Both the position numbers and the translations under genes were made by a program. This document shows, piece by piece, positions 1-64,000 of a stretch of DNA of 64,000 nt (the first letter of the stretch is position 1; every line of letters starts with the position of its first letter). The notes below the pieces were generated by a model. The model saw only the letters and a program-made list of their open reading frames with translations. It was not told where the DNA came from and did no database searches. The DNA is from a bacterium (GTDB lineage Bacteria > Chloroflexota > Dormibacteria > Dormibacterales > Dormibacteraceae), in contig SCQL01000009.1 in the NCBI GenBank assembly GCA_004299235.1, forward strand, positions 62,001 to 126,000. The letters run 5' to 3'.

Positions 1-1
1 C

Positions 2-277
2 CTCGAGCGCCACGAGGTGCGCCACGGCAAGGCGAAGGTCCAGCTGCGGCCCAAGGAGTTTGACCTGCTCGCCCTGCTGGCACGCCATCCCGGACGCGTC
101 TTCCAGCGCAGCGAGCTGCTCGACCTGGTGTGGGGCTACGACTTCCCCGGCTACACGCGAACGGTCGACGTCCACGTCCAGCAGCTGCGCGAGAAGCTCG
201 CCGCGGCGACCATCACCGACCCGAGCATCCAGACCGTCTGGGGTGTCGGCTACCGCCTGGAGCTGGCGGGGAGCTGA
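2..277 (+). CDS. OmpR/PhoB-family response regulator, C-terminal part (truncated by window edge)
   Basis: Only the DNA-binding winged-helix half is present; the reading frame is open to the left edge, so the receiver domain lies outside the window. The fragment shows the typical trans_reg_C pattern: [17 protein letters not shown], then [10 protein letters not shown], then [13 protein letters not shown] and a final GVGYRLE. This is the effector half of a two-component system that would bind promoter DNA after phosphorylation. Its TGA stop (275-277) overlaps the presumed start of the kinase gene as CTGA, so the two are probably translationally coupled. The target genes cannot be told from the sequence. 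Confidence 0.93.
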
Positions 278-1734
278 CTCTCCGACTTCGTCTTCTCGCC
301 GCCGCCGCCGGCATCGTCGCCGTGAGCCTGCTGCTGGCAGGCGCCCTGACCTGGGTGCTGGTCCGCGACCTCGAGTTCCAGGGCGCGCAGGACCAGCTCG
401 ACCGGACCGCCCAGACCGCCGTCGTACTGGTGCGCCATCAGGAGTGCCTCTTCCGGCCGCTGCTGCCCACCAACCCGGGCGGCGCCGGGTGCCGGCTCGA
501 CACCGCCGTCGACTTCCAGGCTCGCCTCGCCAGCCTCGCCCAGGCCCTCAACGGGAACCGGCTGATCCTTTTGAACCGGCAGCGCCGGGTGGTCTTCGAC
601 AGCGCCGGCCCGGCGACCGACGGCCAGCTCATCTCGATCGAGACGTCGAGGCGGATCGCCGGCGTGGCCGAGGCCCGCACGCCCCTGGGCGACCAGGCCT
701 ATCTTTTGGCCGCCGCCCCGCTGGCGCCCGCTCGTGACCCGCTGGGAGCGGCCTATGTGGTGCTGGCTCAGCCGCAGGCGTCGATCGCGACAGCGGCGGC
801 GGGAGAGCTGGCGGCGCGCCTGCTCGAAGCGGGCGGCGCGGCTCTCGTGGTCGCCATGCTGCTGATCCTGCTCGTGAGCCGGTCACTGACCCGCCCGCTC
901 ACGCAGCTCGCCGGCGCCGCCGAGGACGTCGCCGCCGGCAACTACTCGCGGCGCGTCGGCATTCGAGGCGGGGACGAGATCGGGATGCTGGGCTCAGCCT
1001 TCGACCGCATGGCCGAAGCGGTTGAGCGCGCCCGCAAAATCCAGCGCGACTTCCTGGCCAACGTGTCGCACGAGCTGAAGACTCCGCTCACGAGCTTGAT
1101 CGGGTTCAGCCAGGCCCTGGTCGACGGCAGCCTGAGGAGCGAGGCCGAGCGGGCGCGCGCCGCGACCATCGTTCACGAGGAGTCGGAGCGCGTCCTGCGC
1201 ATGGCGCAGGAGCTACTCGACCTGGCGCGCGTGGAGGCGGGCTCCATCTCCATGCACATCACGGCGGTCGACCTGGGCGTGCAGCTCCGGCAGGAGCTCG
1301 AGATCGTCCGGCCCCGCGCCGACGCCCGCCGGCTGGCGCTCAGCCTGAGCGTGCCCACGGACATGCCGCCCGTGGCGGCGGACCCGGAGCGCCTCCACCA
1401 GATCCTCGACAACCTGCTGGACAACGCCGTCAAGTACGCGCCCGAGGGGTCGACGGTCAGCGCGGTGGCGCAGTGCAGCGGCGGCTGGGTCGAGACCGTG
1501 GTCTCCAACCCCGCCAACACCCACCGGCCCGACCCGGACCGGCTGTTCGAGCGCTTCTACCGCGCGGATCCGTCGCGGTCCGCGGCGGCGGGAGGCGTGG
1601 GTCTCGGGCTCGCCATCTCACGCGAGCTGGCGGCGGCGATGAAGGGGCGGCTGTGGGCCGACCTCGACGCCGAGGACAACCTGCAGCTCCACCTCGAGCT
1701 GCCCCTTGCGGGCGGAGCTAGACGACCAGCGTGA
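274..1734 (+). CDS. Membrane sensor histidine kinase with HAMP domain
   Basis: Partner kinase of the preceding regulator. With a start at 274 the order is a transmembrane helix (about residues 5-28), an extracellular sensor region, a second helix near 190-210, HAMP ([20 protein letters not shown]), a dimerisation/H-box with [11 protein letters not shown] (phospho-accepting His), an N-box ([15 protein letters not shown]) and a glycine-rich box (GVGLGLAIS). The start is unusual. CTG at 274 overlaps the upstream stop as CTGA and yields a complete first helix. The nearest canonical choices are GTG 130, deep inside the regulator, and GTG 322, which cuts the helix. The 3' end overlaps the convergent pdhC by 17 bases. 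The sensed signal is unknown. Confidence 0.9.
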
Positions 1735-2965
1735 CCGGGTTTTCGATCAGGCGCCTGACCTCGGCCATGAACTGAGCCGCGGTCGCGCCGTAGAAGACGC
1801 GGTGGTCCACCGACAGCGTCATGCGCATCACCTTGCCGGGCACGATCCGGCCGTCCTCCACGACCGGCACGTCCTTGATCGCGCCGACCGCGAGGATCGC
1901 CGCCTCGGGCGGGTTGATGATGGCGACGAACTCGTCGACGCCGAACATGCCGAGGTTCGAGATCGAGAAGGTCGCGCCGCTCAGGTCGCCCTCGCCCGGC
2001 CGCCCGGAGCGCGCGCGCTCGATCACCTGGCGCGACTCGATGGAGATCTGGATCAGGTCCTTCGAGTCCGCGTCGTGGACCACCGGCACGAGCAGGCCCA
2101 TGCCCTGGCTCGGCGCCACGGCCAGGCCGATGTTGATGGCGCGCTTGCGCTGGAAACGCCCCTCGGCCCAGGAGGCGTTGACCTCGGGGAACTTGCGCAG
2201 GGCGAGCGCGCACGCCCGCACGAGCATGTCCGTCATCGTCACCCGGTCGGCGCCCACCACCGAGTCCTTCAGCTGCCGGCGCATGCTCACGGCCTCGTCG
2301 ACCCGAGCCTCGACGGTGACCTGGAACTCGGGGACGGCGGTTTTGGCCTCGACCATGCGGCGCGCGATCGTCGCCTGCATGCGCGAGGGTTCGACGATCT
2401 CGACGTCAGGGCCCACGGGTTGCGCCACCGGGGCGGGTCGCCCGCGCTCGGCCCGGGTGCTGCCGCCGGCGGCCAGCACGTCCTCCTTGACGATGCGGCC
2501 CTCGGGGCCGCTGCCCTCGAGCGAGGCGATGTCGACGCCCATCTCGGCGGCAAGGCGCTTGGCCAGGGGGGAAGCTTTGACGTCCGGGCGGTTGGGGCCG
2601 CCGTTCCGGCCGGCCGCCTTCTCGGCTGCGGGAGCCGGTGGCGGTGCCTCAGCCTGCGGCGGGGCCGCCGCCTCGGGCTTCTTCTCCGCGGCTGGTTTCG
2701 GCGCGGCGGCGGGTCTGGCGGGAGCCGCGCCGGCGGCCGCGCCGATGCGCGCGATCGGCGCCCCGATCTTGGCCGGCACGCCCTGCTCGACCAGGATCGA
2801 AAGCACGCCGTCCGACTCGGCCTCGAGGTCGAACGTCGCCTTGTCCGACTCGACCTCCGCCAGCACGTCGCCAGCCTTCACCGCATCGCCCGTCTTCTTC
2901 TTCCACTCGACGACAGTGCCCTCCTCCATCGTGTCGGAGAGCTTCGGCATGTTGACGTCAGGCAT
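1718..2965 (-). CDS. pdhC: Dihydrolipoamide acetyltransferase, E2 of pyruvate dehydrogenase (415 aa)
   Basis: E2 transfers the acetyl group from E1 to CoA and forms the core of the pyruvate dehydrogenase complex. A single N-terminal lipoyl domain carries the lipoylated lysine in VESDKATFDLEAE. An Ala/Pro-rich linker follows, then a peripheral-subunit-binding domain (SPLAKRLAAEMGVDIASLEG, then GRIVKEDV) and the C-terminal catalytic domain with DHRVFYGA. The Asp usual in DHRVxDG is Tyr here, as I recall for cyanobacterial and plastid E2, so I do not read this as inactivation. ATG 2965 was chosen because MPDVNMPKLSDTM matches the usual E2 start; it overlaps the E1-beta stop by 8 bases. It is the last gene of the operon. 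Confidence 0.95.
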   Translation of the reverse strand: MPDVNMPKLSDTMEEGTVVEWKKKTGDAVKAGDVLAEVESDKATFDLEAESDGVLSILVEQGVPAKIGAPIARIGAAAGAAPARPAAAPKPAAEKKPEAAAPPQAEAPPPAPAAEKAAGRNGGPNRPDVKASPLAKRLAAEMGVDIASLEGSGPEGRIVKEDVLAAGGSTRAERGRPAPVAQPVGPDVEIVEPSRMQATIARRMVEAKTAVPEFQVTVEARVDEAVSMRRQLKDSVVGADRVTMTDMLVRACALALRKFPEVNASWAEGRFQRKRAINIGLAVAPSQGMGLLVPVVHDADSKDLIQISIESRQVIERARSGRPGEGDLSGATFSISNLGMFGVDEFVAIINPPEAAILAVGAIKDVPVVEDGRIVPGKVMRMTLSVDHRVFYGATAAQFMAEVRRLIENPVTLVV

Positions 2966-3974
2966 CGGCCCTCCTGCCCACGACCTCACGCACGAGCGAT
3001 TTGATGCTCTCGCTCGTCGGGATGGACGCCTTCTCCAGCGGGAGGCTGTACGGCATCGGCACCTGCGCGCCGCCCATGCGGCGCACCGGCGCGTCGAGGT
3101 AGTCGAAGCAGCGCTCCTGCACGCCCGCGGCGATCTCGGCGGTGATGCCGTATGTCGCCCAACCCTCTTCGACCACGACGCAGCGTCCGGTCTTGCGCAC
3201 CGATTCCACGATCGGCGGCCAGTCGATGGGGCGGATCGAACGCAGGTCGATGACCTCGACGTCGACGTCCTCCTCCTCGAGCTGCTTGGCGGCCTCGTTG
3301 GCGAGGACGGCCATCCGCGACACGCCGACGACGGTCACGTCGCCGCCCTGGCGGCGCACGGCGGCCTTGCCGATCGGGATCGTGTAGTCGCCGTCGGGGA
3401 CGATGCCCTTGACGTTGTAGAGGCTCATCGACTCGAGGAACATTACGGGGTTGTCGGTCCGGATCGCGGACTTGAGCATGCCCTTGGCGTCCTCGGGCGT
3501 GGTCGGCGCCACGACCAGAAGGCCGGGGATGAGTCCGTACAGGACCTCGAGGCTGTGCGAGTGCTGCGCCGACAGCTGGTGGCCGGCGCCGCCCGGCATG
3601 CGGATCACCATCGGGACCTTGGAGCGGCCCCCGAACATGTAGTGGATCTTGGCGGCGTTGTTGACGATCTGGTCGTAGGCGACCAGCGAGAAGTTGATGG
3701 TCATCATCTCCACCACGGGCCGCAGCCCGAGCATGGCCGCGCCGATCGCGGTGCCGACGATCACTTCCTCGGCGATGGGGGCGTCGACGACGCGCTGCGC
3801 TCCGAAGCGGTCGAGCAGCCCATCGGTGACGCGGTAGGCCCCGCCGAACTTGCCGATGTCCTCGCCGATGAGGAACACCGAATCGTCCCGCTCCATCTCC
3901 TCCGCCAGCGCCTCACGCAGCGCCACGCGGTAGAGCTTCTCTTCCGGTCCCCGCGCGCGAGCCTGGGCCGCCAT
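2958..3974 (-). CDS. pdhB: Pyruvate dehydrogenase E1 component, beta subunit (338 aa)
   Basis: Forms the thiamine-diphosphate-dependent E1 heterotetramer with the alpha subunit and decarboxylates pyruvate. Family landmarks are present: MERDDSVFLIGEDIG near the N-terminus, the RVVDAPIAE segment, GGAGHQLSAQHSHSLE in the pyrimidine-binding domain, and DVEVIDLRSIRPID in the transketolase C-terminal domain. The length is usual for the family. ATG 3974 shares one base with the TGA of the upstream fused gene (TGATG), so translation is likely coupled. A branched-chain 2-oxoacid substrate cannot be excluded from sequence alone; pyruvate is the simplest reading. Confidence 0.95.
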   Translation of the reverse strand: MAAQARARGPEEKLYRVALREALAEEMERDDSVFLIGEDIGKFGGAYRVTDGLLDRFGAQRVVDAPIAEEVIVGTAIGAAMLGLRPVVEMMTINFSLVAYDQIVNNAAKIHYMFGGRSKVPMVIRMPGGAGHQLSAQHSHSLEVLYGLIPGLLVVAPTTPEDAKGMLKSAIRTDNPVMFLESMSLYNVKGIVPDGDYTIPIGKAAVRRQGGDVTVVGVSRMAVLANEAAKQLEEEDVDVEVIDLRSIRPIDWPPIVESVRKTGRCVVVEEGWATYGITAEIAAGVQERCFDYLDAPVRRMGGAQVPMPYSLPLEKASIPTSESIKSLVREVVGRRADA

Positions 3975-6523
3975 CAGAGCGAGCCTCCGCGAAGCTCGGG
4001 CCGATCTTCCCACTCGTTCGCGTACGTGTATCGGTACAGCTCGTCGGTCTGCGGCTCCGGGCTCTCGTCCGCGAACCTGATGGTCTCCTGGACCTCGGCG
4101 TCGATCTCCTGGCGCACGGTCTTGAAGTACTCCTCGTCCGCCAGCCCGCTCTTCTCCAGCTCGCTCTCGAAGGCGACGATCGGGTCCGCCTTGCGCCACT
4201 TCTCCTTGTCCTCGGCCGAGCGGTACTTGTCCGGGTCGACGACCGAATGCCCCTTGAACCGGTAGCACATGGCCTCGATCAATCGCGGCTCCGAGTCGGC
4301 TCTGGTCTTCTCGACGATCTCGCTCGTGCGCAGCATCACCTCGCGCAGGTTCATGCCGTCGACCTGGATCGCCTCCATGTCGTAGGCGCAGGCCTTCTGG
4401 TAGATGTCCTTCACGGCCGAGGCGGCCTCGACCGGCGTGCCCATGCCGTAGCGGTTGTTGACGCAGAACCAGACGACGGGGAGCTTGAACACCTTCGAGA
4501 AGTTCAGCGACTCGTGGAAGGCGCCGATGTTGGTGGCGCCGTCGCCGAACATGCAGAACACGACGTCCTTCTCCTTGTGGTACTTGACCGCCCATCCGCC
4601 GCCGACGGCGAGCGGCAGGTGGCCGCCGACGATCCCGTAGCCGCCCATGAAGCGGAGGTCCGAGTCGAACATGTGCATGGAGCCGCCGCGACCCCGCGAC
4701 GTGCCCGTCTCCTTGCCGAACAGCTCGGCCATCACGGCCTTGGGGTCGATGCCGCGGGTGATCGCGTGTCCGTGCTCGCGATAGCTGGTGAAGATGTAGT
4801 CGTTCGGCTTGAGCGCGACGATGCCGCCGACGACGGTCGCCTCCTCGCCGATGTTCAGGTGGCAGTAGCCGCCGATCTTGGCCTTCGTGTACTGCTCCTG
4901 CGCGCGCTCCTCGAAGCGCCGGATGAGCTGCATCCGGCGGTGGAGGCCGAGCAGGAAGTCGCGATTGCTCTTGGTGAGCTCGAGTGAGCGGGGTGTGATC
5001 GCGGTGGGGGGCGGGGGACTCGAGCTCGGCTTGACGGACGCGACCATCCGCTGCTCGTGATTTTGCGCCTGCGCCACCTGGGCGCCGGCCGCGGCGGCCC
5101 GGCCGCCCCCGGCCGCGGCGGCAAGACTTGAGCGCCGGTTGGGAATGTGAATCGCCCGGCCCTGCGCCGCCAGCGCGGACTCCAGCAGCGATTCCGGCAG
5201 CGTCGGGTGCGCGTGGATCGTGAGGTCGATCTGCTCCAGCGTGAGCCCGTTCTGCACCGCCAGGGTCGCTTCGGCGATCAGGTCGGTGGCGCGGGGCCCG
5301 ATGATGTGGGCTCCGAGCAGCCGGCCCGACTGCGCATCCGACACCACCTTGACGAAGCCCTCCGACTGGCCGAGCGTGAGCGCCCGGCCTGAGGCCGCGA
5401 ACGGGAAGCGACCCACCTTGACCTCCAGGCCCCTGTCCTTGGCCTCCTTCTCTCCCAGGCCGACGTGGGCGATCTCGGGGTCGGTGTAGATGCAGTTCGG
5501 CGCGGCGTGGTAGTCGGGCGTCCGGTTGCCGTGTCCGGCGATGTTCTCGACCGCGCAGATGCCTTCGTAGGACGCGACGTGGGCGAGCATGATGCCGCCG
5601 ATGACGTCGCCGATCGCCCAGACGCCGGGCGCGGTGGTGCGCAGCTGCGCGTCGACGACGACGCGCCCGCGCTCGAGCTCGACGCCCGCCTTCTCCGCCT
5701 CTAGGCCCTGCGTGTAAGGCACGCGCCCGACCGCCAGCAGCACCTGATCGGCGTCGACCGCGCCCCCCTCGCCGCCCGTGGAGAAGCGCACCTGCAGGCC
5801 GCCCTTGACCTTGACCACCTCGGCGACCTTGCTGTTGGTGTGGACCTCGCCGCCGAGGCGGCCGAGGTGCTTGGTGTAAACGGACACCAGGTCCGCGTCG
5901 ACCATCGGCAGCACCTGCGGCAGCATCTCGAGGACCGTCACCCTGCTGCCCAGGGCGGCGAACATCGCCGCGAACTCCATGCCGACCACGCCGCCGCCGA
6001 TCACGGCCAGCTGCCCGGGAGCCTCCTTCAGCTCCAGGATCTGGTCCGAATCGATGGTGAGCTCGGCGCCCTTCAGGGGAATCCGGGCCACCGCCGAGCC
6101 GGTGGCGATGATGATGTCCTTGGCCTGGATGCGCTCGCCCGAAACGTCGACCGCGCCGTTGCCCGCCAGGCGTGCGGTGCCGTTCATGACCGTCACGCCG
6201 CCGGCCTTGAGCAGGCCCTCCACGCCTTTGACGAGCTGGTCCACGACCGCGGCCTTGCGCTTCTGGGCGGCGGGCCAGTCGAAGCCGAGCTGGCCGGCGA
6301 CCAGGCCGAACTCGGCGCCGGACTTGGCGAGGCTGTACAGCTCGGACGACTGGAGCAGCGCCTTGGTGGGGATGCAGCCGCGCACCAGGCACGTGCCGCC
6401 GAGGCGGTCCTGCTCGACGACCGCCGTCCTGGCGCCAAGCTGCGCGGCGCGCAGGGCGGCGACGTAACCGCCCGGCCCGCCACCGATCACGACGACGTCA
6501 AACGGATTACCTGCAGCAGCCAA
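3974..6523 (-). CDS. lpd-pdhA: Fused lipoamide dehydrogenase (E3) - pyruvate dehydrogenase E1 alpha (849 aa)
   Basis: One uninterrupted frame encodes two enzymes. Residues 1-464 are a full E3: GGGPGGYVAALRAAQLG (FAD), the redox pair in GGTCLVRGCIPTKALL, the NAD fold GGGVVGMEFAAMF, GDVIGG, and the C-terminal HAHPTLPES, ending at the normal E3 end IHIPNRR. The next codon is TCA (5129-5131), one base from TGA or TAA. An Ala/Gly/Pro-rich linker (about 465-510) leads into a complete E1 alpha with GRGGSMHMFD and the thiamine-diphosphate motif GDGATN...NN. The start is TTG 6523 with AGGAG 8 bases upstream. An internal ATG at 5047 (residue 493) could give free E1 alpha but lacks a good Shine-Dalgarno. 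The fusion is what I see; its function is inferred. Confidence 0.88.
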   Translation of the reverse strand: MAAAGNPFDVVVIGGGPGGYVAALRAAQLGARTAVVEQDRLGGTCLVRGCIPTKALLQSSELYSLAKSGAEFGLVAGQLGFDWPAAQKRKAAVVDQLVKGVEGLLKAGGVTVMNGTARLAGNGAVDVSGERIQAKDIIIATGSAVARIPLKGAELTIDSDQILELKEAPGQLAVIGGGVVGMEFAAMFAALGSRVTVLEMLPQVLPMVDADLVSVYTKHLGRLGGEVHTNSKVAEVVKVKGGLQVRFSTGGEGGAVDADQVLLAVGRVPYTQGLEAEKAGVELERGRVVVDAQLRTTAPGVWAIGDVIGGIMLAHVASYEGICAVENIAGHGNRTPDYHAAPNCIYTDPEIAHVGLGEKEAKDRGLEVKVGRFPFAASGRALTLGQSEGFVKVVSDAQSGRLLGAHIIGPRATDLIAEATLAVQNGLTLEQIDLTIHAHPTLPESLLESALAAQGRAIHIPNRRSSLAAAAGGGRAAAAGAQVAQAQNHEQRMVASVKPSSSPPPPTAITPRSLELTKSNRDFLLGLHRRMQLIRRFEERAQEQYTKAKIGGYCHLNIGEEATVVGGIVALKPNDYIFTSYREHGHAITRGIDPKAVMAELFGKETGTSRGRGGSMHMFDSDLRFMGGYGIVGGHLPLAVGGGWAVKYHKEKDVVFCMFGDGATNIGAFHESLNFSKVFKLPVVWFCVNNRYGMGTPVEAASAVKDIYQKACAYDMEAIQVDGMNLREVMLRTSEIVEKTRADSEPRLIEAMCYRFKGHSVVDPDKYRSAEDKEKWRKADPIVAFESELEKSGLADEEYFKTVRQEIDAEVQETIRFADESPEPQTDELYRYTYANEWEDRPELRGGSL

Positions 6524-6566
6524 CTCAGCTCCTATAAATGCTATCTATACGAGGTATCGACCTTGA

Positions 6567-8345
6567 TTATGCCGGGGGCTCGCCTTCGGCTGCAGGCCGA
6601 GCCCCGTTGGGGCGGTAGCGGTTGGTGATCGGCATGCGCCGGTCACGGCCGAAAGCCCGAGGCGTGATCTTGACCCCGGGGGGTGCCTGGCGGCGCTTGT
6701 ACTCGCTGCGGTCGACGAGCTGGATGACGCGCGCCACCGTCTGGGGCCGGTTGCCGGCCGCGACCAGCTCCTCCGGGCTCAGGTCCTCCTCGATGTAGCC
6801 GCGAAGGATGGGATCGAGCTCCTCGTAGGGCGGCAGGCTGTCGCTGTCCTTCTGGCCCGGCTTCAGCTCCGCCGACGGCGGCTTGGCCAGCACGTGCTCG
6901 GGAATCGGCTGGAGGCCACCCGGCGCGCGATCGGCCGAGCCGAGCGAGTTGCGGTAGCGGCACAGCTCGTAGACCGTCGTCTTGGTGATGTCCTTGAGGA
7001 CCGCGAAGCCGCCGGCGATGTCGCCGTACAGCGTGCCGTAGCCGGTGGCCAGCTCCGACTTGTTGCCGGTGCTGAGGACGATGTAGCCGAACTTGTTGGA
7101 CAGCCCGTGCAAGATGGTGGCCCGGATGCGCGGCTGGAGGTTCTCCTCGGCGACCCCGGGCTGGGTGCCCCTGAAGGCGCCGGCGAGGACCTCCTCGAAA
7201 GCCCGGTGCGCGGGTTCGATGGGGAAGTCCAGCAGCTGCATGCCGAGCGCCTCGGCCACGAGCCCCGCGTCCTCGAGGCTCTCGGTCGAGGTGTGGCGCG
7301 AGGGCATGCGCACGCCGATGACGTTGTGGGCGCCGAGGGCGTCGCAGGCGATGGCGGCGGTCAGGGCCGAGTCGACGCCGCCCGACATCCCGATGACGAC
7401 CTTCTCGAACCCCTGCTTGCGCACGTAGTCGTGCGTGCCGAGCACGACCGCGGCATAGATCTCGGCCGCGCCCTCCAGGGGCGCCGCCATCCGCGTCGTG
7501 ATCGCGGGCTTCGCCGTCGGGCCGCCGGCACGAACCCGCACCTCGGTGACGGCGAGCTCCAGCCTGGTCGCGCCCTCGGCCTCGCGCCGGATCTCCTCCA
7601 CCGGCCGGTGGACCGAGGCCGCGGCGATGTCGAGGTCGCAGACCAGGAGCTCCTCGGCGAACGACGCCGCGTGGCCGAGCACCTGGCCGCGCGGACCGAA
7701 GACCACGCTGTTGCCGTCGAAGACCAGCTCGTCCTGGCCGCCGGCAGTGTTGACCCAGGCGACGAACGCGCCGTAATCGGCCGCGCGTCCGGCCACCATG
7801 GCCTCGCGCGGGGCGCGCTTGCCCGCGTGGTAGGGCGAGCCGTTGATGTTGATCATCAGCTGCGCGCCGTGGTGCGCTTCCCAGGCCATCGGTCCGGAGG
7901 GGTACCAGCAGTCCTCGCAAACGGACAATCCGACACGCACGCCGTCGAGCTCGACGATCGGGCAGCGGTGGCCGGGCTCGAAGTACCGCTGCTCGTCGAA
8001 GACCCCGTAGTTGGGCAGGAACACCTTGTGGTAGACGGCCTGGAGCTCGCCGTCGTGCAGGAACGCCGCGGCGTTGAAGATGTCGCCGTCCTCGTCGACG
8101 AAGCCGACGACGGCGGAGATCCCCTTCGTCGCCCTGGCCACGACGTCGAGCTGCTTGAGGTTGTCGCGGACGAAGGCCGGCTTGAGGACGAGGTCCTCCG
8201 GGGGATAGCCGGTGATCGTCAGCTCCGGGAAGCACACGATGTCCGCCCCCGCCTCGCGGGCGCGCCTGATCCACTCGGTGATCAGGCTCGTATTGCCCCC
8301 GAGGTCGCCCACCGTCGGGTTGATCTGGGCGAGCGCGATCCTCAC
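6567..8345 (-). CDS. nadE: Glutamine-dependent NAD+ synthetase (592 aa)
   Basis: Converts deamido-NAD to NAD using ammonia released from glutamine, the last step of NAD synthesis. The N-terminal half is a nitrilase-type glutaminase with the catalytic Glu (CFPELTITGYPPEDL), Lys (YHKVFLPNYGVFDE) and Cys (GLSVCEDCWYP). The C-terminal half is the N-type ATP pyrophosphatase synthetase with SGGVDSALTAAIA and STGNKSELATGYGTLYGD. Start GTG 8345. It is divergent from pyrF with only about 40 bases between the starts, so both promoters must overlap there. The C-terminal extension after RMPITNRYRP is short and poorly conserved. Confidence 0.96.
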   Translation of the reverse strand: MRIALAQINPTVGDLGGNTSLITEWIRRAREAGADIVCFPELTITGYPPEDLVLKPAFVRDNLKQLDVVARATKGISAVVGFVDEDGDIFNAAAFLHDGELQAVYHKVFLPNYGVFDEQRYFEPGHRCPIVELDGVRVGLSVCEDCWYPSGPMAWEAHHGAQLMININGSPYHAGKRAPREAMVAGRAADYGAFVAWVNTAGGQDELVFDGNSVVFGPRGQVLGHAASFAEELLVCDLDIAAASVHRPVEEIRREAEGATRLELAVTEVRVRAGGPTAKPAITTRMAAPLEGAAEIYAAVVLGTHDYVRKQGFEKVVIGMSGGVDSALTAAIACDALGAHNVIGVRMPSRHTSTESLEDAGLVAEALGMQLLDFPIEPAHRAFEEVLAGAFRGTQPGVAEENLQPRIRATILHGLSNKFGYIVLSTGNKSELATGYGTLYGDIAGGFAVLKDITKTTVYELCRYRNSLGSADRAPGGLQPIPEHVLAKPPSAELKPGQKDSDSLPPYEELDPILRGYIEEDLSPEELVAAGNRPQTVARVIQLVDRSEYKRRQAPPGVKITPRAFGRDRRMPITNRYRPNGARPAAEGEPPA

Positions 8346-8386
8346 GGCTCAATTCTGGGCTTTGAGCCTGGTTACGATTGCGGTGC

Positions 8387-9166
8387 GTGATTTACTTCGA
8401 ACGCCTCCGCGCGCTCTCCGCGGCACGCAACACCCTGCTGTGCGTCGGCCTGGACCCGGACCCGGAGCGGATCCAGGGCGGTGCCGCCGGCGCGCTGCGC
8501 CACTGCCGCGAGGTGTTGCGCCAGACCGAAGAGCACGTCTGCTGCTTCAAGCCGAACAGCGCCTTCTGGGAGCAGTACGGCCCGGACGGCTGGGCGGCCC
8601 TCGTGGAGCTGCGCGCCCAAGCGCCCGAGACGCCGTTCCTGTTCGACGTCAAGCGAAGCGACATGGGCAACACGATGCGGGCGTACGCGCGCACGGCCTT
8701 CGAGACGCTGGCGATGGATGCGGCGACCGTCACCCCGTACCTGGGCGCCGACTCGATCGAAGAGTTCACGCGCTACGAGAACAAGGGGGTGTACGTCGTG
8801 TGCCGCTCGTCGAACCCTGGGGCCGCCGACCTGCAGCACCTGCAGGCGGCAGGCAGGGCGGTGTACCTCCACGTCGCCGCGATGGCCGAACGGCTGAACG
8901 TCAAGGGCAACGTCGGCCTGGTCGCCGGCGCCACCGCGCCCGACCAGATCACCGAGCTGCGCCAGGCGACGGCCCTGCCGTTCCTCATCCCGGGCATCGG
9001 TGCGCAGGGGGGCGACCTCGAAGGCTCGGTCAAGGGCGCATGGAACGGCGACCGCGCGTCGTGCCTGGTCTCGGCCAGCCGCAGCGTGCTCTACGCGAAG
9101 AGCCCGGGCGAGGCGGCGAAGGCGCTGCGCGCGCAGATCAACGCCGTCGCCGGAGCGCTCGCGTGA
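8387..9166 (+). CDS. pyrF: Orotidine 5'-phosphate decarboxylase, type 2 (259 aa)
   Basis: Final step of UMP synthesis. The long-form OMP decarboxylase signature is visible: LCVGLDPDPERI, CCFKPNSAFWEQYG, and the catalytic FDVKRSDMGNT...AYARTAF, then LGADSIEEF and the phosphate-binding PGIGAQGGD. GTG 8387 (MIYFERLRAL) is preferred; an in-frame TTG at 8378 is the alternative. No Shine-Dalgarno precedes it. A TACGAT box (8373-8378) lies where it would give a leaderless transcript. Its stop overlaps the next start as GTGA. Confidence 0.95.
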   Translation: MIYFERLRALSAARNTLLCVGLDPDPERIQGGAAGALRHCREVLRQTEEHVCCFKPNSAFWEQYGPDGWAALVELRAQAPETPFLFDVKRSDMGNTMRAYARTAFETLAMDAATVTPYLGADSIEEFTRYENKGVYVVCRSSNPGAADLQHLQAAGRAVYLHVAAMAERLNVKGNVGLVAGATAPDQITELRQATALPFLIPGIGAQGGDLEGSVKGAWNGDRASCLVSASRSVLYAKSPGEAAKALRAQINAVAGALA

Positions 9167-10401
9167 CCGAGCGACGCCACACGGCACGCCTGGTGCTCAC
9201 CGGTCACATCATCGACTCGATGACCCTGCCGCAGGTGATGGACATGGTCATGGACCTGGGTGGGAACTTCACCATCGAAGAGCTCAAGGTCGGCCAGCAC
9301 AAAACCGACACGTCGCTCTGCCGGATGGAGGTGGTCGCCGGTTCGGCGGCGCTGCTGGACCGCATCGTCCGCCGCGCCCGCGCCCTGGGCGCCACCGCCG
9401 AATCCGAGCAGCCGGTCCGCCTCGAGCGGGTGACGCAGGAGGGCGTCTTCCCCGAAGGCTTTTACTCGACCAGCAACCTGCCCACCGAGGTCCTACTGGG
9501 GGAGCGATGGGTGCCGGTCGAGAACATGGAGATGGACTGCGCCATCGCCGTCGACCGCGGGAACGGCCGCGCGAGGTGCATCGTGTTCCAGGGCGCCAAG
9601 CCTGGGATGGAGATCGTGATCGGGCACCGGGGCGTCCGCGTCACCCCCCTGGAGCGCTCGCGCCAGACCGAGATCTTCAGCTTCATGGGCAGCGAGGTCT
9701 CGGCCGAGAAGCCGAAGAAGGTGCTCATCGCGGGCATCGCCGAGGAGATGCGGCAGATCCATGCGGCCGGCGGCCGCATCGCGGTCGTGGCCGGCCCCGC
9801 GGTGGTTCACACCGGCGCCGGACGGTACCTGTCCCGGCTGATCGAGCTCGGCTTCGTCCAGGTGCTGTTCGCCGGCAACGCGCTGGCCGTCCACGACGTC
9901 GAGTCGGCGCTGTTCGGCACCGCGCTCGGGGTGAACATCGAGAGCGGGCTTGCGATCGAGCACGGGCACGAACACCACATGCGAGCCGTCAACCGCGTCC
10001 GGGCGGCCGGCGGGCTGCGGCAGATGGTCAAGAGCGGGCAGCTGAAATCCGGGGTCATGAAGTCCGCCATCGACCACGGGATCGAGTTCGTCCTCGCCGG
10101 TTCGGTGCGCGACGACGGCCCGTTGCCGGATGTCATCACCGACATGATCGAAGCGCAGCAGCGCATGCGGGCGGCGCTCACCGGCGTGCGCATGGCGCTG
10201 ATGCTCTCGACCATGCTGCACTCCATCGCCACCGGGAACATGCTCCCGGCGGGCGTGCGAACCGTGTGCGTGGACATCAACCCGGCGGTGGTGACCAAGC
10301 TGGCGGACCGCGGGAGCTGGCAGTCGATCGGCCTGGTCACCGATGTCGAGTCTTTCTTGCGCGAACTGGCCCAAGTCATGGAAACTGGGGCCCATGGGTA
10401 A
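9163..10401 (+). CDS. LOR/SDH-type protein (TIGR00300 family), probable archaeal-type ornithine cyclodeaminase (412 aa)
   Basis: Matches the family known as the LOR/SDH bifunctional enzyme conserved region. Members include the methanogen ornithine cyclodeaminase and the C-terminal half of cyanobacterial arginine dihydrolase/AgrE proteins, which make proline from ornithine with bound NAD. Seen here: an N-terminal domain with GHIIDSMTLPQVMD and GGNFTIEELKVG, then a Rossmann-like second half (RIAVVAGPAVVHTGAG, VLFAGNALAVHDVE). The N-terminal arginine dihydrolase domain of AgrE is absent. Start GTG 9163 overlaps the pyrF stop (GTGA), so the two are co-translated. The family call is firm; the reaction is inferred from relatives. 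Confidence 0.85.
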   Translation: MTERRHTARLVLTGHIIDSMTLPQVMDMVMDLGGNFTIEELKVGQHKTDTSLCRMEVVAGSAALLDRIVRRARALGATAESEQPVRLERVTQEGVFPEGFYSTSNLPTEVLLGERWVPVENMEMDCAIAVDRGNGRARCIVFQGAKPGMEIVIGHRGVRVTPLERSRQTEIFSFMGSEVSAEKPKKVLIAGIAEEMRQIHAAGGRIAVVAGPAVVHTGAGRYLSRLIELGFVQVLFAGNALAVHDVESALFGTALGVNIESGLAIEHGHEHHMRAVNRVRAAGGLRQMVKSGQLKSGVMKSAIDHGIEFVLAGSVRDDGPLPDVITDMIEAQQRMRAALTGVRMALMLSTMLHSIATGNMLPAGVRTVCVDINPAVVTKLADRGSWQSIGLVTDVESFLRELAQVMETGAHG

Positions 10402-10537
10402 AGGACGCGACAAACAGGGCCGCGAGGCCAAGAAGAAAAAGAAGGCAAAGCAGCCGGGTGGACCGCCCGCCGACGGCCAGTTCCGCCACCACTCGGTGGT
10501 GACCAGCCAGCCGGAGCCGCCGAAAGCCGCCGAGTAG
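10394..10537 (+). CDS. Small lysine-rich hypothetical protein (47 aa)
   Basis: Begins at ATG 10394, inside the last 8 bases of the preceding gene. The N-terminal third is strongly basic (GKGRDKQGREAKKKKKAK), followed by a Gly/Pro-rich stretch and an acidic C-terminus. There is no cysteine and no hydrophobic segment. It may be a nucleic-acid-binding or ribosome-associated peptide, but nothing in the sequence proves that. I do not recognise a family. The overlap with the upstream frame supports a real, coupled gene, yet such a short frame could be chance. Confidence 0.5.
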   Translation: MGKGRDKQGREAKKKKKAKQPGGPPADGQFRHHSVVTSQPEPPKAAE

Positions 10538-10602
10538 CCGCCGCGGGGAGCGGGCGGCGGCAGGCCGCTGTACCCGCGCCGCGTGTGGTCGGTTTTAGCG
10601 CC

Positions 10603-10632
10603 TTGACACGATGACGCGCCGCGGCGTACTGT
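10603..10632 (+). promoter_or_regulatory. Sigma-70-type promoter of the acyl-CoA dehydrogenase gene
   Basis: TTGACA at 10603-10608 is a perfect -35 box. TACTGT at 10627-10632 is a plausible -10 box, with an 18-base spacer. It lies 55 bases upstream of ATG 10687, in the 149-base gap after the small basic gene. Confidence 0.65.
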
Positions 10633-10645
10633 GCGTGGGCAGAAC

Positions 10646-10661
10646 GGTACGTACCAGTACC
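10646..10661. promoter_or_regulatory. Palindromic operator candidate downstream of the promoter
   Basis: GGTACGTACC (10646-10655) is a perfect palindrome. It is followed by another GTACC (10657-10661), giving a second nested inverted repeat. It lies about 14 bases after the -10 box, where a repressor would block initiation. The TetR gene just downstream of the dehydrogenase is the obvious candidate binder; that link is inferred. Confidence 0.5.
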
Positions 10662-10686
10662 AAAGCGGTTCCATGCAGGAGTCGAG

Positions 10687-11880
10687 ATGGTTTCTTTCGA
10701 GCTGACCGACGAGCAGCGTGAGATTCGTGACTGGGTCCACGACTTCGCCGAGAAGGAGATCCGCCCGGTCGCGGCCCAATACGACGAGGCGGAGGAGTTC
10801 CCCTGGCCGATCCTCAAGAAGGCGGCCGAGGTGGGCCTCTACGGCGTCGACTTCCTGCAGCAGACGTACGCCGACTCGACCGGGATCATGCCCGCGCTCG
10901 TCGCCGAGGAGCTGACCTGGGGCTGCGCCGGCATCGCTCTGGCCATCCAGGGCACCGGCCTGCCGATCGCCGCCATCTTCTCGCAGGGCACGCCGGAGCA
11001 GATCGCGACCTGGATCCCGGCCTGCTTCGGCACGGTTGAGAAACCCGCGCTGGGCGCGTTCGCCGTGACCGAGCCCGACGCCGGGTCGGACGTGTCGTCG
11101 ATGAAGACCCGCGCCGTGCGCTCGAACGGCGATTGGGTGATCAACGGCCAGAAGATCTTCATCACCAACGGCGGGATCGCGGACGTCCACGTCGTCGTGG
11201 CGGCGGTCGAGCCGGAGCTCGGCACGCGTGGGCAGGCGAGCTTTGTCGTCCCGCCCGGGACCAAGGGCCTGCGCATGGGCAAGAAGGAAAAGAAGATGGG
11301 CATCCGAGCCTCGCACACCGCCGAGGTGCTGCTCGAGGACTGCACGATCCCGCTGGAGAACGTGCTCGGCGGCATGGACAAGCTCGAGGCCAGGCTCGCC
11401 CGCGCCCACGCGGGCACACATCAGCGCTCGTCGGTGGCCCTCAAGACCTTCGAGCTGTCACGCCCCATCGTCGGCGCCCAGGCGCTGGGCATCGCGCGGG
11501 CGGCGTTCGAGTTCGCGCTGCGGTACGCGAAGGAGCGCAGGCAGTTCGGCAAGCCTCTGATCGAGAACGAAGCGATCGCCTTCATGCTCGCCGACATGGC
11601 GACCGAGATCGAGGCGACGCGGGCTCTGATCTGGCGCGCGCTGTGGGAGGGCCGCAACGGGGGAGAGTTCAAGAAGGCCGAGGGCTCGATGGCCAAGCTG
11701 AAGGCCGGCGAGGTGGCGGTGAAGGTCACCGAGCAGGCGATCCAGATCTGCGGCGGCTACGGCTACATCCGCGACTTCCCCGTCGAGAAGTGGCACCGCG
11801 ATGCCAAAATCTACACCCTGTTCGAAGGCACGAGCGAAATCCAGCGGCTGGTCATATCCCGCGCCCTGGCGCGCGACTAG
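10687..11880 (+). CDS. Acyl-CoA dehydrogenase (397 aa)
   Basis: Flavoprotein of fatty-acid or branched-chain acyl-CoA oxidation. The usual three-domain layout is visible: a helical N-domain (LTDEQREIRDWVHDFAEKEI), the flavin contact segment FAVTEPDAGSDVSSMKT and ITNGG in the middle, and the C-terminal helical domain with RRQFGKPL and QICGGYGYIRDFPVEKWHRDAKI. The usual catalytic Glu position falls in TLFEGTSEIQ near the end. Start ATG 10687 with AGGAG 6 bases upstream. Its own promoter and palindromic operator lie upstream. A TetR regulator follows two bases after the stop. Chain-length specificity cannot be judged. Confidence 0.94.
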   Translation: MVSFELTDEQREIRDWVHDFAEKEIRPVAAQYDEAEEFPWPILKKAAEVGLYGVDFLQQTYADSTGIMPALVAEELTWGCAGIALAIQGTGLPIAAIFSQGTPEQIATWIPACFGTVEKPALGAFAVTEPDAGSDVSSMKTRAVRSNGDWVINGQKIFITNGGIADVHVVVAAVEPELGTRGQASFVVPPGTKGLRMGKKEKKMGIRASHTAEVLLEDCTIPLENVLGGMDKLEARLARAHAGTHQRSSVALKTFELSRPIVGAQALGIARAAFEFALRYAKERRQFGKPLIENEAIAFMLADMATEIEATRALIWRALWEGRNGGEFKKAEGSMAKLKAGEVAVKVTEQAIQICGGYGYIRDFPVEKWHRDAKIYTLFEGTSEIQRLVISRALARD

Positions 11881-11881
11881 C

Positions 11882-12487
11882 TTGGCGGTCGCGGCGAGCT
11901 CGCCAGCCCAGCAGCGTCGCGATGCGAGGCTCGAGCGGCGCCGCCGGCGGATCGCCGAAGCCGCCCTGACGCTTTTTGCGACCCGCGGCTACAACCTGAC
12001 CTCGGTCGAAGAGATCGTGGCCCAGGCCAGGGCGTCGAAATCGGCGTTCTACGAGTGCTTCACCTCGAAGGAGCACTGCTTCCGGGAGCTGCTGGCCGAA
12101 GAGGGCGGGTCGCTGATCCATGAGGTGCTGACCCAGGCCGCCAGGGGCCACAACCACCGCGAGCGGCTGCGCTTGGGTATCACCACGTTCGTCCACTCGT
12201 GCTTCGAGCGCTCGGCGGTGGCGCGGCTGTTGATCGTCGAGTCGGTCGGGCTGAGCACCGGCGTCGATGCGGTGCGGCACGAGCTGCAGGGCCGGTTCGC
12301 CGGCGCCGTGGCGGAGGAGGTCCGGCACGCCATGCTCCACGATCCTTTTTATGCGGACAAGGACCCGCAGGTGTTCGGGCGGGCGGTGGTGGGGGCGGTC
12401 AGCGATGCCGTCGGCCACTTCCTGACCCACCCCGGCGTCGAGGCGGAGTCGCTGGCGGCGGGCCTGTGCCGCATCTTCGCCCCGTAG
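11882..12487 (+). CDS. TetR/AcrR-family transcriptional regulator (201 aa)
   Basis: N-terminal helix-turn-helix: RIAEAALTLFATRGYNLTSVEEI followed by ASKSAFYECFTSKEHCF, the classic TetR_N pattern. The helical C-terminal ligand domain is not family-specific. TTG 11882, right after the dehydrogenase stop, is taken as the start because it gives the usual short basic lead-in; the upstream in-frame ATG 11801 lies inside the dehydrogenase. Most likely a repressor sensing an acyl-CoA and acting at the palindrome near 10646, though this is inferred from position only. Confidence 0.88.
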   Translation: MAVAASSPAQQRRDARLERRRRRIAEAALTLFATRGYNLTSVEEIVAQARASKSAFYECFTSKEHCFRELLAEEGGSLIHEVLTQAARGHNHRERLRLGITTFVHSCFERSAVARLLIVESVGLSTGVDAVRHELQGRFAGAVAEEVRHAMLHDPFYADKDPQVFGRAVVGAVSDAVGHFLTHPGVEAESLAAGLCRIFAP

Positions 12488-12521
12488 GCGCCCGGTACCC
12501 GGCGGGCCCCGGTAAACCCTC

Positions 12522-12550
12522 TTGCCTTCCGAACGCCTGTTCGCTACCAT
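12522..12550 (+). promoter_or_regulatory. LexA-controlled promoter of the 121-residue gene
   Basis: TTGCCT (12522-12527) and TACCAT (12545-12550) are separated by 17 bases. The spacer contains a perfect LexA/SOS box, CGAAC-GCCT-GTTCG, at 12530-12543. The layout matches the recA promoter in this window, where the box also fills the spacer. The predicted transcript would start about 7 bases before the ATG. Confidence 0.8.
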
Positions 12551-12563
12551 GTAACCCTCGAAC

Positions 12564-12929
12564 ATGCGTACCTTGAGCACCCGGGTGAGGCTGCGCCGGC
12601 TGATCCGCGCCCACGCCGAGGCGTCGGAGCGCCTCGCCTCCGAGCCTTCGGAGCGCGAGCTGGTCGCTTTGGTCGCCGCCCGGCTCCAGGGGCTGACCAC
12701 CGAGGTTCGTGAGGCCTGGCGCCGGGACCGGCTGGCCGGCCGCCTGGCGGACCCGCTGGACCGCTACGTCAGGGACGCCCTGCGCACACTCCAGCTGGCG
12801 ATCGCCGGGCTCGAGCAAAAAGGCGCCGACCTCGAGCTGCTGCGGCGCGATTTTGAAGTCGCCGCGCTGCCGCTCGAGATCTTCATGCGCGGCCTGGACG
12901 CCGAGCCGGCGCTGCAGCGCTCCGCCTGA
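12564..12929 (+). CDS. Uncharacterised helical protein, predicted SOS-regulon member (121 aa)
   Basis: I recognise no family. The protein is short, rich in Arg, Leu, Ala and Glu, and looks entirely helical, with no cysteine and no membrane segment. It is basic at the N-terminus (RTLSTRVRLRRLIRAH) and more acidic at the C-terminus. What marks it out is its promoter: a perfect CGAAC-N4-GTTCG LexA box sits between the -35 and -10 elements at 12522-12550. The near absence of a leader (no Shine-Dalgarno before ATG 12564) suggests leaderless translation. It lies 1.2 kb from lexA. A role in DNA damage is inferred from regulation only. Confidence 0.75.
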   Translation: MRTLSTRVRLRRLIRAHAEASERLASEPSERELVALVAARLQGLTTEVREAWRRDRLAGRLADPLDRYVRDALRTLQLAIAGLEQKGADLELLRRDFEVAALPLEIFMRGLDAEPALQRSA

Positions 12930-13020
12930 AGGTTTGCACCCGGCCGCGGCCAAGGAGCGTGAGCGAAAGCCCGAATTGCACCTCGATCTCGTATGGTAGC
13001 GATAAGCGTCATTATCAGCA

Positions 13021-13061
13021 CCAACCAGCCGGACCCTGGGGCCGCTCCGGGGCCTGGTTGG
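13021..13061. terminator. Hairpin between convergent genes
   Basis: CCAACCAG (13021-13028) pairs with CTGGTTGG (13054-13061), and the GC-rich interior can fold further. It sits between the convergent 121-residue gene and the glutaredoxin-like gene. There is no strong T-run, so termination is probable but not certain. The rest of the 143-base gap shows nothing. Confidence 0.45.
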
Positions 13062-13072
13062 GCCTCCCTCGC

Positions 13073-13294
13073 CTAGCTACCGAGGGCCCGCCGGAGCTGA
13101 TCGGGCAGGATTCGGCCTTCGGCGATGACCCGGCCGTCGAGGAGCACGACCGGGACGCGCCAGTCGTACTGGGCGAACAGCTCGACGTCGGCGTCGACGT
13201 CGGCCAGCGCGACCTCCAGGCCGAGCTCGCGCAGGAGGCTCAGCGCCTGCTCGCAAAGGTGACAGCCTTGCCGGGAGACGAGCACCAGGGCCAT
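13073..13294 (-). CDS. Glutaredoxin-like thiol-redox protein (73 aa)
   Basis: A minimal thioredoxin fold of the DUF836/glutaredoxin-like type. It has a CxxC redox motif right after the first strand (SRQGCHLCEQA), a cis-Pro segment (YDWRVPVVLLDG) and a C-terminal helix (RILPDQLRRAL). ATG 13294. It probably reduces or senses disulfides in the cytoplasm; the partner is unknown. It stands alone 22 bases downstream of the yneA-like gene on the same strand, so it may be read from the same SOS promoter. Confidence 0.8.
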   Translation of the reverse strand: MALVLVSRQGCHLCEQALSLLRELGLEVALADVDADVELFAQYDWRVPVVLLDGRVIAEGRILPDQLRRALGS

Positions 13295-13316
13295 GCGTCG
13301 AGGCTACATCGAATCC

Positions 13317-13628
13317 CTAGGCCGGCACGCGGAGCGTCTCCCCGGCGGTGATCAGCGGGCTGCTCAGACGATTGAGGCGCTCGATGTCCTCCACCCGGGC
13401 GCGCACGTCGTCGCTCGGATAGCGTTCGGCGGCGATCGACCAGATCGTGTCGCCGGGCTGGACCACGACCCTGGCTTCGGTGGGCGCTGTGCCGCCGTGC
13501 GCCACCACCGCCAGGCTGACGCTCACCGCCAGGGACAGGCCGATCACCGCCGCCAGCCGGCGGAAATGGCGCAGGCCGGCGTGACGGGTGGATCGGAGGG
13601 GGCGGATTCCGTAGGCGGTGGCGTACAT
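13317..13628 (-). CDS. LysM-domain membrane protein, YneA-like SOS division inhibitor candidate (103 aa)
   Basis: A basic N-terminus is followed by one hydrophobic helix (about residues 24-43) and an extracytoplasmic LysM domain: VVVQPGDTIWSIAAERYP and ERLNRLSSPLITAGETLRVP. This layout, the size and the divergent position next to lexA match YneA of Firmicutes and similar actinobacterial proteins, which delay septum formation during DNA damage. ATG 13628 is only a few bases after the predicted transcription start. The promoter TTGACA-N17-TACAGT carries a LexA box in its spacer. Location and LexA control support the call; sequence identity between such proteins is normally low. Confidence 0.8.
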   Translation of the reverse strand: MYATAYGIRPLRSTRHAGLRHFRRLAAVIGLSLAVSVSLAVVAHGGTAPTEARVVVQPGDTIWSIAAERYPSDDVRARVEDIERLNRLSSPLITAGETLRVPA

Positions 13629-13639
13629 CTGTTCGGCGC

Positions 13640-13668
13640 ACTGTAACGAACGCGCGTTTGGTTGTCAA
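13640..13668 (-). promoter_or_regulatory. yneA-like promoter with LexA box
   Basis: On the minus strand TTGACA (13668-13663) and TACAGT (13645-13640) are 17 bases apart. The spacer holds the LexA box whose plus-strand reading is CGAAC-GCGC-GTTTG (13647-13660). Confidence 0.82.
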
Positions 13669-13674
13669 GCGGCC

Positions 13675-13714
13675 CGAACAAAGGTTTGCTCATCAGCCGT
13701 AATGGTGCTAGCAT
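13675..13714 (+). promoter_or_regulatory. lexA promoter with LexA box (autoregulation)
   Basis: CGAAC-AAAG-GTTTG (13675-13688) overlaps a TTGCTC -35 box (13686-13691). TAGCAT follows as -10 (13709-13714) after 17 bases. It lies 28 bp from the box that serves the divergent gene, so each promoter has its own operator. Confidence 0.78.
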
Positions 13715-13754
13715 GGGCGGCAACGTCCCCACCACGCGCTGGAGAAGACACGAA

Positions 13755-14369
13755 GTGAACGAACAGCTCACCGAACGGCAGACCAAGATCCTCGACTACA
13801 TCCGCTACGTGACCCGGGTGCGCAGCTATCCCCCGAGCGTGCGCGAGATCGGCGAGGCGGTCGGTCTCAGCTCGAGCTCGACCGTCCACAACCACCTCAA
13901 CCAGCTCGAGCGGCGCGGCCTCATCCGCCGCGATCCCAGCAAGTCGCGCACGGTCCAGCTCGTCCAGGACGCCGAGGTCGACAAGCAGAGGCGCAACGCC
14001 GTCTCCGTGCCGGTCGTCGGCAACGTCGCCGCGGGAGCTCCGATCCTGGCCGAGCAGAACATCGAAGACCACGTGCTGCTCTCGTCGGAGATGGCCCAGG
14101 AGGGCTTCTTCCTCCTTCGCGTCCGGGGCGACAGCATGATCAACGCCGGCATCCTGGACAGCGACATGGTCCTCGTGCGGCCCCAGCAGGAGGCGCCTCA
14201 GGGCGCCATCGTCGTCGCTCTGGTCGACGGCGACGCGACCGTGAAGAGGTTTGAGCGCGGCAACGGCAACGTTCGCCTGGTGGCGGAGAATCCGGCCTAC
14301 GAGCCGATCGTGACCACCAACGTGAACCTGGTCGGCGTCGTCCGCGGGGTGATCAGGCTCTTCCGCTAG
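13755..14369 (+). CDS. lexA: LexA repressor (204 aa)
   Basis: SOS master repressor. The N-terminal winged helix (TERQTKILDYIRYVT, then PSVREIGEAVGLSSSSTVHNHL) is followed by the S24 peptidase domain. That domain has the Ala-Gly self-cleavage site (GNVAAGAPILAE), the catalytic Ser in RGDSMINAGI and the catalytic Lys in GDATVKRFE. GTG 13755 with GGAG 10 bases upstream is chosen; an in-frame ATG at 13713 would add 14 residues but falls on the -10 box. Its own operator lies upstream. The 3' end overlaps convergent hflX by 17 bases. Confidence 0.96.
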   Translation: MNEQLTERQTKILDYIRYVTRVRSYPPSVREIGEAVGLSSSSTVHNHLNQLERRGLIRRDPSKSRTVQLVQDAEVDKQRRNAVSVPVVGNVAAGAPILAEQNIEDHVLLSSEMAQEGFFLLRVRGDSMINAGILDSDMVLVRPQQEAPQGAIVVALVDGDATVKRFERGNGNVRLVAENPAYEPIVTTNVNLVGVVRGVIRLFR

Positions 14370-15651
14370 CGGAGCTGAAGGCCTGGAAGCGCCTGGCGGC
14401 GTGACGCGGCACCCAGCCCCAGGCCCTGGTGCCGCCTTCGACGTACTCCGTGCGCTCGACACCGCCGACCTTGCGCAGGGCGGCGAGCACGCCCTCGCTG
14501 CCGTACGGGACGAGGATCTCCAAGCTCACCGTGTCGCCACGACTCGATCCGTCCACGGCGGCGAGCAGGTCGAGCAGTCCGGTGCGGGTGGTGGCCGAGA
14601 TGGCCACCGCGCCGGGATAGCGCGCTGAAAGCAGGCCGACCGCCCGCCGCCGCGCCGCCGGCCCAAGGAGATCCACCTTGTTGAGGGCGACGACGCGAGG
14701 CTTGCCGGCCGCTCCCAGATCGGCGAGCACCTGATCCACGGTCGCCGCCTGCTCTTCGACGGCGGGCGAGCTGATGTCCAGCACCTGAAGGATCAGGTCC
14801 GCCTCGGTCACCTCCTCGAGCGTCGCGCGGAAGGCGGCGACCAGGTCGGTCGGCAGCTTCTGGATGAAGCCCACCGTGTCCGTGACCAGCATCTCGCGCC
14901 CGCTCGACAGCTCGAACCGTCGCGTCGTCGGGTCGAGGGTCGCGAACACGCGCTGCTCGGCCCGAACGTCGGCGCCGGTCAGCGCGTTGAGCAGGGTCGA
15001 CTTGCCGGCGTTCGTGTAGCCGACGATCGCCGCCGTCTCGAGCTCCGCGCGCCTCCGCCCGGTTCGCTGCTGGTGTCGCTGCGAGCGCACCTGCTCGATC
15101 TCGCGCTCGAGGTCGCGCATGCGCTTGCGAATCCGCCGCTTCTCGACCTCGATCTGCTGCTCACCAAAACCGCCCCGTGCCCCCACCCCGCCACGCCGGC
15201 CGCCAACCTGGCGGTCGTACGCGTAAGCCCCGATCAGGCGTGGCAGGAGGTGATGCAGCCTCGCCGCTTCGACCTGCAGGCGGCCCTCGTGCGTGCGCGC
15301 ATGCTGGGCGAAGATCTCCAGGATCACCTCGGTACGGTCGAGCACCCGCGTCTTGAGCGCCTTTTCGAGGTTGCGCTGCTGCCTCGGGCTCAGGTCCTCG
15401 TTGCAGATGACGAGGTCGAATCCGCCCTCCAGCCTCATCTCGCGCAGGGCATCGACCTTGCCCATGCCGATGAAGTGCGCCGGGTCGACCTCGCTGCGGC
15501 GCTGCACCTCCGAGCCCACGACCTCGGCGCCCGCCGTGCGTGCCAGGTCCGCGAGCTCTGCCATCTGCTCTCGGACCAGGTCCGAAGCCGTGCCGGGGAG
15601 CAGCACCCCGACCAGATACGCCCGCTCTCGCGGACTGCTGGTCGTGATCAG
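14353..15651 (-). CDS. hflX: GTPase HflX (432 aa), probable CTG start
   Basis: Ribosome-associated GTPase that splits stalled or stressed 70S particles. The N-domain begins RERAYLVGVLLPG, with AHFIGMGKVDALRE and DLSPRQQRNLE. A coiled segment with the GGxGERQxE-like GARGGFGEQQIEVEKRRI follows, then the G domain with GYTNAGKST (G1), DTVGFIQKLP (G3) and NKVD (G4). No ATG, GTG or TTG lies in frame before the conserved N-terminus. CTG at 15651 overlaps the dapL stop as CTGA and has GAGGAA about 9 bases upstream. The first in-frame canonical codon, a GTG, falls inside RAYLVGV and would cut the first strand. Confidence 0.93.
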   Translation of the reverse strand: MITTSSPRERAYLVGVLLPGTASDLVREQMAELADLARTAGAEVVGSEVQRRSEVDPAHFIGMGKVDALREMRLEGGFDLVICNEDLSPRQQRNLEKALKTRVLDRTEVILEIFAQHARTHEGRLQVEAARLHHLLPRLIGAYAYDRQVGGRRGGVGARGGFGEQQIEVEKRRIRKRMRDLEREIEQVRSQRHQQRTGRRRAELETAAIVGYTNAGKSTLLNALTGADVRAEQRVFATLDPTTRRFELSSGREMLVTDTVGFIQKLPTDLVAAFRATLEEVTEADLILQVLDISSPAVEEQAATVDQVLADLGAAGKPRVVALNKVDLLGPAARRRAVGLLSARYPGAVAISATTRTGLLDLLAAVDGSSRGDTVSLEILVPYGSEGVLAALRKVGGVERTEYVEGGTRAWGWVPRHAARRFQAFSSASGRA

Positions 15652-16811
15652 AGGGTGAGCTTCCTCAAACGCGCCATGGCCTCTTCGAGACGGGGGTCGG
15701 GCGCCGTCACGGAAAGCCGGAAGTAGCCTTCGCCGTGAGCCCCAAAGCCGACACCGGGCGTGATGTTCACGCCCACCTCGTCCAGCACGTGGCCGGCGAA
15801 GCCGATCGAGTCGTATCCCTTCGGGATCGGCGCCCACACGTAAAAGGTTGCGCGCGGTGGCCGGATGGTCCAACCGAGGTCGTTGAGCGTGTCCGCCACG
15901 AGCCGGTGGCGACGCGCGTAGATCTCGCACGCCGCATGCGTGTCCTCCTCCCCACCCTTCAGCGCTTCGATCGCGGCCCACTGCACCGCCTGGAAGATCC
16001 CGGAGTCGATGTTGGTCTTCAGCTGGCCGATGAGGCCGACCAGGTCGGCGCGGCCGCACACCCAGCCGATGCGCCAGCCGGTCATGTTGTACGTCTTCGA
16101 CAGGGAGTGGAACTCGAGCCCGACTTCCTTCGCGCCTGGGATCTCGAACAGGCTGAGCGGTCGGTAGCCGTCGAAGGCGATCTCCGAATACGGAGCGTCG
16201 TGACACAGCACGATGCCGTGTTCTCGACAGAACGCGACGGCGCGCTCGAGGAACTCGCGGCCCGCCACGGCCGCGGTCGGATTGTTGGGATAGTTCAGCC
16301 ACATGAGCCGGGCGCGCCGCGCGACGTCGTGTGGAATCGCCTCCAGGTCGGGCAGCCATTCGTTCTCCGCCCGCAGCGGCATCACGTATGGCTCTGCGCC
16401 CGCCATCAGCGCGCCCGTCACATAAACGGTGTAGCCGGGATCCGGCGCGAGGACGACGTCACCCGGGTCGACCAGCGCCAGGGGCACGTGGCTGATCCCA
16501 TCCTTGGAGCCGAGCGTGGGCAGGATTTCCGTGGTCGGATCCAGTCCCACGCCGGATCGCTCTCGGTACCAACCGGCAATCGCCTCGCGCAGCTCGGCCA
16601 GGCCGAAGTACGACGGGTACCGATGGTTGGCGGGATCGGCCGCGGCCTCCTGCAGGACGCTGACGATCCGCCGCGGCGTCGGCAGGTCCGGGTCGCCGAC
16701 GCCCAGCGAGATGACATCGACGCCTGATCGCTTCTTCTCCTGCACCTTGCGGTCGATCTCGGCGAAGAGATAAGGCGGTATCAGGCCCAACCGCTTTGCC
16801 CCCGGCGACAT
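15648..16811 (-). CDS. dapL: LL-diaminopimelate aminotransferase (387 aa)
   Basis: Fold-type I PLP aminotransferase that makes LL-diaminopimelate directly from tetrahydrodipicolinate, bypassing the succinylase branch. Features: PPYLFAEIDRKVQE start, SLGVGDPDLPTP, NYPNNPTAAVAG, the PLP lysine in HSLSKTYNMTGWRIG, and the C-terminal GEGYFRLSVTAP. These fit DapL, and asd, dapA and dapB occur in the same window, supporting the call; another class I aminotransferase remains possible. ATG 16811 lies four bases after the miaA stop; TTG 16823 is an alternative. Its stop overlaps the hflX start. Confidence 0.88.
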   Translation of the reverse strand: MSPGAKRLGLIPPYLFAEIDRKVQEKKRSGVDVISLGVGDPDLPTPRRIVSVLQEAAADPANHRYPSYFGLAELREAIAGWYRERSGVGLDPTTEILPTLGSKDGISHVPLALVDPGDVVLAPDPGYTVYVTGALMAGAEPYVMPLRAENEWLPDLEAIPHDVARRARLMWLNYPNNPTAAVAGREFLERAVAFCREHGIVLCHDAPYSEIAFDGYRPLSLFEIPGAKEVGLEFHSLSKTYNMTGWRIGWVCGRADLVGLIGQLKTNIDSGIFQAVQWAAIEALKGGEEDTHAACEIYARRHRLVADTLNDLGWTIRPPRATFYVWAPIPKGYDSIGFAGHVLDEVGVNITPGVGFGAHGEGYFRLSVTAPDPRLEEAMARLRKLTL

Positions 16812-16815
16812 CGTC

Positions 16816-17709
16816 TTAGCCAATCGAATTTCTCACACGGTTGAGGATAGCGGGGAGCGGGTCCGGCTCGATTGCCGACCAGGCGACCCGGGGATCACGG
16901 CGCCACCAGCGCAGCTGCCGTCGGGCATAGCGCCGGTTGGAGCGCGCCATCGCGGCGGGCAGCTCGGCGAGCGTCAGCTCGCCTCGGATGTGCGCCACGG
17001 CCTCGGCGTAACCGATCCCCGTGAGCACGGCCGCGCTTTCGGGCACGCCGGATTCGAGGGCCGCCCTGGTCTCGCTGATCAGCCCACGCTCCACCTGCTG
17101 CCGGCTCCGCTCGTCGAGCCGGCGATCGATGACGGACAGATCGGCGGACAGCCCGATGCGCAGCGCATCCCAGGCGGGCGGTGTTCGCTGGCGCAGCCGC
17201 CGCAGCGGGGCGCCCGCGGCCCGCAGGACTTCGATCGCCCGGATCATGCGGACCGGGTTTTGCAGGTCGACGCCGGGATCGGGGTCTAGAGCCAGCACCC
17301 GCTCGCGCAGGGCGGCGGCATCAAGAAGCTGGAGCTCAGCTCTCAGTCCGGGGTTGGGAGGCACTCCCGTGAGGCTGAACCCGTCACACAGGGCATCGAC
17401 GTAGAGCATCGTTCCGCCCTCGACGATCGGAACCCTGCCGCGGGCCGCGATGCCGGCGATGGCGGCCCGCGCTCCGTTGACGTACTCCGCCGCATTGAAG
17501 GTCGTCGCCGGGTCGACGAAGTCGATCATGTGGTAGCGGACCTGGCGCCGGTACTCCGGCGGCGGCTTGTTGGTCGCGATGTCCAAGCGCTCGTAGACCT
17601 GACGCGAGTCGGCGACCACGATCTCGCCACCGATCTCGAGCGCGAGCCGATAGGCCAGCTGGGACTTGCCGATGCCGGTCGGGCCGACGAGGACGGGAAC
17701 CCGGACTAT
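16816..17709 (-). CDS. miaA: tRNA dimethylallyltransferase (297 aa), apparent ATA start
   Basis: Adds the isopentenyl group to A37 of tRNAs reading UNN codons; miaB, which acts next, is also in this window. The P-loop GPTGIGKSQLAY, DSRQVYERLDIAT, YHMIDFVDP, the GGTMLYVDAL segment and the C-terminal RRQLRWWRRD are all present. The frame is closed by TGA nine codons before ATA 17709, and the only possible starts before the P-loop are near-cognate. ATA 17709 has GAGGAA about 8 bases upstream and gives MVRVPVLVGPTG. The first canonical codon, GTG 17619, would delete the P-loop. Confidence 0.92.
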   Translation of the reverse strand: MVRVPVLVGPTGIGKSQLAYRLALEIGGEIVVADSRQVYERLDIATNKPPPEYRRQVRYHMIDFVDPATTFNAAEYVNGARAAIAGIAARGRVPIVEGGTMLYVDALCDGFSLTGVPPNPGLRAELQLLDAAALRERVLALDPDPGVDLQNPVRMIRAIEVLRAAGAPLRRLRQRTPPAWDALRIGLSADLSVIDRRLDERSRQQVERGLISETRAALESGVPESAAVLTGIGYAEAVAHIRGELTLAELPAAMARSNRRYARRQLRWWRRDPRVAWSAIEPDPLPAILNRVRNSIG

Positions 17710-17755
17710 GGCCGAGCTTCCTCGCCGGCATCATGTTCGAGAATAGCCACGTCGC

Positions 17756-18934
17756 GTGAATCATCCAACATCGCCGTCTACGCGGCCGCCTCTGTGGCTT
17801 GCCTCCCTGGCCGTCGCCGCCGCATGGGGCGCTCTGTACGACATCGCGCGATTGGTCTATCTCTACGTCATCTTTCCGATCCACGAGGACGTTCGGATCT
17901 TCTATGTCGCGGCGGAGGCCGGCCTTCGGTACGGCTGGTCGACGATCTACGACGTCCCCACGCTGCGCGCCCTCTCGGCGTCGTTTCCTCCGCCTGAGAC
18001 CAAGATCGACTCCGGCGCGACCTATATCCATCCACCCCTACTGGCCTGGCTCTTCGTCCCGCTGACCGCGCTGCCGGAGCAGACCGCTTACCTCGTGTGG
18101 AGCGTGCTGTGCCTGGGCGCGCTCGTCTGGGCCTGGTACATGTGCGCTCCGTACCAGGGCATCGCGAGGTTCTCACTCCTGCTGCTCGCCCTGGCGTTGT
18201 GGCCGGTGATGGAGTGTTTCTACTGGGGTCAGCCGACGATCCCGCTGCTCGCGCTGGTGGTTGCCGCCTGGTGGTTCGCCGCTCGCGACAAGGCGCCGGC
18301 GGCGGCCGCCGCCCTGGCGCTCGCGACCGCACTCAAGCCGCAGGCGGTGATCATGGTGCCGCTTGCCCTTCTCGCCGCGGGGCGATACCGGATCTTCTTC
18401 GGCTGGGCGGCCGGCTGCACGCTGCTGGCGGCGGCCAGCGCCATCAACCTCGGGCCGTCCGGACTCGCCAGCTACTGGCATGCCTTGAAATACGTGCAGG
18501 CCGACACCGGGCACGCCTATTTCACTCTCGCCTTCCTGTTTGGCATGAGTCCGTTGACCTACGCGCTCCTGCTGCTGCAGGGGCTCGCCGCGATGGTGGT
18601 TGCCCGGGTGCGCCGCGCGGAGCTCGATGTGGTCTTTGCGGTCGGCCTGTTGGGATCGCTCGTCACCGGTTTTCATCTGCACCAGCCGGATTACGCGAGC
18701 CTGGCCGTGGCCGGGTGGCTCGTGCTGCGCACCTCGCCGCCCCTGTGGCATCGCCTCTTCCTGCTGGCCGGGGTGCTGACCCTGCAGCTGCTGACCACGG
18801 GAGCGGTGGTGCCGCAGCTGGTCTGGGACGTCGCCTGGCTGGGGATCCTGGCCTTCAGTAATTCCGCCGGAAGTGCCGCGTCAGCTCTTGCCATTCGACC
18901 AGCAGCCGTGTCGGCCGCCCGTGTGGGCACGTGA
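17756..18934 (+). CDS. GT87-type (DUF2029) membrane glycosyltransferase (392 aa)
   Basis: About nine to ten hydrophobic helices with an early extracytoplasmic loop carrying acidic residues (IHEDVRIFYVAAEAG), then THIHPPLL-like YIHPPLLAWLFVP and YWGQPTIPLLAL. This is the pattern of GT-C polyprenyl-phosphate-mannose-dependent glycosyltransferases (family 87). It probably adds a sugar to a lipid or cell-wall glycan at the membrane; donor and acceptor cannot be read from sequence. Start GTG 17756, divergent from miaA with 46 bases between. The 3' end overlaps convergent mutL by 80 bases, which is long for this window, so the true C-terminus deserves care. Confidence 0.82.
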   Translation: MNHPTSPSTRPPLWLASLAVAAAWGALYDIARLVYLYVIFPIHEDVRIFYVAAEAGLRYGWSTIYDVPTLRALSASFPPPETKIDSGATYIHPPLLAWLFVPLTALPEQTAYLVWSVLCLGALVWAWYMCAPYQGIARFSLLLLALALWPVMECFYWGQPTIPLLALVVAAWWFAARDKAPAAAAALALATALKPQAVIMVPLALLAAGRYRIFFGWAAGCTLLAAASAINLGPSGLASYWHALKYVQADTGHAYFTLAFLFGMSPLTYALLLLQGLAAMVVARVRRAELDVVFAVGLLGSLVTGFHLHQPDYASLAVAGWLVLRTSPPLWHRLFLLAGVLTLQLLTTGAVVPQLVWDVAWLGILAFSNSAGSAASALAIRPAAVSAARVGT

Positions 18935-20516
18935 CCGAATCCTCGGCCGTCTCCAGGTCGGCCAGCAGCCTGCGCTGCTCGGCCGTGTCCAGCACGTCTC
19001 CGAACCGCACGGCTGAATGGCAGGCCAGCGCCGCCGCCGCGTTTTCGAGCGCCCCGTCGCCGCGGTTTTCGGCGAGCGCGGCAAGCGTTTCCTGAACCGC
19101 GGCGGTCGCCCGTCCCGCCGGCATCTCCACGGGCACCGCGGTGATGCGCAGGCTTCGCGGACCGAACTCCTCGTACTCCAGCCCGAGGCTCGCCAGGTCG
19201 GCTCGATGGTCGACCGCCGCCGCAAGCAGGGCGGGATCGACATCAACCGCCTGCGGGATCAGCAGCGCCTGGCTTGGGCCGCGTCCCGCCCGAAGGCGTT
19301 CGCGGAGCCGGTTGTAGAGGACTCGCTCGTGGGCGGCATGCTGATCGACGAGCACGAGCCCGTGCGGCCCCTCCGCCACGAGGTAGCCGGGGCCGACCTG
19401 GCCGATCGGGCGCAGAACGCCACCCTGGACGGCGCGGTCGATGGGTGCGGCAGCGGCCAGGGCGGTGACCGCTTCGTGCAGCGTGAGCTGGGGAAACGGT
19501 GCGCCGATGGCGGCGGCCGGCGCCGCCTCCGCCGGGCGGTAGCGATAGGGTTCGCTGCCGTCGAGCGCGGCCCGGACCGCTCGCTGGAGCGCTGAGAACA
19601 CCGCGCCCTCTTCGCGAAAGCGGACTTCTCTCTTGGCCGGATGGACGTTGACGTCCACCAGCTCGTGGTCGATGCCGATGTCGATGACGGCGAGCGGATG
19701 CCGGCCGCGCTCGAGACGGCCCTGGTAGCACTCTTCGAGCGCGTACACGAGGGCCCGGGAGCTGATCGGCCGGCCGTTCACCGCCAGCACCATCCCGTCG
19801 CGGCTGCCGCGGCTGAGCCGCGGCTGGCTGACCATGCCGGTGACCAGCGGCATGCCCACCATCTCGAGCATCTCGGCCGCCGCCGGGGCCCCGTAGACCG
19901 CGGCGATCGCCCGCCGCCGGTCGCCGTCGCCGGGGCTGCTCACCGCCACGCGACCCTCCACCGTGAGGTGAAACCGGACGTGGGGATGCAGCAGAGCGAG
20001 CGCGCTGACCACGTCCTTGATGGCGGCGACCTCCGTGGCGTCGCTCTTGAGGAATTTCAGCCGCGCCGGCACGTTGGCGAAGAGGTCCCTCACCTCCAAC
20101 GTCATCCCGGGCAGGAGCGGACCAGAGCCCTGCTCGATCACCTCGCCGGCGCGGATGCGAATATTCGCGCCCGCGCTGGCGGCCTCGACGTCGGCCACGG
20201 CGGCGATGCTCGCCAGCGCCTCGCCTCGAAAGCCGAGACTCGCGATCGCCGTCAGATCCGAGAGCTTGGCGACCTTGCTCGTGGCATGACGGACGAATGC
20301 GAGCGCGAGCTCGCCGGCAGCGATGCCGGCGCCATCGTCGCTGACCCGGATCGACGTTCTGCCCGCTCCGCGCACGTCGACGCTGATGCGCCGTGCCTCC
20401 GCGTCGAGGGCGTTCTCGACCAGCTCCTTGACGACGGACGCCGGCCGCTCGATCACCTCGCCGGCGGCGATCGCGTCCGCGACCTCGGGCGCCAAAAGGT
20501 GAATGGACTCGCTCAT
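18855..20516 (-). CDS. mutL: DNA mismatch repair protein MutL (553 aa)
   Basis: GHKL ATPase that couples mismatch recognition by MutS to strand removal. N-terminal motifs: ASVVKELVENALDA, VSDDGAGI, LGFRGEALASIAAV and DVNVHPAKREVRF. The C-terminal domain has DQHAAHERVLYN, ACHSAVRFGD and CPHGRPTRLLVEW, as in endonuclease-type MutL. The final Glu of the DQHAx2Ex4E motif is Asn here. The protein is short for the family because the linker is brief. ATG 20516 overlaps the mutS stop (ATGA). Confidence 0.95.
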   Translation of the reverse strand: MSESIHLLAPEVADAIAAGEVIERPASVVKELVENALDAEARRISVDVRGAGRTSIRVSDDGAGIAAGELALAFVRHATSKVAKLSDLTAIASLGFRGEALASIAAVADVEAASAGANIRIRAGEVIEQGSGPLLPGMTLEVRDLFANVPARLKFLKSDATEVAAIKDVVSALALLHPHVRFHLTVEGRVAVSSPGDGDRRRAIAAVYGAPAAAEMLEMVGMPLVTGMVSQPRLSRGSRDGMVLAVNGRPISSRALVYALEECYQGRLERGRHPLAVIDIGIDHELVDVNVHPAKREVRFREEGAVFSALQRAVRAALDGSEPYRYRPAEAAPAAAIGAPFPQLTLHEAVTALAAAAPIDRAVQGGVLRPIGQVGPGYLVAEGPHGLVLVDQHAAHERVLYNRLRERLRAGRGPSQALLIPQAVDVDPALLAAAVDHRADLASLGLEYEEFGPRSLRITAVPVEMPAGRATAAVQETLAALAENRGDGALENAAAALACHSAVRFGDVLDTAEQRRLLADLETAEDSVTCPHGRPTRLLVEWQELTRHFRRNY

Positions 20517-23017
20517 GGCGCCAGCCTCGATCGGAGCTCGTACAGCTTCCGCAAAGCCTCCAGCGGGCTCAGTGAGTCGGGTTCGAGCGCTTCGAGCTCC
20601 TGGCGCAGCGGATCGGGCGCGAGCTCGATCGGCAGGCCGAGCTGCTGTTCCGGCGGCTCGAGCGGACGCTGCCGCTCCAGCTCCCCGAGCACCTGCCGCG
20701 CGCGGGCGATCACTCCCGACGGCAGGCCGGCCACGGCCGCGACGTGAATCCCGTAGGAGCGGTCCGCGCCGCCGGGGACCACTCGATGCAGGAACCGCAC
20801 CGTCTCTCCTTCTTCGAGGACCTCGACGCGCTGATTGCACACCCCCGGCAGTCTTTCCGCCAGCGCGGTCAGCTCGTGGTAGTGCGTGGCGAACAGGGTG
20901 CGGCACCCGAGCTTCGGCGAGTCATGAAGGTGCTCGACCACCGCCTGCGCGATCGAGACCCCGTCGTATGTCGACGTCCCCCTCCCCACCTCGTCCAGGA
21001 TCACCAGCGACGCGCGCGTGGCGTGGTTGAGGATGTACGCCGTCTCGGTCATCTCGACCATAAAGGTCGACATGCCGGCGGTGATGTCGTCATGGGCCCC
21101 GACACGGGTGAAGATCCGGTCGGCCAAACCGACGACCGCATGCCCCGCGGGGACGAAGCTTCCACATTGGGCCAGGAGCACGATCACCGCCGCCTGCCGC
21201 AGGTAGGTCGACTTGCCCGCCATGTTCGGCCCGGTGAGGATCACCACCTGCGCTGAGTCCTGGTCAGGTGCGCCCGGGGCTCGCCCGGCGTCGAGCTCGA
21301 GGTCATTGGCGACGAAGACTCCCGCCGGGAGTCCACGCTCGACCAGCGGGTGGCGGCCTCCTCTAATGCTGAGCCGAAGGCCGGCGTTCACCTCCGGTCT
21401 GCTCCAGCCAAGCCCTGATGCCGCGACCGCGAGGCTGAGCAGGGCATCGACCATGCCGATCGCCTGCGCGCTGCCACGCAGTGTGGAGGCCGAAGCGGCG
21501 ACCGTCGACGACAGCTCACGGAGGATCTCGACCTCGCGTGCCGCGATGCGCTCCTGGGCGCTGAGCACGATCGCTTCCTTCTCCTTCAGTTCCGGCGTCA
21601 GGTAGCGCTCGGCGCCCATCAGCGTCTGCTTGCGCACGTAATCCGGCGGCAGCGCTGATGCGTTGGCGTGGCTGACCTCGATGTAGTAACCGAACACCCG
21701 GTTGAAGCCGACCTTGAGCGTGCGAATCCCGGTTCTTTGTCGCTCGGAGGCTTCGAGCGCGCCGATCCATTCCCGTGCGCTCCTCGACGCCTCGCTGATG
21801 CCGTCGAGCTCGGCGTCATAGCCGGGGCGAACCGCTCCTCCCTCCCTCCCGGTCGCGGGTGGGTCCTCGACCAGGGCCCGTGCCAGCTCCGCCGCCAGCT
21901 CCGGACAGGGGCTGATCCGGCCCGCCAGCTCCCGGATCGCCAGCGCCGTGCACGCCGCGAGGGCGTCCTGCACGGCCGGGACGGCTTCCAGCGATCGCCG
22001 CAGGGCGACCAGCTCGCGGGCGCTGGCGTGGCCCTGGGCGGCGCGTGAGACGAGACGCTCGAGGTCGCCCACGGGCTTCAGGGCCGCCGACAGCCTGTCT
22101 CGCAACGAGGCGGCGGAGACGAGCTCGTCGACAGCGCCCAGCCGGAGCTCGATCGACTCGGCGTCGCGCATGGGCGCGCTGAGCCACGTCCGCAGACGCC
22201 GGGCGCCCATCGCGGTGCGCGTGTGGTCCACCAGGTCGACCAGCGCGGGCAGCTCGAGATTGCGCACCGTCGCCGGGTCCAGGGGCATCGTCGCTTCGGG
22301 CGAGTACGTCCGGACGCTGAACGATCCTGGCGTCACGCGGGTCTGGTTCTGCTTGAGGTAATCGAGGACCACGCCCGCCGCGCCGACCGCGAGCGGCGCG
22401 TCCGCGGCGCCGACCGATGCGGGGTAGGCGATTCCGAGCAGGTCGCGAAGGCGCTGCTGGCCGCGGACGGGATCGAACCTGTAGTCCTCGAACTGGGGCG
22501 GCGTCAGCAGCTCTGCCGGAGCCAGCCGCTCGAGCTCCGACGTGAGCCTCTCGCGGGGAAGCTGGCACAGCAGCAGCTCACCGGTCGACACCTCACATGC
22601 CGCGATGCCGGCGTCCGCGCCGCGGCTCCAGGCGGCGACCAGGTAATTCGGACGCGAGGGGTCGAGGTAGGCGTCCTCGACCACCGTGCCCGGAGTCAGG
22701 ACGCGGGTGACGTCCCGCCTGACGATGCCCTTCTTGGCGGCCGGCTCCAGCTGGTCGCAGATCACCACCTTGTGCCCGGCGCGCAGAAGCTTGCCGACGT
22801 ACGCCTGCCACGCGTGGTGCGGGACGCCGCACATCGGCGCGCGGCCGCTCTTGCCGAGAGGCCTTGAGGTCAGGGTCACGCCCATGATCGGCGCGGCCAC
22901 CTCGGCGTCCTCGAAGAAGATTTCGTAGAAGTCGCCGAGCCGGAACAGGAGGATGCCGTCGGGGTGCTGCTCTTTCGCCTCCCGGTACTGGCGCATGACC
23001 GGGGTCGGGGCGGTCAT
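20513..23017 (-). CDS. mutS: DNA mismatch repair protein MutS (834 aa)
   Basis: Mismatch-recognition ATPase. Domain I has the mismatch-wedge motif GDFYEIFFEDAE. The middle lever and clamp regions follow, and the C-terminal ABC-type ATPase has GPNMAGKSTYLRQ (Walker A), VILDEVGRGTSTYDG (Walker B/signature), TLFATHYHEL and the helix-turn-helix GLPSGVIARARQVL. Full family length. ATG 23017. It lies 64 bases downstream of miaB and is translationally coupled to mutL. The order miaB-mutS-mutL is as in Bacillus. Confidence 0.97.
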   Translation of the reverse strand: MTAPTPVMRQYREAKEQHPDGILLFRLGDFYEIFFEDAEVAAPIMGVTLTSRPLGKSGRAPMCGVPHHAWQAYVGKLLRAGHKVVICDQLEPAAKKGIVRRDVTRVLTPGTVVEDAYLDPSRPNYLVAAWSRGADAGIAACEVSTGELLLCQLPRERLTSELERLAPAELLTPPQFEDYRFDPVRGQQRLRDLLGIAYPASVGAADAPLAVGAAGVVLDYLKQNQTRVTPGSFSVRTYSPEATMPLDPATVRNLELPALVDLVDHTRTAMGARRLRTWLSAPMRDAESIELRLGAVDELVSAASLRDRLSAALKPVGDLERLVSRAAQGHASARELVALRRSLEAVPAVQDALAACTALAIRELAGRISPCPELAAELARALVEDPPATGREGGAVRPGYDAELDGISEASRSAREWIGALEASERQRTGIRTLKVGFNRVFGYYIEVSHANASALPPDYVRKQTLMGAERYLTPELKEKEAIVLSAQERIAAREVEILRELSSTVAASASTLRGSAQAIGMVDALLSLAVAASGLGWSRPEVNAGLRLSIRGGRHPLVERGLPAGVFVANDLELDAGRAPGAPDQDSAQVVILTGPNMAGKSTYLRQAAVIVLLAQCGSFVPAGHAVVGLADRIFTRVGAHDDITAGMSTFMVEMTETAYILNHATRASLVILDEVGRGTSTYDGVSIAQAVVEHLHDSPKLGCRTLFATHYHELTALAERLPGVCNQRVEVLEEGETVRFLHRVVPGGADRSYGIHVAAVAGLPSGVIARARQVLGELERQRPLEPPEQQLGLPIELAPDPLRQELEALEPDSLSPLEALRKLYELRSRLAP

Positions 23018-23029
23018 CTGGCGACTGCA

Positions 23030-23069
23030 CCCTGCGCGCGCCTGTCTGAAATTGCGCCCTGCGCGCGCC
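23030..23069. repeat. Tandem-like direct repeat in the miaB-mutS gap
   Basis: CCCTGCGCGCGCC occurs at 23030-23042 and again at 23057-23069 (27-base period), just upstream of the mutS start. No function is apparent. Confidence 0.5.
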
Positions 23070-23081
23070 CGGCGCCTTCAG

Positions 23082-24386
23082 TCACGCGGCCGGCGCGCCG
23101 CTGGCGGTTCCCGTCAGCTGGCCGGCGGTGGCCTGCAGGACGCGCACGTCCACCACCTGGCCGGGAGCGATGTCACCGCCGCGCAGCACCACGGCACGCT
23201 TGCCCTGCCGGATGCGGCCGTACGGCCGGTTGAGCTCGTCGCGGCCCTCGATGAGGACCTCCACATCGCGGCCGATCCACAGCGCCGTCTTGCGCGCCGC
23301 GATGCTCCGCTGCAGCGCCAGCAGATCATTCAGGCGCCGCAGCTTTTCAGTGCCGGGAACGTCGTCCTCCATCCGGCCGGCGGCGAACGTGCCCGGCCGG
23401 GGTGAGTACATTGCCAGGTGGACGACGTCGAACTGGATCTCTTCGAGCAGGGCGCGAGTGTTCATGAAAGCCGCTTCCGACTCGCCCGGGAAGCCGACGA
23501 TCACATCGGTCACCAGCCCGAGGTCGGGCATGAGGTTCCGAGCCCGCTCGACGATCGCTCGGTAGTGGCGCGTCTGGTACCCGCGCGCCATGCGCTTGAG
23601 GATCGTGTCGTCGCCGGACTGGACCGGCAGCTGAAGCTCGCGGCACACGACGTCGCTGGCGGCCATGACCTCGAGCAGTTCGATCTCGAGGTCCTGAGGA
23701 TGCGAGGTCATGAAGCGCAGCCGCTTGAGGCCGGCGATCCGCTCGACCTCTCGGACGAGCCCGGCCAGCCCGCCGCGGCCGTCGGGGTCGCGATAGTCGT
23801 CGACGTTCTGCCCGAGCAGCACGACCTCTTTGGCCCCTTCGGAAACCGCCTGCCGGCACTCCTCGAGCACCAGCTGCATGGGCACGTGCCGCTCGCGGCC
23901 GCGCACCCTCGGGACGATGCAGAACGTGCAGTTGTGGTCGCAGCCCTGGATGATGCGCACGTAGTGGCTGACACCCGTGCGCCCGGCCGGCGGCAGGGCT
24001 TCGCCCTGCGAGTAGTCGTAGCGCGCCTCCAGCTCGGCCAGGAACGCCTCGTACTCGCCGATCGGCACCACCGCGTCGAGCTGCGGGAATCGACGGCGAA
24101 GCTCGTCGCCCTCCTTGGCGACGATGCAGCCGGTGACGGCGATCGTGCGCTCCGGAGTCTTCCACGACTTCAGCTCGTGGAGCTTGGAGTACACACGATC
24201 CTCGGAGGCCTGGCGGACGACGCAGGTGTTGAGGATGGCGACGTCAGCCCGTTCGAGCGAATCCTCGACGTACCCGGCCGCCAGCAGTCTTCGCGCCAGG
24301 CTTTCGGAATCCGCCGCGTTCATCTGGCAGCCGATCGTCCAGATGCTGAACGACCGCGTCCTGCCGGTCTTGGGACTCGCTGTCAG
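23082..24386 (-). CDS. miaB: tRNA-2-methylthio-N6-dimethylallyladenosine synthase (434 aa), probable CTG start
   Basis: Radical-SAM methylthiotransferase acting on tRNA A37 after MiaA. The N-terminal UPF0004 domain starts FSIWTIGCQMNAADSE, with the three auxiliary-cluster cysteines in IGCQMN, ILNTCVVR and VTGCIV. The radical SAM motif is QGCDHNCTFCIVP, and a C-terminal TRAM domain follows. ATG 24323 would lose the first cluster cysteine. The upstream frame offers no ATG, GTG or TTG; CTG 24386 overlaps the spoVS stop as CTGA and has GTGGAG 5 bases upstream. It gives a normal-length protein. Confidence 0.94.
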   Translation of the reverse strand: MTASPKTGRTRSFSIWTIGCQMNAADSESLARRLLAAGYVEDSLERADVAILNTCVVRQASEDRVYSKLHELKSWKTPERTIAVTGCIVAKEGDELRRRFPQLDAVVPIGEYEAFLAELEARYDYSQGEALPPAGRTGVSHYVRIIQGCDHNCTFCIVPRVRGRERHVPMQLVLEECRQAVSEGAKEVVLLGQNVDDYRDPDGRGGLAGLVREVERIAGLKRLRFMTSHPQDLEIELLEVMAASDVVCRELQLPVQSGDDTILKRMARGYQTRHYRAIVERARNLMPDLGLVTDVIVGFPGESEAAFMNTRALLEEIQFDVVHLAMYSPRPGTFAAGRMEDDVPGTEKLRRLNDLLALQRSIAARKTALWIGRDVEVLIEGRDELNRPYGRIRQGKRAVVLRGGDIAPGQVVDVRVLQATAGQLTGTASGAPAA

Positions 24387-24664
24387 CGGCTCTCCACCAG
24401 CAACCGGATTCCGGTGCGCTCCTCGCCATCGATGGAGATGTCGATGAAGGCGGGAATGCAGACCAGGTCGAGTCCCCCAGGAGCGACGTAGCCGCGCGAG
24501 ATGGCGATCGCCTTGACCGCCTGGTTGATGGCGCCCGCGCCGATGGCCTGGACCTCGACACGGCCTTTGCTCCGGATCACGCCCGCGATGGCCCCCGCGA
24601 CGGCAACCGGTTTGGAGGTGGCCGAAACCTTCAGCACCTCTACTGGAGCGCGCTCCGCTGTCAT
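24383..24664 (-). CDS. spoVS: Stage V sporulation protein S-like protein (93 aa)
   Basis: Small Alba-like nucleic-acid-binding protein. The highly conserved core is clear: VEVLKVSATSKPVAVAGAIAG, VQAIGAGAINQAVKAIAI and IPAFIDISIDGEERTGI. In Bacillus it affects coat assembly and septation; homologues occur in many non-sporulating Thermus-like and Chloroflexi-like bacteria with an unclear role. ATG 24664 fits the family length; ATG 24733 would add an unconserved lead. It lies 13 bases after ymdB, in the rny-ymdB-spoVS-miaB order known from Bacillus. Confidence 0.94.
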   Translation of the reverse strand: MTAERAPVEVLKVSATSKPVAVAGAIAGVIRSKGRVEVQAIGAGAINQAVKAIAISRGYVAPGGLDLVCIPAFIDISIDGEERTGIRLLVESR

Positions 24665-24677
24665 TGCTGGAACCCCT

Positions 24678-25469
24678 TCAAACGTGTTCGCGGTCGACTC
24701 GCTGAATCGATGTAGCTCGTCCGGTGGAGCCATTAATGGTAACCAGTACGGAATTGAAAGTCACGGGTCCTGACGCCACGACGAAGCGGTTGGGGACGCC
24801 GGTGAGGAAACGCTGGAGCACGATGTCCTTGTCCATCCCGATGCAGCTGTCCCTGGGGCCGACCATGCCCACGTCCGTGACGTAGGCCGTACCCCCAGGC
24901 AACACCCGCGCATCAGCGGTCGGGATATGGGTGTGGGTGCCGACGACCGCGCTCGCCCGCCCGTCGAGAAACCAGCCCATGGCCGTCTTTTCGGACGTCG
25001 CCTCAGCGTGCATGTCGCAAAAGACGATGCGAGTGTCGGGGTGCGCGGCCAGGATCGCGTCCGCCGCCCGGAACGGGTCGTCCAGGGCCTCCAGGAAGAT
25101 CCGTCCCATCAGGTTCATGACCAGGACGTTCCGGCCGCCCGCGTCGATCAGGCACCACCCCTGACCCGGCGCTCGCGGCGGGTAGTTGGCCGGCCGCAGC
25201 ACGCGCTCCAGGGACGGCAGCTCAGGCAGGAACTCCTTCTGGGCGTAAACATGGTTGCCGGTGGTGATGACGTCGGCGCCCGCCCCCTTCAGCTCCGCGG
25301 CGATCTTGGCCGTCAAGCCGAAACCGCCGGCTGAGTTCTCGCCGTTGACGATGGTGAGGTGGGGATGGAGCTCTTTTTTCAGCCCGGGCAGCAGCGCTTT
25401 GACGGCGTCGCGCCCTGGGTGACCGACCACATCAGCCACGAAGAGAATCCGCAAGTCGTCGCCGGCCAC
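24678..25469 (-). CDS. ymdB: YmdB-family metallophosphoesterase (263 aa)
   Basis: TIGR00282 phosphodiesterase; the Bacillus protein hydrolyses 2',3'-cyclic nucleotides and influences RNase Y-dependent RNA levels and biofilm choice. Metal-binding motifs: LFVADVVGHPGRDA, VNGENSAGG, TTGNHVY, CDMHAEATSEK, and VGTHTHIPTADARVLPGGTAYVTDVGM. GTG 25469 (MAGDDLRILFVAD) gives the usual length. A terminator stands between rny and this gene, so it likely has its own promoter or depends on readthrough. Confidence 0.93.
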   Translation of the reverse strand: MAGDDLRILFVADVVGHPGRDAVKALLPGLKKELHPHLTIVNGENSAGGFGLTAKIAAELKGAGADVITTGNHVYAQKEFLPELPSLERVLRPANYPPRAPGQGWCLIDAGGRNVLVMNLMGRIFLEALDDPFRAADAILAAHPDTRIVFCDMHAEATSEKTAMGWFLDGRASAVVGTHTHIPTADARVLPGGTAYVTDVGMVGPRDSCIGMDKDIVLQRFLTGVPNRFVVASGPVTFNSVLVTINGSTGRATSIQRVDREHV

Positions 25470-25517
25470 CGCCCAAGTGTATGGGCAGCCCGGGTGCGCG
25501 CAGGGCGCGCCCGAGGT

Positions 25518-25553
25518 AAAAAAGAAGAGGGGAGCCCGCTTGGACTCCCCTCT
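25518..25553 (-). terminator. Rho-independent terminator after rny
   Basis: AGAGGGGAG (25526-25534) pairs with CTCCCCTCT (25545-25553) around a 10-base loop. Read on the minus strand the stem is followed by a TTCTTTTTT-like run (25523-25518). It lies 15 bases after the rny stop and 50 bases before the ymdB start. Confidence 0.85.
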
Positions 25554-25567
25554 GGTGTCGATCAACG

Positions 25568-27106
25568 CTATTTCGCATACTCGATGGCCCGGGTTTCGCG
25601 CACCACGGTGACGCGGATCTGGCCCGGGAAACTGAGCTCGGTCTCGATTCGTTTCGCGATGTCCCGCGCCATGAGCTGGGCGGCGGTGTCGTCGATCTGC
25701 TCCGGCTTGACCAGGATCCGGACCTCGCGCCCGGCCTGGATGGCGTAGGACTGCTGCACTCCCTGGAACGAGTTGGCTATCTCCTCCAGCTTCTCGAGCC
25801 GTTTGACGTAGGCCTCGAGCGACTCCCTGCGCGCCCCCGGGCGAGCAGCGGAGATGGCGTCGGCCGCGATCAACAGCAGCGCCTCGAGCGTGTGGGGTTC
25901 TTCGTCGTAGTGATGCGCCCGCACCGCGTGCACGACCGGGGCTGGAACCCCATGTCGCTGCAGCAGGTCCGCCCCGATCACGGCATGCGAGCCCTCGACC
26001 TCGTGGTCGATGGCCTTGCCGATGTCGTGGAGCAGGCCTGACAGCTTGGCGATGCGGACGTCGGCGCCGATCTCGGCCGCCATCATGGCGGCGAGATAGG
26101 CGACCTCTTTCGAGTGGTTGAGCACCTGCTGGCCGTAGCTGGTGCGGAACCTCAGGATGCCGAGGTGGCGGACGACCTCCGGGTGCAGACCCTGTAGGCC
26201 GACCTCCAGGACCGCCGCCTCCCCTTCGTCTTTGACCCTTTGCAGGACCTCCTGTCGGGATTTGGCGACGATCTCTTCGATGCGGGCCGGATGGATCCGG
26301 CCGTCGACGATGAGCTTGTTCAGCGCGACCCGCGCCACCTCGCGGCGGACGGGGTCGAAACCGCTGATGATCACGGCTTCCGGGGTGTCGTCGACGATGA
26401 GGTCGATCCCGGTCGCCTGCTGCAGGGCGCGGATGTTGCGCCCCTCCTTGCCGATGATCCGCCCCTTGAGCTCGTCCGTCGGCAGCGGCAGTACCGAGAC
26501 CGAAACCTCCGCGGTCTGGTCGGCGGCGATGCGCTGGATCGACTCGGTGACGATCTCCCGGGCGCGGCGCTCGCTCTCGTCGCGAGCCCCGAGCTCCGCT
26601 TCCCGGACCTTGCGGGCGACTTCGTTGCGCAGCTCCTGCTCGACCTGCGCCATCAGGATTCCCTGAGCTTCCTGGCGGGTCATGTTGGCGACCCGCTGCA
26701 GCTCTTTCTCCTGCTGGCGATAGCTGTCTTCGAGCTGAGCTTTGATCTCGTCCAGCGACTTCTCCCGGTTACCGAGCTCACGCTCGCGCCGGTTGAGATC
26801 CTCGCCCTTGCGTTCGAAGTTCTCCTCCTTCTGGAGAAGGCGCTTTTCGACCTGTTGCGACTGTGCCCGATACTCGCGGGCCTCCTGTTCGGCGGCGGTG
26901 CGGATCTTGACCGCTTCCTCCTTGGCTTCGAGCAGCTTCTCCTTGGCCTGGGTTTCGGCCTCCGAGAGGGTCTGCTGGGCTTTGAGCTCCAGAGCGCTGG
27001 CCCCATCGCCCTGCCGGCGCTGAAGCAGCAGGTATGCGGCTCCAAAACCGGCGAGGAGCGCCACCACCACCAGTAGCGATACGAAGACGTAGACGTAGAC
27101 AGGCAT
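25568..27106 (-). CDS. rny: Ribonuclease Y (512 aa)
   Basis: Membrane-anchored endoribonuclease that initiates mRNA decay. It has an N-terminal transmembrane helix (residues 4-28), a long charged coiled coil (about 35-200), a KH domain ([30 protein letters not shown]), and an HD domain with [10 protein letters not shown]-like [21 protein letters not shown]. Full length. ATG 27106 with GAGGTG upstream. It is followed by a strong terminator. RNase J and PNPase genes in the same window complete the Gram-positive-type decay machinery. Confidence 0.97.
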
Positions 27107-27228
27107 GTGACATGCACCTCGTATATTCGATTGTCAAAGTGCGGAACCACCGCAGGACTCACGGGTCCCGCGTCGGGTTGGCTCTATGACTGCGGGCGCC
27201 TCATGAACGCCTCGCGTGAGGTCAAATT

Positions 27229-27741
27229 CTAGTCTTCGGCGTCCTGGGGCGTTCCCGCCAGGGCAGCCCGGCACGCGGCTCGGACGATCGCCGGGGAAAA
27301 GCCCCGCCGCACCAGCCGCGAGCCCACCTGATCGAGCATCTCCCGGTAGCCGGCCACCGCCTTTCTCGCGCCCAGGCGTTCGGCGAGGCGGGTCGCCGAG
27401 GCCAGCTGCGCGTCGGCGTCGAACTCGGCCAGAGCGGCGTCGGCCAGCGTCCGCTCGACGCCCCTGGCGGCCAGCTCGGCCGACAGGGCCATGGGCCCTC
27501 TGCTGGCCCCACGGCGACGGACGAGGCCTTGGGCGAACGAGCGGTCGTCCATGTACCCGAGCTCGGCCAGGCGGCCGACGGCAGCTTCGATCTCGGCCGC
27601 GGTGAAGCCCCGCCGCCCCAGCTTCCGCTTCAGCTCGGCGCGCGAATGCGCGCGCCGGCCGAGGAGCCGCAAACCGGCGTCCAGGGCGGTCCCGGACGGA
27701 CTCGCGCCGCGGCGCGGAGCTTTAGAGCTCCTCCGCTGCAC
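27229..27741 (-). CDS. recX: Regulatory protein RecX (170 aa)
   Basis: Binds RecA filaments and modulates strand exchange. Three-helix RecX repeats are visible: [42 protein letters not shown] and the last repeat ending [20 protein letters not shown] 27741 lies inside the end of recA (20-base overlap), which indicates co-transcription from the LexA-controlled recA promoter. Confidence 0.9.
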
Positions 27742-28774
27742 CCGCCGGAGCCCTCACCGGCCCCATCGTTTTCAGTGGCTTGGCGCCCCCGGCTGCGGCC
27801 TTGTCTCTGACCTTGGCCTCGATCTCGGCGGCGAGGGTCGGGTTCTCTCGGAGGTAGTTCCGGACGTTTTCCCGACCCTGACCGAGACGCTGGTCGCCGT
27901 ACGACATCCACGTCCCGCTCTTCTCGAGAATCCCGTACTCGATGGCCGCGTCGATCAGCGAGCCCTCGCGCGAGATGCCTTCGTTGAAGAGGATGTCGAA
28001 CTCCGCCGACCTGAACGGCGGGGCGACCTTGTTCTTGACCACCTTGACCTTCACCCTCGCGCCCACCGAATCGAGCCCCGACTTGATGACCTCAACCTTC
28101 CGGATGTCGAGCCGCACGGAGGAGTAGAACTTGAGCGCGCGGCCGCCGGGCTGGGTTTCGGGGTTGCCGAACATGATCCCGACCTTCTCTCGCAACTGGT
28201 TGAGGAAGACCACCGAGCAGTTGGATTTGGAGATGGCGGCGGTCAGCTTGCGCAGCGCCTGCGACATGAGCCGGGCCTGCAGGCCGACGTGCGCGTCACC
28301 CATCTCGCCTTCGATCTCCGCCTTGGGGACGAGCGCGGCCACCGAGTCGATCACGATCACATCGACCGCGCCCGACCGGACCAGCACCTCGACGATCTCC
28401 AGCGCCTGCTCACCCGTGTCGGGCTGGCTGATCAGGAGGTCGTCGATCTTGACGCCGATGCGCGATGCGTAGATGGGGTCGAGCGCATGCTCAGCGTCGA
28501 CGAACGCCGCTGTCCCGCCCTGCTTCTGCGCCTCCGCGATGACGTGAAGAGCCAGCGTCGTCTTGCCGGCCGACTCTGGGCCATAGAGCTCGGTGACCCG
28601 TCCGCGAGGGATCCCCCCCACTCCCAGCGCCAGGTCGAGGAGCAGCGCGCCGGTGGGAATCACGGTTATCTCACCACGCAGCGCCGCCTGCTCGCCCAGC
28701 TTCATGATCGAACCCTTGCCGTAGCTCTTGACGATCTGGGAAATCGCTGAGTCGAGAGCCTTTTCCTTTTCCAA
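27722..28774 (-). CDS. recA: Recombinase RecA (350 aa)
   Basis: Strand-exchange ATPase and LexA co-protease. Walker [10 protein letters not shown], Walker [13 protein letters not shown], loop L1 [18 protein letters not shown], loop L2 with [20 protein letters not shown], and a short C-terminal tail. TTG 28774 with AGGAGG 9 bases upstream is the start ([11 protein letters not shown]). It is transcribed from a promoter whose spacer is a perfect LexA box. recX overlaps its end; the PgsA-CinA fusion precedes it. Confidence 0.98.
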
Positions 28775-28857
28775 TCTTCGATGCCTCCTAGGTCGTTGCG
28801 GCGAGTGTTCTACGTCGCGGGGCTGCGGTCAATGTGCTTAACAGGAGCCGTCGCGCA

Positions 28858-28886
28858 AGTCTAGCGAACAGGTGTTCGTGAGTCAA
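28858..28886 (-). promoter_or_regulatory. recA promoter with perfect LexA box
   Basis: On the minus strand TTGACT (28886-28881) and TAGACT (28863-28858) are 17 bases apart. The spacer holds the LexA box, plus-strand reading CGAAC-AGGT-GTTCG (28865-28878). The -35 box overlaps the stop codon of the upstream fusion gene. The leader is about 75 bases. Confidence 0.9.
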
Positions 28887-29977
28887 GCGTTCTCCGCCCG
28901 GGCATCGTCGCCCGCACGGACCTCTTCGATCAGAAGGCGCAACGCCTGGAGGGCGGCCTGGCGCCGGTTCGAGCGGCGATCGCCGCTGAACCTGTACTCA
29001 TGCGTGGACGTGGCGCGCGCCGAAGCGACGGCGATGTAGGTCCAACCGACCGGCTTGTCGGAGCCGTCCGCGTCGGGGCCCGCGATCCCGGTGACGCCGA
29101 CGGCCAGGCTCGTGCCGAAACGGGAGCGTGCGCCTTCCGCCATCGCCTGCGCCACCTCGCGGCTGACCGCACCCACGCGCTTCAACAGCGCGGGCGACAC
29201 GCCGAGCTGGTCGCGCTTGGCCCCGTCCGCATAGGCGATGACGCCGCCCGCGAAGTACACCGAGCTGCCCGGCCGCTCGGTGATCAGAGTCCCGACCAGG
29301 CCTCCGGTGCAAGACTCGGCTACCGAGACGGTGAGCCCGCTGTGGCGCAGCAGGTCACCGAGCTCCTGCGCCGCCGGCTCCATGGCTTCGCTGGGAGCCG
29401 GCGCTCCGCCGCTCGGGCCGGAACGCGACGGCTGCCGCGAGCTGTCGAACGGGCCGATGAGATACCGGAAGCGCCACAGGTAGTCGAGACCGCTCCAGAT
29501 CGTGAAGACGATGGCGACCGCGATCGCCAGGTCCGCTACCGGGACCAGGATCGGGTACGGCCGCTGGAGGATGAGAAGCGTGACCGCGCTCATCTGCATG
29601 ACCGTCTTCGTCTTGCCGAGAGGAGCCGCGGCGATGACCTGCCCCTGGCCGGCGCCGACCGAGCGCAGGATCGTGATGATCAGCTCGCGCGAGAAGATCA
29701 CGACCACCACCCACGCCGCGACCAGGCCCTCCTGCACCAGCACGATCAGGACCGACAGGACGAAGAGCTTGTCGGCCAGGGGATCGAGAAACTTGCCGAA
29801 ATTGCTGACCAGGCCGCGGCGGCGCGCGATCTGCCCGTCGAGGGTGTCGGTGAACGAGAAGACGATGAAGAGGACGGCGGCCAGCTGGTCGTGGCCGGGG
29901 AAACGCACGACGAGCAGCGCCATGAGCAGCGGGATCGCCGCCAGGCGGCTGAGGGTCAGGCCGATGGGGAGGTTCAA
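28883..29977 (-). CDS. pgsA-cinA: Fused phosphatidylglycerophosphate synthase - CinA/PncC amidohydrolase domain (364 aa)
   Basis: Residues 1-175 are PgsA: several membrane helices and the CDP-alcohol phosphotransferase signature DTLDGQIARRRG...GKFLDPLADK (44-70), giving the committed step to phosphatidylglycerol. A Ser/Gly/Pro linker (178-198) leads without a stop into a CinA C-terminal domain: VAESCTGGLVGTLITERPGSS, GVIAYADGAKRDQLGV and GVTGIAGPDADGSDKPVGW, the nicotinamide-nucleotide amidase (PncC) fold. The two are separate neighbours in Bacillus. An internal ATG at residue 199 lacks a Shine-Dalgarno. The fusion would tether the amidase to the inner membrane face. TTG 29977 with AGGAAG upstream. 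Confidence 0.88.
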   Translation of the reverse strand: MNLPIGLTLSRLAAIPLLMALLVVRFPGHDQLAAVLFIVFSFTDTLDGQIARRRGLVSNFGKFLDPLADKLFVLSVLIVLVQEGLVAAWVVVVIFSRELIITILRSVGAGQGQVIAAAPLGKTKTVMQMSAVTLLILQRPYPILVPVADLAIAVAIVFTIWSGLDYLWRFRYLIGPFDSSRQPSRSGPSGGAPAPSEAMEPAAQELGDLLRHSGLTVSVAESCTGGLVGTLITERPGSSVYFAGGVIAYADGAKRDQLGVSPALLKRVGAVSREVAQAMAEGARSRFGTSLAVGVTGIAGPDADGSDKPVGWTYIAVASARATSTHEYRFSGDRRSNRRQAALQALRLLIEEVRAGDDARAENA

Positions 29978-29987
29978 ACCGTGCTTC

Positions 29988-30689
29988 CTACGATGAAGTT
30001 TGCGACGAGAACTCCCGCGTTGCCACCCCGGTCCCCAGGGCGCCGGCCGCGCGCCCGTCGATGGTGATGAACGTGGCGGCCGCCTTGCCGCTCGTTATCC
30101 GCACGTCCACGCCGGTGAAGTACACCACCGAGCCCGCCGGCAGGACCTTGCCGGCATCGGAGTACTGAGCCTTGCCGTCCACCGTCACGTTGATCCAGAC
30201 GGCGTCCGTGACCTGAACGCCGACGACTATCGGTCGCGCCTGAGGCGACGGCGCAGGCACCGGCGTCCCCGCCGGGCCGGCGGCCGTGATCGGCGAGGCG
30301 GGGGTGTTCTGCGCTCGCTGGTCGGGTTGAATCTGACGCGCCGCGTACACGCTGAAGGCGAGGGCGAGCATGACCACGCCCACCACCGCCGCGGCCGCTG
30401 CCGTGGCCGTGATGCGAGGCGGCCTGTCCGCCGTTCCCAGGCGCAGGTTTCGCCGCGGATCCGGCGCCGGTACATCCAGCATCCCCACCAGCGGTTCAGG
30501 ATCCAGGCCGAGGTATCGCGCATAGGTGCGCAGGTAGCCCTTCGCATAGACGGGCGCGGCGAGCCGCTCCGGCTCGTCCGCCTCCAGCGCGCTCAGATGG
30601 TCCGCCCGGATCCGCGTCGCCGCAGCCGCCTGCTGAATGGTGAGGCCGCGCTCGCCGCGCTTCGCAGCGAGGACCGCACCAACGCTCAT
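29988..30689 (-). CDS. rodZ: RodZ-like protein: HTH, one transmembrane helix, DUF4115 (233 aa)
   Basis: A cytoplasmic helix-turn-helix of the RodZ type (KRGERGLTIQQAAAATRIRADHL, ALEADEPERL, VYAKGYLRTYARYLGLDP) precedes a transmembrane helix near residues 95-117. A Pro/Ala linker and a small beta-rich outer domain follow (VGVQVTDAVWINVTVDG). RodZ proteins link MreB to cell-shape synthesis. In Bacillus the homologue YmfM sits at this same place before pgsA. ATG 30689 overlaps the ftsK stop (ATGA). A cell-shape role is inferred; no mreB is in the window. Confidence 0.88.
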   Translation of the reverse strand: MSVGAVLAAKRGERGLTIQQAAAATRIRADHLSALEADEPERLAAPVYAKGYLRTYARYLGLDPEPLVGMLDVPAPDPRRNLRLGTADRPPRITATAAAAAVVGVVMLALAFSVYAARQIQPDQRAQNTPASPITAAGPAGTPVPAPSPQARPIVVGVQVTDAVWINVTVDGKAQYSDAGKVLPAGSVVYFTGVDVRITSGKAAATFITIDGRAAGALGTGVATREFSSQTSS

Positions 30690-32977
30690 TCGATGCCCAG
30701 ACGCTCCAGGAGCTCGTCGACGTCTGGCAGGGTCATCAGCACCTCACGCGATTTCGAGCCCTGATAGCCGCCGACCACCCGGTGCTCGGCGAGCTGGTCG
30801 ACGATGCGGCCCGCCCGCGAATAGCCCACGTTGAACTTGCGCTGCACCAGCGACACGGAGGCCGCGCCCTCGGCCGCAACCGCTCGCGCCGCACGCGCGA
30901 ACAGCGGGTCCAGCTTGCGTTCCGGCGCCTGGGTTCCCTCCCACTCCGAGCCCGCTCCCTCCTCGAGGATCTCCTCCATGTAGCGAGGGCCGCCCTGGGA
31001 GCGCCAGAAGTTCACCAACCCCTCGACCTCGGGGTCGCTGACGAAGGCGCCCTGGATGCGGGTGGGCTTGCCGGCGTCCACCGGCTGGTAGAGCATGTCG
31101 CCGCGACCCAGCAGCTTCTCCGCTCCGCCGGAATCGAGGATCACCCGGCTGTCGATCTGCGAGCCCACCGCAAAGGCGATGCGCGACGGGATGTTGGCCT
31201 TGATGAGGCCGGTGATGATGTCGGTGGACGGTCGCTGCGTGGCGATGACCAGGTGAATGCCGACGGCGCGTGCAAGCTGCGCGATGCGACAGATGAGCTC
31301 TTCGATCTCGCCCGCCGCGACCATCATCAGGTCGGCAAGCTCGTCGATCACGATCACGATGTACGGCACGTGGCGGGCGTGCCGCTGGGCCGCCTTCTCG
31401 TTGTAGGCGGCGATGTTGCGAACGCTTTCGGCCGAGAACATCTTGTAGCGCCTGTCCATCTCGGCCACCGCCCACCGCAGCGCGGCCGCCGCCTGGTGCG
31501 ACTCGACCAGCACCGGCAGCGCCAGGTGCGGCAGCCCGTTGTAGCCGGTCAGCTCCACGCGCTTGGGGTCGATGAGGAGCAGGCGCAGGTGCTCGGGAGT
31601 GACCTGGAACAAAAGGCTCGTGATGAGCGCGTTGATGCAGACGCTCTTGCCCTGGCCGGTGGCGCCCGCGATGAGCAGGTGCGGCATCCGGGTCAGGTCG
31701 GCGACGATCGACTGCCCGGAGACGTCGTTGCCAAGTCCGATGGCGAGCGCGTGCGTGCCCTCGCGGAACGCCGCCGTCTCGAGCACCTCGCGGATGGTCA
31801 CCAGGCTTGCGGCTTTGTTGGGCACCTCGATGCCGACGGCCGCCTTGCCCGGAATCGGCGCCTCGATACGCAGCGGTGCGGCGGCCAGCGCCAGCGAGAG
31901 GTCGTTCTGCAGCGCGGTGATCCTCTTCACCTGCACGCCGGCGCCGGGTTGAAGCTCGAACTGGGTGACGGCCGGCCCGGGGTTGACGCCGACGACCTTG
32001 CACGAGACGCCGAACGTTTCCAGCGTGCTCTCGATGATCCGGACGTTCCGCTTGATCTCGTCCGCCATGCGCTCGCGCTTGGCGGTGACGGTGTCGAGCA
32101 GGGCGATGGACGGAAGCTTCCATTCGATCTCGGGAAGATCGTCTTCGGGCTCGGCGGCCACGCGCATGACCGAGGCCAGCGGGTCGTCGCCGCTCGCCGG
32201 TGCGTGCCTGGCGACGGCAGGCGCGGCGACGGCGGCCGGACGGCCCGCCGGCGTCTCCAGCTCCCACGGCTCGGACGCCTCGGTGGCCGGCGGTGGAGCT
32301 GCGAACGCGGCGGCCAACCGCGCCGGCACGGCGCTCGCCGCCCCCGCGGATCGCGGCGTGGGCTTGGCTTCAGCCGCCGGCGGCGAGACCAGGTTCTGCA
32401 GTCGCACCCGCTCGGCGTAGGCGGCCTGGCCGGCTCCCACCATCGTCGCGACCAGCGCGCCGGGGCTGAAGTGGACGGTGACGATCAGGCCGATCACCAC
32501 CACGGCCACGAGCAGGGCCCATGCGCCCCACCGCCCGACCACCTGGATCACGGCCCTGTCGATCGCGCCGCCGGTCGATCCGCCCGCGTGGGCGGCGAGG
32601 CCGAACAGCCCGACCAGCGCCAGCACGGCGCCCGCTCCGGAGACGACGTCGACGGCTCGAGGTCGGGGCGCCTTGGGCCACAGCAGATACGCACCGAGCG
32701 CGAGCGCCGCGCCGACGGGCACGAACCATGCGCTGCCGAAGCTCGCCAGCAGGGCGGTGCGAATGCCGGTCAGGATCGAGCCAGCGTTGCTCGCGAGGGC
32801 GAGCAGGCCCAGCAGCGCGATCAGGATGAAGAGGACGCCTGAGATCTCGCGTGCCTGACGCGGCGTGAGGTGTGGACGGACAGCGCGTTTGCTTCGAGCG
32901 GAGCGGGAACGCGATGACGAGGCGCGCCGGGCGCCGTTCGTCGAAGGACGTGAGCCTCGGGATGTGGTGCGACGCAT
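30686..32977 (-). CDS. ftsK: DNA translocase FtsK/SpoIIIE (763 aa)
   Basis: Septal DNA pump. A basic N-terminus and four transmembrane helices (about residues 45-185) are followed by an Ala/Pro linker and the motor: Walker A GATGQGKSVCINAL, LLLIDPKRVELTGYNGLPHL, Walker B YIVIVIDELADLMM, and IATQRPSTDIITGLIKANIPSRIAF. The C-terminal gamma winged helix (SLVQRKFNVGYSRAGRIVDQL) reads KOPS-like sites. ATG 32977. The same spoIIIE-ymfM-pgsA-cinA-recA order exists in Bacillus. Confidence 0.97.
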   Translation of the reverse strand: MRRTTSRGSRPSTNGARRASSSRSRSARSKRAVRPHLTPRQAREISGVLFILIALLGLLALASNAGSILTGIRTALLASFGSAWFVPVGAALALGAYLLWPKAPRPRAVDVVSGAGAVLALVGLFGLAAHAGGSTGGAIDRAVIQVVGRWGAWALLVAVVVIGLIVTVHFSPGALVATMVGAGQAAYAERVRLQNLVSPPAAEAKPTPRSAGAASAVPARLAAAFAAPPPATEASEPWELETPAGRPAAVAAPAVARHAPASGDDPLASVMRVAAEPEDDLPEIEWKLPSIALLDTVTAKRERMADEIKRNVRIIESTLETFGVSCKVVGVNPGPAVTQFELQPGAGVQVKRITALQNDLSLALAAAPLRIEAPIPGKAAVGIEVPNKAASLVTIREVLETAAFREGTHALAIGLGNDVSGQSIVADLTRMPHLLIAGATGQGKSVCINALITSLLFQVTPEHLRLLLIDPKRVELTGYNGLPHLALPVLVESHQAAAALRWAVAEMDRRYKMFSAESVRNIAAYNEKAAQRHARHVPYIVIVIDELADLMMVAAGEIEELICRIAQLARAVGIHLVIATQRPSTDIITGLIKANIPSRIAFAVGSQIDSRVILDSGGAEKLLGRGDMLYQPVDAGKPTRIQGAFVSDPEVEGLVNFWRSQGGPRYMEEILEEGAGSEWEGTQAPERKLDPLFARAARAVAAEGAASVSLVQRKFNVGYSRAGRIVDQLAEHRVVGGYQGSKSREVLMTLPDVDELLERLGIE

Positions 32978-33064
32978 GCTGCGGGCCCTTGAGCCGTAGC
33001 GATTCTACACCGCGGTCGACCGCGCTCTTGATCCTCCGAGGCTGGCGCGAGCGATACTCTTGCG

Positions 33065-33361
33065 GTGGCAGTCGATCCGTTTGCCGAAGCCGAGATCCGG
33101 TATCGCTCCCTGGTTGAGGAACGGCGGACCGGTGGATTGCAACCCCGCGCGTTCAGGGTGGCCGTTCGTGACCTCGCCGTCCTCGACGGCGAGGGACGGC
33201 GTTGGATGCTCGGTCCCGAAGATGGCGTCTGGTACCGGCGTGAGAGCGAGCGCTGGCTGCAGGCGGATCCACCCCGGCGCCTGGTGTGCGCGTCATGCGG
33301 GCATCACAACCTCGGGCGGCACAGCTTTTGCGTCGAGTGCGGCCTGCGCTTGAATCGCTAG
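33065..33361 (+). CDS. Small zinc-ribbon protein of unknown function (98 aa)
   Basis: The N-terminal 65 residues form an unrecognised domain (EAEIRYRSLVEERRTGG, GEGRRWMLGPEDGVWYRR) that resembles short tryptophan-rich modules found next to zinc ribbons. The C-terminus is a zinc ribbon with CxxC pairs in CASCG and CVECG. GTG 33065. No Shine-Dalgarno precedes it; a GATACT box 7 bases before the GTG suggests a leaderless transcript. It is the only plus-strand gene between 18.9 kb and the right edge. Its neighbour also carries zinc ribbons. Confidence 0.7.
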   Translation: MAVDPFAEAEIRYRSLVEERRTGGLQPRAFRVAVRDLAVLDGEGRRWMLGPEDGVWYRRESERWLQADPPRRLVCASCGHHNLGRHSFCVECGLRLNR

Positions 33362-33392
33362 GCGGCGATCATCGTCCCGCCGGGAAGGATCC

Positions 33393-33695
33393 CTAGCGCG
33401 GGTGGACCTGTGCCTGGGCGATGCCGTAGAACAGCCCGGCCGCGAGCGGCACCAGCGCCGCGAGCAGCCACAGGCGCCACCACAGCGGGCGCCGTTCGCC
33501 GCGCACCAGCTCGTGCCCGCAGAACCCGCAGAAACGATCGAAGGGGCCGGCCACTCCGCGGCAGCTCGCGCACTGGTGAATCTGCAGCGCGCAATGGGCG
33601 CAGCGCGACTCCTCGGCGAAGTTGAGCACCATGGCCGGCTGGTCGCAGCGCGGGCAGAGGCTGGGCGCGACGAGCGCCAGCGGCGGCAGCTTCAT
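33393..33695 (-). CDS. Small membrane protein with double zinc ribbon (100 aa)
   Basis: Four CxxC pairs (CPRC, CAHC, CASC, CGFC) imply two zinc ribbons in the first 65 residues. One transmembrane helix follows near the C-terminus (WWRLWLLAALVPLAAGLFYGIA). Topology suggests ribbons in the cytoplasm, anchored at the membrane. ATG 33695 overlaps the RNase J stop (ATGA), so it is translated with rnj. No function is assigned; an RNA-decay accessory is a guess from position only. Confidence 0.75.
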   Translation of the reverse strand: MKLPPLALVAPSLCPRCDQPAMVLNFAEESRCAHCALQIHQCASCRGVAGPFDRFCGFCGHELVRGERRPLWWRLWLLAALVPLAAGLFYGIAQAQVHPR

Positions 33696-35350
33696 ATCTC
33701 CGTCACGACCGGGATGACCATGGGGCGGCGCCGGGTCCGCTTGTAGACGGTCTTCGACACCGCGTCGTGGATGGCCTCCTGCAGCAGGTTGAGGTCGGCT
33801 CGCGTATCCGCAAGCCGGCGGATGCTGTGCATCGCGGCGGCGCGTGCGTCGGCCATCAGCCGCGAGGAGAGCTCGGGCTCGATGACCCCGCGGGAGATGA
33901 GGTCGGGTCCGGCGCGAACCGCCCCGGTGTCTCGATCCAGCGCCAGCGTCACGACCAGGATGCCGTCCTCGGCGAGGTGCCGGCGATCGCGCAGCACCAC
34001 CTGCTCGACATCGCCGACGCCCAGGCCGTCGACGAACACCAGCCCGGTGCCGACTCTTTCGCCTCGCCTCATCGACCCGGCATCGAGCTCCACGGATTCA
34101 CCGTCCTCGACCACGACGATGCGATCGTCTCCGAGACCCGCCTCGCGGGCGACCTCCGAGTGCTGCAGGAGCTGGCGGTACTCGCCGTGGACCGGGATGA
34201 AGTAACGCGGGCGCACGGCGTCGAGCATCTCGCGCAGCTCGTCGCGGTGCGCGTGCCCGGTGACGTGCACGTTGCCGACCTCGGAGTAGAAGACTCGGGC
34301 TCCATGGCGATAGAGGTTGTTCACCGTCTGATGAACCATGCGCTCGTTGCCCGGGATGGGCCGTGCGGAGATGACCACCCAGTCGCCCTTCAGCACGTTG
34401 ACGAGGGGATGGCGCTGCGCGGCAAACCGGGCCAGCGCAGACATCGGCTCCCCCTGGCTGCCCGCCGTGAGCAGCAGCAGCTTGGACGGCGCAATGCGAT
34501 CGATATCCTCGAGCGGGACCGTCAACCCTTCCGGGACCTCGAGGAAGCCGAGCTCGCGCGCGGTCTTGAAGTTCGTCTGGAGGCTGCGTCCGACCACGGC
34601 CACCCGCCTGCCGAACTGGCTCGCCATGCGCACCAGGTGCTGCATGCGGTGGATGTTGGACGCGAAGTTCGCGACCACGATCCGACCGGGGGCCTCGCCG
34701 AATATGCGCTCGAAGGGCGCGTGCAGGTCGCGTTCCGAGCCTGAGTGTCCCGCGCGCTCGGAGTTGGTCGAGTCGCTGAGCAGCAGGAGCACGCCTTCGT
34801 CGCCGAGCCGCCGGAAGCGCGCGATGTCGGTGGGATGACCGTCGGGCGGCGAGGCATCCAGCTTGAAGTCGCTGGTGTAGACGACGCGGCCGACCGGCGT
34901 CTCGATCGCCAGCGCGACGGCGTCGGGGATCGAGTGGCACACCGCCACCGTCTCGACCTTGAAGGGCCCGAGCTGCACCGAGTCGCCCACCCGGATCTCT
35001 CGCAGGTCGGACTCGCGAAGGATGCGATGCTCCTTGAGCTTGGGCTTGACGAGACCCAGCGTGAGGCGGGTGCCGTAGACCGGGACGTTGAGCTTTTTGA
35101 GCGCGTACGGCAGTCCGCCGATGTGGTCCTCGTGCCCGTGGCTGAGGACGATGCCCAGCACCTCGCGTCCACGCCCGAGCAGGTATGAGATGTCGGGCAG
35201 CACGAGGTCGATGCCGGGCATGTCCTCCTGGGGGAACATCAGGCCGGCGTCGACGACGAGGACCTTGCCCTCCCACTCCAGCGCCCACATGTTGATGCCG
35301 ACCTCACCGAGGCCTCCGAGCGGCACGTACCGGAGTCGCGAGGCGCTCAC
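33692..35350 (-). CDS. rnj: Ribonuclease J (552 aa)
   Basis: Metallo-beta-lactamase/beta-CASP nuclease with 5'-3' exo and endo activity in mRNA and rRNA processing. Visible: GGLGEVGINMWALEW, the metal motif SHGHEDHIGGLPYAL, TSDFKLDASPPDG, SDSTNSERAGHSGSER, the beta-CASP domain ANFASNIHRMQHLVRMA, SGSQGEPM-like TAGSQGEPMSALARFA, and VTGHAHRDELREML with PVHGEYRQL. GTG 35350 overlaps the udg stop (GTGA). In Bacillus the RNase J2 gene lies next to dapA as here. Confidence 0.96.
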   Translation of the reverse strand: MSASRLRYVPLGGLGEVGINMWALEWEGKVLVVDAGLMFPQEDMPGIDLVLPDISYLLGRGREVLGIVLSHGHEDHIGGLPYALKKLNVPVYGTRLTLGLVKPKLKEHRILRESDLREIRVGDSVQLGPFKVETVAVCHSIPDAVALAIETPVGRVVYTSDFKLDASPPDGHPTDIARFRRLGDEGVLLLLSDSTNSERAGHSGSERDLHAPFERIFGEAPGRIVVANFASNIHRMQHLVRMASQFGRRVAVVGRSLQTNFKTARELGFLEVPEGLTVPLEDIDRIAPSKLLLLTAGSQGEPMSALARFAAQRHPLVNVLKGDWVVISARPIPGNERMVHQTVNNLYRHGARVFYSEVGNVHVTGHAHRDELREMLDAVRPRYFIPVHGEYRQLLQHSEVAREAGLGDDRIVVVEDGESVELDAGSMRRGERVGTGLVFVDGLGVGDVEQVVLRDRRHLAEDGILVVTLALDRDTGAVRAGPDLISRGVIEPELSSRLMADARAAAMHSIRRLADTRADLNLLQEAIHDAVSKTVYKRTRRRPMVIPVVTEI

Positions 35351-35985
35351 AAAAGACGCAGCTGTTCGGCTGGTTCGACGGCCACCGCCGGGTCGGCGGA
35401 CCTCTCCGCCGGGGGCGGAGGATCAGGCTCAGGGGCCGGCGCCAGCAATCTGTCCAGGTAGGCCTTGACGCGGTCGAAGTCACGCTCGAGGTCGGCCACC
35501 AGGGCGCCGTTGTGCAGCGCGGCGGCGGGGTGATAGAGCGGCACGTACGCCACGTCCTGCCGCATCACCAGGCTGCCGTGAATCCGGGATATGGAGCCCT
35601 GTCCGGGCATCAGGCGCTCGAGCGCATGGCGCCCCAAGATGAGCACGACCTTGGGCTGGACGAGCTCGAGCTGGCGGCGCAGGTAGGGCGAGCAGGACTC
35701 AGCCTCGTTGGGCATCGGATCGCGGTTCTGCGGCGGCCGGCACTTGAGCACGTTGGTGATGTACACGTCGGCCCTGCGGAGCGAGATGCGCGCCAGCAGA
35801 GTGTCCAGCAGCTTGCCCGCGGCGCCGACGAACGGTTCGCCCTGGCGGTCCTCGTTGAAGCCCGGGGCCTCACCGACGATCATGATGGCGGCGGGGCAGG
35901 GCCCCGCGCCCGGCACCGCCTGGGTGCGGGTCGCATGAAGTCCGCAGCTCGTGCACGAGCGAATCGTGGCATGGAGCTGGTTCAG
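35347..35985 (-). CDS. udg: Family 4 uracil-DNA glycosylase (212 aa with a near-cognate start)
   Basis: Iron-sulfur uracil-DNA glycosylase that starts base excision of deaminated cytosine. Motif 1 GEAPGFNEDRQGEPFVGAAG, the NVLKCRPPQNRD segment and motif HPAAALHN are clear. The four cluster cysteines are CTSC near the N-terminus plus KCRPP and ESCSP. Canonical GTG 35916 would delete the CTSC pair. In frame upstream there is only CTG 35985 (AGGAG directly abutting) or ATT 36033 right after the dapA TAG. I use CTG; the exact start is uncertain. The Pro-rich C-terminal tail is unconserved. Confidence 0.88.
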   Translation of the reverse strand: MNQLHATIRSCTSCGLHATRTQAVPGAGPCPAAIMIVGEAPGFNEDRQGEPFVGAAGKLLDTLLARISLRRADVYITNVLKCRPPQNRDPMPNEAESCSPYLRRQLELVQPKVVLILGRHALERLMPGQGSISRIHGSLVMRQDVAYVPLYHPAAALHNGALVADLERDFDRVKAYLDRLLAPAPEPDPPPPAERSADPAVAVEPAEQLRLL

Positions 35986-36033
35986 CTCCTGGGAAGCGCT
36001 AAGCGACGTGGACGTCCGCGTACCCCACGAAAT

Positions 36034-36963
36034 CTACGGTTTCGCGGGAACCCCGCTGACCTGCTCAGAGGGGATGGTGGAGATGAGGCCGCCGGCATCC
36101 CGGACCGTCTGCATCACCGAGCCGAGCTGGTCGTCGGTGAGACGCACCAGCGGCAATCGGAACGGACCCGCCGGAAACCCGAGGGCGTTCAACACGGACT
36201 TGATCGGCACCGGATTGGCGGCGGTGCTCATGAGCGCCTTGATCACCGGCAGCAGGCCGAGATGGAGCTTGCGAGCGGTCTCGTTGTCGGCGTTGACGTA
36301 CGCCTCGATGAGCCGTTTCATCGATCCGCCGGCGATGTGCGAGACGACGCAGATGACGCCGTACCCGCCAATTGCCAGCAGCGGAAGCGTGAAGCTGTCG
36401 TCGCCGCTCCAGACCTGAAAGCGGTCCGGTTTCCCGGCACATACCAAACCCATCTGGTCCAGGTCGCCGCTGGCCTCCTTCACGCCGAGGATGCCGGGCA
36501 GCTCAGCGCAGCGCAGGGTCGTGGCGGCGGTCATGTTGACCGCGGTCCGGCCCTGGATGTTGTACATGATCGTGGGCCCGACCTCGGAGATGGCCTTGAA
36601 GTGCCGGTACATGCCTTCCTGCGGCGGCTTGTTGTAGTAGGGCACGACCGCCAGCAGGGCGTCCGCGCCGGCCTGCATCGCTCGTTCGGAGAGCCTGACC
36701 GAGTGGTGCGTGTCGTTGCTGCCGGTGCCCGCGACCACGGTCTTGCCCGGGATCGCCCTCTTGATCGCCTTGACCAGCTCGATCTTCTCGTCGTCATCGA
36801 GCGACGGTGATTCACCGGTGGTGCCCGAAACGACCACTCCATCGGAACCGTCCGCGACGAGAAGCGCCGCTAGCCTTTCGGCCGCGCCGTAATCGACCGA
36901 GCCGTCGGTCTTGAAGGGGGTCACCATCGCGGTCAGAAGGCGACCGACCCCGGTTGTCGTCAT
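36034..36963 (-). CDS. dapA: 4-hydroxy-tetrahydrodipicolinate synthase (309 aa)
   Basis: Condenses aspartate semialdehyde with pyruvate, the first step of the lysine/diaminopimelate branch. TIM-barrel aldolase landmarks: MVTPFKTDGSVDY, SGTTGESPSL, the catalytic Tyr in VVPYYNKPPQEGM, YNIQGRTAVN, and the Schiff-base Lys in GVKEASGDL. ATG 36963 follows the asd TAG with no gap. Part of the asd-dapA pair, with dapB adjacent and dapL elsewhere in the window. Confidence 0.96.
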   Translation of the reverse strand: MTTTGVGRLLTAMVTPFKTDGSVDYGAAERLAALLVADGSDGVVVSGTTGESPSLDDDEKIELVKAIKRAIPGKTVVAGTGSNDTHHSVRLSERAMQAGADALLAVVPYYNKPPQEGMYRHFKAISEVGPTIMYNIQGRTAVNMTAATTLRCAELPGILGVKEASGDLDQMGLVCAGKPDRFQVWSGDDSFTLPLLAIGGYGVICVVSHIAGGSMKRLIEAYVNADNETARKLHLGLLPVIKALMSTAANPVPIKSVLNALGFPAGPFRLPLVRLTDDQLGSVMQTVRDAGGLISTIPSEQVSGVPAKP

Positions 36964-37989
36964 CTAGGCCAGGATGCCCATCTTGATGGCGTGCTCGGCG
37001 ATCTGGACCGCGTTGAGCGCGGCGCCCTTGCGCAGGTTGTCGGAGACCAACCAAAGCGCCAATCCGCGAGCGGTCGAGGGGTCGTTTCGAATGCGGCCGA
37101 CGTACACCTCGTCTTTCCCCGCGACGTGGTGCGGCGTCGGATAGAGCTTGGCGTGGGGGTCGTCCTCGACGATCACCCCGGGCGCGCTCGCGAACAGGGT
37201 GCGCGCCTGGTCGGCGCTGAGCTTCTCCTTGGTCTCGAGGTACACCGATTCTCCGTGCCCGATGGGGACCGGCACCCGTACGCAGGTCGCCGTGATGCGC
37301 AGCTCCGGCATATGGAGGATCTTCCGGGTCTCGTTGACGATCTTGATCTCCTCTTCGTTGTAACCCTCGGGCTCCGCGCGCCAGCCGCCCGGCACCACGT
37401 TGTACGCGAGCTGGTACGGATAGGCGCTCACCTGCGGCTTGGCGCCACCGGCGATGGCTTTCGTTTGCTCCTCCAGCTCGTCGACCAGGGCGCGACCGGC
37501 TCCTGACGCCGCTTGATACGTTGAAACGAGCACCCGCTCGATGCCGGCGGCTTGGCCCAGCGGGTTGAGGACGACGGTGAGCGGGATCGCGCAGCAGTTC
37601 GGGTTGGCGATGATGCCTTCGTTGTCGCGGATGTCCTCGCTGTTCACCTCGGGTACGACCAGGGGAACGTTCTCCTTCATGCGCCACGCCGAGCTGTTGT
37701 CGATCACCAGGGACCCGGCCTCGACCGCCAGCGGCCCGTACATCAACCCGATGTCGCCGCTCGCGGCGAACAGGGCGACGTCGACGCCTCTGAAGGCATG
37801 CTCATTGAGCGGCTCGACCGTGATCGAGCTGCCGTTGTAAGGCACGCTCAAGCCCTTCGAACGCTCCGAGGCCAGGGCGCTGATGCGCTCGCTCGGGAAG
37901 TGTCGCTCCGCGAGAATGCGCAGCATCTCCTGCCCGACCATGCCGGTCGCGCCGACGACGGCCACGTTCAATCGCTTGGTGGTGGGCAT
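36964..37989 (-). CDS. asd: Aspartate-semialdehyde dehydrogenase (341 aa)
   Basis: NADPH-dependent reduction of aspartyl phosphate, feeding lysine, threonine and methionine synthesis. NADP fold VAVVGATGMVGQEML, FAASGDIG, the catalytic Cys in ANPNCCAIPL, TYQAASGAGR, the substrate-binding RITATCVRVPVPIGHGES, and the C-terminal HIVGKD-like HHVAGKDEVYVGRIR. ATG 37989. The aspartokinase gene that would precede it is not in this window. Confidence 0.96.
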   Translation of the reverse strand: MPTTKRLNVAVVGATGMVGQEMLRILAERHFPSERISALASERSKGLSVPYNGSSITVEPLNEHAFRGVDVALFAASGDIGLMYGPLAVEAGSLVIDNSSAWRMKENVPLVVPEVNSEDIRDNEGIIANPNCCAIPLTVVLNPLGQAAGIERVLVSTYQAASGAGRALVDELEEQTKAIAGGAKPQVSAYPYQLAYNVVPGGWRAEPEGYNEEEIKIVNETRKILHMPELRITATCVRVPVPIGHGESVYLETKEKLSADQARTLFASAPGVIVEDDPHAKLYPTPHHVAGKDEVYVGRIRNDPSTARGLALWLVSDNLRKGAALNAVQIAEHAIKMGILA

Positions 37990-38021
37990 CGGCTCAGTTT
38001 ACCGCCGACGGTGGCACCCGT

Positions 38022-38786
38022 CTAACCAAGGCCCAACAGCTCGTCGAGGCCGCGGTAAAACCGCGGTTCGGCCGTGACCTTGCGGATCGCGAGCAGCACG
38101 CCTGGGAGGAATGCCTCGCGACTCGTGGTGCGGTGGATGATGGTCAGCGTCTGTCCCGGCAGCCCGAAGATGACCTCCTGGTCGGCGACGAATCCCGGTA
38201 AGCGCACGCTGTGCACGGCCACGCCTCCCTCCTCCCCGCCGCGCGTTCCCGACAGCGTCACCTTCTCCGGCATCTGGTGGGTGAACGGCTGGCTTCCCCG
38301 GCGAGCGGACAGGCGCCTGGCCGTCGATAGCGCGGTCCCGGAGGGCGCATCTGCTTTGGCCGCGTGATGCATCTCGATGACCTCCGCCGCCTCGAAGTGC
38401 GGGGCCGCGATCTCGGCGAGATGCATCATCAGCACGGCACCCACGGCGAAGTTGGGGGCGACGATCCCGCCCAGCCGCATCTCGCGGCACGCCGCTTCGA
38501 GCTTGTCGAGGCCCTCCGGCGGGATGCCGGTGGTGCCCACGACCGGCGCGGCGCCGGCGGCGACTGCGGCCAGCGCATTGTGCAGGGCGACCGCCGGGCG
38601 CGTGAAATCGACCAGCGCGAGCGGGCGGCGCTCCCTGAGGAAGCCGGCCAGGTCGTCGCCGGCGCCGATCCCGCCGACGTAGTCGAACCCGGGCTCGTCC
38701 TGCAACGCGGCGGCGAGCAGCGAGCCGACCTTGCCGCGGTGACCGGCGACCGCGACCTTGATCTCAGGCGGCACGCCCGCGTCCAT
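38022..38786 (-). CDS. dapB: 4-hydroxy-tetrahydrodipicolinate reductase (254 aa)
   Basis: Second enzyme of the diaminopimelate branch. NAD(P) fold VAVAGHRGKVGSLLAAAL, VDFTRPAVALHN, VVGTTGIPPEGL, the substrate loop with EMHHAAKADAPSGTAL and the catalytic Lys, and the C-terminal RTTSREAFLPGVLLAIRKV. ATG 38786. The sequence just upstream of the start is a perfect hairpin whose arm contains the only Shine-Dalgarno-like bases, which may limit translation. asd follows after 32 bases. Confidence 0.95.
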   Translation of the reverse strand: MDAGVPPEIKVAVAGHRGKVGSLLAAALQDEPGFDYVGGIGAGDDLAGFLRERRPLALVDFTRPAVALHNALAAVAAGAAPVVGTTGIPPEGLDKLEAACREMRLGGIVAPNFAVGAVLMMHLAEIAAPHFEAAEVIEMHHAAKADAPSGTALSTARRLSARRGSQPFTHQMPEKVTLSGTRGGEEGGVAVHSVRLPGFVADQEVIFGLPGQTLTIIHRTTSREAFLPGVLLAIRKVTAEPRFYRGLDELLGLG

Positions 38787-38813
38787 GGCCCTCCCCCGTT
38801 CGGGGAGAGGGCC
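38787..38813. repeat. Palindromic intergenic repeat upstream of dapB
   Basis: GGCCCTCCCCCG (38787-38798) pairs with CGGGGAGAGGGCC (38801-38813) around TT, with one bulge. The flank GGGATGAGGGGC belongs to the same repeat style as elements near 50426 and 50628. On the minus strand the arm next to the dapB ATG reads GGGGGAGGGCC and supplies its Shine-Dalgarno. Confidence 0.7.
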
Positions 38814-38848
38814 GGGATGAGGGGCTCAAGGCCGCGACCACGGCTGGG

Positions 38849-41095
<2,247 letters not shown>

Positions 41096-41113
41096 GCCAA
41101 CACCTCCATATTT

Positions 41114-41256
41114 GGGAGGACGTCCATCTGGCGCGACCTGGGTCAGGTTCCTAGCAGCTGTCCCTCAGGTCTTCGCCGGTGGTGCGCATCGCGTGACCGG
41201 CGATCCTCAGTGAGAGCTTCTAAGAGCTGACCCCGCGTCCGGCGTGGAGTCCTCCC
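41114..41256 (-). ncRNA. Structured leader RNA upstream of pnp (cis-regulatory candidate)
   Basis: The rpsO-pnp gap holds long-range complementarity best explained by a folded leader on the minus strand. In plus coordinates, GGGAGGAC (41114-41121) pairs with GTCCTCCC (41249-41256) as a closing stem. GACCTG (41135-41140) pairs with CAGGTC (41166-41171). GCCGGT (41175-41180) pairs with ACCGGC (41196-41201). GGGTCAG (41140-41146) can pair with CTGACCC (41227-41233). Position and size recall the Actino-pnp motif of Actinobacteria and PNPase autoregulatory leaders; I cannot confirm membership. Confidence 0.6.
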
Positions 41257-41269
41257 GATTGACTTGTTA

Positions 41270-41285
41270 GTCGGGCCAGCCCGAC
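41270..41285 (-). other. Hairpin directly after rpsO
   Basis: GTCGGGC (41270-41276) and GCCCGAC (41279-41285) form a perfect inverted repeat five bases after the rpsO stop. There is no T-run, so it looks more like an RNA-stabilising or processing hairpin than a terminator. Confidence 0.5.
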
Positions 41286-41290
41286 CGGGA

Positions 41291-41566
41291 CTATCTCCTG
41301 ATCCCGAGCTTGCCGACGAGGGCGCGATAGCGCTCGACGTCGGTGTCGCGCAGGTAGTTCAGCAGACGCCGTTGCTTGCCAACCAGGAGGAGGAGGCCGC
41401 GGCGCGAGTGGTGGTCCTTGGCGTGCGTCTTCAGGTGCTCGGTGAGCTCCCGGATACGTGCGGTGAAGAGCGCGACCTGGACCTCGGGCGAGCCCGTGTC
41501 CTTGTCTGCGCGCTTGTATTCCGCGATCAGCTTGCCTTTGACGTCAGTTCCTGCTGCCAAACTCAA
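41291..41566 (-). CDS. rpsO: 30S ribosomal protein S15 (91 aa)
   Basis: Primary 16S rRNA-binding protein of the small-subunit platform. Signature [48 protein letters not shown] and the C-terminal [16 protein letters not shown] 41566 is the start (another TTG at 41560 is possible). In most bacteria it is followed by pnp, as here. In Bacillus ribF precedes it directly; here a three-gene lipid cassette lies in between. Confidence 0.97.
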
Positions 41567-41665
41567 GGCGCAAGTATACGGGTCAAGAGGCCCTGGCTGT
41601 TCAGCGCCACGTGTTCGACCGAGCCGTCCAATCTCGAATCCGCGCCGGCGACCAATGTCGCTCCG

Positions 41666-42607
41666 TCACCGCGGAGTGATGAACTCGATCGCCCCGGGCT
41701 GGATCTCGAAGAGCGCAGGCAGCAGGCCCGGGTCCTCGCCGTCGAGGTCGATCCGCACCTGGTTCGGGGAGGTGACCGAGATCCGCTTGCCGTACAGCAG
41801 CTGGATCTTCGGGTTGCGCTGATCCAGATGCTTGCCGCTGCGGACATCCCTCATGCCTCGAATGGTCTCGAGCTTCCCGGCGTCACGGACCAGGATCACG
41901 TCGAATACCCCGTCCGTCGGCGAGGCCGACGGCGCCATCCTCATCCCGCCGCCGAAATACTGGCAGTTGGCGATCACGACCTGCTGCGCGACCAGCTCGT
42001 GCGTATGGCCGTCGATGACCACCGTCATCGGCTGGTTCCGCCAGCGCAACAGGGTGAGGAACGACGTTAGCGTGAACGTGGCTCCGCCGAGCAGCTTGCT
42101 GCCGGTGTTCACTCGATGGACGACGTCGCCGCCCAGCCCGGCGTCGGCGATGTTGATGAAGTGCCGAACCGCGGTGGTGCCGTCGTGCGCCTGGTAGGTG
42201 ACGCATCCGGCGTCCAGGCGCCTGACCAGTCCGCCGGTGATGACCCGCATCGCGGCCCTGGTGTCGAGCGGGATTCGCAGCGTGCGCCGGAAATCGCCCC
42301 CGGTTCCCAGCGGCAACATCGCCAGCTTGCTCGTCGTCGGGATCGGCGCTCCATTGCGAAAGAAGCCGTTGACCACCTCGTTCAGGGTGCCGTCGCCGCC
42401 CACCGCGACGATCACGGGCCGCGACTCCTTCACCGCGCGCTGTGCGATTTCCACGGCTTCGAGCGGACGTGTCGTGAGCGCGGTCTCGAACTGGATGCCG
42501 GTCGATGGCAGCCAGCTTTCCACCGCCCTCCACTCACGTCCTGCTTTGCCCGCGCCGGACGATGGATTGACGATGAACAGCGTCGGAGCGCCGGGCCGGC
42601 CGCCTAT
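41666..42607 (-). CDS. Diacylglycerol kinase-family lipid kinase (313 aa), apparent ATA start
   Basis: DAGK catalytic domain: TLFIVNPSSGAGKAG, then VAVGGDGTLNEVVNGFF and LPLGTGGDFRRTL for ATP binding, and a beta-rich second domain (VIANCQYFGGGMRMAP, SPTDGVFDVILV). It probably phosphorylates diacylglycerol or a related lipid at the membrane. No ATG, GTG or TTG lies between the gene's start region and GTG/ATG deep in the upstream gene. ATA 42607 overlaps the upstream TAG as ATAG and has GGAGG exactly 6 bases before it. It is the third gene of the glpB-AGPS-like cassette. Confidence 0.9.
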   Translation of the reverse strand: MGGRPGAPTLFIVNPSSGAGKAGREWRAVESWLPSTGIQFETALTTRPLEAVEIAQRAVKESRPVIVAVGGDGTLNEVVNGFFRNGAPIPTTSKLAMLPLGTGGDFRRTLRIPLDTRAAMRVITGGLVRRLDAGCVTYQAHDGTTAVRHFINIADAGLGGDVVHRVNTGSKLLGGATFTLTSFLTLLRWRNQPMTVVIDGHTHELVAQQVVIANCQYFGGGMRMAPSASPTDGVFDVILVRDAGKLETIRGMRDVRSGKHLDQRNPKIQLLYGKRISVTSPNQVRIDLDGEDPGLLPALFEIQPGAIEFITPR

Positions 42608-43980
42608 GGTGTGCCTCCGACCGCGCGCCGGTTCATGATCCCCTTCGGGTCGAGACCCTCCCTTACCGCCCGCCACACGTGCATCCAACCTCCCATGTCA
42701 TCGCCGACCCAGCGCGCTCGCAACCGGCCGACCCCGTGGTGATGGCTGATGGTCGCACCAAGCTCGAGCGCCGTGCTCATCGCCCCCTCCCATGCCCGTT
42801 CATAAGCGGCGCGGGCCTCCGCCTCAGTGTTCTCCGAGCCGCCAAACGAGAAATATGCGCAGCAGCCCTGCTCGTAGGCATGACTGAAATGGCATAACGC
42901 CAGGCCGCCGACGGCTATTGCGGACTTGACCCGTGAGTGGAGCTCGGGCAGGACGGTCCAGGGGGCCGCCAGCTCGATGGTGTCGAGGTAGGAACCGGGC
43001 GGCTCGAGGAACGCTTTCAGGCGCTCGGCCGAGAGGTCGAAGCGGCGGCGCTGCCAGCGCTGCCAGGGTTCGTCACCGAGGTCGGCCGCCTCGCCCGCGA
43101 ACCGCTTCACCGCCGCGCCCTCGGCCTTCGCGACCGCATCGAGACCCGCCGTCGCGACCACCAGCACACAGCCGTCCGGGGGGAGGTCGTAGCCGTTGAA
43201 CGCGGCATCCTCGGCGTCGTAAAGCCGCATGACCAGCGGCCGGATGCCAGACTGCATCACCGCTCGCATGGTCTCGAGGCCGGCGGCGATGCTGGGGCAA
43301 CCATAGCCCCGCCCGATGACCGCCTCCGGCAGGCGGTGCACCTTCAGGGCGGCTCCGAGGACGACCCCGAGCGCTCCTTCCGAGCCAAGCCAGAGCTGAT
43401 GCAGCGCGGGTCCGACCGCCGATCGCGGGCCGGGCCTGGGGCCAGCGAACGTGCCGTCCGGAAGCACGACCGCCAGGCCGAGGACCATGTCCTCGATGCT
43501 CCCGTACCGGCTTGATTGCTGACCGGACGACCGGGTCGCGATCAGTCCGCCGAGAGTGGTTCCGGGCAGCGAGCTCGGGAAGTGGCCGAGAGTCAGCCCG
43601 CGTTCGTACAGGTGCCGCTCGAGGGTCAGGCCGTTGACGCCGGCCTCGCACCGGCAGACCAGGTTGGTCTCGTCCACCTCAAGGATGCGATCGAAGCCAC
43701 CCATGTCCAGGACGACCTCGCCCGTCTCAGGCGACAGCGCGCCGCAGACGCCGCTGGCCCCGCCCATCGGTGTGACGGCCACGCGGTTGGCGGCGGCCCA
43801 GCCCAGGATCGCCGCCACCTGCTCACGGCCTGAAGGCCGGGCGACCAGGATGCGGTCCCGTGCCCTGCCCGCCCGCTCGTCCATGATCGCCAGCGGCCAG
43901 AGGTCTCGGACCGGCCGCTCGTCCAGGGCCGCCGCGCCGACGATCCGTTCCAGCTCCACCCTCATCCGAGTTGCCCTCAT
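42604..43980 (-). CDS. Alkyldihydroxyacetonephosphate synthase-like FAD oxidase (458 aa)
   Basis: FAD_binding_4/FAD-oxidase_C protein. Features specific to the AGPS branch rather than glycolate oxidase: GGLIATRSSGQQSSRYGSIEDMV-type segment (43.5 kb), a CHFSHAYEQGCCAYFSF segment, and the histidine cluster SHHHGVGRLRARW near the C-terminus. In eukaryotes AGPS exchanges the acyl chain of acyl-DHAP for a fatty alcohol, creating the ether bond. With the DHAP-forming GlpB-like gene upstream and a lipid kinase downstream, an ether-lipid role is plausible but inferred. ATG 43980 overlaps the upstream stop (ATGA). Confidence 0.85.
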   Translation of the reverse strand: MRATRMRVELERIVGAAALDERPVRDLWPLAIMDERAGRARDRILVARPSGREQVAAILGWAAANRVAVTPMGGASGVCGALSPETGEVVLDMGGFDRILEVDETNLVCRCEAGVNGLTLERHLYERGLTLGHFPSSLPGTTLGGLIATRSSGQQSSRYGSIEDMVLGLAVVLPDGTFAGPRPGPRSAVGPALHQLWLGSEGALGVVLGAALKVHRLPEAVIGRGYGCPSIAAGLETMRAVMQSGIRPLVMRLYDAEDAAFNGYDLPPDGCVLVVATAGLDAVAKAEGAAVKRFAGEAADLGDEPWQRWQRRRFDLSAERLKAFLEPPGSYLDTIELAAPWTVLPELHSRVKSAIAVGGLALCHFSHAYEQGCCAYFSFGGSENTEAEARAAYERAWEGAMSTALELGATISHHHGVGRLRARWVGDDMGGWMHVWRAVREGLDPKGIMNRRAVGGTP

Positions 43981-45104
43981 ACCTTGGCGGCAAACCGGCC
44001 CGCCAGCCAGCCGGTGACGATCGGCACGCCAAAACCGCAGGGGCCGCCGTAGTCGTAGCCGCCCAGGACGGCGCCGGCGGCGAAGAGATTGGCGTAAGGC
44101 GTGCCGCCATCCGCGTCCAGCGGGCGCAGCCGCCCGTCGGTCGCCAGGCCGCTGCGCAGCTCCTCGGCCGCGTCGAGGTACCGCAGGTGTTGAAGGCGCG
44201 TCCCGACGCCGGTCACCGGCCGGCCTTCGTGAAAGACGCCCAGCCGCAGGAGCGGTTCGGCCGTCACGCGGCCGCCGCGAAGCCCCCCGCCGATGTGCCG
44301 CCCGGTGGCGAGGATGAAGGCGTCGGCGCGGAAGGTCCGCTCCCCGGCGCGCGCCGCGGTGATCCCGCCGCGCGCGCTGTCGAACGCCGTGATCTCCGCT
44401 CTGATGGCGCCGAGCCCGATCGCCTGCTGCAGCCGCCAGCCGTGCGGCGAGGGTGGCGAGGCGAGCAGCTCGAAGCCGGCGGCGGGGAGGTTCGTGAAGC
44501 CGGGCGGGTAGGCGATCGACGCCGCCCTGGCCTGGCTCAGCGCGGGCGCTCGGCGGCCGTACAGGTCGGTCAACGAGGCGGCCTGGGGAAGCTCCGCGAT
44601 CTTCACGTCCTCGGCGAAGGCCTGGATCCCGTGCAGCTCCTGGAGCGCCTGAGCGGTCGAGGCGGCGTCGTAGTCTCCGACCTGGGGGATGCCGACGACC
44701 GCGACCCGCCTCCCGCTCAGAGCCCGCAGCTCGCCCCCGGCAACCGTCGCCGGCACGAGATTCGCGGGTCGGGCAAGGCCGTGGATGTCGGCGTACAGGC
44801 CTCGCGTGCGCCAGCTGCCCTCGAACTTGAGGCCATCTCTGTCGAGCGCAAGGTGAAGCGTCTGCGTGGCCGTGTCGAGCTCGGTCGCGAGGCGGACGAA
44901 ATCGAGACCAAGTCTGGTGATCGGATGGTTGGGCTCCGCCCTGAGGAGCGCCTCGAGGTCGTCGACCACCTCCATCCCACCGGCGTACAGGGCGGTGGCG
45001 CCGGGCGCTCTCGCCACGACCGTCACCTCCGCCCCGTCGCGGCGAGCCCCGAGCGCCGCGCAGTAGCCGGCGATGCCGCCGCCGATGACCAGGACCCGCG
45101 TCAA
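43977..45104 (-). CDS. glpB: Anaerobic glycerol-3-phosphate dehydrogenase subunit B-like flavoprotein (375 aa)
   Basis: Rossmann FAD protein (VLVIGGGIAGYCAALGARRDGAEVTVVA) matching GlpB: LYAGGMEVVDDLEAL, RLQQAIGLGAI, FILATGRHIGGGLRGG, and the C-terminal ANLFAAGAVLGGYDYGGPCGFGVPIVTGWLAG. GlpB passes electrons from glycerol-3-phosphate oxidation (GlpA) through GlpC. Neither glpA nor glpC is present here, so it may serve the following AGPS-like enzyme by supplying DHAP or by handling electrons. TTG 45104. Confidence 0.85.
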   Translation of the reverse strand: MTRVLVIGGGIAGYCAALGARRDGAEVTVVARAPGATALYAGGMEVVDDLEALLRAEPNHPITRLGLDFVRLATELDTATQTLHLALDRDGLKFEGSWRTRGLYADIHGLARPANLVPATVAGGELRALSGRRVAVVGIPQVGDYDAASTAQALQELHGIQAFAEDVKIAELPQAASLTDLYGRRAPALSQARAASIAYPPGFTNLPAAGFELLASPPSPHGWRLQQAIGLGAIRAEITAFDSARGGITAARAGERTFRADAFILATGRHIGGGLRGGRVTAEPLLRLGVFHEGRPVTGVGTRLQHLRYLDAAEELRSGLATDGRLRPLDADGGTPYANLFAAGAVLGGYDYGGPCGFGVPIVTGWLAGRFAAKV

Positions 45105-45153
45105 GGCTGCTCGAGCTCCGGGGCCGCGCCGTTTCCCGGGGGCCCGGGCCGGC

Positions 45154-46017
45154 TCATCGCAGGACGATCCGGCGAGTGTCTTCGACGTCCTTCTTCAGCT
45201 GCCGCACCAGGTCATCCGGGCTCGGGAACCTGATGTCCGGGTGAAGGTAGCGGACGAACCGAAGCTCGAGTCGCTGCTGGTACAGGTCGCCTTCGAAGTC
45301 GAGCAGGAACGCCTCCACCCGCAGCTGGGTGCCGCCGAACGTTGGGCGGTAGCCCACGGAAAGAGCGGCGATGAACTCGCCTTCCGGCGCTCGCGCGCGC
45401 CCGGCATAGGCGCCCAGAGCCGGGACCAGCTTGTTGGGTTCGATCCCGATGTTCGCGGTGGGGAACCCGAGGCGGCGGCCGACCCTGTCCCCCGCCTCGA
45501 CCGGGCCGGCCATCGCGTACTCGCGTCCCAGGAGCCGGTTCGCCTCGTGGACCTCGCCGCCGGTGATGAGCCGCCGTACGTCTCTGCTGTGGAGGTCGAC
45601 CCCTTCGACCTGGAAGGGCGGGACGACGTCGACGGTGTGGCCGTGCGCCCGCAGCCACTCCGCGCTGCCCCGGCGTTCGCGGCCGAAAGCAAAATCGAAG
45701 CCGATCACCCAGCGTTTGACGTCCATCACGGCGGACAGCCGCTCGACGAATTCGTCCGGCGAGAGCGCGGCCAGCTCGCGATCGAATCGCAGGACGATGG
45801 CGTGCTCGATCCCGCATGACTCGACGAGCGCCAGCTTCTCCTGCAGCGTGGTGATCGATTGCGGGCAGTTGGCGGGATCCAAGACGCAGCGGGGATGTGG
45901 CTCGAACGTGATGAGGGCCGGTCGAGCTCCGGCCGTCGCGGCCGCCGCCACCGTGCGCCGGATCACATCGGCATGGCCGAGGTGAACGCCGTCAAAGCTG
46001 CCGACCGTGACCGCCAC
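45154..46017 (-). CDS. ribF: Bifunctional riboflavin kinase / FAD synthetase (287 aa or more)
   Basis: Makes FMN and FAD from riboflavin. The N-terminal FAD synthetase has TVGSFDGVHLGHADVI, TFEPHPRCVLDP, VIGFDFAFGRERRGSAEWL and HSRDVRRLITGGEVHEANRLLGR. The C-terminal kinase has RRLGFPTANI and VEAFLLDFEGDLYQQRLELRFV. GTG 46017 is the canonical start but leaves only three residues before the first motif and has no Shine-Dalgarno. An in-frame CTG at 46059, overlapping the truB stop region with AAGGTG upstream, would restore the usual lead-in. Confidence 0.95.
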   Translation of the reverse strand: MAVTVGSFDGVHLGHADVIRRTVAAAATAGARPALITFEPHPRCVLDPANCPQSITTLQEKLALVESCGIEHAIVLRFDRELAALSPDEFVERLSAVMDVKRWVIGFDFAFGRERRGSAEWLRAHGHTVDVVPPFQVEGVDLHSRDVRRLITGGEVHEANRLLGREYAMAGPVEAGDRVGRRLGFPTANIGIEPNKLVPALGAYAGRARAPEGEFIAALSVGYRPTFGGTQLRVEAFLLDFEGDLYQQRLELRFVRYLHPDIRFPSPDDLVRQLKKDVEDTRRIVLR

Positions 46018-46052
46018 GGCGCCGATGGGGCTCGAGGGGAGCCCCAGGTGAA

Positions 46053-46970
46053 CTAGCAGGTGAGCACCTTCTCGGGTACGAACGTCCGGCGCAAAGGATC
46101 GGTGTGGCCCAGCGCGATCAGGCGGCCGGCGGCGTCGTGGGCGCGGACCAGCCCGGGACCCGGCTCGGGCAGGACCCGGACGGCGCGGCCCTGCCGGACC
46201 ATCGCCTCCTGCTCGACGTTCAGCTTGACCCGCTCCATGTCCGGCAGTATGACCTCGCCCGAAAGGAGGTGGCTGCGCACCTGCTCGGCGGTGGTCAGCT
46301 CCGCCGGCTGCACCGCCGACGCGATCGCCAGGCCCCCGTAGGCGGTGCGGACCAGCCGGCCGAGATAGCCGCCGACAGCGAGCCTGCGTCCGAGATCACG
46401 GGCGATGGAGCGAAGGTAGGTCCCGCTGCCGCAGCGGATCTCGACCCGGGCGACCGCGTTCGGCCCGGGCTCGAAGTCCAGCAGCCGCGCCTCGTACACC
46501 TCGACCTCGCGGGCTCGAGGACGCGGCTCGTCGCCGCGCCGGGCGAGCTTGTAGGCCCGCTTGCCGTCGATCTTGACGGCGGAGAATGCGGGCGGCTCCT
46601 GCAGGATCCGCCCGGAGAAGGCGGACAGCGCTTCGAGCACATGCTCGGCGGTGACGGCGCTCGGGTCGCCCACCGCCTCCTTCTCCGCCTCGGCGTCGTC
46701 GGTCGCCGTGGTGAAGCCGAGGTGGATGTCGGCGACATAGGTCTTGGGCAGGCGCAGCGCGAACTCGGCCAGGCGCGTGGACGACTCGAACAGGATGGGC
46801 AGGACCCCAGTGGCCAGCGGGTCCAGGGTGCCGGCGTGGCCGACGCGACGCGCGCCGGTCACCCGGCGCAACCGGTTCACGACCGCAAACGAAGTCTCCC
46901 CCGCCGGCTTGTCGACATTGAGGACCCCGCTCGCAAAGGCAGGGCGGTCAGCGCTGGGACGAGGCGGCAC
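46053..46970 (-). CDS. truB: tRNA pseudouridine-55 synthase TruB (305 aa)
   Basis: Forms the universal pseudouridine of the tRNA T loop. The catalytic motif HAGTLDPLATGVLPI carries the nucleophilic Asp. KTYVADIHLGFTTATDDAEA, QEPPAFSAVKIDGKRAYKLAR and RCGSGTYLRSIARDLGR are typical, with a C-terminal PUA-like region. GTG 46970 lies within the end of nrnA (23-base overlap). It sits in the rbfA-nrnA-truB-ribF order shared with many Gram-positives. Confidence 0.96.
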   Translation of the reverse strand: MPPRPSADRPAFASGVLNVDKPAGETSFAVVNRLRRVTGARRVGHAGTLDPLATGVLPILFESSTRLAEFALRLPKTYVADIHLGFTTATDDAEAEKEAVGDPSAVTAEHVLEALSAFSGRILQEPPAFSAVKIDGKRAYKLARRGDEPRPRAREVEVYEARLLDFEPGPNAVARVEIRCGSGTYLRSIARDLGRRLAVGGYLGRLVRTAYGGLAIASAVQPAELTTAEQVRSHLLSGEVILPDMERVKLNVEQEAMVRQGRAVRVLPEPGPGLVRAHDAAGRLIALGHTDPLRRTFVPEKVLTC

Positions 46971-47952
46971 GGATCGCCTCCTTGGCGGCCGTCAGCACCA
47001 TCCTCACCGCCTCGTCCATCGGCTCGCCGATCTCGGCGCCGGCGGCGCGGATGTGACCGCCGCCGCCGAAAAGAGCGCACATCGCGGCGGCGTCGATGGC
47101 ACCACGACTCCGCACGCTGATCTTGGTCAGAGAGTCCTGGACTTCCTTGAAGAGGATGGCGAGCTCCAGCCCGGCGATGCTGTTGAGGGTGTCGATGATG
47201 CCCTCCGACTCGGCCATCACCGCATTCGCCTCCCGCAGCATGCGCCGTGACACCTTGGCCCACGCGAGCCTGCCCTCGAGCTCGACCCGCATCGTCGCCA
47301 GGGCGAGGCCGCTCAGCTTCAACGTGGTCTCGGGCCGCATCTTGTAGACCATCGTCGCGATGTGTCCGGGGTCGGCCCCGAGGCGCGCCAAGCGTGCCGC
47401 ATCGTCGAGGGCGCGCGGCGTCGTGTTCTCGTGACGGAAGCCGCCCGTGTCGGTCAGCAGCGCGACGTAGAGATTGGTCGCGATCGTCGGCGTGATCGGA
47501 TAGCCGAAGCGGTCGAGCATCTCGATGACTATCTGGCCGACCGCCGACGCGTCAGGTTCGATGACGTTAAGGTCACCGAACCTCGAATTGGACGGATGGT
47601 GGTCGATGTTGACGATCGTGGCGTGCTTGGCGATGCGCTTGACGCTGTTGCCCGAACGCTCAAGGTTGCCGGAGTCGAAAAATAAAACCAGGTGCGGGTC
47701 GATCCCATGCGGCGGTTCAGCCTGGATCTCGTCAAACCCGGGGAGGAACGTGTACGTATCCGGCAGAGGCGGCGGGATCAGCACCCAGACGTCCTTGTCG
47801 GCCGCGCGCAGGGCCTCGGCGAACGCCAGGCTGCAGCCGAGGGTGTCCCCGTCCGCGTCCTTGTGGCCGAAGATCAGGATCTCCTGGTTGGCGTCGATGA
47901 GCTCCTTGATCTCGTCGTACTGGTTGGCGGTCTTGCTCTTGACGGTGGCTAT
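46948..47952 (-). CDS. nrnA: DHH/DHHA1 nanoRNase/pAp phosphatase (334 aa), apparent ATA start
   Basis: Degrades short oligoribonucleotides and dephosphorylates pAp. DHH motifs: FGHKDADGDTLGCSLAF (motif I), FFDSGN, NIDHHPSNSRFGD, and LLTDTGGFRHENT. The DHHA1 domain ends with CALFGGGGHIRAAGAEI. GTG 47784 would remove motif I, and nothing canonical precedes it. ATA 47952 overlaps the rbfA TAG as ATAG, with GAGGAGG 7 bases upstream, and gives the usual full-length protein. This is one of the clearest near-cognate starts in the window. Confidence 0.93.
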   Translation of the reverse strand: MATVKSKTANQYDEIKELIDANQEILIFGHKDADGDTLGCSLAFAEALRAADKDVWVLIPPPLPDTYTFLPGFDEIQAEPPHGIDPHLVLFFDSGNLERSGNSVKRIAKHATIVNIDHHPSNSRFGDLNVIEPDASAVGQIVIEMLDRFGYPITPTIATNLYVALLTDTGGFRHENTTPRALDDAARLARLGADPGHIATMVYKMRPETTLKLSGLALATMRVELEGRLAWAKVSRRMLREANAVMAESEGIIDTLNSIAGLELAILFKEVQDSLTKISVRSRGAIDAAAMCALFGGGGHIRAAGAEIGEPMDEAVRMVLTAAKEAIRAASSQR

Positions 47953-48326
47953 AGCGCGTCCTCCTCACTGTCCCCGACGCCGTGGGGCAGCACTTCTTTC
48001 AGCAGCTCCGAAATATGAACGCTGTACTCGATCGAGGGATCGAGCTCGAATCGCAGCTCGGGTGAGACCTTGAGGTTCTGAAGGCGGCGGCCGAGCTCGT
48101 GGCGGATGAGCCCTTTGGCCGACACGAGCCCCGCGATGGACGCCTTCTGCTCCTCGGGCTTGCCGAGCACGCTGACGCGCACGCGCGCCTGCCGCAGATC
48201 AGGCGACATGCGCACCGCCGTGATGCTCACGAACCCGATGCGCGGGTCCTTGAGCTCACGCCGGATGATGGACATGATCTCCTCGCGCACCTGCTCTCCG
48301 ACCTGATCGGCGCGGTAGCTGGTCAT
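47949..48326 (-). CDS. rbfA: Ribosome-binding factor A (125 aa)
   Basis: KH-like factor for late 30S maturation. Core: RADQVGEQVREEIMSIIRREL, DPRIGFVSITAVRMSPDLRQARVRVSVLG and a C-terminal PELRFELDPSIEYSVHISELL. ATG 48326 with GGAGG 6 bases upstream is better than the longer GTG at 48347. It is 33 bases downstream of infB. Confidence 0.95.
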   Translation of the reverse strand: MTSYRADQVGEQVREEIMSIIRRELKDPRIGFVSITAVRMSPDLRQARVRVSVLGKPEEQKASIAGLVSAKGLIRHELGRRLQNLKVSPELRFELDPSIEYSVHISELLKEVLPHGVGDSEEDAL

Positions 48327-48359
48327 GGCGACCTCCGCTGTCAGCAAGACACGCCTTGC

Positions 48360-50342
48360 CTAGATTTCTTCCCGCTCGAGGCGGTATGTCTCCATCGTGT
48401 CGCCAGGTTCGAACGTCTCGAACCCTTCGAGCCCGATGCCACATTCCTGCCCGGCCGACATCTCCCGCACGTCTTCCTTGAAATGCTTGAGTGAGCTGAT
48501 CCGGCCTTCGAAGCTCTGCTCTTTCCCCCGGAACAGCTTGACCCAGCCCCCACGGCTGACCTTGCCCTCCAGCACACGGCTGCCGGCGATCACACCGAGC
48601 CGCGGGATCTTGATCGGGGTGACGACCTCGACCTTGCCCTCGCGGATCTGGCGGTACGTCGGTTCGCGCAAACCCTTGGCGGCGCGCTCCACGTCTTCGG
48701 TCAGCTTGTAGATGACGTCGTAGTAGCGCACCTCGACCTTGGCCCGCTCCGCCGCCGCGGCGGCGGTCGGGGTGGCCTTGAGGTTGAAGCAGACGATGAT
48801 GGCGTTGGACACCCCCGCGAGCAGTAGGTCGGAGTCGCTGACCGCCCCCACGCCCTGGCCGACAATCTTGATCGCCACCACGGGGTCTTCGATCTTCTGG
48901 AGGGTGCTGAGCACCGCTTCCAAGGTGCCCTGCGCGTCGGCCTTGACCACCAGGCTGAGCTCCTTGACCTCGCCTTCCTTGGCGCGGCGCGCGAGCTCCT
49001 CGAGAGTGATTCGCGGGGCGAAGTCCCGCGCCGCCTCCTGCGTTCGCTTCTCCGTCAGCTTGGTGAGCGCGATCTGCCTGGCGGCCTTCTCGGAGCCGAC
49101 CACCTGGAAGATGTCGCCCGCCTGCGGCACCTCGCTCATACCGGAAACCACGACCGGTGTCGCCGGTGGCGCCTCGGTCACGCTCCGGCCGCGATCGTCC
49201 GCGAGGGCTCGAACGCGGCCGTAGATGTGACCGCACACGAAGTCGTCGCCGACGCGCAGCGTCCCGGCCTGCACCAGCACCGTCGCCACCGGGCCGCGGC
49301 CGCGCTCGAGGTGGGCGTCGACGATGGTGCCCAGCGCGTTCCGGTTCGGGTTCGCCTTGAGCTCGAGGATGTCGGACGAAAGCACGATCGTGGTGAGCAG
49401 GTCGTCGATGCCCTGCCCGGTCTTGGCGCTCAGGTGGACGCACTCGTGCTCGCCGCCGTAGTGCCGCGTGACGATCTCCTGGCCCGCCAGCTCCTGGTGG
49501 ACGCGGTCCGGGTTGGCGTCCTCCCTGTCCATCTTGTTGATCGCGACGATGATCGGCACCTTGGCCGCGCGAGCGTGGTGTATGGCCTCGATCGTCTGCG
49601 GCATCACGCCGTCGTCGGCGGCGACGACCAGCACCACGAGATCGGTGACCTGCGCACCGCGGGCGCGCATGGCGGTGAAGGCTTCGTGGCCCGGGGTGTC
49701 GATGAACACGACCGGGTGCCCGTCGGCTGTCTCGATCTTGTAAGCGCCGATCCGCTGCGTGATGCCGCCGGCTTCGCCAGCGGCGACCCGCGTCTGGCGA
49801 ATCGCATCGAGGATCGAGGTCTTGCCATGGTCGACGTGGCCGAGAACCGTGACGATGGGCGGCCGGACGACCAGCTTGCTCGGATCCTCGTTGGCGAGTG
49901 AGAAGAGCTCTTCACGAGACGTGGTGACGACGTCGCCCTCGCCCTCCCCGGACTCGACCGCGACCACGTCCTCGCTCGAAACCGTCTCGACCGTGAAGCC
50001 GAACTCGTCGGCGACGATCTCGGCCGTGGCGAAGTCGATGACCTGGTTGATCGTCGCCAGGATCTTCGACGCCATCAGCTTCTTGATCACCTCGACCGGG
50101 CTCACGCCGAGCTTTTCCGCGAGGTCCTTCACGGACAGCGTCGGCGGCAGGATGGCCCGGCGATCGCCGTTGGCCTCGATCTTGACCGCGACCGAAGCGG
50201 GTCTGAAGGCCGAGCGGGCGGCCTCGATCGCCCCCGGCGCCAGTGGCGCGGCGGCGTTGCGTGTCAGCCGGCGCTGCTGGAGAAAGTTCACCAGCTCCTT
50301 TTGACTGATCCCGAGTTCGCGTGCTAATTCGTGTGCTTTCAT
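48360..50342 (-). CDS. infB: Translation initiation factor IF-2 (660 aa)
   Basis: GTPase that brings fMet-tRNA to the 30S subunit. Two N-terminal IF2_N modules ([21 protein letters not shown] and [22 protein letters not shown]) precede the G domain with [17 protein letters not shown] and NKMD, then domains II-IV ([20 protein letters not shown]). The N-terminal extension is short. ATG 50342. Relevant to the unusual start codons reported for this window, though nothing odd is seen in the factor itself. Confidence 0.97.
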
Positions 50343-50425
50343 GCCGGAACGTATGATTATGCGGCTCTGCGAGTTTCGAGCCCGGGGGTGAGGCAGCGGA
50401 GACTTGGATTCGCTCCCCTTATCCG

Positions 50426-50461
50426 GCCCTCATCCCGAGTCGGAGACGGGACACCAACCGG
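50426..50461. repeat. 36-base repeat, copy A
   Basis: Matches copy B (50778-50813) at 29 of 36 positions with no gaps, including an uninterrupted CGGAGACGGGA core. Direct orientation, 352 bases apart. Confidence 0.7.
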
Positions 50462-50627
50462 TCCTATCGCCGAGTAGGCGAGGCACCGATTCCGCGTTCG
50501 CGCGGCCAAGGCCGCCCAGCGCACCCCCGGCCCGCGCGCCCGCCGCAGGTGTCAAGAAGAGAAGGCTGCGAATCACGAACCAATCTTTCTCCGCGCAGCG
50601 GTAGCGAGCTCGCGCCCCTCACCCTGA

Positions 50628-50650
50628 CCCTCTCCCCGGAGGGGAGAGGG
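50628..50650. repeat. Palindromic element with T-run
   Basis: CCCTCTCCCC (50628-50637) and GGGGAGAGGG (50641-50650) form a perfect 10-bp stem around GGA. TTTTT follows at 50654-50658 on the plus strand. It resembles a terminator facing against the local genes. It is the same style as the hairpin upstream of dapB. Confidence 0.75.
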
Positions 50651-50777
50651 GCGATTTTTCCCCACCGACATCGCGTGTGGGCCTCCGAGCGCGACGCGCA
50701 CGCCCTCTTCCCAGTCCTTCCGGTAGCACAGGCCACGGGCCGCCAGACCTACCCCTGACGCTGGACGTGGCGGCGGC

Positions 50778-50813
50778 GCCCTCTTTCCGATCCGGAGACG
50801 GGATGCTAACCGG
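50778..50813. repeat. 36-base repeat, copy B, overlapping the ylxR stop
   Basis: Second copy of the repeat at 50426. Its distal end contains the TAG stop of ylxR (50806-50808) and the last codons of that gene. Confidence 0.7.
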
Positions 50814-51072
50814 CCAGTTCAGACCACAGCTCGGGCTGGATGGTCGTGTGCAGCGCTCGGTCGAGCGCGCGCCGCTTGCGGGCGCTGTCGATGCACTCCG
50901 GGTCGGCATGCAGGTACGCGCCGCGACCCAGGGCGTGCCCGGCGCGGTCGACGGCGGCTCCGCCTTCGGCGCGCCTGACGATGCGGATCAGGGCTCGCTT
51001 GCCGGCCTGCTCGCGGCACCCGACGCAGGTGCGCGCCGGCTCACGGCGCGGCTTCGTCAACCACCTGCCCAT
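50806..51072 (-). CDS. ylxR: YlxR-family nucleic-acid-binding protein (88 aa)
   Basis: Small protein encoded between nusA and infB in most bacteria; the Bacillus protein binds and modulates RNase P. Signature [22 protein letters not shown] and [29 protein letters not shown] 51072 overlaps nusA by 32 bases; TTG 51060 is an alternative. The C-terminal codons lie in a repeat element, so this end may differ from relatives. Confidence 0.92.
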
Positions 51073-52069
51073 CCGATTCGCTGGGCTTGATGTCGATCCG
51101 AAATCCGGTCAGCCTGGCCGCGAGCCGTGCGTTCTGGCCGTCCCGACCGATCGCCAGCGACAGCTGGTTTCGCGGCACCAGCACGGTCGCGGTCCTGGTC
51201 GCGCGATCAATCGTCACCGTCTCCGCCTTGGCCGGTCCAAGGGACGCGGCCACGAACGCTTGAGGGTCGTCGGACCACGGCACGATGTCCACGTGCTCGG
51301 TGACCAGCTCGCTGAGGATGGCGCGGTGGCGTACGCCCCTCGGCCCGACGCATGCCCCCACCGGATCGATGCCCGGCTCGCTGGCGGACACCGCGATCTT
51401 CGTGCGCAAGCCGGGTTCGCGCGCGATCGCTCGTATCTGCACCGTGCCGGCCTTGATCTCGGGCACCTCCGCCTCGAGCAGGCGATGCACGAAGGCCCGA
51501 GCGGCGCGCGACACGCGGACCTGCGCCTGGCGCACGCTGCGCTCGGCGTCCAGGATGACCACCAGCACCGGCCGGCCGGGGTGCAGCTGCTCGCCTGGGA
51601 TCTGCTCCTCCGGCGGCATCACCCCCTCGGCTCGCCCGAGGTCGATGAAGACGGTGCCGGCCTCGGTGCGGTCGACCACGCCTGAGGCGAGCTCGCCCTT
51701 GTGCTCGGCGACGTCGCGGAGCACCTTGTCGCGCTCCAGGTCGTGGATGTGGCGCAGGACCGCATGCTTCGCCGTCTGGGCGGCCATGCGCTTGAAATCC
51801 TCGGACGGCAGCATGTCGATCACCTCGACGCCGTCTCGCACGATCCGGCTGCGCACCTGGAGCGCGCCGGTATCGGTGTCGAGCTTCACCGAGATCTGAC
51901 CCGCCGGGCTGAAGGCGCGCGTGTACGCGACCGCCAGCGCGCCCTCAACCGTCTGGAGCATCTCCTCGAAGGGGATGCCGACCTCCGCGCAAAGCGCGCT
52001 CAGCGCCTCGGCCAGGCTCTGCGTGGACGGCTCAGATGGCGACCGCGAGCCTGCCCGTGACAACGTCAT
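51041..52069 (-). CDS. nusA: Transcription termination/antitermination factor NusA (342 aa)
   Basis: RNA polymerase-binding factor. N-terminal domain ([26 protein letters not shown]), an S1 domain ([21 protein letters not shown]), then KH1 ([21 protein letters not shown]) and KH2 ([28 protein letters not shown]). There is no C-terminal acidic repeat, as in Gram-positives. ATG 52069 overlaps rimP by 38 bases; TTG 52063 is also possible. Confidence 0.95.
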
Positions 52070-52502
52070 CCCATGTGATGTGCACGATCACGGGCGCGCG
52101 TCCTCTCGCACCCTGTGCCTGCACCGCGATCCCGGCCGCGTCGACAGCCACCAGCTGGCCTTCGATCACGGTTTCCGATTCACCGGAGCGATACCGGATG
52201 TTGACCCGCTTGCCGTTGAAACGCTCGTAGTCCTGAAGGCCCCGCAGCGGGCGCTCGGCGCCAGGCGACGAGACCTCGAGGTCATAAGGGCCGGCGATGA
52301 GTTCGGAGTGCTCGATCAGCGGCCCGGCGACGCGACTGACGCGCTCGCAGTCCTCGATGGTGATGGGCTCTGCATGGTCGATGGAGATGCGAAGCGTCCG
52401 CCCAGAGTAACCCGACTGGTCGAGCGAATAGAGCTCGTAGCCCATATGGCTGAGGGTGGGCTCGAGCAGCTCTTTGATGGACGTTATGGGCCAGGTCGGC
52501 AT
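52032..52502 (-). CDS. rimP: Ribosome maturation factor RimP (156 aa)
   Basis: 30S maturation protein, first gene of the nusA-infB operon. Pattern: EPTLSHMGYELYSLDQS, TLRISIDHAEPITIEDCERVSRVAGPLIE and YDLEVSSPGAERPL. ATG 52502. A 43-base gap separates it from secF upstream. Confidence 0.95.
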   Translation of the reverse strand: MPTWPITSIKELLEPTLSHMGYELYSLDQSGYSGRTLRISIDHAEPITIEDCERVSRVAGPLIEHSELIAGPYDLEVSSPGAERPLRGLQDYERFNGKRVNIRYRSGESETVIEGQLVAVDAAGIAVQAQGARGRAPVIVHITWDDVVTGRLAVAI

Positions 52503-52545
52503 GTGGCGGTTTCTGCCAACACCTTAGCAGGGCTCATGCACCCGA

Positions 52546-53550
52546 TCAGCGAACGGGCTGGAGCTTGCGCCAGACGACAAGCAGCGGCGCCGCGTTGAAG
52601 ATGGAGCTGTAGGTGCCGGAGACGATGCCGATCATCAGTGCCAGTGCGAAGCCCTTCAGCGTGGTGCCACCGGCGATGAGGATGGCCGCGAGCACCAGGA
52701 CGACGGTGAAGCTCGTGATGATCGATCGGTCGGCGGTCTGCATGATGCTGAGGTTCACCACCTGCTCGAAGGACAGGCGCTGACTGACCCGCAGGTTCTC
52801 GCGGATCCGGTCGAAGACGACGATGGTGTCGTGGACCGAGAAGCCGACGACGGTCAGCACCGCGGTGACGAAAAGGCTGTCGATCTCGCCGATGCGCAGG
52901 TCGAAGAACCTGCCCAGGATCGAGAAGATGCCCGTCAGCAAGAATACGTCGTGCAAGAGTGCCGCCAGGGCTGAGCCGCCGAACTGGAAGCCCGCCCGCC
53001 AGCCGCCCGGAACGTTGTGGAAGCGCCAGGCGAGCAGGGCCAGGATGGCCACGGAGGCGAGGAGCACAGCCAGGATGGCGAACTCGATCGTCTCGCCGGC
53101 GATGGTGCCGCCGACCTCGAGCACCTGCTGCACGACCATGGGACCGAGGCGGTTCTGCAGGTCGTCTTCGATGATCTTCTGCTGCTGCGGGGTCAGCGGC
53201 GGCGTACGGATGATGAAACCGCCGCCGCCGGTCTCGATCACCGACCCGTCGATGCTCTCGGCGGCCACGGCGCTCTCGACCTGCGCCGCGCTCGGGTGGT
53301 CGGAGAAATTGACCGTGAATTCGGTGCCGCCGGCGAAGTCGATTCCGAGGCGGAAGTGCAGCGTCGCCATGGAGAGGATGCCGGGGACGATGAGGAGCAG
53401 CGAGAAGGCGAAGAACCAGTTCCGGCGGCCGATGATGTTGAGCTTGCGCACGCGAGCCTCGCGTTTCGGCTCTTCCGTGATCTCCCCGGCGTCGACCTCT
53501 TCGGCAGCCGCCGCTCGTGGCGGCGCCAGGTCCTCAGACAGCTCGGACAC
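52546..53550 (-). CDS. secF: Protein translocase subunit SecF (334 aa)
   Basis: RND-type membrane protein that uses the proton gradient to finish protein export. Six helices; motif GIDFAGGTEFTV in the first periplasmic loop and TVVGFSVHDTIVVFDRIRENLR in the second bundle. The N-terminal cytoplasmic tail is acidic. GTG 53550 overlaps the secD stop by 17 bases. Confidence 0.96.
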   Translation of the reverse strand: MSELSEDLAPPRAAAAEEVDAGEITEEPKREARVRKLNIIGRRNWFFAFSLLLIVPGILSMATLHFRLGIDFAGGTEFTVNFSDHPSAAQVESAVAAESIDGSVIETGGGGFIIRTPPLTPQQQKIIEDDLQNRLGPMVVQQVLEVGGTIAGETIEFAILAVLLASVAILALLAWRFHNVPGGWRAGFQFGGSALAALLHDVFLLTGIFSILGRFFDLRIGEIDSLFVTAVLTVVGFSVHDTIVVFDRIRENLRVSQRLSFEQVVNLSIMQTADRSIITSFTVVLVLAAILIAGGTTLKGFALALMIGIVSGTYSSIFNAAPLLVVWRKLQPVR

Positions 53551-55039
53551 GGTCCACCCCCAGCAAGGCGGGCTTGCGCAGTCCGCTCGAGGTGAGCACG
53601 ATCGCGAGCAGGTTGTGGGTGACGACGATCGAGGAGATCAGGCTGGCGACGACGCCGATGCCGAGCGTGATCGCAAAGCCCTTGACCTGAGGCGGCCCGA
53701 CGAAGCCAAGGATGAGGCAGGTGATGAACGTCGACGTGTTGGAGTCGCGGATCGCCGGCCACGCGCGGCGAACCGCGGCGTCGACGGCGGCCGGGATGGT
53801 GCGGCCGGCCCGGACCTCCTCTTTGAATCGCTCGAAGATCAGGACGTTGGCGTCCACCGCCATGCCCACCGAGAGGATGAACCCGGTGATGCCGGCCAGC
53901 GTCAAGGTCACCGGCACCACCTTGAACACCGCGAGGACGGCGGCCGCGTAGAAGAGCAGCGCGAGGCTCGCCAAGAGGCCCGGCACACGGTAGTAGACGA
54001 TCATGAAGATGACGACGATCGAAAGGCCGAGAAGGCCCGCCGCCAGGCTGAGCTTCACCGACTCGGCGCCCAGGGTCGAGCCGACCTGGGTGACGTCGAG
54101 CACCTTGAGGTCGACGGGCAGCGAGCCCGAGTTGATGCCGGTGGCCAGGTCGGTCGCGCTCTGCTGGGTGAAGTTGCCGCTGATGGTGGCGTTGCCGCCG
54201 TCGATCTCCTGGATCGTGACCGGGTCGGTCAGGAACTTCCCGCAGACCGTGGTCGGCGTCGCGGTCGCAAGACACCCGGTGTCATAGGGCTGCGAGGCCT
54301 TGGCGACGTAGGCGGGGTCCTCCCAGTTGTCGATGTCCTTCTGAGTGAGATCGAGCCAGATCGCCAGGTGCCGTTGCGCACAGTTGGCGGCGGCGCTCGT
54401 GCTCACATCGCCCGGGCACGCGGCAACGTTGTTGCGGGTGAGGGTCGCGAAGGTATCCGCACCCCGTGAGGTGAAGCTGACGTTGACGACCCAGCTGACG
54501 CCGTTCTGGTCGATGGCGGCCGTGGCGCTCGTGATGTCGTCACCGGTCAGGCCGGAGAATTCCGGCCTGAAACCGGGTGCGGGTCCGCCCGTGACCTTGG
54601 GATCCGGCACCCACTTGGTGTAGACCAGCTTGGAGACTGCACCGATCGTTTTCTGCGCCTGGTCCGCGGTGACTCCGGCGAGATCGACCGTGATGCGGTC
54701 GTTGTTCGAACCGGCGCCTCGGATCTCGGGCTCGCTCACGTTGAGGGCGTTGACACGCTTGTTGATGACCTGGATGGTCCGCTGCTGGACGGCGGCGCGA
54801 GACTGCCCCGGCGGAAAGTTCGACAGCTGGTAGTCGATGTGAGTCCCGCCGGCCAGGTCCAGGCCGCGGTGGATGTAGAGCTGCCAGCCGCCGAAGTTGG
54901 GCGGCAGCCCCGCCACGTCGCCGGTCATCGGGTAGTGGTTGGCGATGCGGTAGATGTAGCCCGCGCCGTCGACGAAGATCGAAAACGCCAGGACAGCCAC
55001 GATGAACAGGCGAACTGGCCAGCTGAGGACTAACTGCAC
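53534..55039 (-). CDS. secD: Protein translocase subunit SecD (501 aa)
   Basis: Partner of SecF. N-terminal helix, GLDLAGGTHIDYQL (D1), the large periplasmic domain with RTIQVINKRVNALNVSEPEI, and a C-terminal six-helix bundle with GFILSVGMAVDANVLIFERFKEE. The periplasmic region holds four cysteines (AACPGD, NCAQR, GCLAT, VCGKF), enough for two disulfides. ATG 55039. yajC, the usual neighbour, is absent. The 110-base gap upstream shows no clear promoter to me. Confidence 0.96.
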   Translation of the reverse strand: MQLVLSWPVRLFIVAVLAFSIFVDGAGYIYRIANHYPMTGDVAGLPPNFGGWQLYIHRGLDLAGGTHIDYQLSNFPPGQSRAAVQQRTIQVINKRVNALNVSEPEIRGAGSNNDRITVDLAGVTADQAQKTIGAVSKLVYTKWVPDPKVTGGPAPGFRPEFSGLTGDDITSATAAIDQNGVSWVVNVSFTSRGADTFATLTRNNVAACPGDVSTSAAANCAQRHLAIWLDLTQKDIDNWEDPAYVAKASQPYDTGCLATATPTTVCGKFLTDPVTIQEIDGGNATISGNFTQQSATDLATGINSGSLPVDLKVLDVTQVGSTLGAESVKLSLAAGLLGLSIVVIFMIVYYRVPGLLASLALLFYAAAVLAVFKVVPVTLTLAGITGFILSVGMAVDANVLIFERFKEEVRAGRTIPAAVDAAVRRAWPAIRDSNTSTFITCLILGFVGPPQVKGFAITLGIGVVASLISSIVVTHNLLAIVLTSSGLRKPALLGVDRVRAV

Positions 55040-55149
55040 GGCCGATCAGTCTACGGTGTGAAGGATGGCGCACGCCTTGCCGGCCCATGGCGCGTCACGG
55101 AGTACATGCGCAAGCCGGGAAAGCAAGCGGCCGCCTGGCAGTCGGCCGG

Positions 55150-55356
55150 CTAGCGGTGCCGGAAGAGGACGTTCAGCACCAGAGTCAGGAGCACTGAGAG
55201 GATGAGGCTGGTCGCGATCGGGATGTAGACGGTCGCGCCACCCCGGCGGATGACGATGTCGCCGGGCAGATGCAGGCGCCCAAAGAGCATGAGCGCGCCG
55301 CCCACAAGGATGAGGAGCACGCCGAACAGCAGGACGATCCGGCCGGCGTCTTGCAC
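55150..55356 (-). CDS. DUF2905 family small membrane protein (68 aa)
   Basis: Two hydrophobic helices flanking a conserved GRLHLPGDIVIRRGG turn, the full pattern of DUF2905 proteins (about 65-75 residues), whose function is unknown. It lies 7 bases downstream of ruvB, where this family is often found, so it is likely co-transcribed with the ruv genes. Confidence 0.88.
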   Translation of the reverse strand: MQDAGRIVLLFGVLLILVGGALMLFGRLHLPGDIVIRRGGATVYIPIATSLILSVLLTLVLNVLFRHR

Positions 55357-55363
55357 CTTCCTC

Positions 55364-56410
55364 TCAGAGTAGTCGCGTCTGCTGCGGTCCCGGATCGGGC
55401 GGGGTGATGCCGAGATGGCGGTAGGCGAGCTCGGTCGCGACGCGGCCGCGCGCCGTCCGGGCCAGGAACCCGACCTGGATGAGGTACGGCTCGTGCACGT
55501 CTTCGATCGTCTCCGGCTCCTCGGAGAGCGAGGTGGCGATGGTGTCGAGGCCCACCGGCCCGCCCTTGAACTTGGTGATCACCGTTTCGAGCAGTTGGCG
55601 ATCGAGCGGCTCCAGCCCGATCTCGTCGATGTCGAGCATCGTCAGCGCCTGCCTGGTCGCGTCAGCGGTCGCCCGTCCGTCGCCCCGGACCTGCGCGAAA
55701 TCGCGCACGCGGCGCAGCAGCCGGTTGGCGATGCGCGGTGTGCCCCGCGCGCGGCGCGCGATCTCGGCCACGGCGGCTTCGTGGATCTCGATGTCGAGGA
55801 TTCGGGCGGACCGGCGCACGATGCTCTCCAGCTCGGCCTGGGTGTAAAAGTCCAGCCGGTACACGGCGCCAAACCGATCGCGGAGGGGGCCGCTCAGCAA
55901 CCCCTGGCGGGTCGTCGCGCCGACGCACGTGAAATGCGGGAGCGGGAGGGTGGCCGCGCTGGCCCCCACGCCCTTGCCGAGCACGGCGTCAAAACGAAAA
56001 TCCTCAAGCGCCGGATACAGGGATTCCTCGACCACGTTGTTGAGGCGGTGGATCTCGTCGATGAAGAAGACGTCGCGGGTGGAGAGGTTCAGGAGGATGG
56101 AGCCGAGCGCGCCCTGATGGTCGATGGCGGGACCGGAGCTCACCTTGATGGCGACTCCCAGCTCGTTGGCGATGATGTGGGCGAGCGTCGTCTTGCCGAG
56201 GCCCGGCGGTCCGCACAGCAGGACGTGCTCCACCGGCTCGCCTCGCCGCCGGGCCGCTTCCAGGAGGATGCTGAGGTTTTCGCGCACCTGCTGCTGGCCC
56301 ACGTACTCGGACAGCAATCGGGGGCGGAGGGTGAGGTCGAACTGATCGTCGTCGGCGCGAGCGTCGAGTACGGGCTCGTCCTTGGGCGGCACGCCGGCTT
56401 TTCCCGTCAC
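55364..56410 (-). CDS. ruvB: Holliday junction helicase RuvB (348 aa)
   Basis: AAA+ motor for branch migration. [19 protein letters not shown], Walker [14 protein letters not shown], Walker [13 protein letters not shown], sensor [18 protein letters not shown], and the C-terminal winged helix with [14 protein letters not shown] and [16 protein letters not shown] 56410 overlaps the ruvA stop (GTGA). Confidence 0.97.
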
Positions 56411-57009
56411 TTGCGTCCCAGCGCCTTGAGCGCGACCGCGAGCGCCTCTTGCGTGGATGGTGCCGTCTTCCAGTCCACCGACTCGAGGCCGGCCCGCGAC
56501 TCCTGGGCTGAGAAGCCCAGGTTCCGGAGCGCGGACTCGACCGCCTTCGGCACCGCGCCATCGCCTGCCGCCGCGGCCGCTCGCGGCACGGCGTCCATCT
56601 CCGCCACGGCGTCGAGCCGCGGCTTGAGCTCGATGATCACCTTCGCCGCGGTGCGAGGCCCGACGCCGCTGGCGCGCCGGATCGGGGTGGGATCCTCGCT
56701 GACGATCGCACGCTTCAGGACCTCCAGGCTCGCCGCGCTCAGGATGTTGAGCCCGACGCGCGGGCCGACCCCGTCGACCTGGATGAGCAGCTCGAAGAGA
56801 TCCAGCTCCTCGACCGTCGCGAAGCCGTAGAGGGCGAGCTGGTCCTCCCGGACCTGGGTGTGGATGTGGAGCCCGACCTCGCCGCCTGGCGGGGGCAGCG
56901 ACTGGCGTGTCCCGGCCGCAACGCTCACCAGGTAGCCGACGCCGCCGACGTCCAGGACGACCAAGTCCGCGCCGACCCGGAGCACCGCTCCCCGGAGGTG
57001 CGCGATCAC
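56407..57009 (-). CDS. ruvA: Holliday junction DNA-binding protein RuvA (200 aa)
   Basis: Tetrameric junction-binding subunit. OB-fold start [28 protein letters not shown], HhH motifs [16 protein letters not shown] and [17 protein letters not shown], and a C-terminal domain III ([13 protein letters not shown]). GTG 57009 overlaps the ruvC stop (GTGA). Confidence 0.96.
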
Positions 57010-57653
57010 GAGGCGCCGGCCCGGCGCGCGTCCGGCGCGACGCTGGCCCCTGAGAAACGGCGGCTGCGCGCGTGACAGAGCGCGATCGCGATGGCGTCCC
57101 GCGCGTGGTCGTCGATCCGTCCCTCCGGCACGTTGACCTGGGCGCTGAGCATGCGCTTGATCTGAGCCTTGTCCGCATTGCCGTAACCGGTGAGGATCAC
57201 CTTCACCTGGCTCGGCTTGTACTCGAAGACCGGGACGCCGCGCTCCTCGAGCACGGCGAGGATCGCGCCGCGCGCCTGTGCGACCCCGATCGCGCTCGTG
57301 GTATTGCGGCCCATGAACAGCTCCTCGAGCGAGGCTGCCGCGGGCGGGTGCTCGTCGAGCAGGCCGCGGAGGTGGCGGGTGATCGTCAGCAGGCGCGCGC
57401 CGTCGCGGCCGGGGCGGGTGACCACCGTGCTGCAGGCGAGCACCAGGTTGGGTTCGGATAGCAGCGCGAAGCCGGTGCCGGCGAGCCCGGGGTCGATTCC
57501 CAGGATCAAACGCCTGGAGGCGAACCGCGTTCCTGCTCCGCGGGCCCCTGCCTGGGGCTTCTCATCGCCGCGACCGGGAGTCGCCGGGAACCGCTCGCTG
57601 GGGGGACGGCCGGAGTCGATCCGGTCTGGTTGCGGCCCTTCACCTGATTTCAT
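57006..57653 (-). CDS. ruvC: Crossover junction endonuclease RuvC (215 aa)
   Basis: Resolves Holliday junctions. [16 protein letters not shown] with the first catalytic Asp, [23 protein letters not shown] with the catalytic Glu, [25 protein letters not shown], and [14 protein letters not shown] with the last acidic pair. An unconserved basic, Pro-rich stretch of about 47 residues precedes the core if ATG 57653, which follows the yebC stop directly, is used. Confidence 0.95.
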
Positions 57654-58409
57654 TCATACCTGAGCGGAAACCCGTTCCAGGACGTCGACTGAGATGTCGA
57701 AGTTGGCGTAAACCTGCTGGACGTCGTCGTCTTCTTCCAGTGACTCCATCAGCCTGAGCACCGCGACGGCCCTGTCCTCACCGACGGGCACCGTCTGCTT
57801 GGCCTGCATGGTGATCTCCGCGTTGTCGATCGAGACTCCGAGCGCCTCGATCGCCGCTTTGACCTTTTCGAAGGCCGCGGGCGGCGTGGTGACCTCGATC
57901 GACCCGCCGTCGACCTGCACGTCGTCAGCGCCAGCTTCGATGGCGGCCAGGCCGACCTCTTCCGCGTCGTTCTTGCCGGCGCCCGCCGTGATCACTCCCT
58001 TGCGCTCGAACATCCAGCCCACCGAGTTCGTCTCTCCGAGGTTGCCGCCGTGCTTGGCGAACCGGTGCCGGATGGAAGCGGACGTGCGGTTGCGGTTGTC
58101 CGTGAAGGCGTCGACCATGATGGCCACGCCGGCCGGGCCGTAGCCCTCATAGCGGACCTCCTCCAGCCTCTCGCCCGCGAGCTCCCCCGTCCCCCGCTTG
58201 ATCGCGTTCTGAATGCGGTCGGCCGGCATGTTGATCTCGCGCGCCTTCTGGATGGCGAGGCGCAACCGGAAGTTGCCGTCAGGGTTGCCGCCCCCCTCCT
58301 TGGCCGCGATCGTGACCTCGCGGCTCGCGCGGGTGAACGCCTGGCCTCGCTTGGCGTCGACGATGGCCTTCTTGTGCTTGATGCCGGCCCATTTCGAATG
58401 CCCTGACAT
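57654..58409 (-). CDS. yebC: YebC/PmpR-family protein (251 aa)
   Basis: Start MSGHSKWAGIKHKKAIVDAKRG, AAKEGGGNPDGNFRLRLAI, YEGYGPAGVAIMVDAFTDNRNRT and FAKHGGNLGETNSVGWMFERKG are diagnostic. Family members act as transcription regulators or help translate proline stretches. ATG 58409 with GGAGGGAAC upstream. It precedes ruvC-ruvA-ruvB as in many bacteria. A one-mismatch LexA-like box lies just before the Shine-Dalgarno. Confidence 0.95.
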   Translation of the reverse strand: MSGHSKWAGIKHKKAIVDAKRGQAFTRASREVTIAAKEGGGNPDGNFRLRLAIQKAREINMPADRIQNAIKRGTGELAGERLEEVRYEGYGPAGVAIMVDAFTDNRNRTSASIRHRFAKHGGNLGETNSVGWMFERKGVITAGAGKNDAEEVGLAAIEAGADDVQVDGGSIEVTTPPAAFEKVKAAIEALGVSIDNAEITMQAKQTVPVGEDRAVAVLRLMESLEEDDDVQQVYANFDISVDVLERVSAQV

Positions 58410-58423
58410 CGATCAGTTCCCTC

Positions 58424-58437
58424 CGAACATGCTTTCG
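58424..58437. promoter_or_regulatory. Imperfect LexA-like box before yebC-ruvCAB
   Basis: Plus-strand CGAAC-ATGC-TTTCG differs from the box found at recA by one base. A TAAAAT element lies just upstream in the direction of transcription, but no good -35 is seen. Possible SOS input to the ruv genes. Confidence 0.35.
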
Positions 58438-58443
58438 ATGATT

Positions 58444-59604
58444 TTATCGCAGCCGAATTCGAACGAAATTTCTCTTTCCGGCCTGGAGCGCATCGCCGTC
58501 CCGCAGCCCCGCGCCGGCAGCGGCCTTCTCGCCGTTGATCCGCACGCCTCCCTGATCGATCAGGCGCCGCGCGTCGCCGCGGCTCTTCGCGAAGCCGACC
58601 TCGACCAGCGTCGAGACCAGGTCGTCGGGCGCGTTCACGACCCGCTCGTCCATCTCCTCCGGCGCCTCGCGCTTGCGGAACCTGACCTCGAAGTCATCCT
58701 CGGCGCGCGCCGCGGCCTCCTCTCCATACAGCCGGCTCACGAGGCGCCGCGCCAGCGCCGCCTTGGCGTCCCGCGGCTTCATCGCCAGCACGTCAGCCTG
58801 CTGGCGGGTCGCCCAGCCGGAGACGAGCCGGACGTACTTCTCGGTCAGCCGGTCGGGGATCGACATCGTCTTGCCGTAGATCTGCTCCGGAAGCTCCGTC
58901 AGGCCGATGTAGTTGCCGAGCGACTTTCCCATCTTGAGCGCGCCATCGAGCCCTTCGAGCAGGGGGAAGACGGCGACGTCCTGCGGTTCCTGGCCGTAGG
59001 CCTTCTGGATCTCACGCCCGAAGAGCAGATTGAACAGCTGGTCGGTGCCACCGATCTCGATGTCGGCGCGCACCGCGACCGAGTCGTATGCCTGGTTGAA
59101 GGGGTACAGGATCTCGTGGGCGCCGATGGCCACGCCGGCCTTGAGCCGATCGGCGAAGTCCTCCCGCTGCAGCACCTGCTGCAGGGTCGCCTTGCCGAGC
59201 AGGCGCAGCACGTCGGCGGCGGCCATCTCCCCCAGCCATTCGGCGTTGCCATGCACCTCGGTGGTCTCGCGATCCAGGACCAGGAAGATCTGGTCGAAGT
59301 AGGTGCGCGCGTTGGCGTCGACCTGCTCGCGAGTCAGCATCGGGCGGGTTTCAGAGCGTCCGCTCGGGTCCCCGATCATCGCCGTGTAGTCGCCGACGAT
59401 CAGGACGACGGTGTGCCCGTCGTCCTGGAACGCGCGCAGCGTGTCGAGGACGACGAGGTGGCCGACGTGAAGGTCGGGCGCGGTCGGGTCGAGGCCGAGC
59501 TTGACGCGCAACTTCTCGCCACGGGCGAGCCGCTGGCTCAGGTGCTCCTCGATATGGATCTCCACCGCCCGCTCACGCAGGCGCTGGAAGAGCTCAGTCG
59601 TCAA
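58444..59604 (-). CDS. tyrS: Tyrosyl-tRNA synthetase (386 aa)
   Basis: Class I synthetase, short form with S4 domain. KLGLDPTAPDLHVGHLVVL carries the HIGH-type motif (HVGH), QAYDSVAVRADIEIGGTDQ the tyrosine pocket, KMGKSLGN the KMSKS-type motif. A C-terminal S4 domain follows (LVEVGFAKSRGDARRLIDQGGVRING). TTG 59604 lies four bases after the cvpA stop. No T-box leader is visible upstream. Confidence 0.96.
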   Translation of the reverse strand: MTTELFQRLRERAVEIHIEEHLSQRLARGEKLRVKLGLDPTAPDLHVGHLVVLDTLRAFQDDGHTVVLIVGDYTAMIGDPSGRSETRPMLTREQVDANARTYFDQIFLVLDRETTEVHGNAEWLGEMAAADVLRLLGKATLQQVLQREDFADRLKAGVAIGAHEILYPFNQAYDSVAVRADIEIGGTDQLFNLLFGREIQKAYGQEPQDVAVFPLLEGLDGALKMGKSLGNYIGLTELPEQIYGKTMSIPDRLTEKYVRLVSGWATRQQADVLAMKPRDAKAALARRLVSRLYGEEAAARAEDDFEVRFRKREAPEEMDERVVNAPDDLVSTLVEVGFAKSRGDARRLIDQGGVRINGEKAAAGAGLRDGDALQAGKRNFVRIRLR

Positions 59605-59608
59605 GCGG

Positions 59609-60163
59609 TTACGGGTTGACCGGGCCGGGCCCGAAGTAGATCTGCGGGTCTCCCGGCAGGACCGGCTGGAAGAGGCTGATCACCGGCTTGTCGATCTTGT
59701 TGACGGCGGTCACGGCGAAGCGTGACTCGTTGACCGTGTCGCGGATCCGCTGCTGTGTCTGATCGAGCTGCGCGCCGCCGAACGGATTGGCGGCCGCCTC
59801 GAGCTCGTACACGGCCAGGACGGAAAGGAAAACCGCGGTGAGCACACCGATGATGACTCCAAGCGTGCGGTTCAGGACGAGGGCTGGAATCTGAATCTGG
59901 CTGTGGGCGAGCTGGGTCGCGCCCTCGACGATGACCAGGACCGCGACCACAATGCCGAAGAAGCCGAAGATCCGGGCGTCGGGAGTCTCGAGGTTCGACG
60001 ACTGCTGCAGGATCCCACCCGCCTGCAGGCCCATGTTGGTCGCCCCAAGAAACGCCAGGTACAGGACGACGAGCCCGATGGCCCGCCGAACCACGCCGGA
60101 AAAGAAGCCACCGACCCCGTAGCCGACGATGAGGACGATGGGCAGCAGGTCGAGCCAGTTCAC
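59609..60163 (-). CDS. CvpA-family membrane protein (184 aa)
   Basis: Four hydrophobic helices in the first 125 residues, beginning MNWLDLLPIVLIVGYGVGGFFSGVVRRAIGL, the typical CvpA opening. The extracytoplasmic C-terminal tail is less conserved. Relatives affect colicin V production, purF regulation or envelope integrity; the role here is unknown. GTG 60163 overlaps the pheT stop (GTGA). Confidence 0.88.
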   Translation of the reverse strand: MNWLDLLPIVLIVGYGVGGFFSGVVRRAIGLVVLYLAFLGATNMGLQAGGILQQSSNLETPDARIFGFFGIVVAVLVIVEGATQLAHSQIQIPALVLNRTLGVIIGVLTAVFLSVLAVYELEAAANPFGGAQLDQTQQRIRDTVNESRFAVTAVNKIDKPVISLFQPVLPGDPQIYFGPGPVNP

Positions 60164-62544
60164 TCTCTGAACCTTGCCCGGTGCCGTTTCTCCAGTCCGA
60201 ACCTGATCTCCGCCATCACCTTGTCCACTTCGGCGTCCGTCAGGGTGCGCTCGGGGCTGCGGAAAGTCAAGGTGAAGGCGATGCTCTTGTGCCCCTCCGG
60301 AACCTGCGCGCCGTGATACTCGTCGAACGCGCGGGCCGCCTCCAGGAGGTCGCCCCCGGCTGCCTCGACGGCCGCCAGAAGAGCGCCCGCGTGGACGTGC
60401 CCCTCAACCACGACAGCCAGGTCGCGCTCCACCCCCGGGAAGCGGGGCAGCGGCCGCGCCCGCGGGATGCGCGACGCCGTGAGGACCGGTTCGACGTCGA
60501 TCTCGAAGGCCACGAACCGGCCTTCGACCTTGGCGCCGGCGCCCACGGTCGGATGCAATTCCCCGAGGTAGCCGAGCAGGCGACCGTCGATGACGATGGC
60601 GGCGCACCGGCCGGGATGAAAGAGCTCCGCCGCGGCGCGATCGTAGGTGCAGGCGGGGGCGCCAAGCGAGCTGAGGCACGCATCGAGCACCGACTTCAAG
60701 GCGTAGAAGGCATCGCGTCCGGAATCAGACGTCGCGCCCGCGCTCGCCACCGCCGCGAGCCGGAGCGGCTCTTCGGGTTGGGTGTTCTTCTCGCCGACCC
60801 GCGCGAGGAAGGCGGTCGCCATCTCATACACGCGGACGCCGGCGCGGCCGCGGTCGCGATTCAGCGCCACCGCATTCACCAGCGATGGGAGGAGCGTCGT
60901 ACGCAGCGTGTCCATGTCATCGCTGAGCGCGTTGGAGATGCGCAGGGCGTAGGCGGCAACGCGCAGGCGCTCCAGCTCGCGGCCCGAGACGAGCGCGGGA
61001 TTCCAGGTCTCGGTGAACCCGGCGCCCGCCAGGACCTCTCGTGCCGGGTCGAGACGCCGGTCGACGCTCGGCACGGATGGAGTCCAGCTCTCGTGCCTGC
61101 GGCCGGGCAGCGTCGGCGGCACCCGGTCGTAACCGTAAACGCGGCCCACCTCCTCCACCAGGTCCTCAGGGATGCTCACGTCGAGCCGGAAGACCGGCGG
61201 CAGGACGTCCCATCGGCCGTCGCCGAGCACGCGCACGTGAAAGTGGAGGCGGTTGAGGATGGCCTCGGCTTCCTCGAGCGGCACGTGCACGCCCAGGACC
61301 TCATCGATGAGGGCGGGCCGCAGATTGATGCGCACCGGCTCCTGCGGTCTTGGATAGACGTCGGCCCATTCGCGATGCACGCTGCCACCCGCGAGCTCCG
61401 CGACGAGAGAGGCGGCGCGCCGGGCGCCGGCCAGCGCGAGCTCGGGCGGCAGGCCCTTCTCGAAGCGGGCCGAGGCCTCGGTGCGAAGCCCGACCGTCCG
61501 CGCGGTCTGCCGGACGCTGGGCCCGCTGAAAGTGGCCGACTCGACCAGCACGTCCGTCGTCGCCAGCGTCACCGCGGTCTCCTGGCCGCCGATGACGCCG
61601 GCGATGGCGACCGGCCTCTCGGCGTCGGCGATGACCAGCATGTCGGCGGTCAGGTCCCGGACGACGCCGTCGAGGCACAGGAGCTTTTCCCCGGGCTGGG
61701 CGTGGCGCACGTGAATCTCGGGCCCCGCCAGCTTCGCCAGGTCGAAAGCGTGCAGCGGCTGCCCGTACTCGAGCAGCACGTAGTTGGTGATGTCGACGAT
61801 GTTGTTGATCGGTCGCACGCCACAGGCCCGCAAACGGCGCTGCAGCCAGTCCGGGCTCGGCCCCACCCTGACTCCCGTGACGACGCCGCCGATGTAGCGG
61901 CTGCACCGGTCAGGGTCGTCGATGCCGACCTTGACCAGGTCGCGGCCCGGCGGCTGGGCGGTGCCCGTGAACGCCGGCATGAAGTCACGCTTCAGCCGCC
62001 GGTCGAGGCCGGCGGCGAGCTCCCGCGCCACCCCGAGGTGACCCATGCAGTCGGGACGGTTGGAGGTGACCTCCGCTTCCAGGATCGCCTGGTTGGGGAT
62101 CACCGACGTGAGCGAATCGCCGGGCGTGCCGCGCTCGAGGATGAGGATGCCGGAGTGATCGTCGCCGAGGAGCAGCTCGGCGGCCGAGCAGAGCATGCCG
62201 CTCGCTCTGTAGCCCGCGATGCTCATGTCCTTGACGAGCGTCCCGTTCGGCACCGTGGTCCCAGGCAGCGCCACCGGCACCAGCGAGCCCGCGACCGCGT
62301 TGGGCGCGCCGGCGATGATCTGCTCGACGCGGCCGCCCAGGTCGACCTGGTGCACCCACAGCGGATGACGCGACTTCGGGTGCGGGATCTGCTCCAGGAT
62401 CCTCCCCACCACGATCTGGGACAGGTCGGTGACCGTGAGCGACTCGACCTCGACGCCCAGGCGCGTGAGCACCTCGGCCGCCTCCTTGGGCGTGATGCCT
62501 TCGAGGTCGACGAAGTCGCTCAGCCATTCGTAGCTGATCCTCAC
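60160..62544 (-). CDS. pheT: Phenylalanyl-tRNA synthetase beta subunit (794 aa)
   Basis: MRISYEWLSDFVDL start, an EMAP-like tRNA-binding domain (HPLWVHQVDLGG, IIAGAPNAVAGSLVPVALPG), B3/B4 editing domain (TSNRPDCMGHLGVARELAA), B5 with NYVLLEYGQPLHAFDL and VGGQET-like IGGQETAV, and the C-terminal FDX-ACB anticodon domain (RFPGVERDLAVVV...). GTG 62544 shares one base with the pheS stop (TAGTG). Confidence 0.97.
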   Translation of the reverse strand: MRISYEWLSDFVDLEGITPKEAAEVLTRLGVEVESLTVTDLSQIVVGRILEQIPHPKSRHPLWVHQVDLGGRVEQIIAGAPNAVAGSLVPVALPGTTVPNGTLVKDMSIAGYRASGMLCSAAELLLGDDHSGILILERGTPGDSLTSVIPNQAILEAEVTSNRPDCMGHLGVARELAAGLDRRLKRDFMPAFTGTAQPPGRDLVKVGIDDPDRCSRYIGGVVTGVRVGPSPDWLQRRLRACGVRPINNIVDITNYVLLEYGQPLHAFDLAKLAGPEIHVRHAQPGEKLLCLDGVVRDLTADMLVIADAERPVAIAGVIGGQETAVTLATTDVLVESATFSGPSVRQTARTVGLRTEASARFEKGLPPELALAGARRAASLVAELAGGSVHREWADVYPRPQEPVRINLRPALIDEVLGVHVPLEEAEAILNRLHFHVRVLGDGRWDVLPPVFRLDVSIPEDLVEEVGRVYGYDRVPPTLPGRRHESWTPSVPSVDRRLDPAREVLAGAGFTETWNPALVSGRELERLRVAAYALRISNALSDDMDTLRTTLLPSLVNAVALNRDRGRAGVRVYEMATAFLARVGEKNTQPEEPLRLAAVASAGATSDSGRDAFYALKSVLDACLSSLGAPACTYDRAAAELFHPGRCAAIVIDGRLLGYLGELHPTVGAGAKVEGRFVAFEIDVEPVLTASRIPRARPLPRFPGVERDLAVVVEGHVHAGALLAAVEAAGGDLLEAARAFDEYHGAQVPEGHKSIAFTLTFRSPERTLTDAEVDKVMAEIRFGLEKRHRARFRE

Positions 62545-63566
62545 TAGAACTGCTCCAGGAAGCGGAGGTCGGATTCGTAGAAGAGGCGGATGTCGTCGAC
62601 GTCGTGCTTGAGCATCGCCATACGCTCGATGCCGAAGCCCCACGCGTAGCCGTTCCAATGCTCGGGGTCGACGCCGCCGTTGCGCAGCACCTGCGGGTGC
62701 ACCATGCCGCAGCCGCCGACCTCGAGCCAGCCCTTGTGGCGGCAGCTCCTGCAGCCCATGCCGCCGCAGATGCCGCACGACACGTCGAACTCGAAGCTCG
62801 GCTCGGTGAAGGGGAAGTAACTCGGCCGCACGCGCACCTTGCGCTCCTGGCCGTACAGCGACTGGATCATGAACAGCAGCGTGCCCTTCATGTCGCCGAC
62901 CGTCAGGCCCCTGTCGACCGCGAGGCCTTCGACCTGGCTGAAGTACGGCAGCCGCGTCGCCTCGGGCGCGTCGCGGCGGTAGCACCTGCCCGGCGTGATG
63001 ATGTAGATCGGCGGCTCCTTGATGCGCTGCATCGCCCGGATCTGCACCGGCGACGTGTGGGCGCGCAGGAGCAGTTCAGGGCTGAAATAAAACGAATCCC
63101 AGTTCTCACGCGCCGGGTGGCCGGCGGAGATGTTGAGGGCTTCGAAGTTGAACCACTCGGTCTCCACCTCGGGACCCTGCTCGACCTGGTAGCCAAGGCT
63201 CTCGAGGACGGTCTCGATCTGCCGCCGCACCTGGGTGAGGACGTGGATGTGGCCGCGGCCAAGAGGCGGCCCTGGGAATGTGACATCGACCGCCTCGGTC
63301 TCGGCGAGGTCCGCCAGGCGGCCGGCTTCCAGCTCCGCCCGCCTCGCCGCCAGCCCGGCTTCGATCGCACGTTTGGCCTCGTTGGCCGCCTGGCCGAGAG
63401 CGGCGCGCTCGGCCGGCGCCAGCTTGCCGATGCCGGACAGCAAGCCGCTGAGCCGCCCGCCCTTGCGCCCCAGATACTCGACCGCGATGGCCTCCAGCTC
63501 GGCATCAGTCTCCGCTTTCGCGATCGCCGTGAGCGCTGCGCCGCCGAGCGCTGCCGGATCGTTCAT
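62544..63566 (-). CDS. pheS: Phenylalanyl-tRNA synthetase alpha subunit (340 aa)
   Basis: Class II catalytic subunit. N-terminal coiled coil, motif with HPARENWDSFYF, motif 2 GRCYRRDAPEATRLPYFSQVEGL, FEFDVSCGICGGMGCRSC with a CxxC pair-type zinc site, GWLEVGGCGMVHP, and motif 3 GYAWGFGIERMAML. ATG 63566 overlaps the stop of the upstream methyltransferase (ATGA). Confidence 0.97.
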   Translation of the reverse strand: MNDPAALGGAALTAIAKAETDAELEAIAVEYLGRKGGRLSGLLSGIGKLAPAERAALGQAANEAKRAIEAGLAARRAELEAGRLADLAETEAVDVTFPGPPLGRGHIHVLTQVRRQIETVLESLGYQVEQGPEVETEWFNFEALNISAGHPARENWDSFYFSPELLLRAHTSPVQIRAMQRIKEPPIYIITPGRCYRRDAPEATRLPYFSQVEGLAVDRGLTVGDMKGTLLFMIQSLYGQERKVRVRPSYFPFTEPSFEFDVSCGICGGMGCRSCRHKGWLEVGGCGMVHPQVLRNGGVDPEHWNGYAWGFGIERMAMLKHDVDDIRLFYESDLRFLEQF

Positions 63567-64000
63567 GCGACGCGCCGCCGCCGCACTTCGAAGAGGATGA
63601 GGGCCGCCGCCGCCGCCACGTTGAGCGACTCGACGCCTTCGCTCAGGTGCACCGTGACCAGCTTGAGATCGGACCGCGACAGCCCATGCGTCTCGCTGCC
63701 GAGCACGATCATGCCCGCATTCTCGATCGGCGTCTCGGCCAGCGGTGCTCCTCCGGAGGCGGCGGCCCCGTAGCCGTCCAGGCCCGCCAGGTCGCTCCAG
63801 GACGCATGCGCCACCGCCAGCCGGAACACGTTGCCCGCCGAGGCGCGGACCGCCTTGGCGCCGTAGGGGTCGGCCGAGCCCTCGAGCACCGCCAGCGCCG
63901 GCGCGCCCGCGGCGGCCGCCGTGCGGCAGATGGCGCCGACATTGCCCGGGTCCTGCACCCGGTCGAGGACCACCAGCGGCCAGCGCCGCTCACGGGCCGC
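63563..64000 (-). CDS. SpoU/TrmH-family RNA 2'-O-methyltransferase, C-terminal part (cut by window edge)
   Basis: SPOUT methyltransferase with the three SpoU motifs: LDRVQDPGNVGAICRTAAAAGA (motif 1), GMIVLGSETHGLS (motif 2) and LSEGVESLNVAAAAALILFE (motif 3). The frame is open to the right edge, so the N-terminal substrate-binding part is missing. It may act on 23S rRNA (as RlmB or TsnR-like) or tRNA; the visible part does not decide. It heads the coupled run methyltransferase-pheS-pheT-cvpA, and in many bacteria a SpoU gene lies just before pheS. Confidence 0.93.
   Translation of the reverse strand, partial: AARERRWPLVVLDRVQDPGNVGAICRTAAAAGAPALAVLEGSADPYGAKAVRASAGNVFRLAVAHASWSDLAGLDGYGAAASGGAPLAETPIENAGMIVLGSETHGLSRSDLKLVTVHLSEGVESLNVAAAAALILFEVRRRRVA

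Follow-up and report, generated by a model that had tools for sequence, protein, structure and literature searches.

Our analysis describes a small gene of the Dormibacteria that almost certainly belongs to the LexA-controlled SOS regulon. The gene lies in the window, the whole 64,000-nucleotide stretch of DNA that was analyzed, which belongs to a 2.87-Mb Dormibacteria MAG whose close relatives are Candidatus Dormibacterota MAGs. We interpret it as a LexA-repressed SOS gene that is specific to one Dormibacteria family and that encodes a non-enzymatic, protein-binding effector, a reading to which we give a probability of about 0.7. The original prediction had put the gene forward as a candidate for an undescribed SOS gene, and this is supported by conservation of the LexA box in 32 of 34 orthologous promoters along with purifying selection on an orphan protein family. 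We infer that the product functions in the DNA-damage response. The features of the locus are collected in Table 1.

Table 1. Features of the orphan-gene locus and its neighborhood, with the recA box as a reference (window coordinates)
Feature	Position	Strand	Remarks
TetR-family regulator	11882-12487	+	upstream neighbor with its own frame and stop, outside the orphan-gene unit
-35 element TTGCCT	12522-12527	+	direct read; part of zero-mismatch promoter pattern
Perfect LexA box CGAACGCCTGTTCG	12530-12543	+	within the 17-nt spacer 12528-12544
-10 element TACCAT	12545-12550	+	direct read; spacing conserved in orthologues
Second LexA-like site CGAACATGCGTACC	12559-12572	+	overlaps start codon; two mismatches in window genome
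Orphan SOS gene (predicted)	12564-12929	+	121 codons; ATG start; stop ends at 12929
yneA-like LysM protein, SOS division inhibitor homologue	13317-13628	-	LysM match; top NCBIfam model is YneA, with a score under the cut-off
LexA-like site CGAACAGATGTACG	13622-13635	-	over yneA-like start codon
Main LexA box of yneA-like gene	13647-13660	-	in TTGACA-N17-TACAGT promoter
lexA auto-regulatory box CGAACAAAGGTTTG	13675-13688	+	box scan and comparison with relatives
lexA	13755-14369	+	TIGR00498, 215.8 bits against a cut-off of 110.95; GTG start
recA LexA box	28865-28878	-	same promoter layout as orphan gene; reference case

A gene family restricted to one Dormibacteria family

Orthologues were present in 36 of the 42 genomes of the window genome's taxonomic family. 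No orthologue was found in other families of the same class (class sample, 110 genomes in all), and a phylum sample of 400 genomes contained no convincing homologue. Weak partial matches (G228, G042, G032 C20, and G033 C61) were inside longer frames and were rejected as homologues. Six family genomes lacked a match, and in three of these a contig end either interrupts the expected place or falls nearby on the contig with lexA. Specifically, the lexA contig ends nearby in G035, the lexA and TetR contigs both end in G017 with the gene on neither, and a contig is cut within TetR in G022. In addition, lexA is also missing from the assembly of G014, G451 is 63% complete, and G012 (59% complete) is the only matchless genome that shows the acyl-CoA dehydrogenase-TetR pair followed by something else. 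The description of the product as an orphan holds in the sense that no known family was matched, but the gene is not a singleton, given its family-wide distribution.

Among close orthologue pairs, dN/dS ranged from 0.13 to 0.28, with differences concentrated at third codon positions. As judged from these sequences, the open reading frame is a real gene family under purifying selection. It is a single-copy gene that is vertically inherited and occupies one syntenic place.

Two observations concern neighboring genes in other genomes. In G019, an open reading frame with a LAGLIDADG-like motif, AAGILDGEGCVHI, and no Pfam match at 1e-3 (L092:3638-4155) is located between a glutaredoxin gene and the orphan-gene orthologue, and the promoter of this reading frame contains a perfect LexA box, CGAACGTCTGTTCG. 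Separately, a 3.2-kb contig in an other-family genome (G046 C150, L078) carries an acyl-CoA dehydrogenase that is 94% identical to that of the window, which is likely the result of misbinning or recent transfer.

A predicted LexA operator within the promoter

The orphan gene is preceded by a perfect LexA box that ends 20 nt 5' of the ATG. Its coordinates confirm the earlier claim of a box in the spacer of a TTGCCT-N17-TACCAT promoter directly before the gene, and the distance to lexA, given as 1.2 kb, was 1.19 kb when measured to the GTG start. By itself, a perfect box is not strong evidence, because a background of a few is expected per genome: there are 6 in the whole 2.87-Mb genome versus 3 for a reversed-pattern control, and between 1 and 20 in each related genome versus 0 to 13 for the control. 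The window has two perfect boxes, one at the orphan gene and the other at recA. Combined with promoter elements, the box becomes strong sequence evidence. Across 2.87 Mb, just two sites match the full pattern TTGNC-N3-CGAAC-N4-GTTCG-N-TA without mismatch, one at the orphan gene and one at recA, while approximately 0.0003 sites would be expected by chance according to our composition estimate. The promoter of the yneA-like gene is a one-mismatch site, and the genome scan thus agrees with the proposal that all three genes have a common promoter layout. Consensus and palindrome at the orphan gene, recA, and the yneA/lexA region are identical to the Gram-positive type LexA operator, CGAAC-N4-GTTCG.

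The box has been retained in most orthologues. We aligned 34 readable orthologous promoters, made up of a first set of 28, 2 from genus g12, and 4 that were added later. The original prediction was staked on a box recurring upstream of orthologues, and this was found in 32 promoters, of which 31 were perfect and 1 had a single mismatch (G032, left half CAAAC). The 2 promoters lacking it, with three mismatches in G011 and no recognizable site in G021, both belong to genus g12. In the aligned orthologues, the box ends 14 to 20 nt from the ATG and is flanked by a TTG -35 element, which reads TGG in one case, and by a -10 element that contains TA. Furthermore, the spacer around the box varies while the box itself stays. 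The alignment supports the orphan gene as a conserved, predicted target of LexA. In G011 and G021, the gene and promoter-like hexamers remain where the main box is gone, which constitutes a natural loss of the operator.

With 13 nt between the end of the -10 element and the ATG, and with a Shine-Dalgarno sequence absent, we infer that the mRNA is leaderless or nearly so. A search for structured or attenuator RNA downstream gave no Rfam match and a folding z-score of 0.2.

A further LexA-like site at the start codon

The LexA-like site that overlaps the start codon reads CGAACATGCGTACG in many orthologues, and in most of them the ATG is embedded in CGAAC-ATGC-GTAC(G). The counts at this site come from orthologues that are related by descent and are not independent trials, with C at position -1 in 28/28, A at -3 in 27/28, C at -5 in 23/28, and CGT as codon 2 in 22 of the 24 orthologues that encode Arg at this position versus 25 of 432 Arg codons in gene bodies. 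GC3 is 0.14 at codon 2, while it is 0.82 to 1.0 at codons 3 to 8 and 0.88 in the body of the gene. Given this pattern, a codon ramp does not explain the codon-2 CGT, and the T is instead kept for a reason at the level of DNA. We predict that the start-codon site is a second, weaker LexA operator. Relative to the Gram-positive type operator, the start-codon sites here conserve a variant half-site, GTAC.

The layout is mirrored by the yneA-like gene, which is divergent from lexA and has its main box in the spacer with CGAAC-N2-ATG-TACG over its start codon. Within the same taxonomic family, almost every locus examined keeps that start-codon site, and a second Dormibacteria family has a perfect CGAAC-N4-GTTCG at the corresponding place.

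Features of the predicted protein

Similarity searches agreed with the original view that the protein belongs to no known family. The window protein had no match in Pfam and NCBIfam, with scattered weak hits from single homologues, and no curated family in these collections linked it to SulA or other named SOS effectors. Searches of PHROG, PADLOC, and PDB sequences returned no family match beyond scattered chance-level hits, which for PHROG were weak and limited to single members. The best matches in a PDB sequence profile search were designed helical repeats, and these were marginal. A Foldseek search of PDB and BFVD found nothing better than an E value of 0.3. Viral or phage origin was rejected after a search of IMG/VR, which contained no viral relative.

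The claim of an all-helical product with a basic N-terminus is matched by an AlphaFold2 model built from 4 sequences, which has four helices (residues 6-26, 31-57, 63-84, and 90-113; pLDDT 77.6, pTM 0.69), and by a charge of +6 in the first 16 residues of the window protein. We are moderately confident that the product is a soluble four-helix bundle of 14 kDa, a predicted fold that is uninformative about function. A hydropathy scan detected no hydrophobic segment and Pfam detected no LysM domain, so that the transmembrane helix and LysM domain of YneA-type proteins are both absent.

Thirteen residues are invariant among 27 homologues (M1, L4, L10, R12, R15, R23, L41, W52, L93, L104, R109, P115, and A121), and none of these is Asp, Glu, His, Cys, Ser, or Lys. 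With no nucleophile, acid, His, or Cys among the invariant positions, the protein is unlikely to be an enzyme. In most length variants (121, 128, 130, and 135 aa), the C-terminus has the form L-x-[RK]-[STP]-A-COOH following a linker that varies, and this conserved tail looks like a recognition motif. One family member ends in LLAA. The tmRNA tag of the genome is ANKTNGLALAA, to which the tail bears a weak resemblance without ending in LAA, and we rejected a tmRNA-like degron on this basis. It is rather doubtful that the tail serves as a degradation tag.

Possible roles in the SOS response

Our preferred reading is that of an SOS effector. LexA bound at the main box, probably aided by the weaker site at the start codon, would keep the gene silent. 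DNA damage would lead to RecA-stimulated self-cleavage of LexA, turning on expression from a leaderless mRNA. Lacking enzymatic residues, the product would most likely work through contact with a partner. It could serve as a transient checkpoint factor, pausing division or replication while repair takes place, and the pause might end when the C-terminal tail is recognized as a degradation tag. By analogy with small SOS genes that other lineages carry near lexA, a checkpoint role is the leading, if tentative, possibility. The fully specified version is less likely still, namely, a second SOS checkpoint effector of a new family, in the form of a soluble four-helix-bundle inhibitor that has a dual operator laid out as at the yneA-like gene, halts replication or division, and is cleared via its C-terminal tail. 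Retention of the gene without the main box in genus g12 counts against the SOS-effector reading.

SulA, SidA, SosA, and DivS are small, orphan, lineage-restricted SOS division inhibitors under the control of LexA. The orphan gene is likewise small, orphan, and lineage-restricted, with LexA control being predicted, but there is no sequence match, and SidA and SosA differ from the orphan protein in being membrane proteins. The YneA/LysM division inhibitor of Bacillus subtilis and relatives is likewise encoded by a small SOS gene near lexA. Yet, YneA combines a membrane segment with a LysM domain and shares no similarity with the orphan protein. According to one report, YneA of B. subtilis blocks septal synthesis (PMC13396833). 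A further division inhibitor would duplicate the yneA-like gene that is already present next door, which argues that the orphan protein probably targets something other than septal synthesis.

About as likely as a checkpoint role is one in which the SOS product targets nucleic acid, RecA, or the replisome, with the basic N-terminal helix (R/K9, R12, R15) binding DNA or RNA, or with the bundle modulating RecA or a polymerase. DinI, RecX, and PsiB are small, soluble, SOS-linked RecA modulators that work by protein contact. The orphan protein is also small, SOS-linked, and predicted to be soluble, but it has no detectable homology with them and its predicted fold differs from that of DinI. The invariance of R12 and R15, a charge of +3 to +6 in the first 16 residues of every orthologue, and a set of co-regulated genes involved mostly in repair or recombination are consistent with such a role. 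Nevertheless, the protein as a whole is close to neutral in charge, its C-terminal half tends to be acidic, and there is no sequence or fold link to a DNA-binding family. It is quite improbable that the gene encodes an SOS-induced toxin or programmed-death protein. Despite being small and predicted to be tightly repressed, apparently from two operators, it has no accompanying antitoxin gene, convincing match in defense models, or viral relative, and its single copy and vertical inheritance at one syntenic place also speak against a toxin.

Other alternatives do not involve the SOS response. The gene could be a functional part of a metabolic acyl-CoA dehydrogenase-TetR locus with an incidental LexA box, since it adjoins that pair even in G003 and G016, in which lexA lies at a distance of 7.5 kb. 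We regard this as highly improbable: a separate promoter, in which the LexA box is conserved, precedes the gene, and in G024 the gene is approximately 4.3 kb from TetR yet still close to lexA. There is also no profile similarity to TetR, and descent from the ligand domain of the neighboring regulator was rejected with an hhalign probability of 0.7%. A spurious reading frame or chance box has next to no credibility. While perfect boxes do arise by chance a few times per genome, such an explanation is refuted by the conservation of frame, box, and spacing along with purifying selection.

LexA-controlled orphan effectors are already known as a kind, and what is new here is the protein family rather than the type of system. 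It is in small effectors particular to a lineage that SOS regulons differ most, and these are frequently checkpoint proteins that annotation overlooks. Our literature search found no paper on the SOS response of Dormibacterota. The present analysis yields a well-supported candidate SOS gene of an unknown family in an uncultured group, from a soil bacterium, together with an outline of the regulon.

The SOS regulon of the genome

The genome encodes LexA and RecA, both with the same type of box. The promoter layout of the orphan gene is also found at recA, the yneA-like/lexA region, and an imuA-like RecA-domain gene, and at an MrfA-type helicase with a 5' gap that is one base shorter. Because these genes have the same promoter, the orphan gene appears to sit in a genuine SOS regulon.

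The helicase (L073, G000 C19:98973) is of the DEAD-box type with an MrfA zinc-binding domain and is preceded by a TTGACT-N17-TAACCT promoter that contains a perfect LexA box. The ImuA-like gene (L099, G000 C29:26397) has a LexA promoter with one mismatch. LexA-box promoters, TTGACGCCCGAACGGATGTTTGGTA, also precede a multicopy family at seven sites, several of them at contig ends (L096, L098, and L100-L104; G000 C1, C2, C5, C17, and C31). L104, a copy whose full sequence was read, encodes DUF222 and HNH domains, and similar promoters occur in four other genomes of the taxonomic family. This copy resembles SOS-induced HNH genes of M. tuberculosis, where the HNH-superfamily genes Rv3074 and Rv3776 have LexA boxes and are induced by moxifloxacin (PMC7911356). 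Finally, a perfect LexA box falls among the initial codons of an rmuC homologue (L071, G000 C3:33487), where it may be due to chance.
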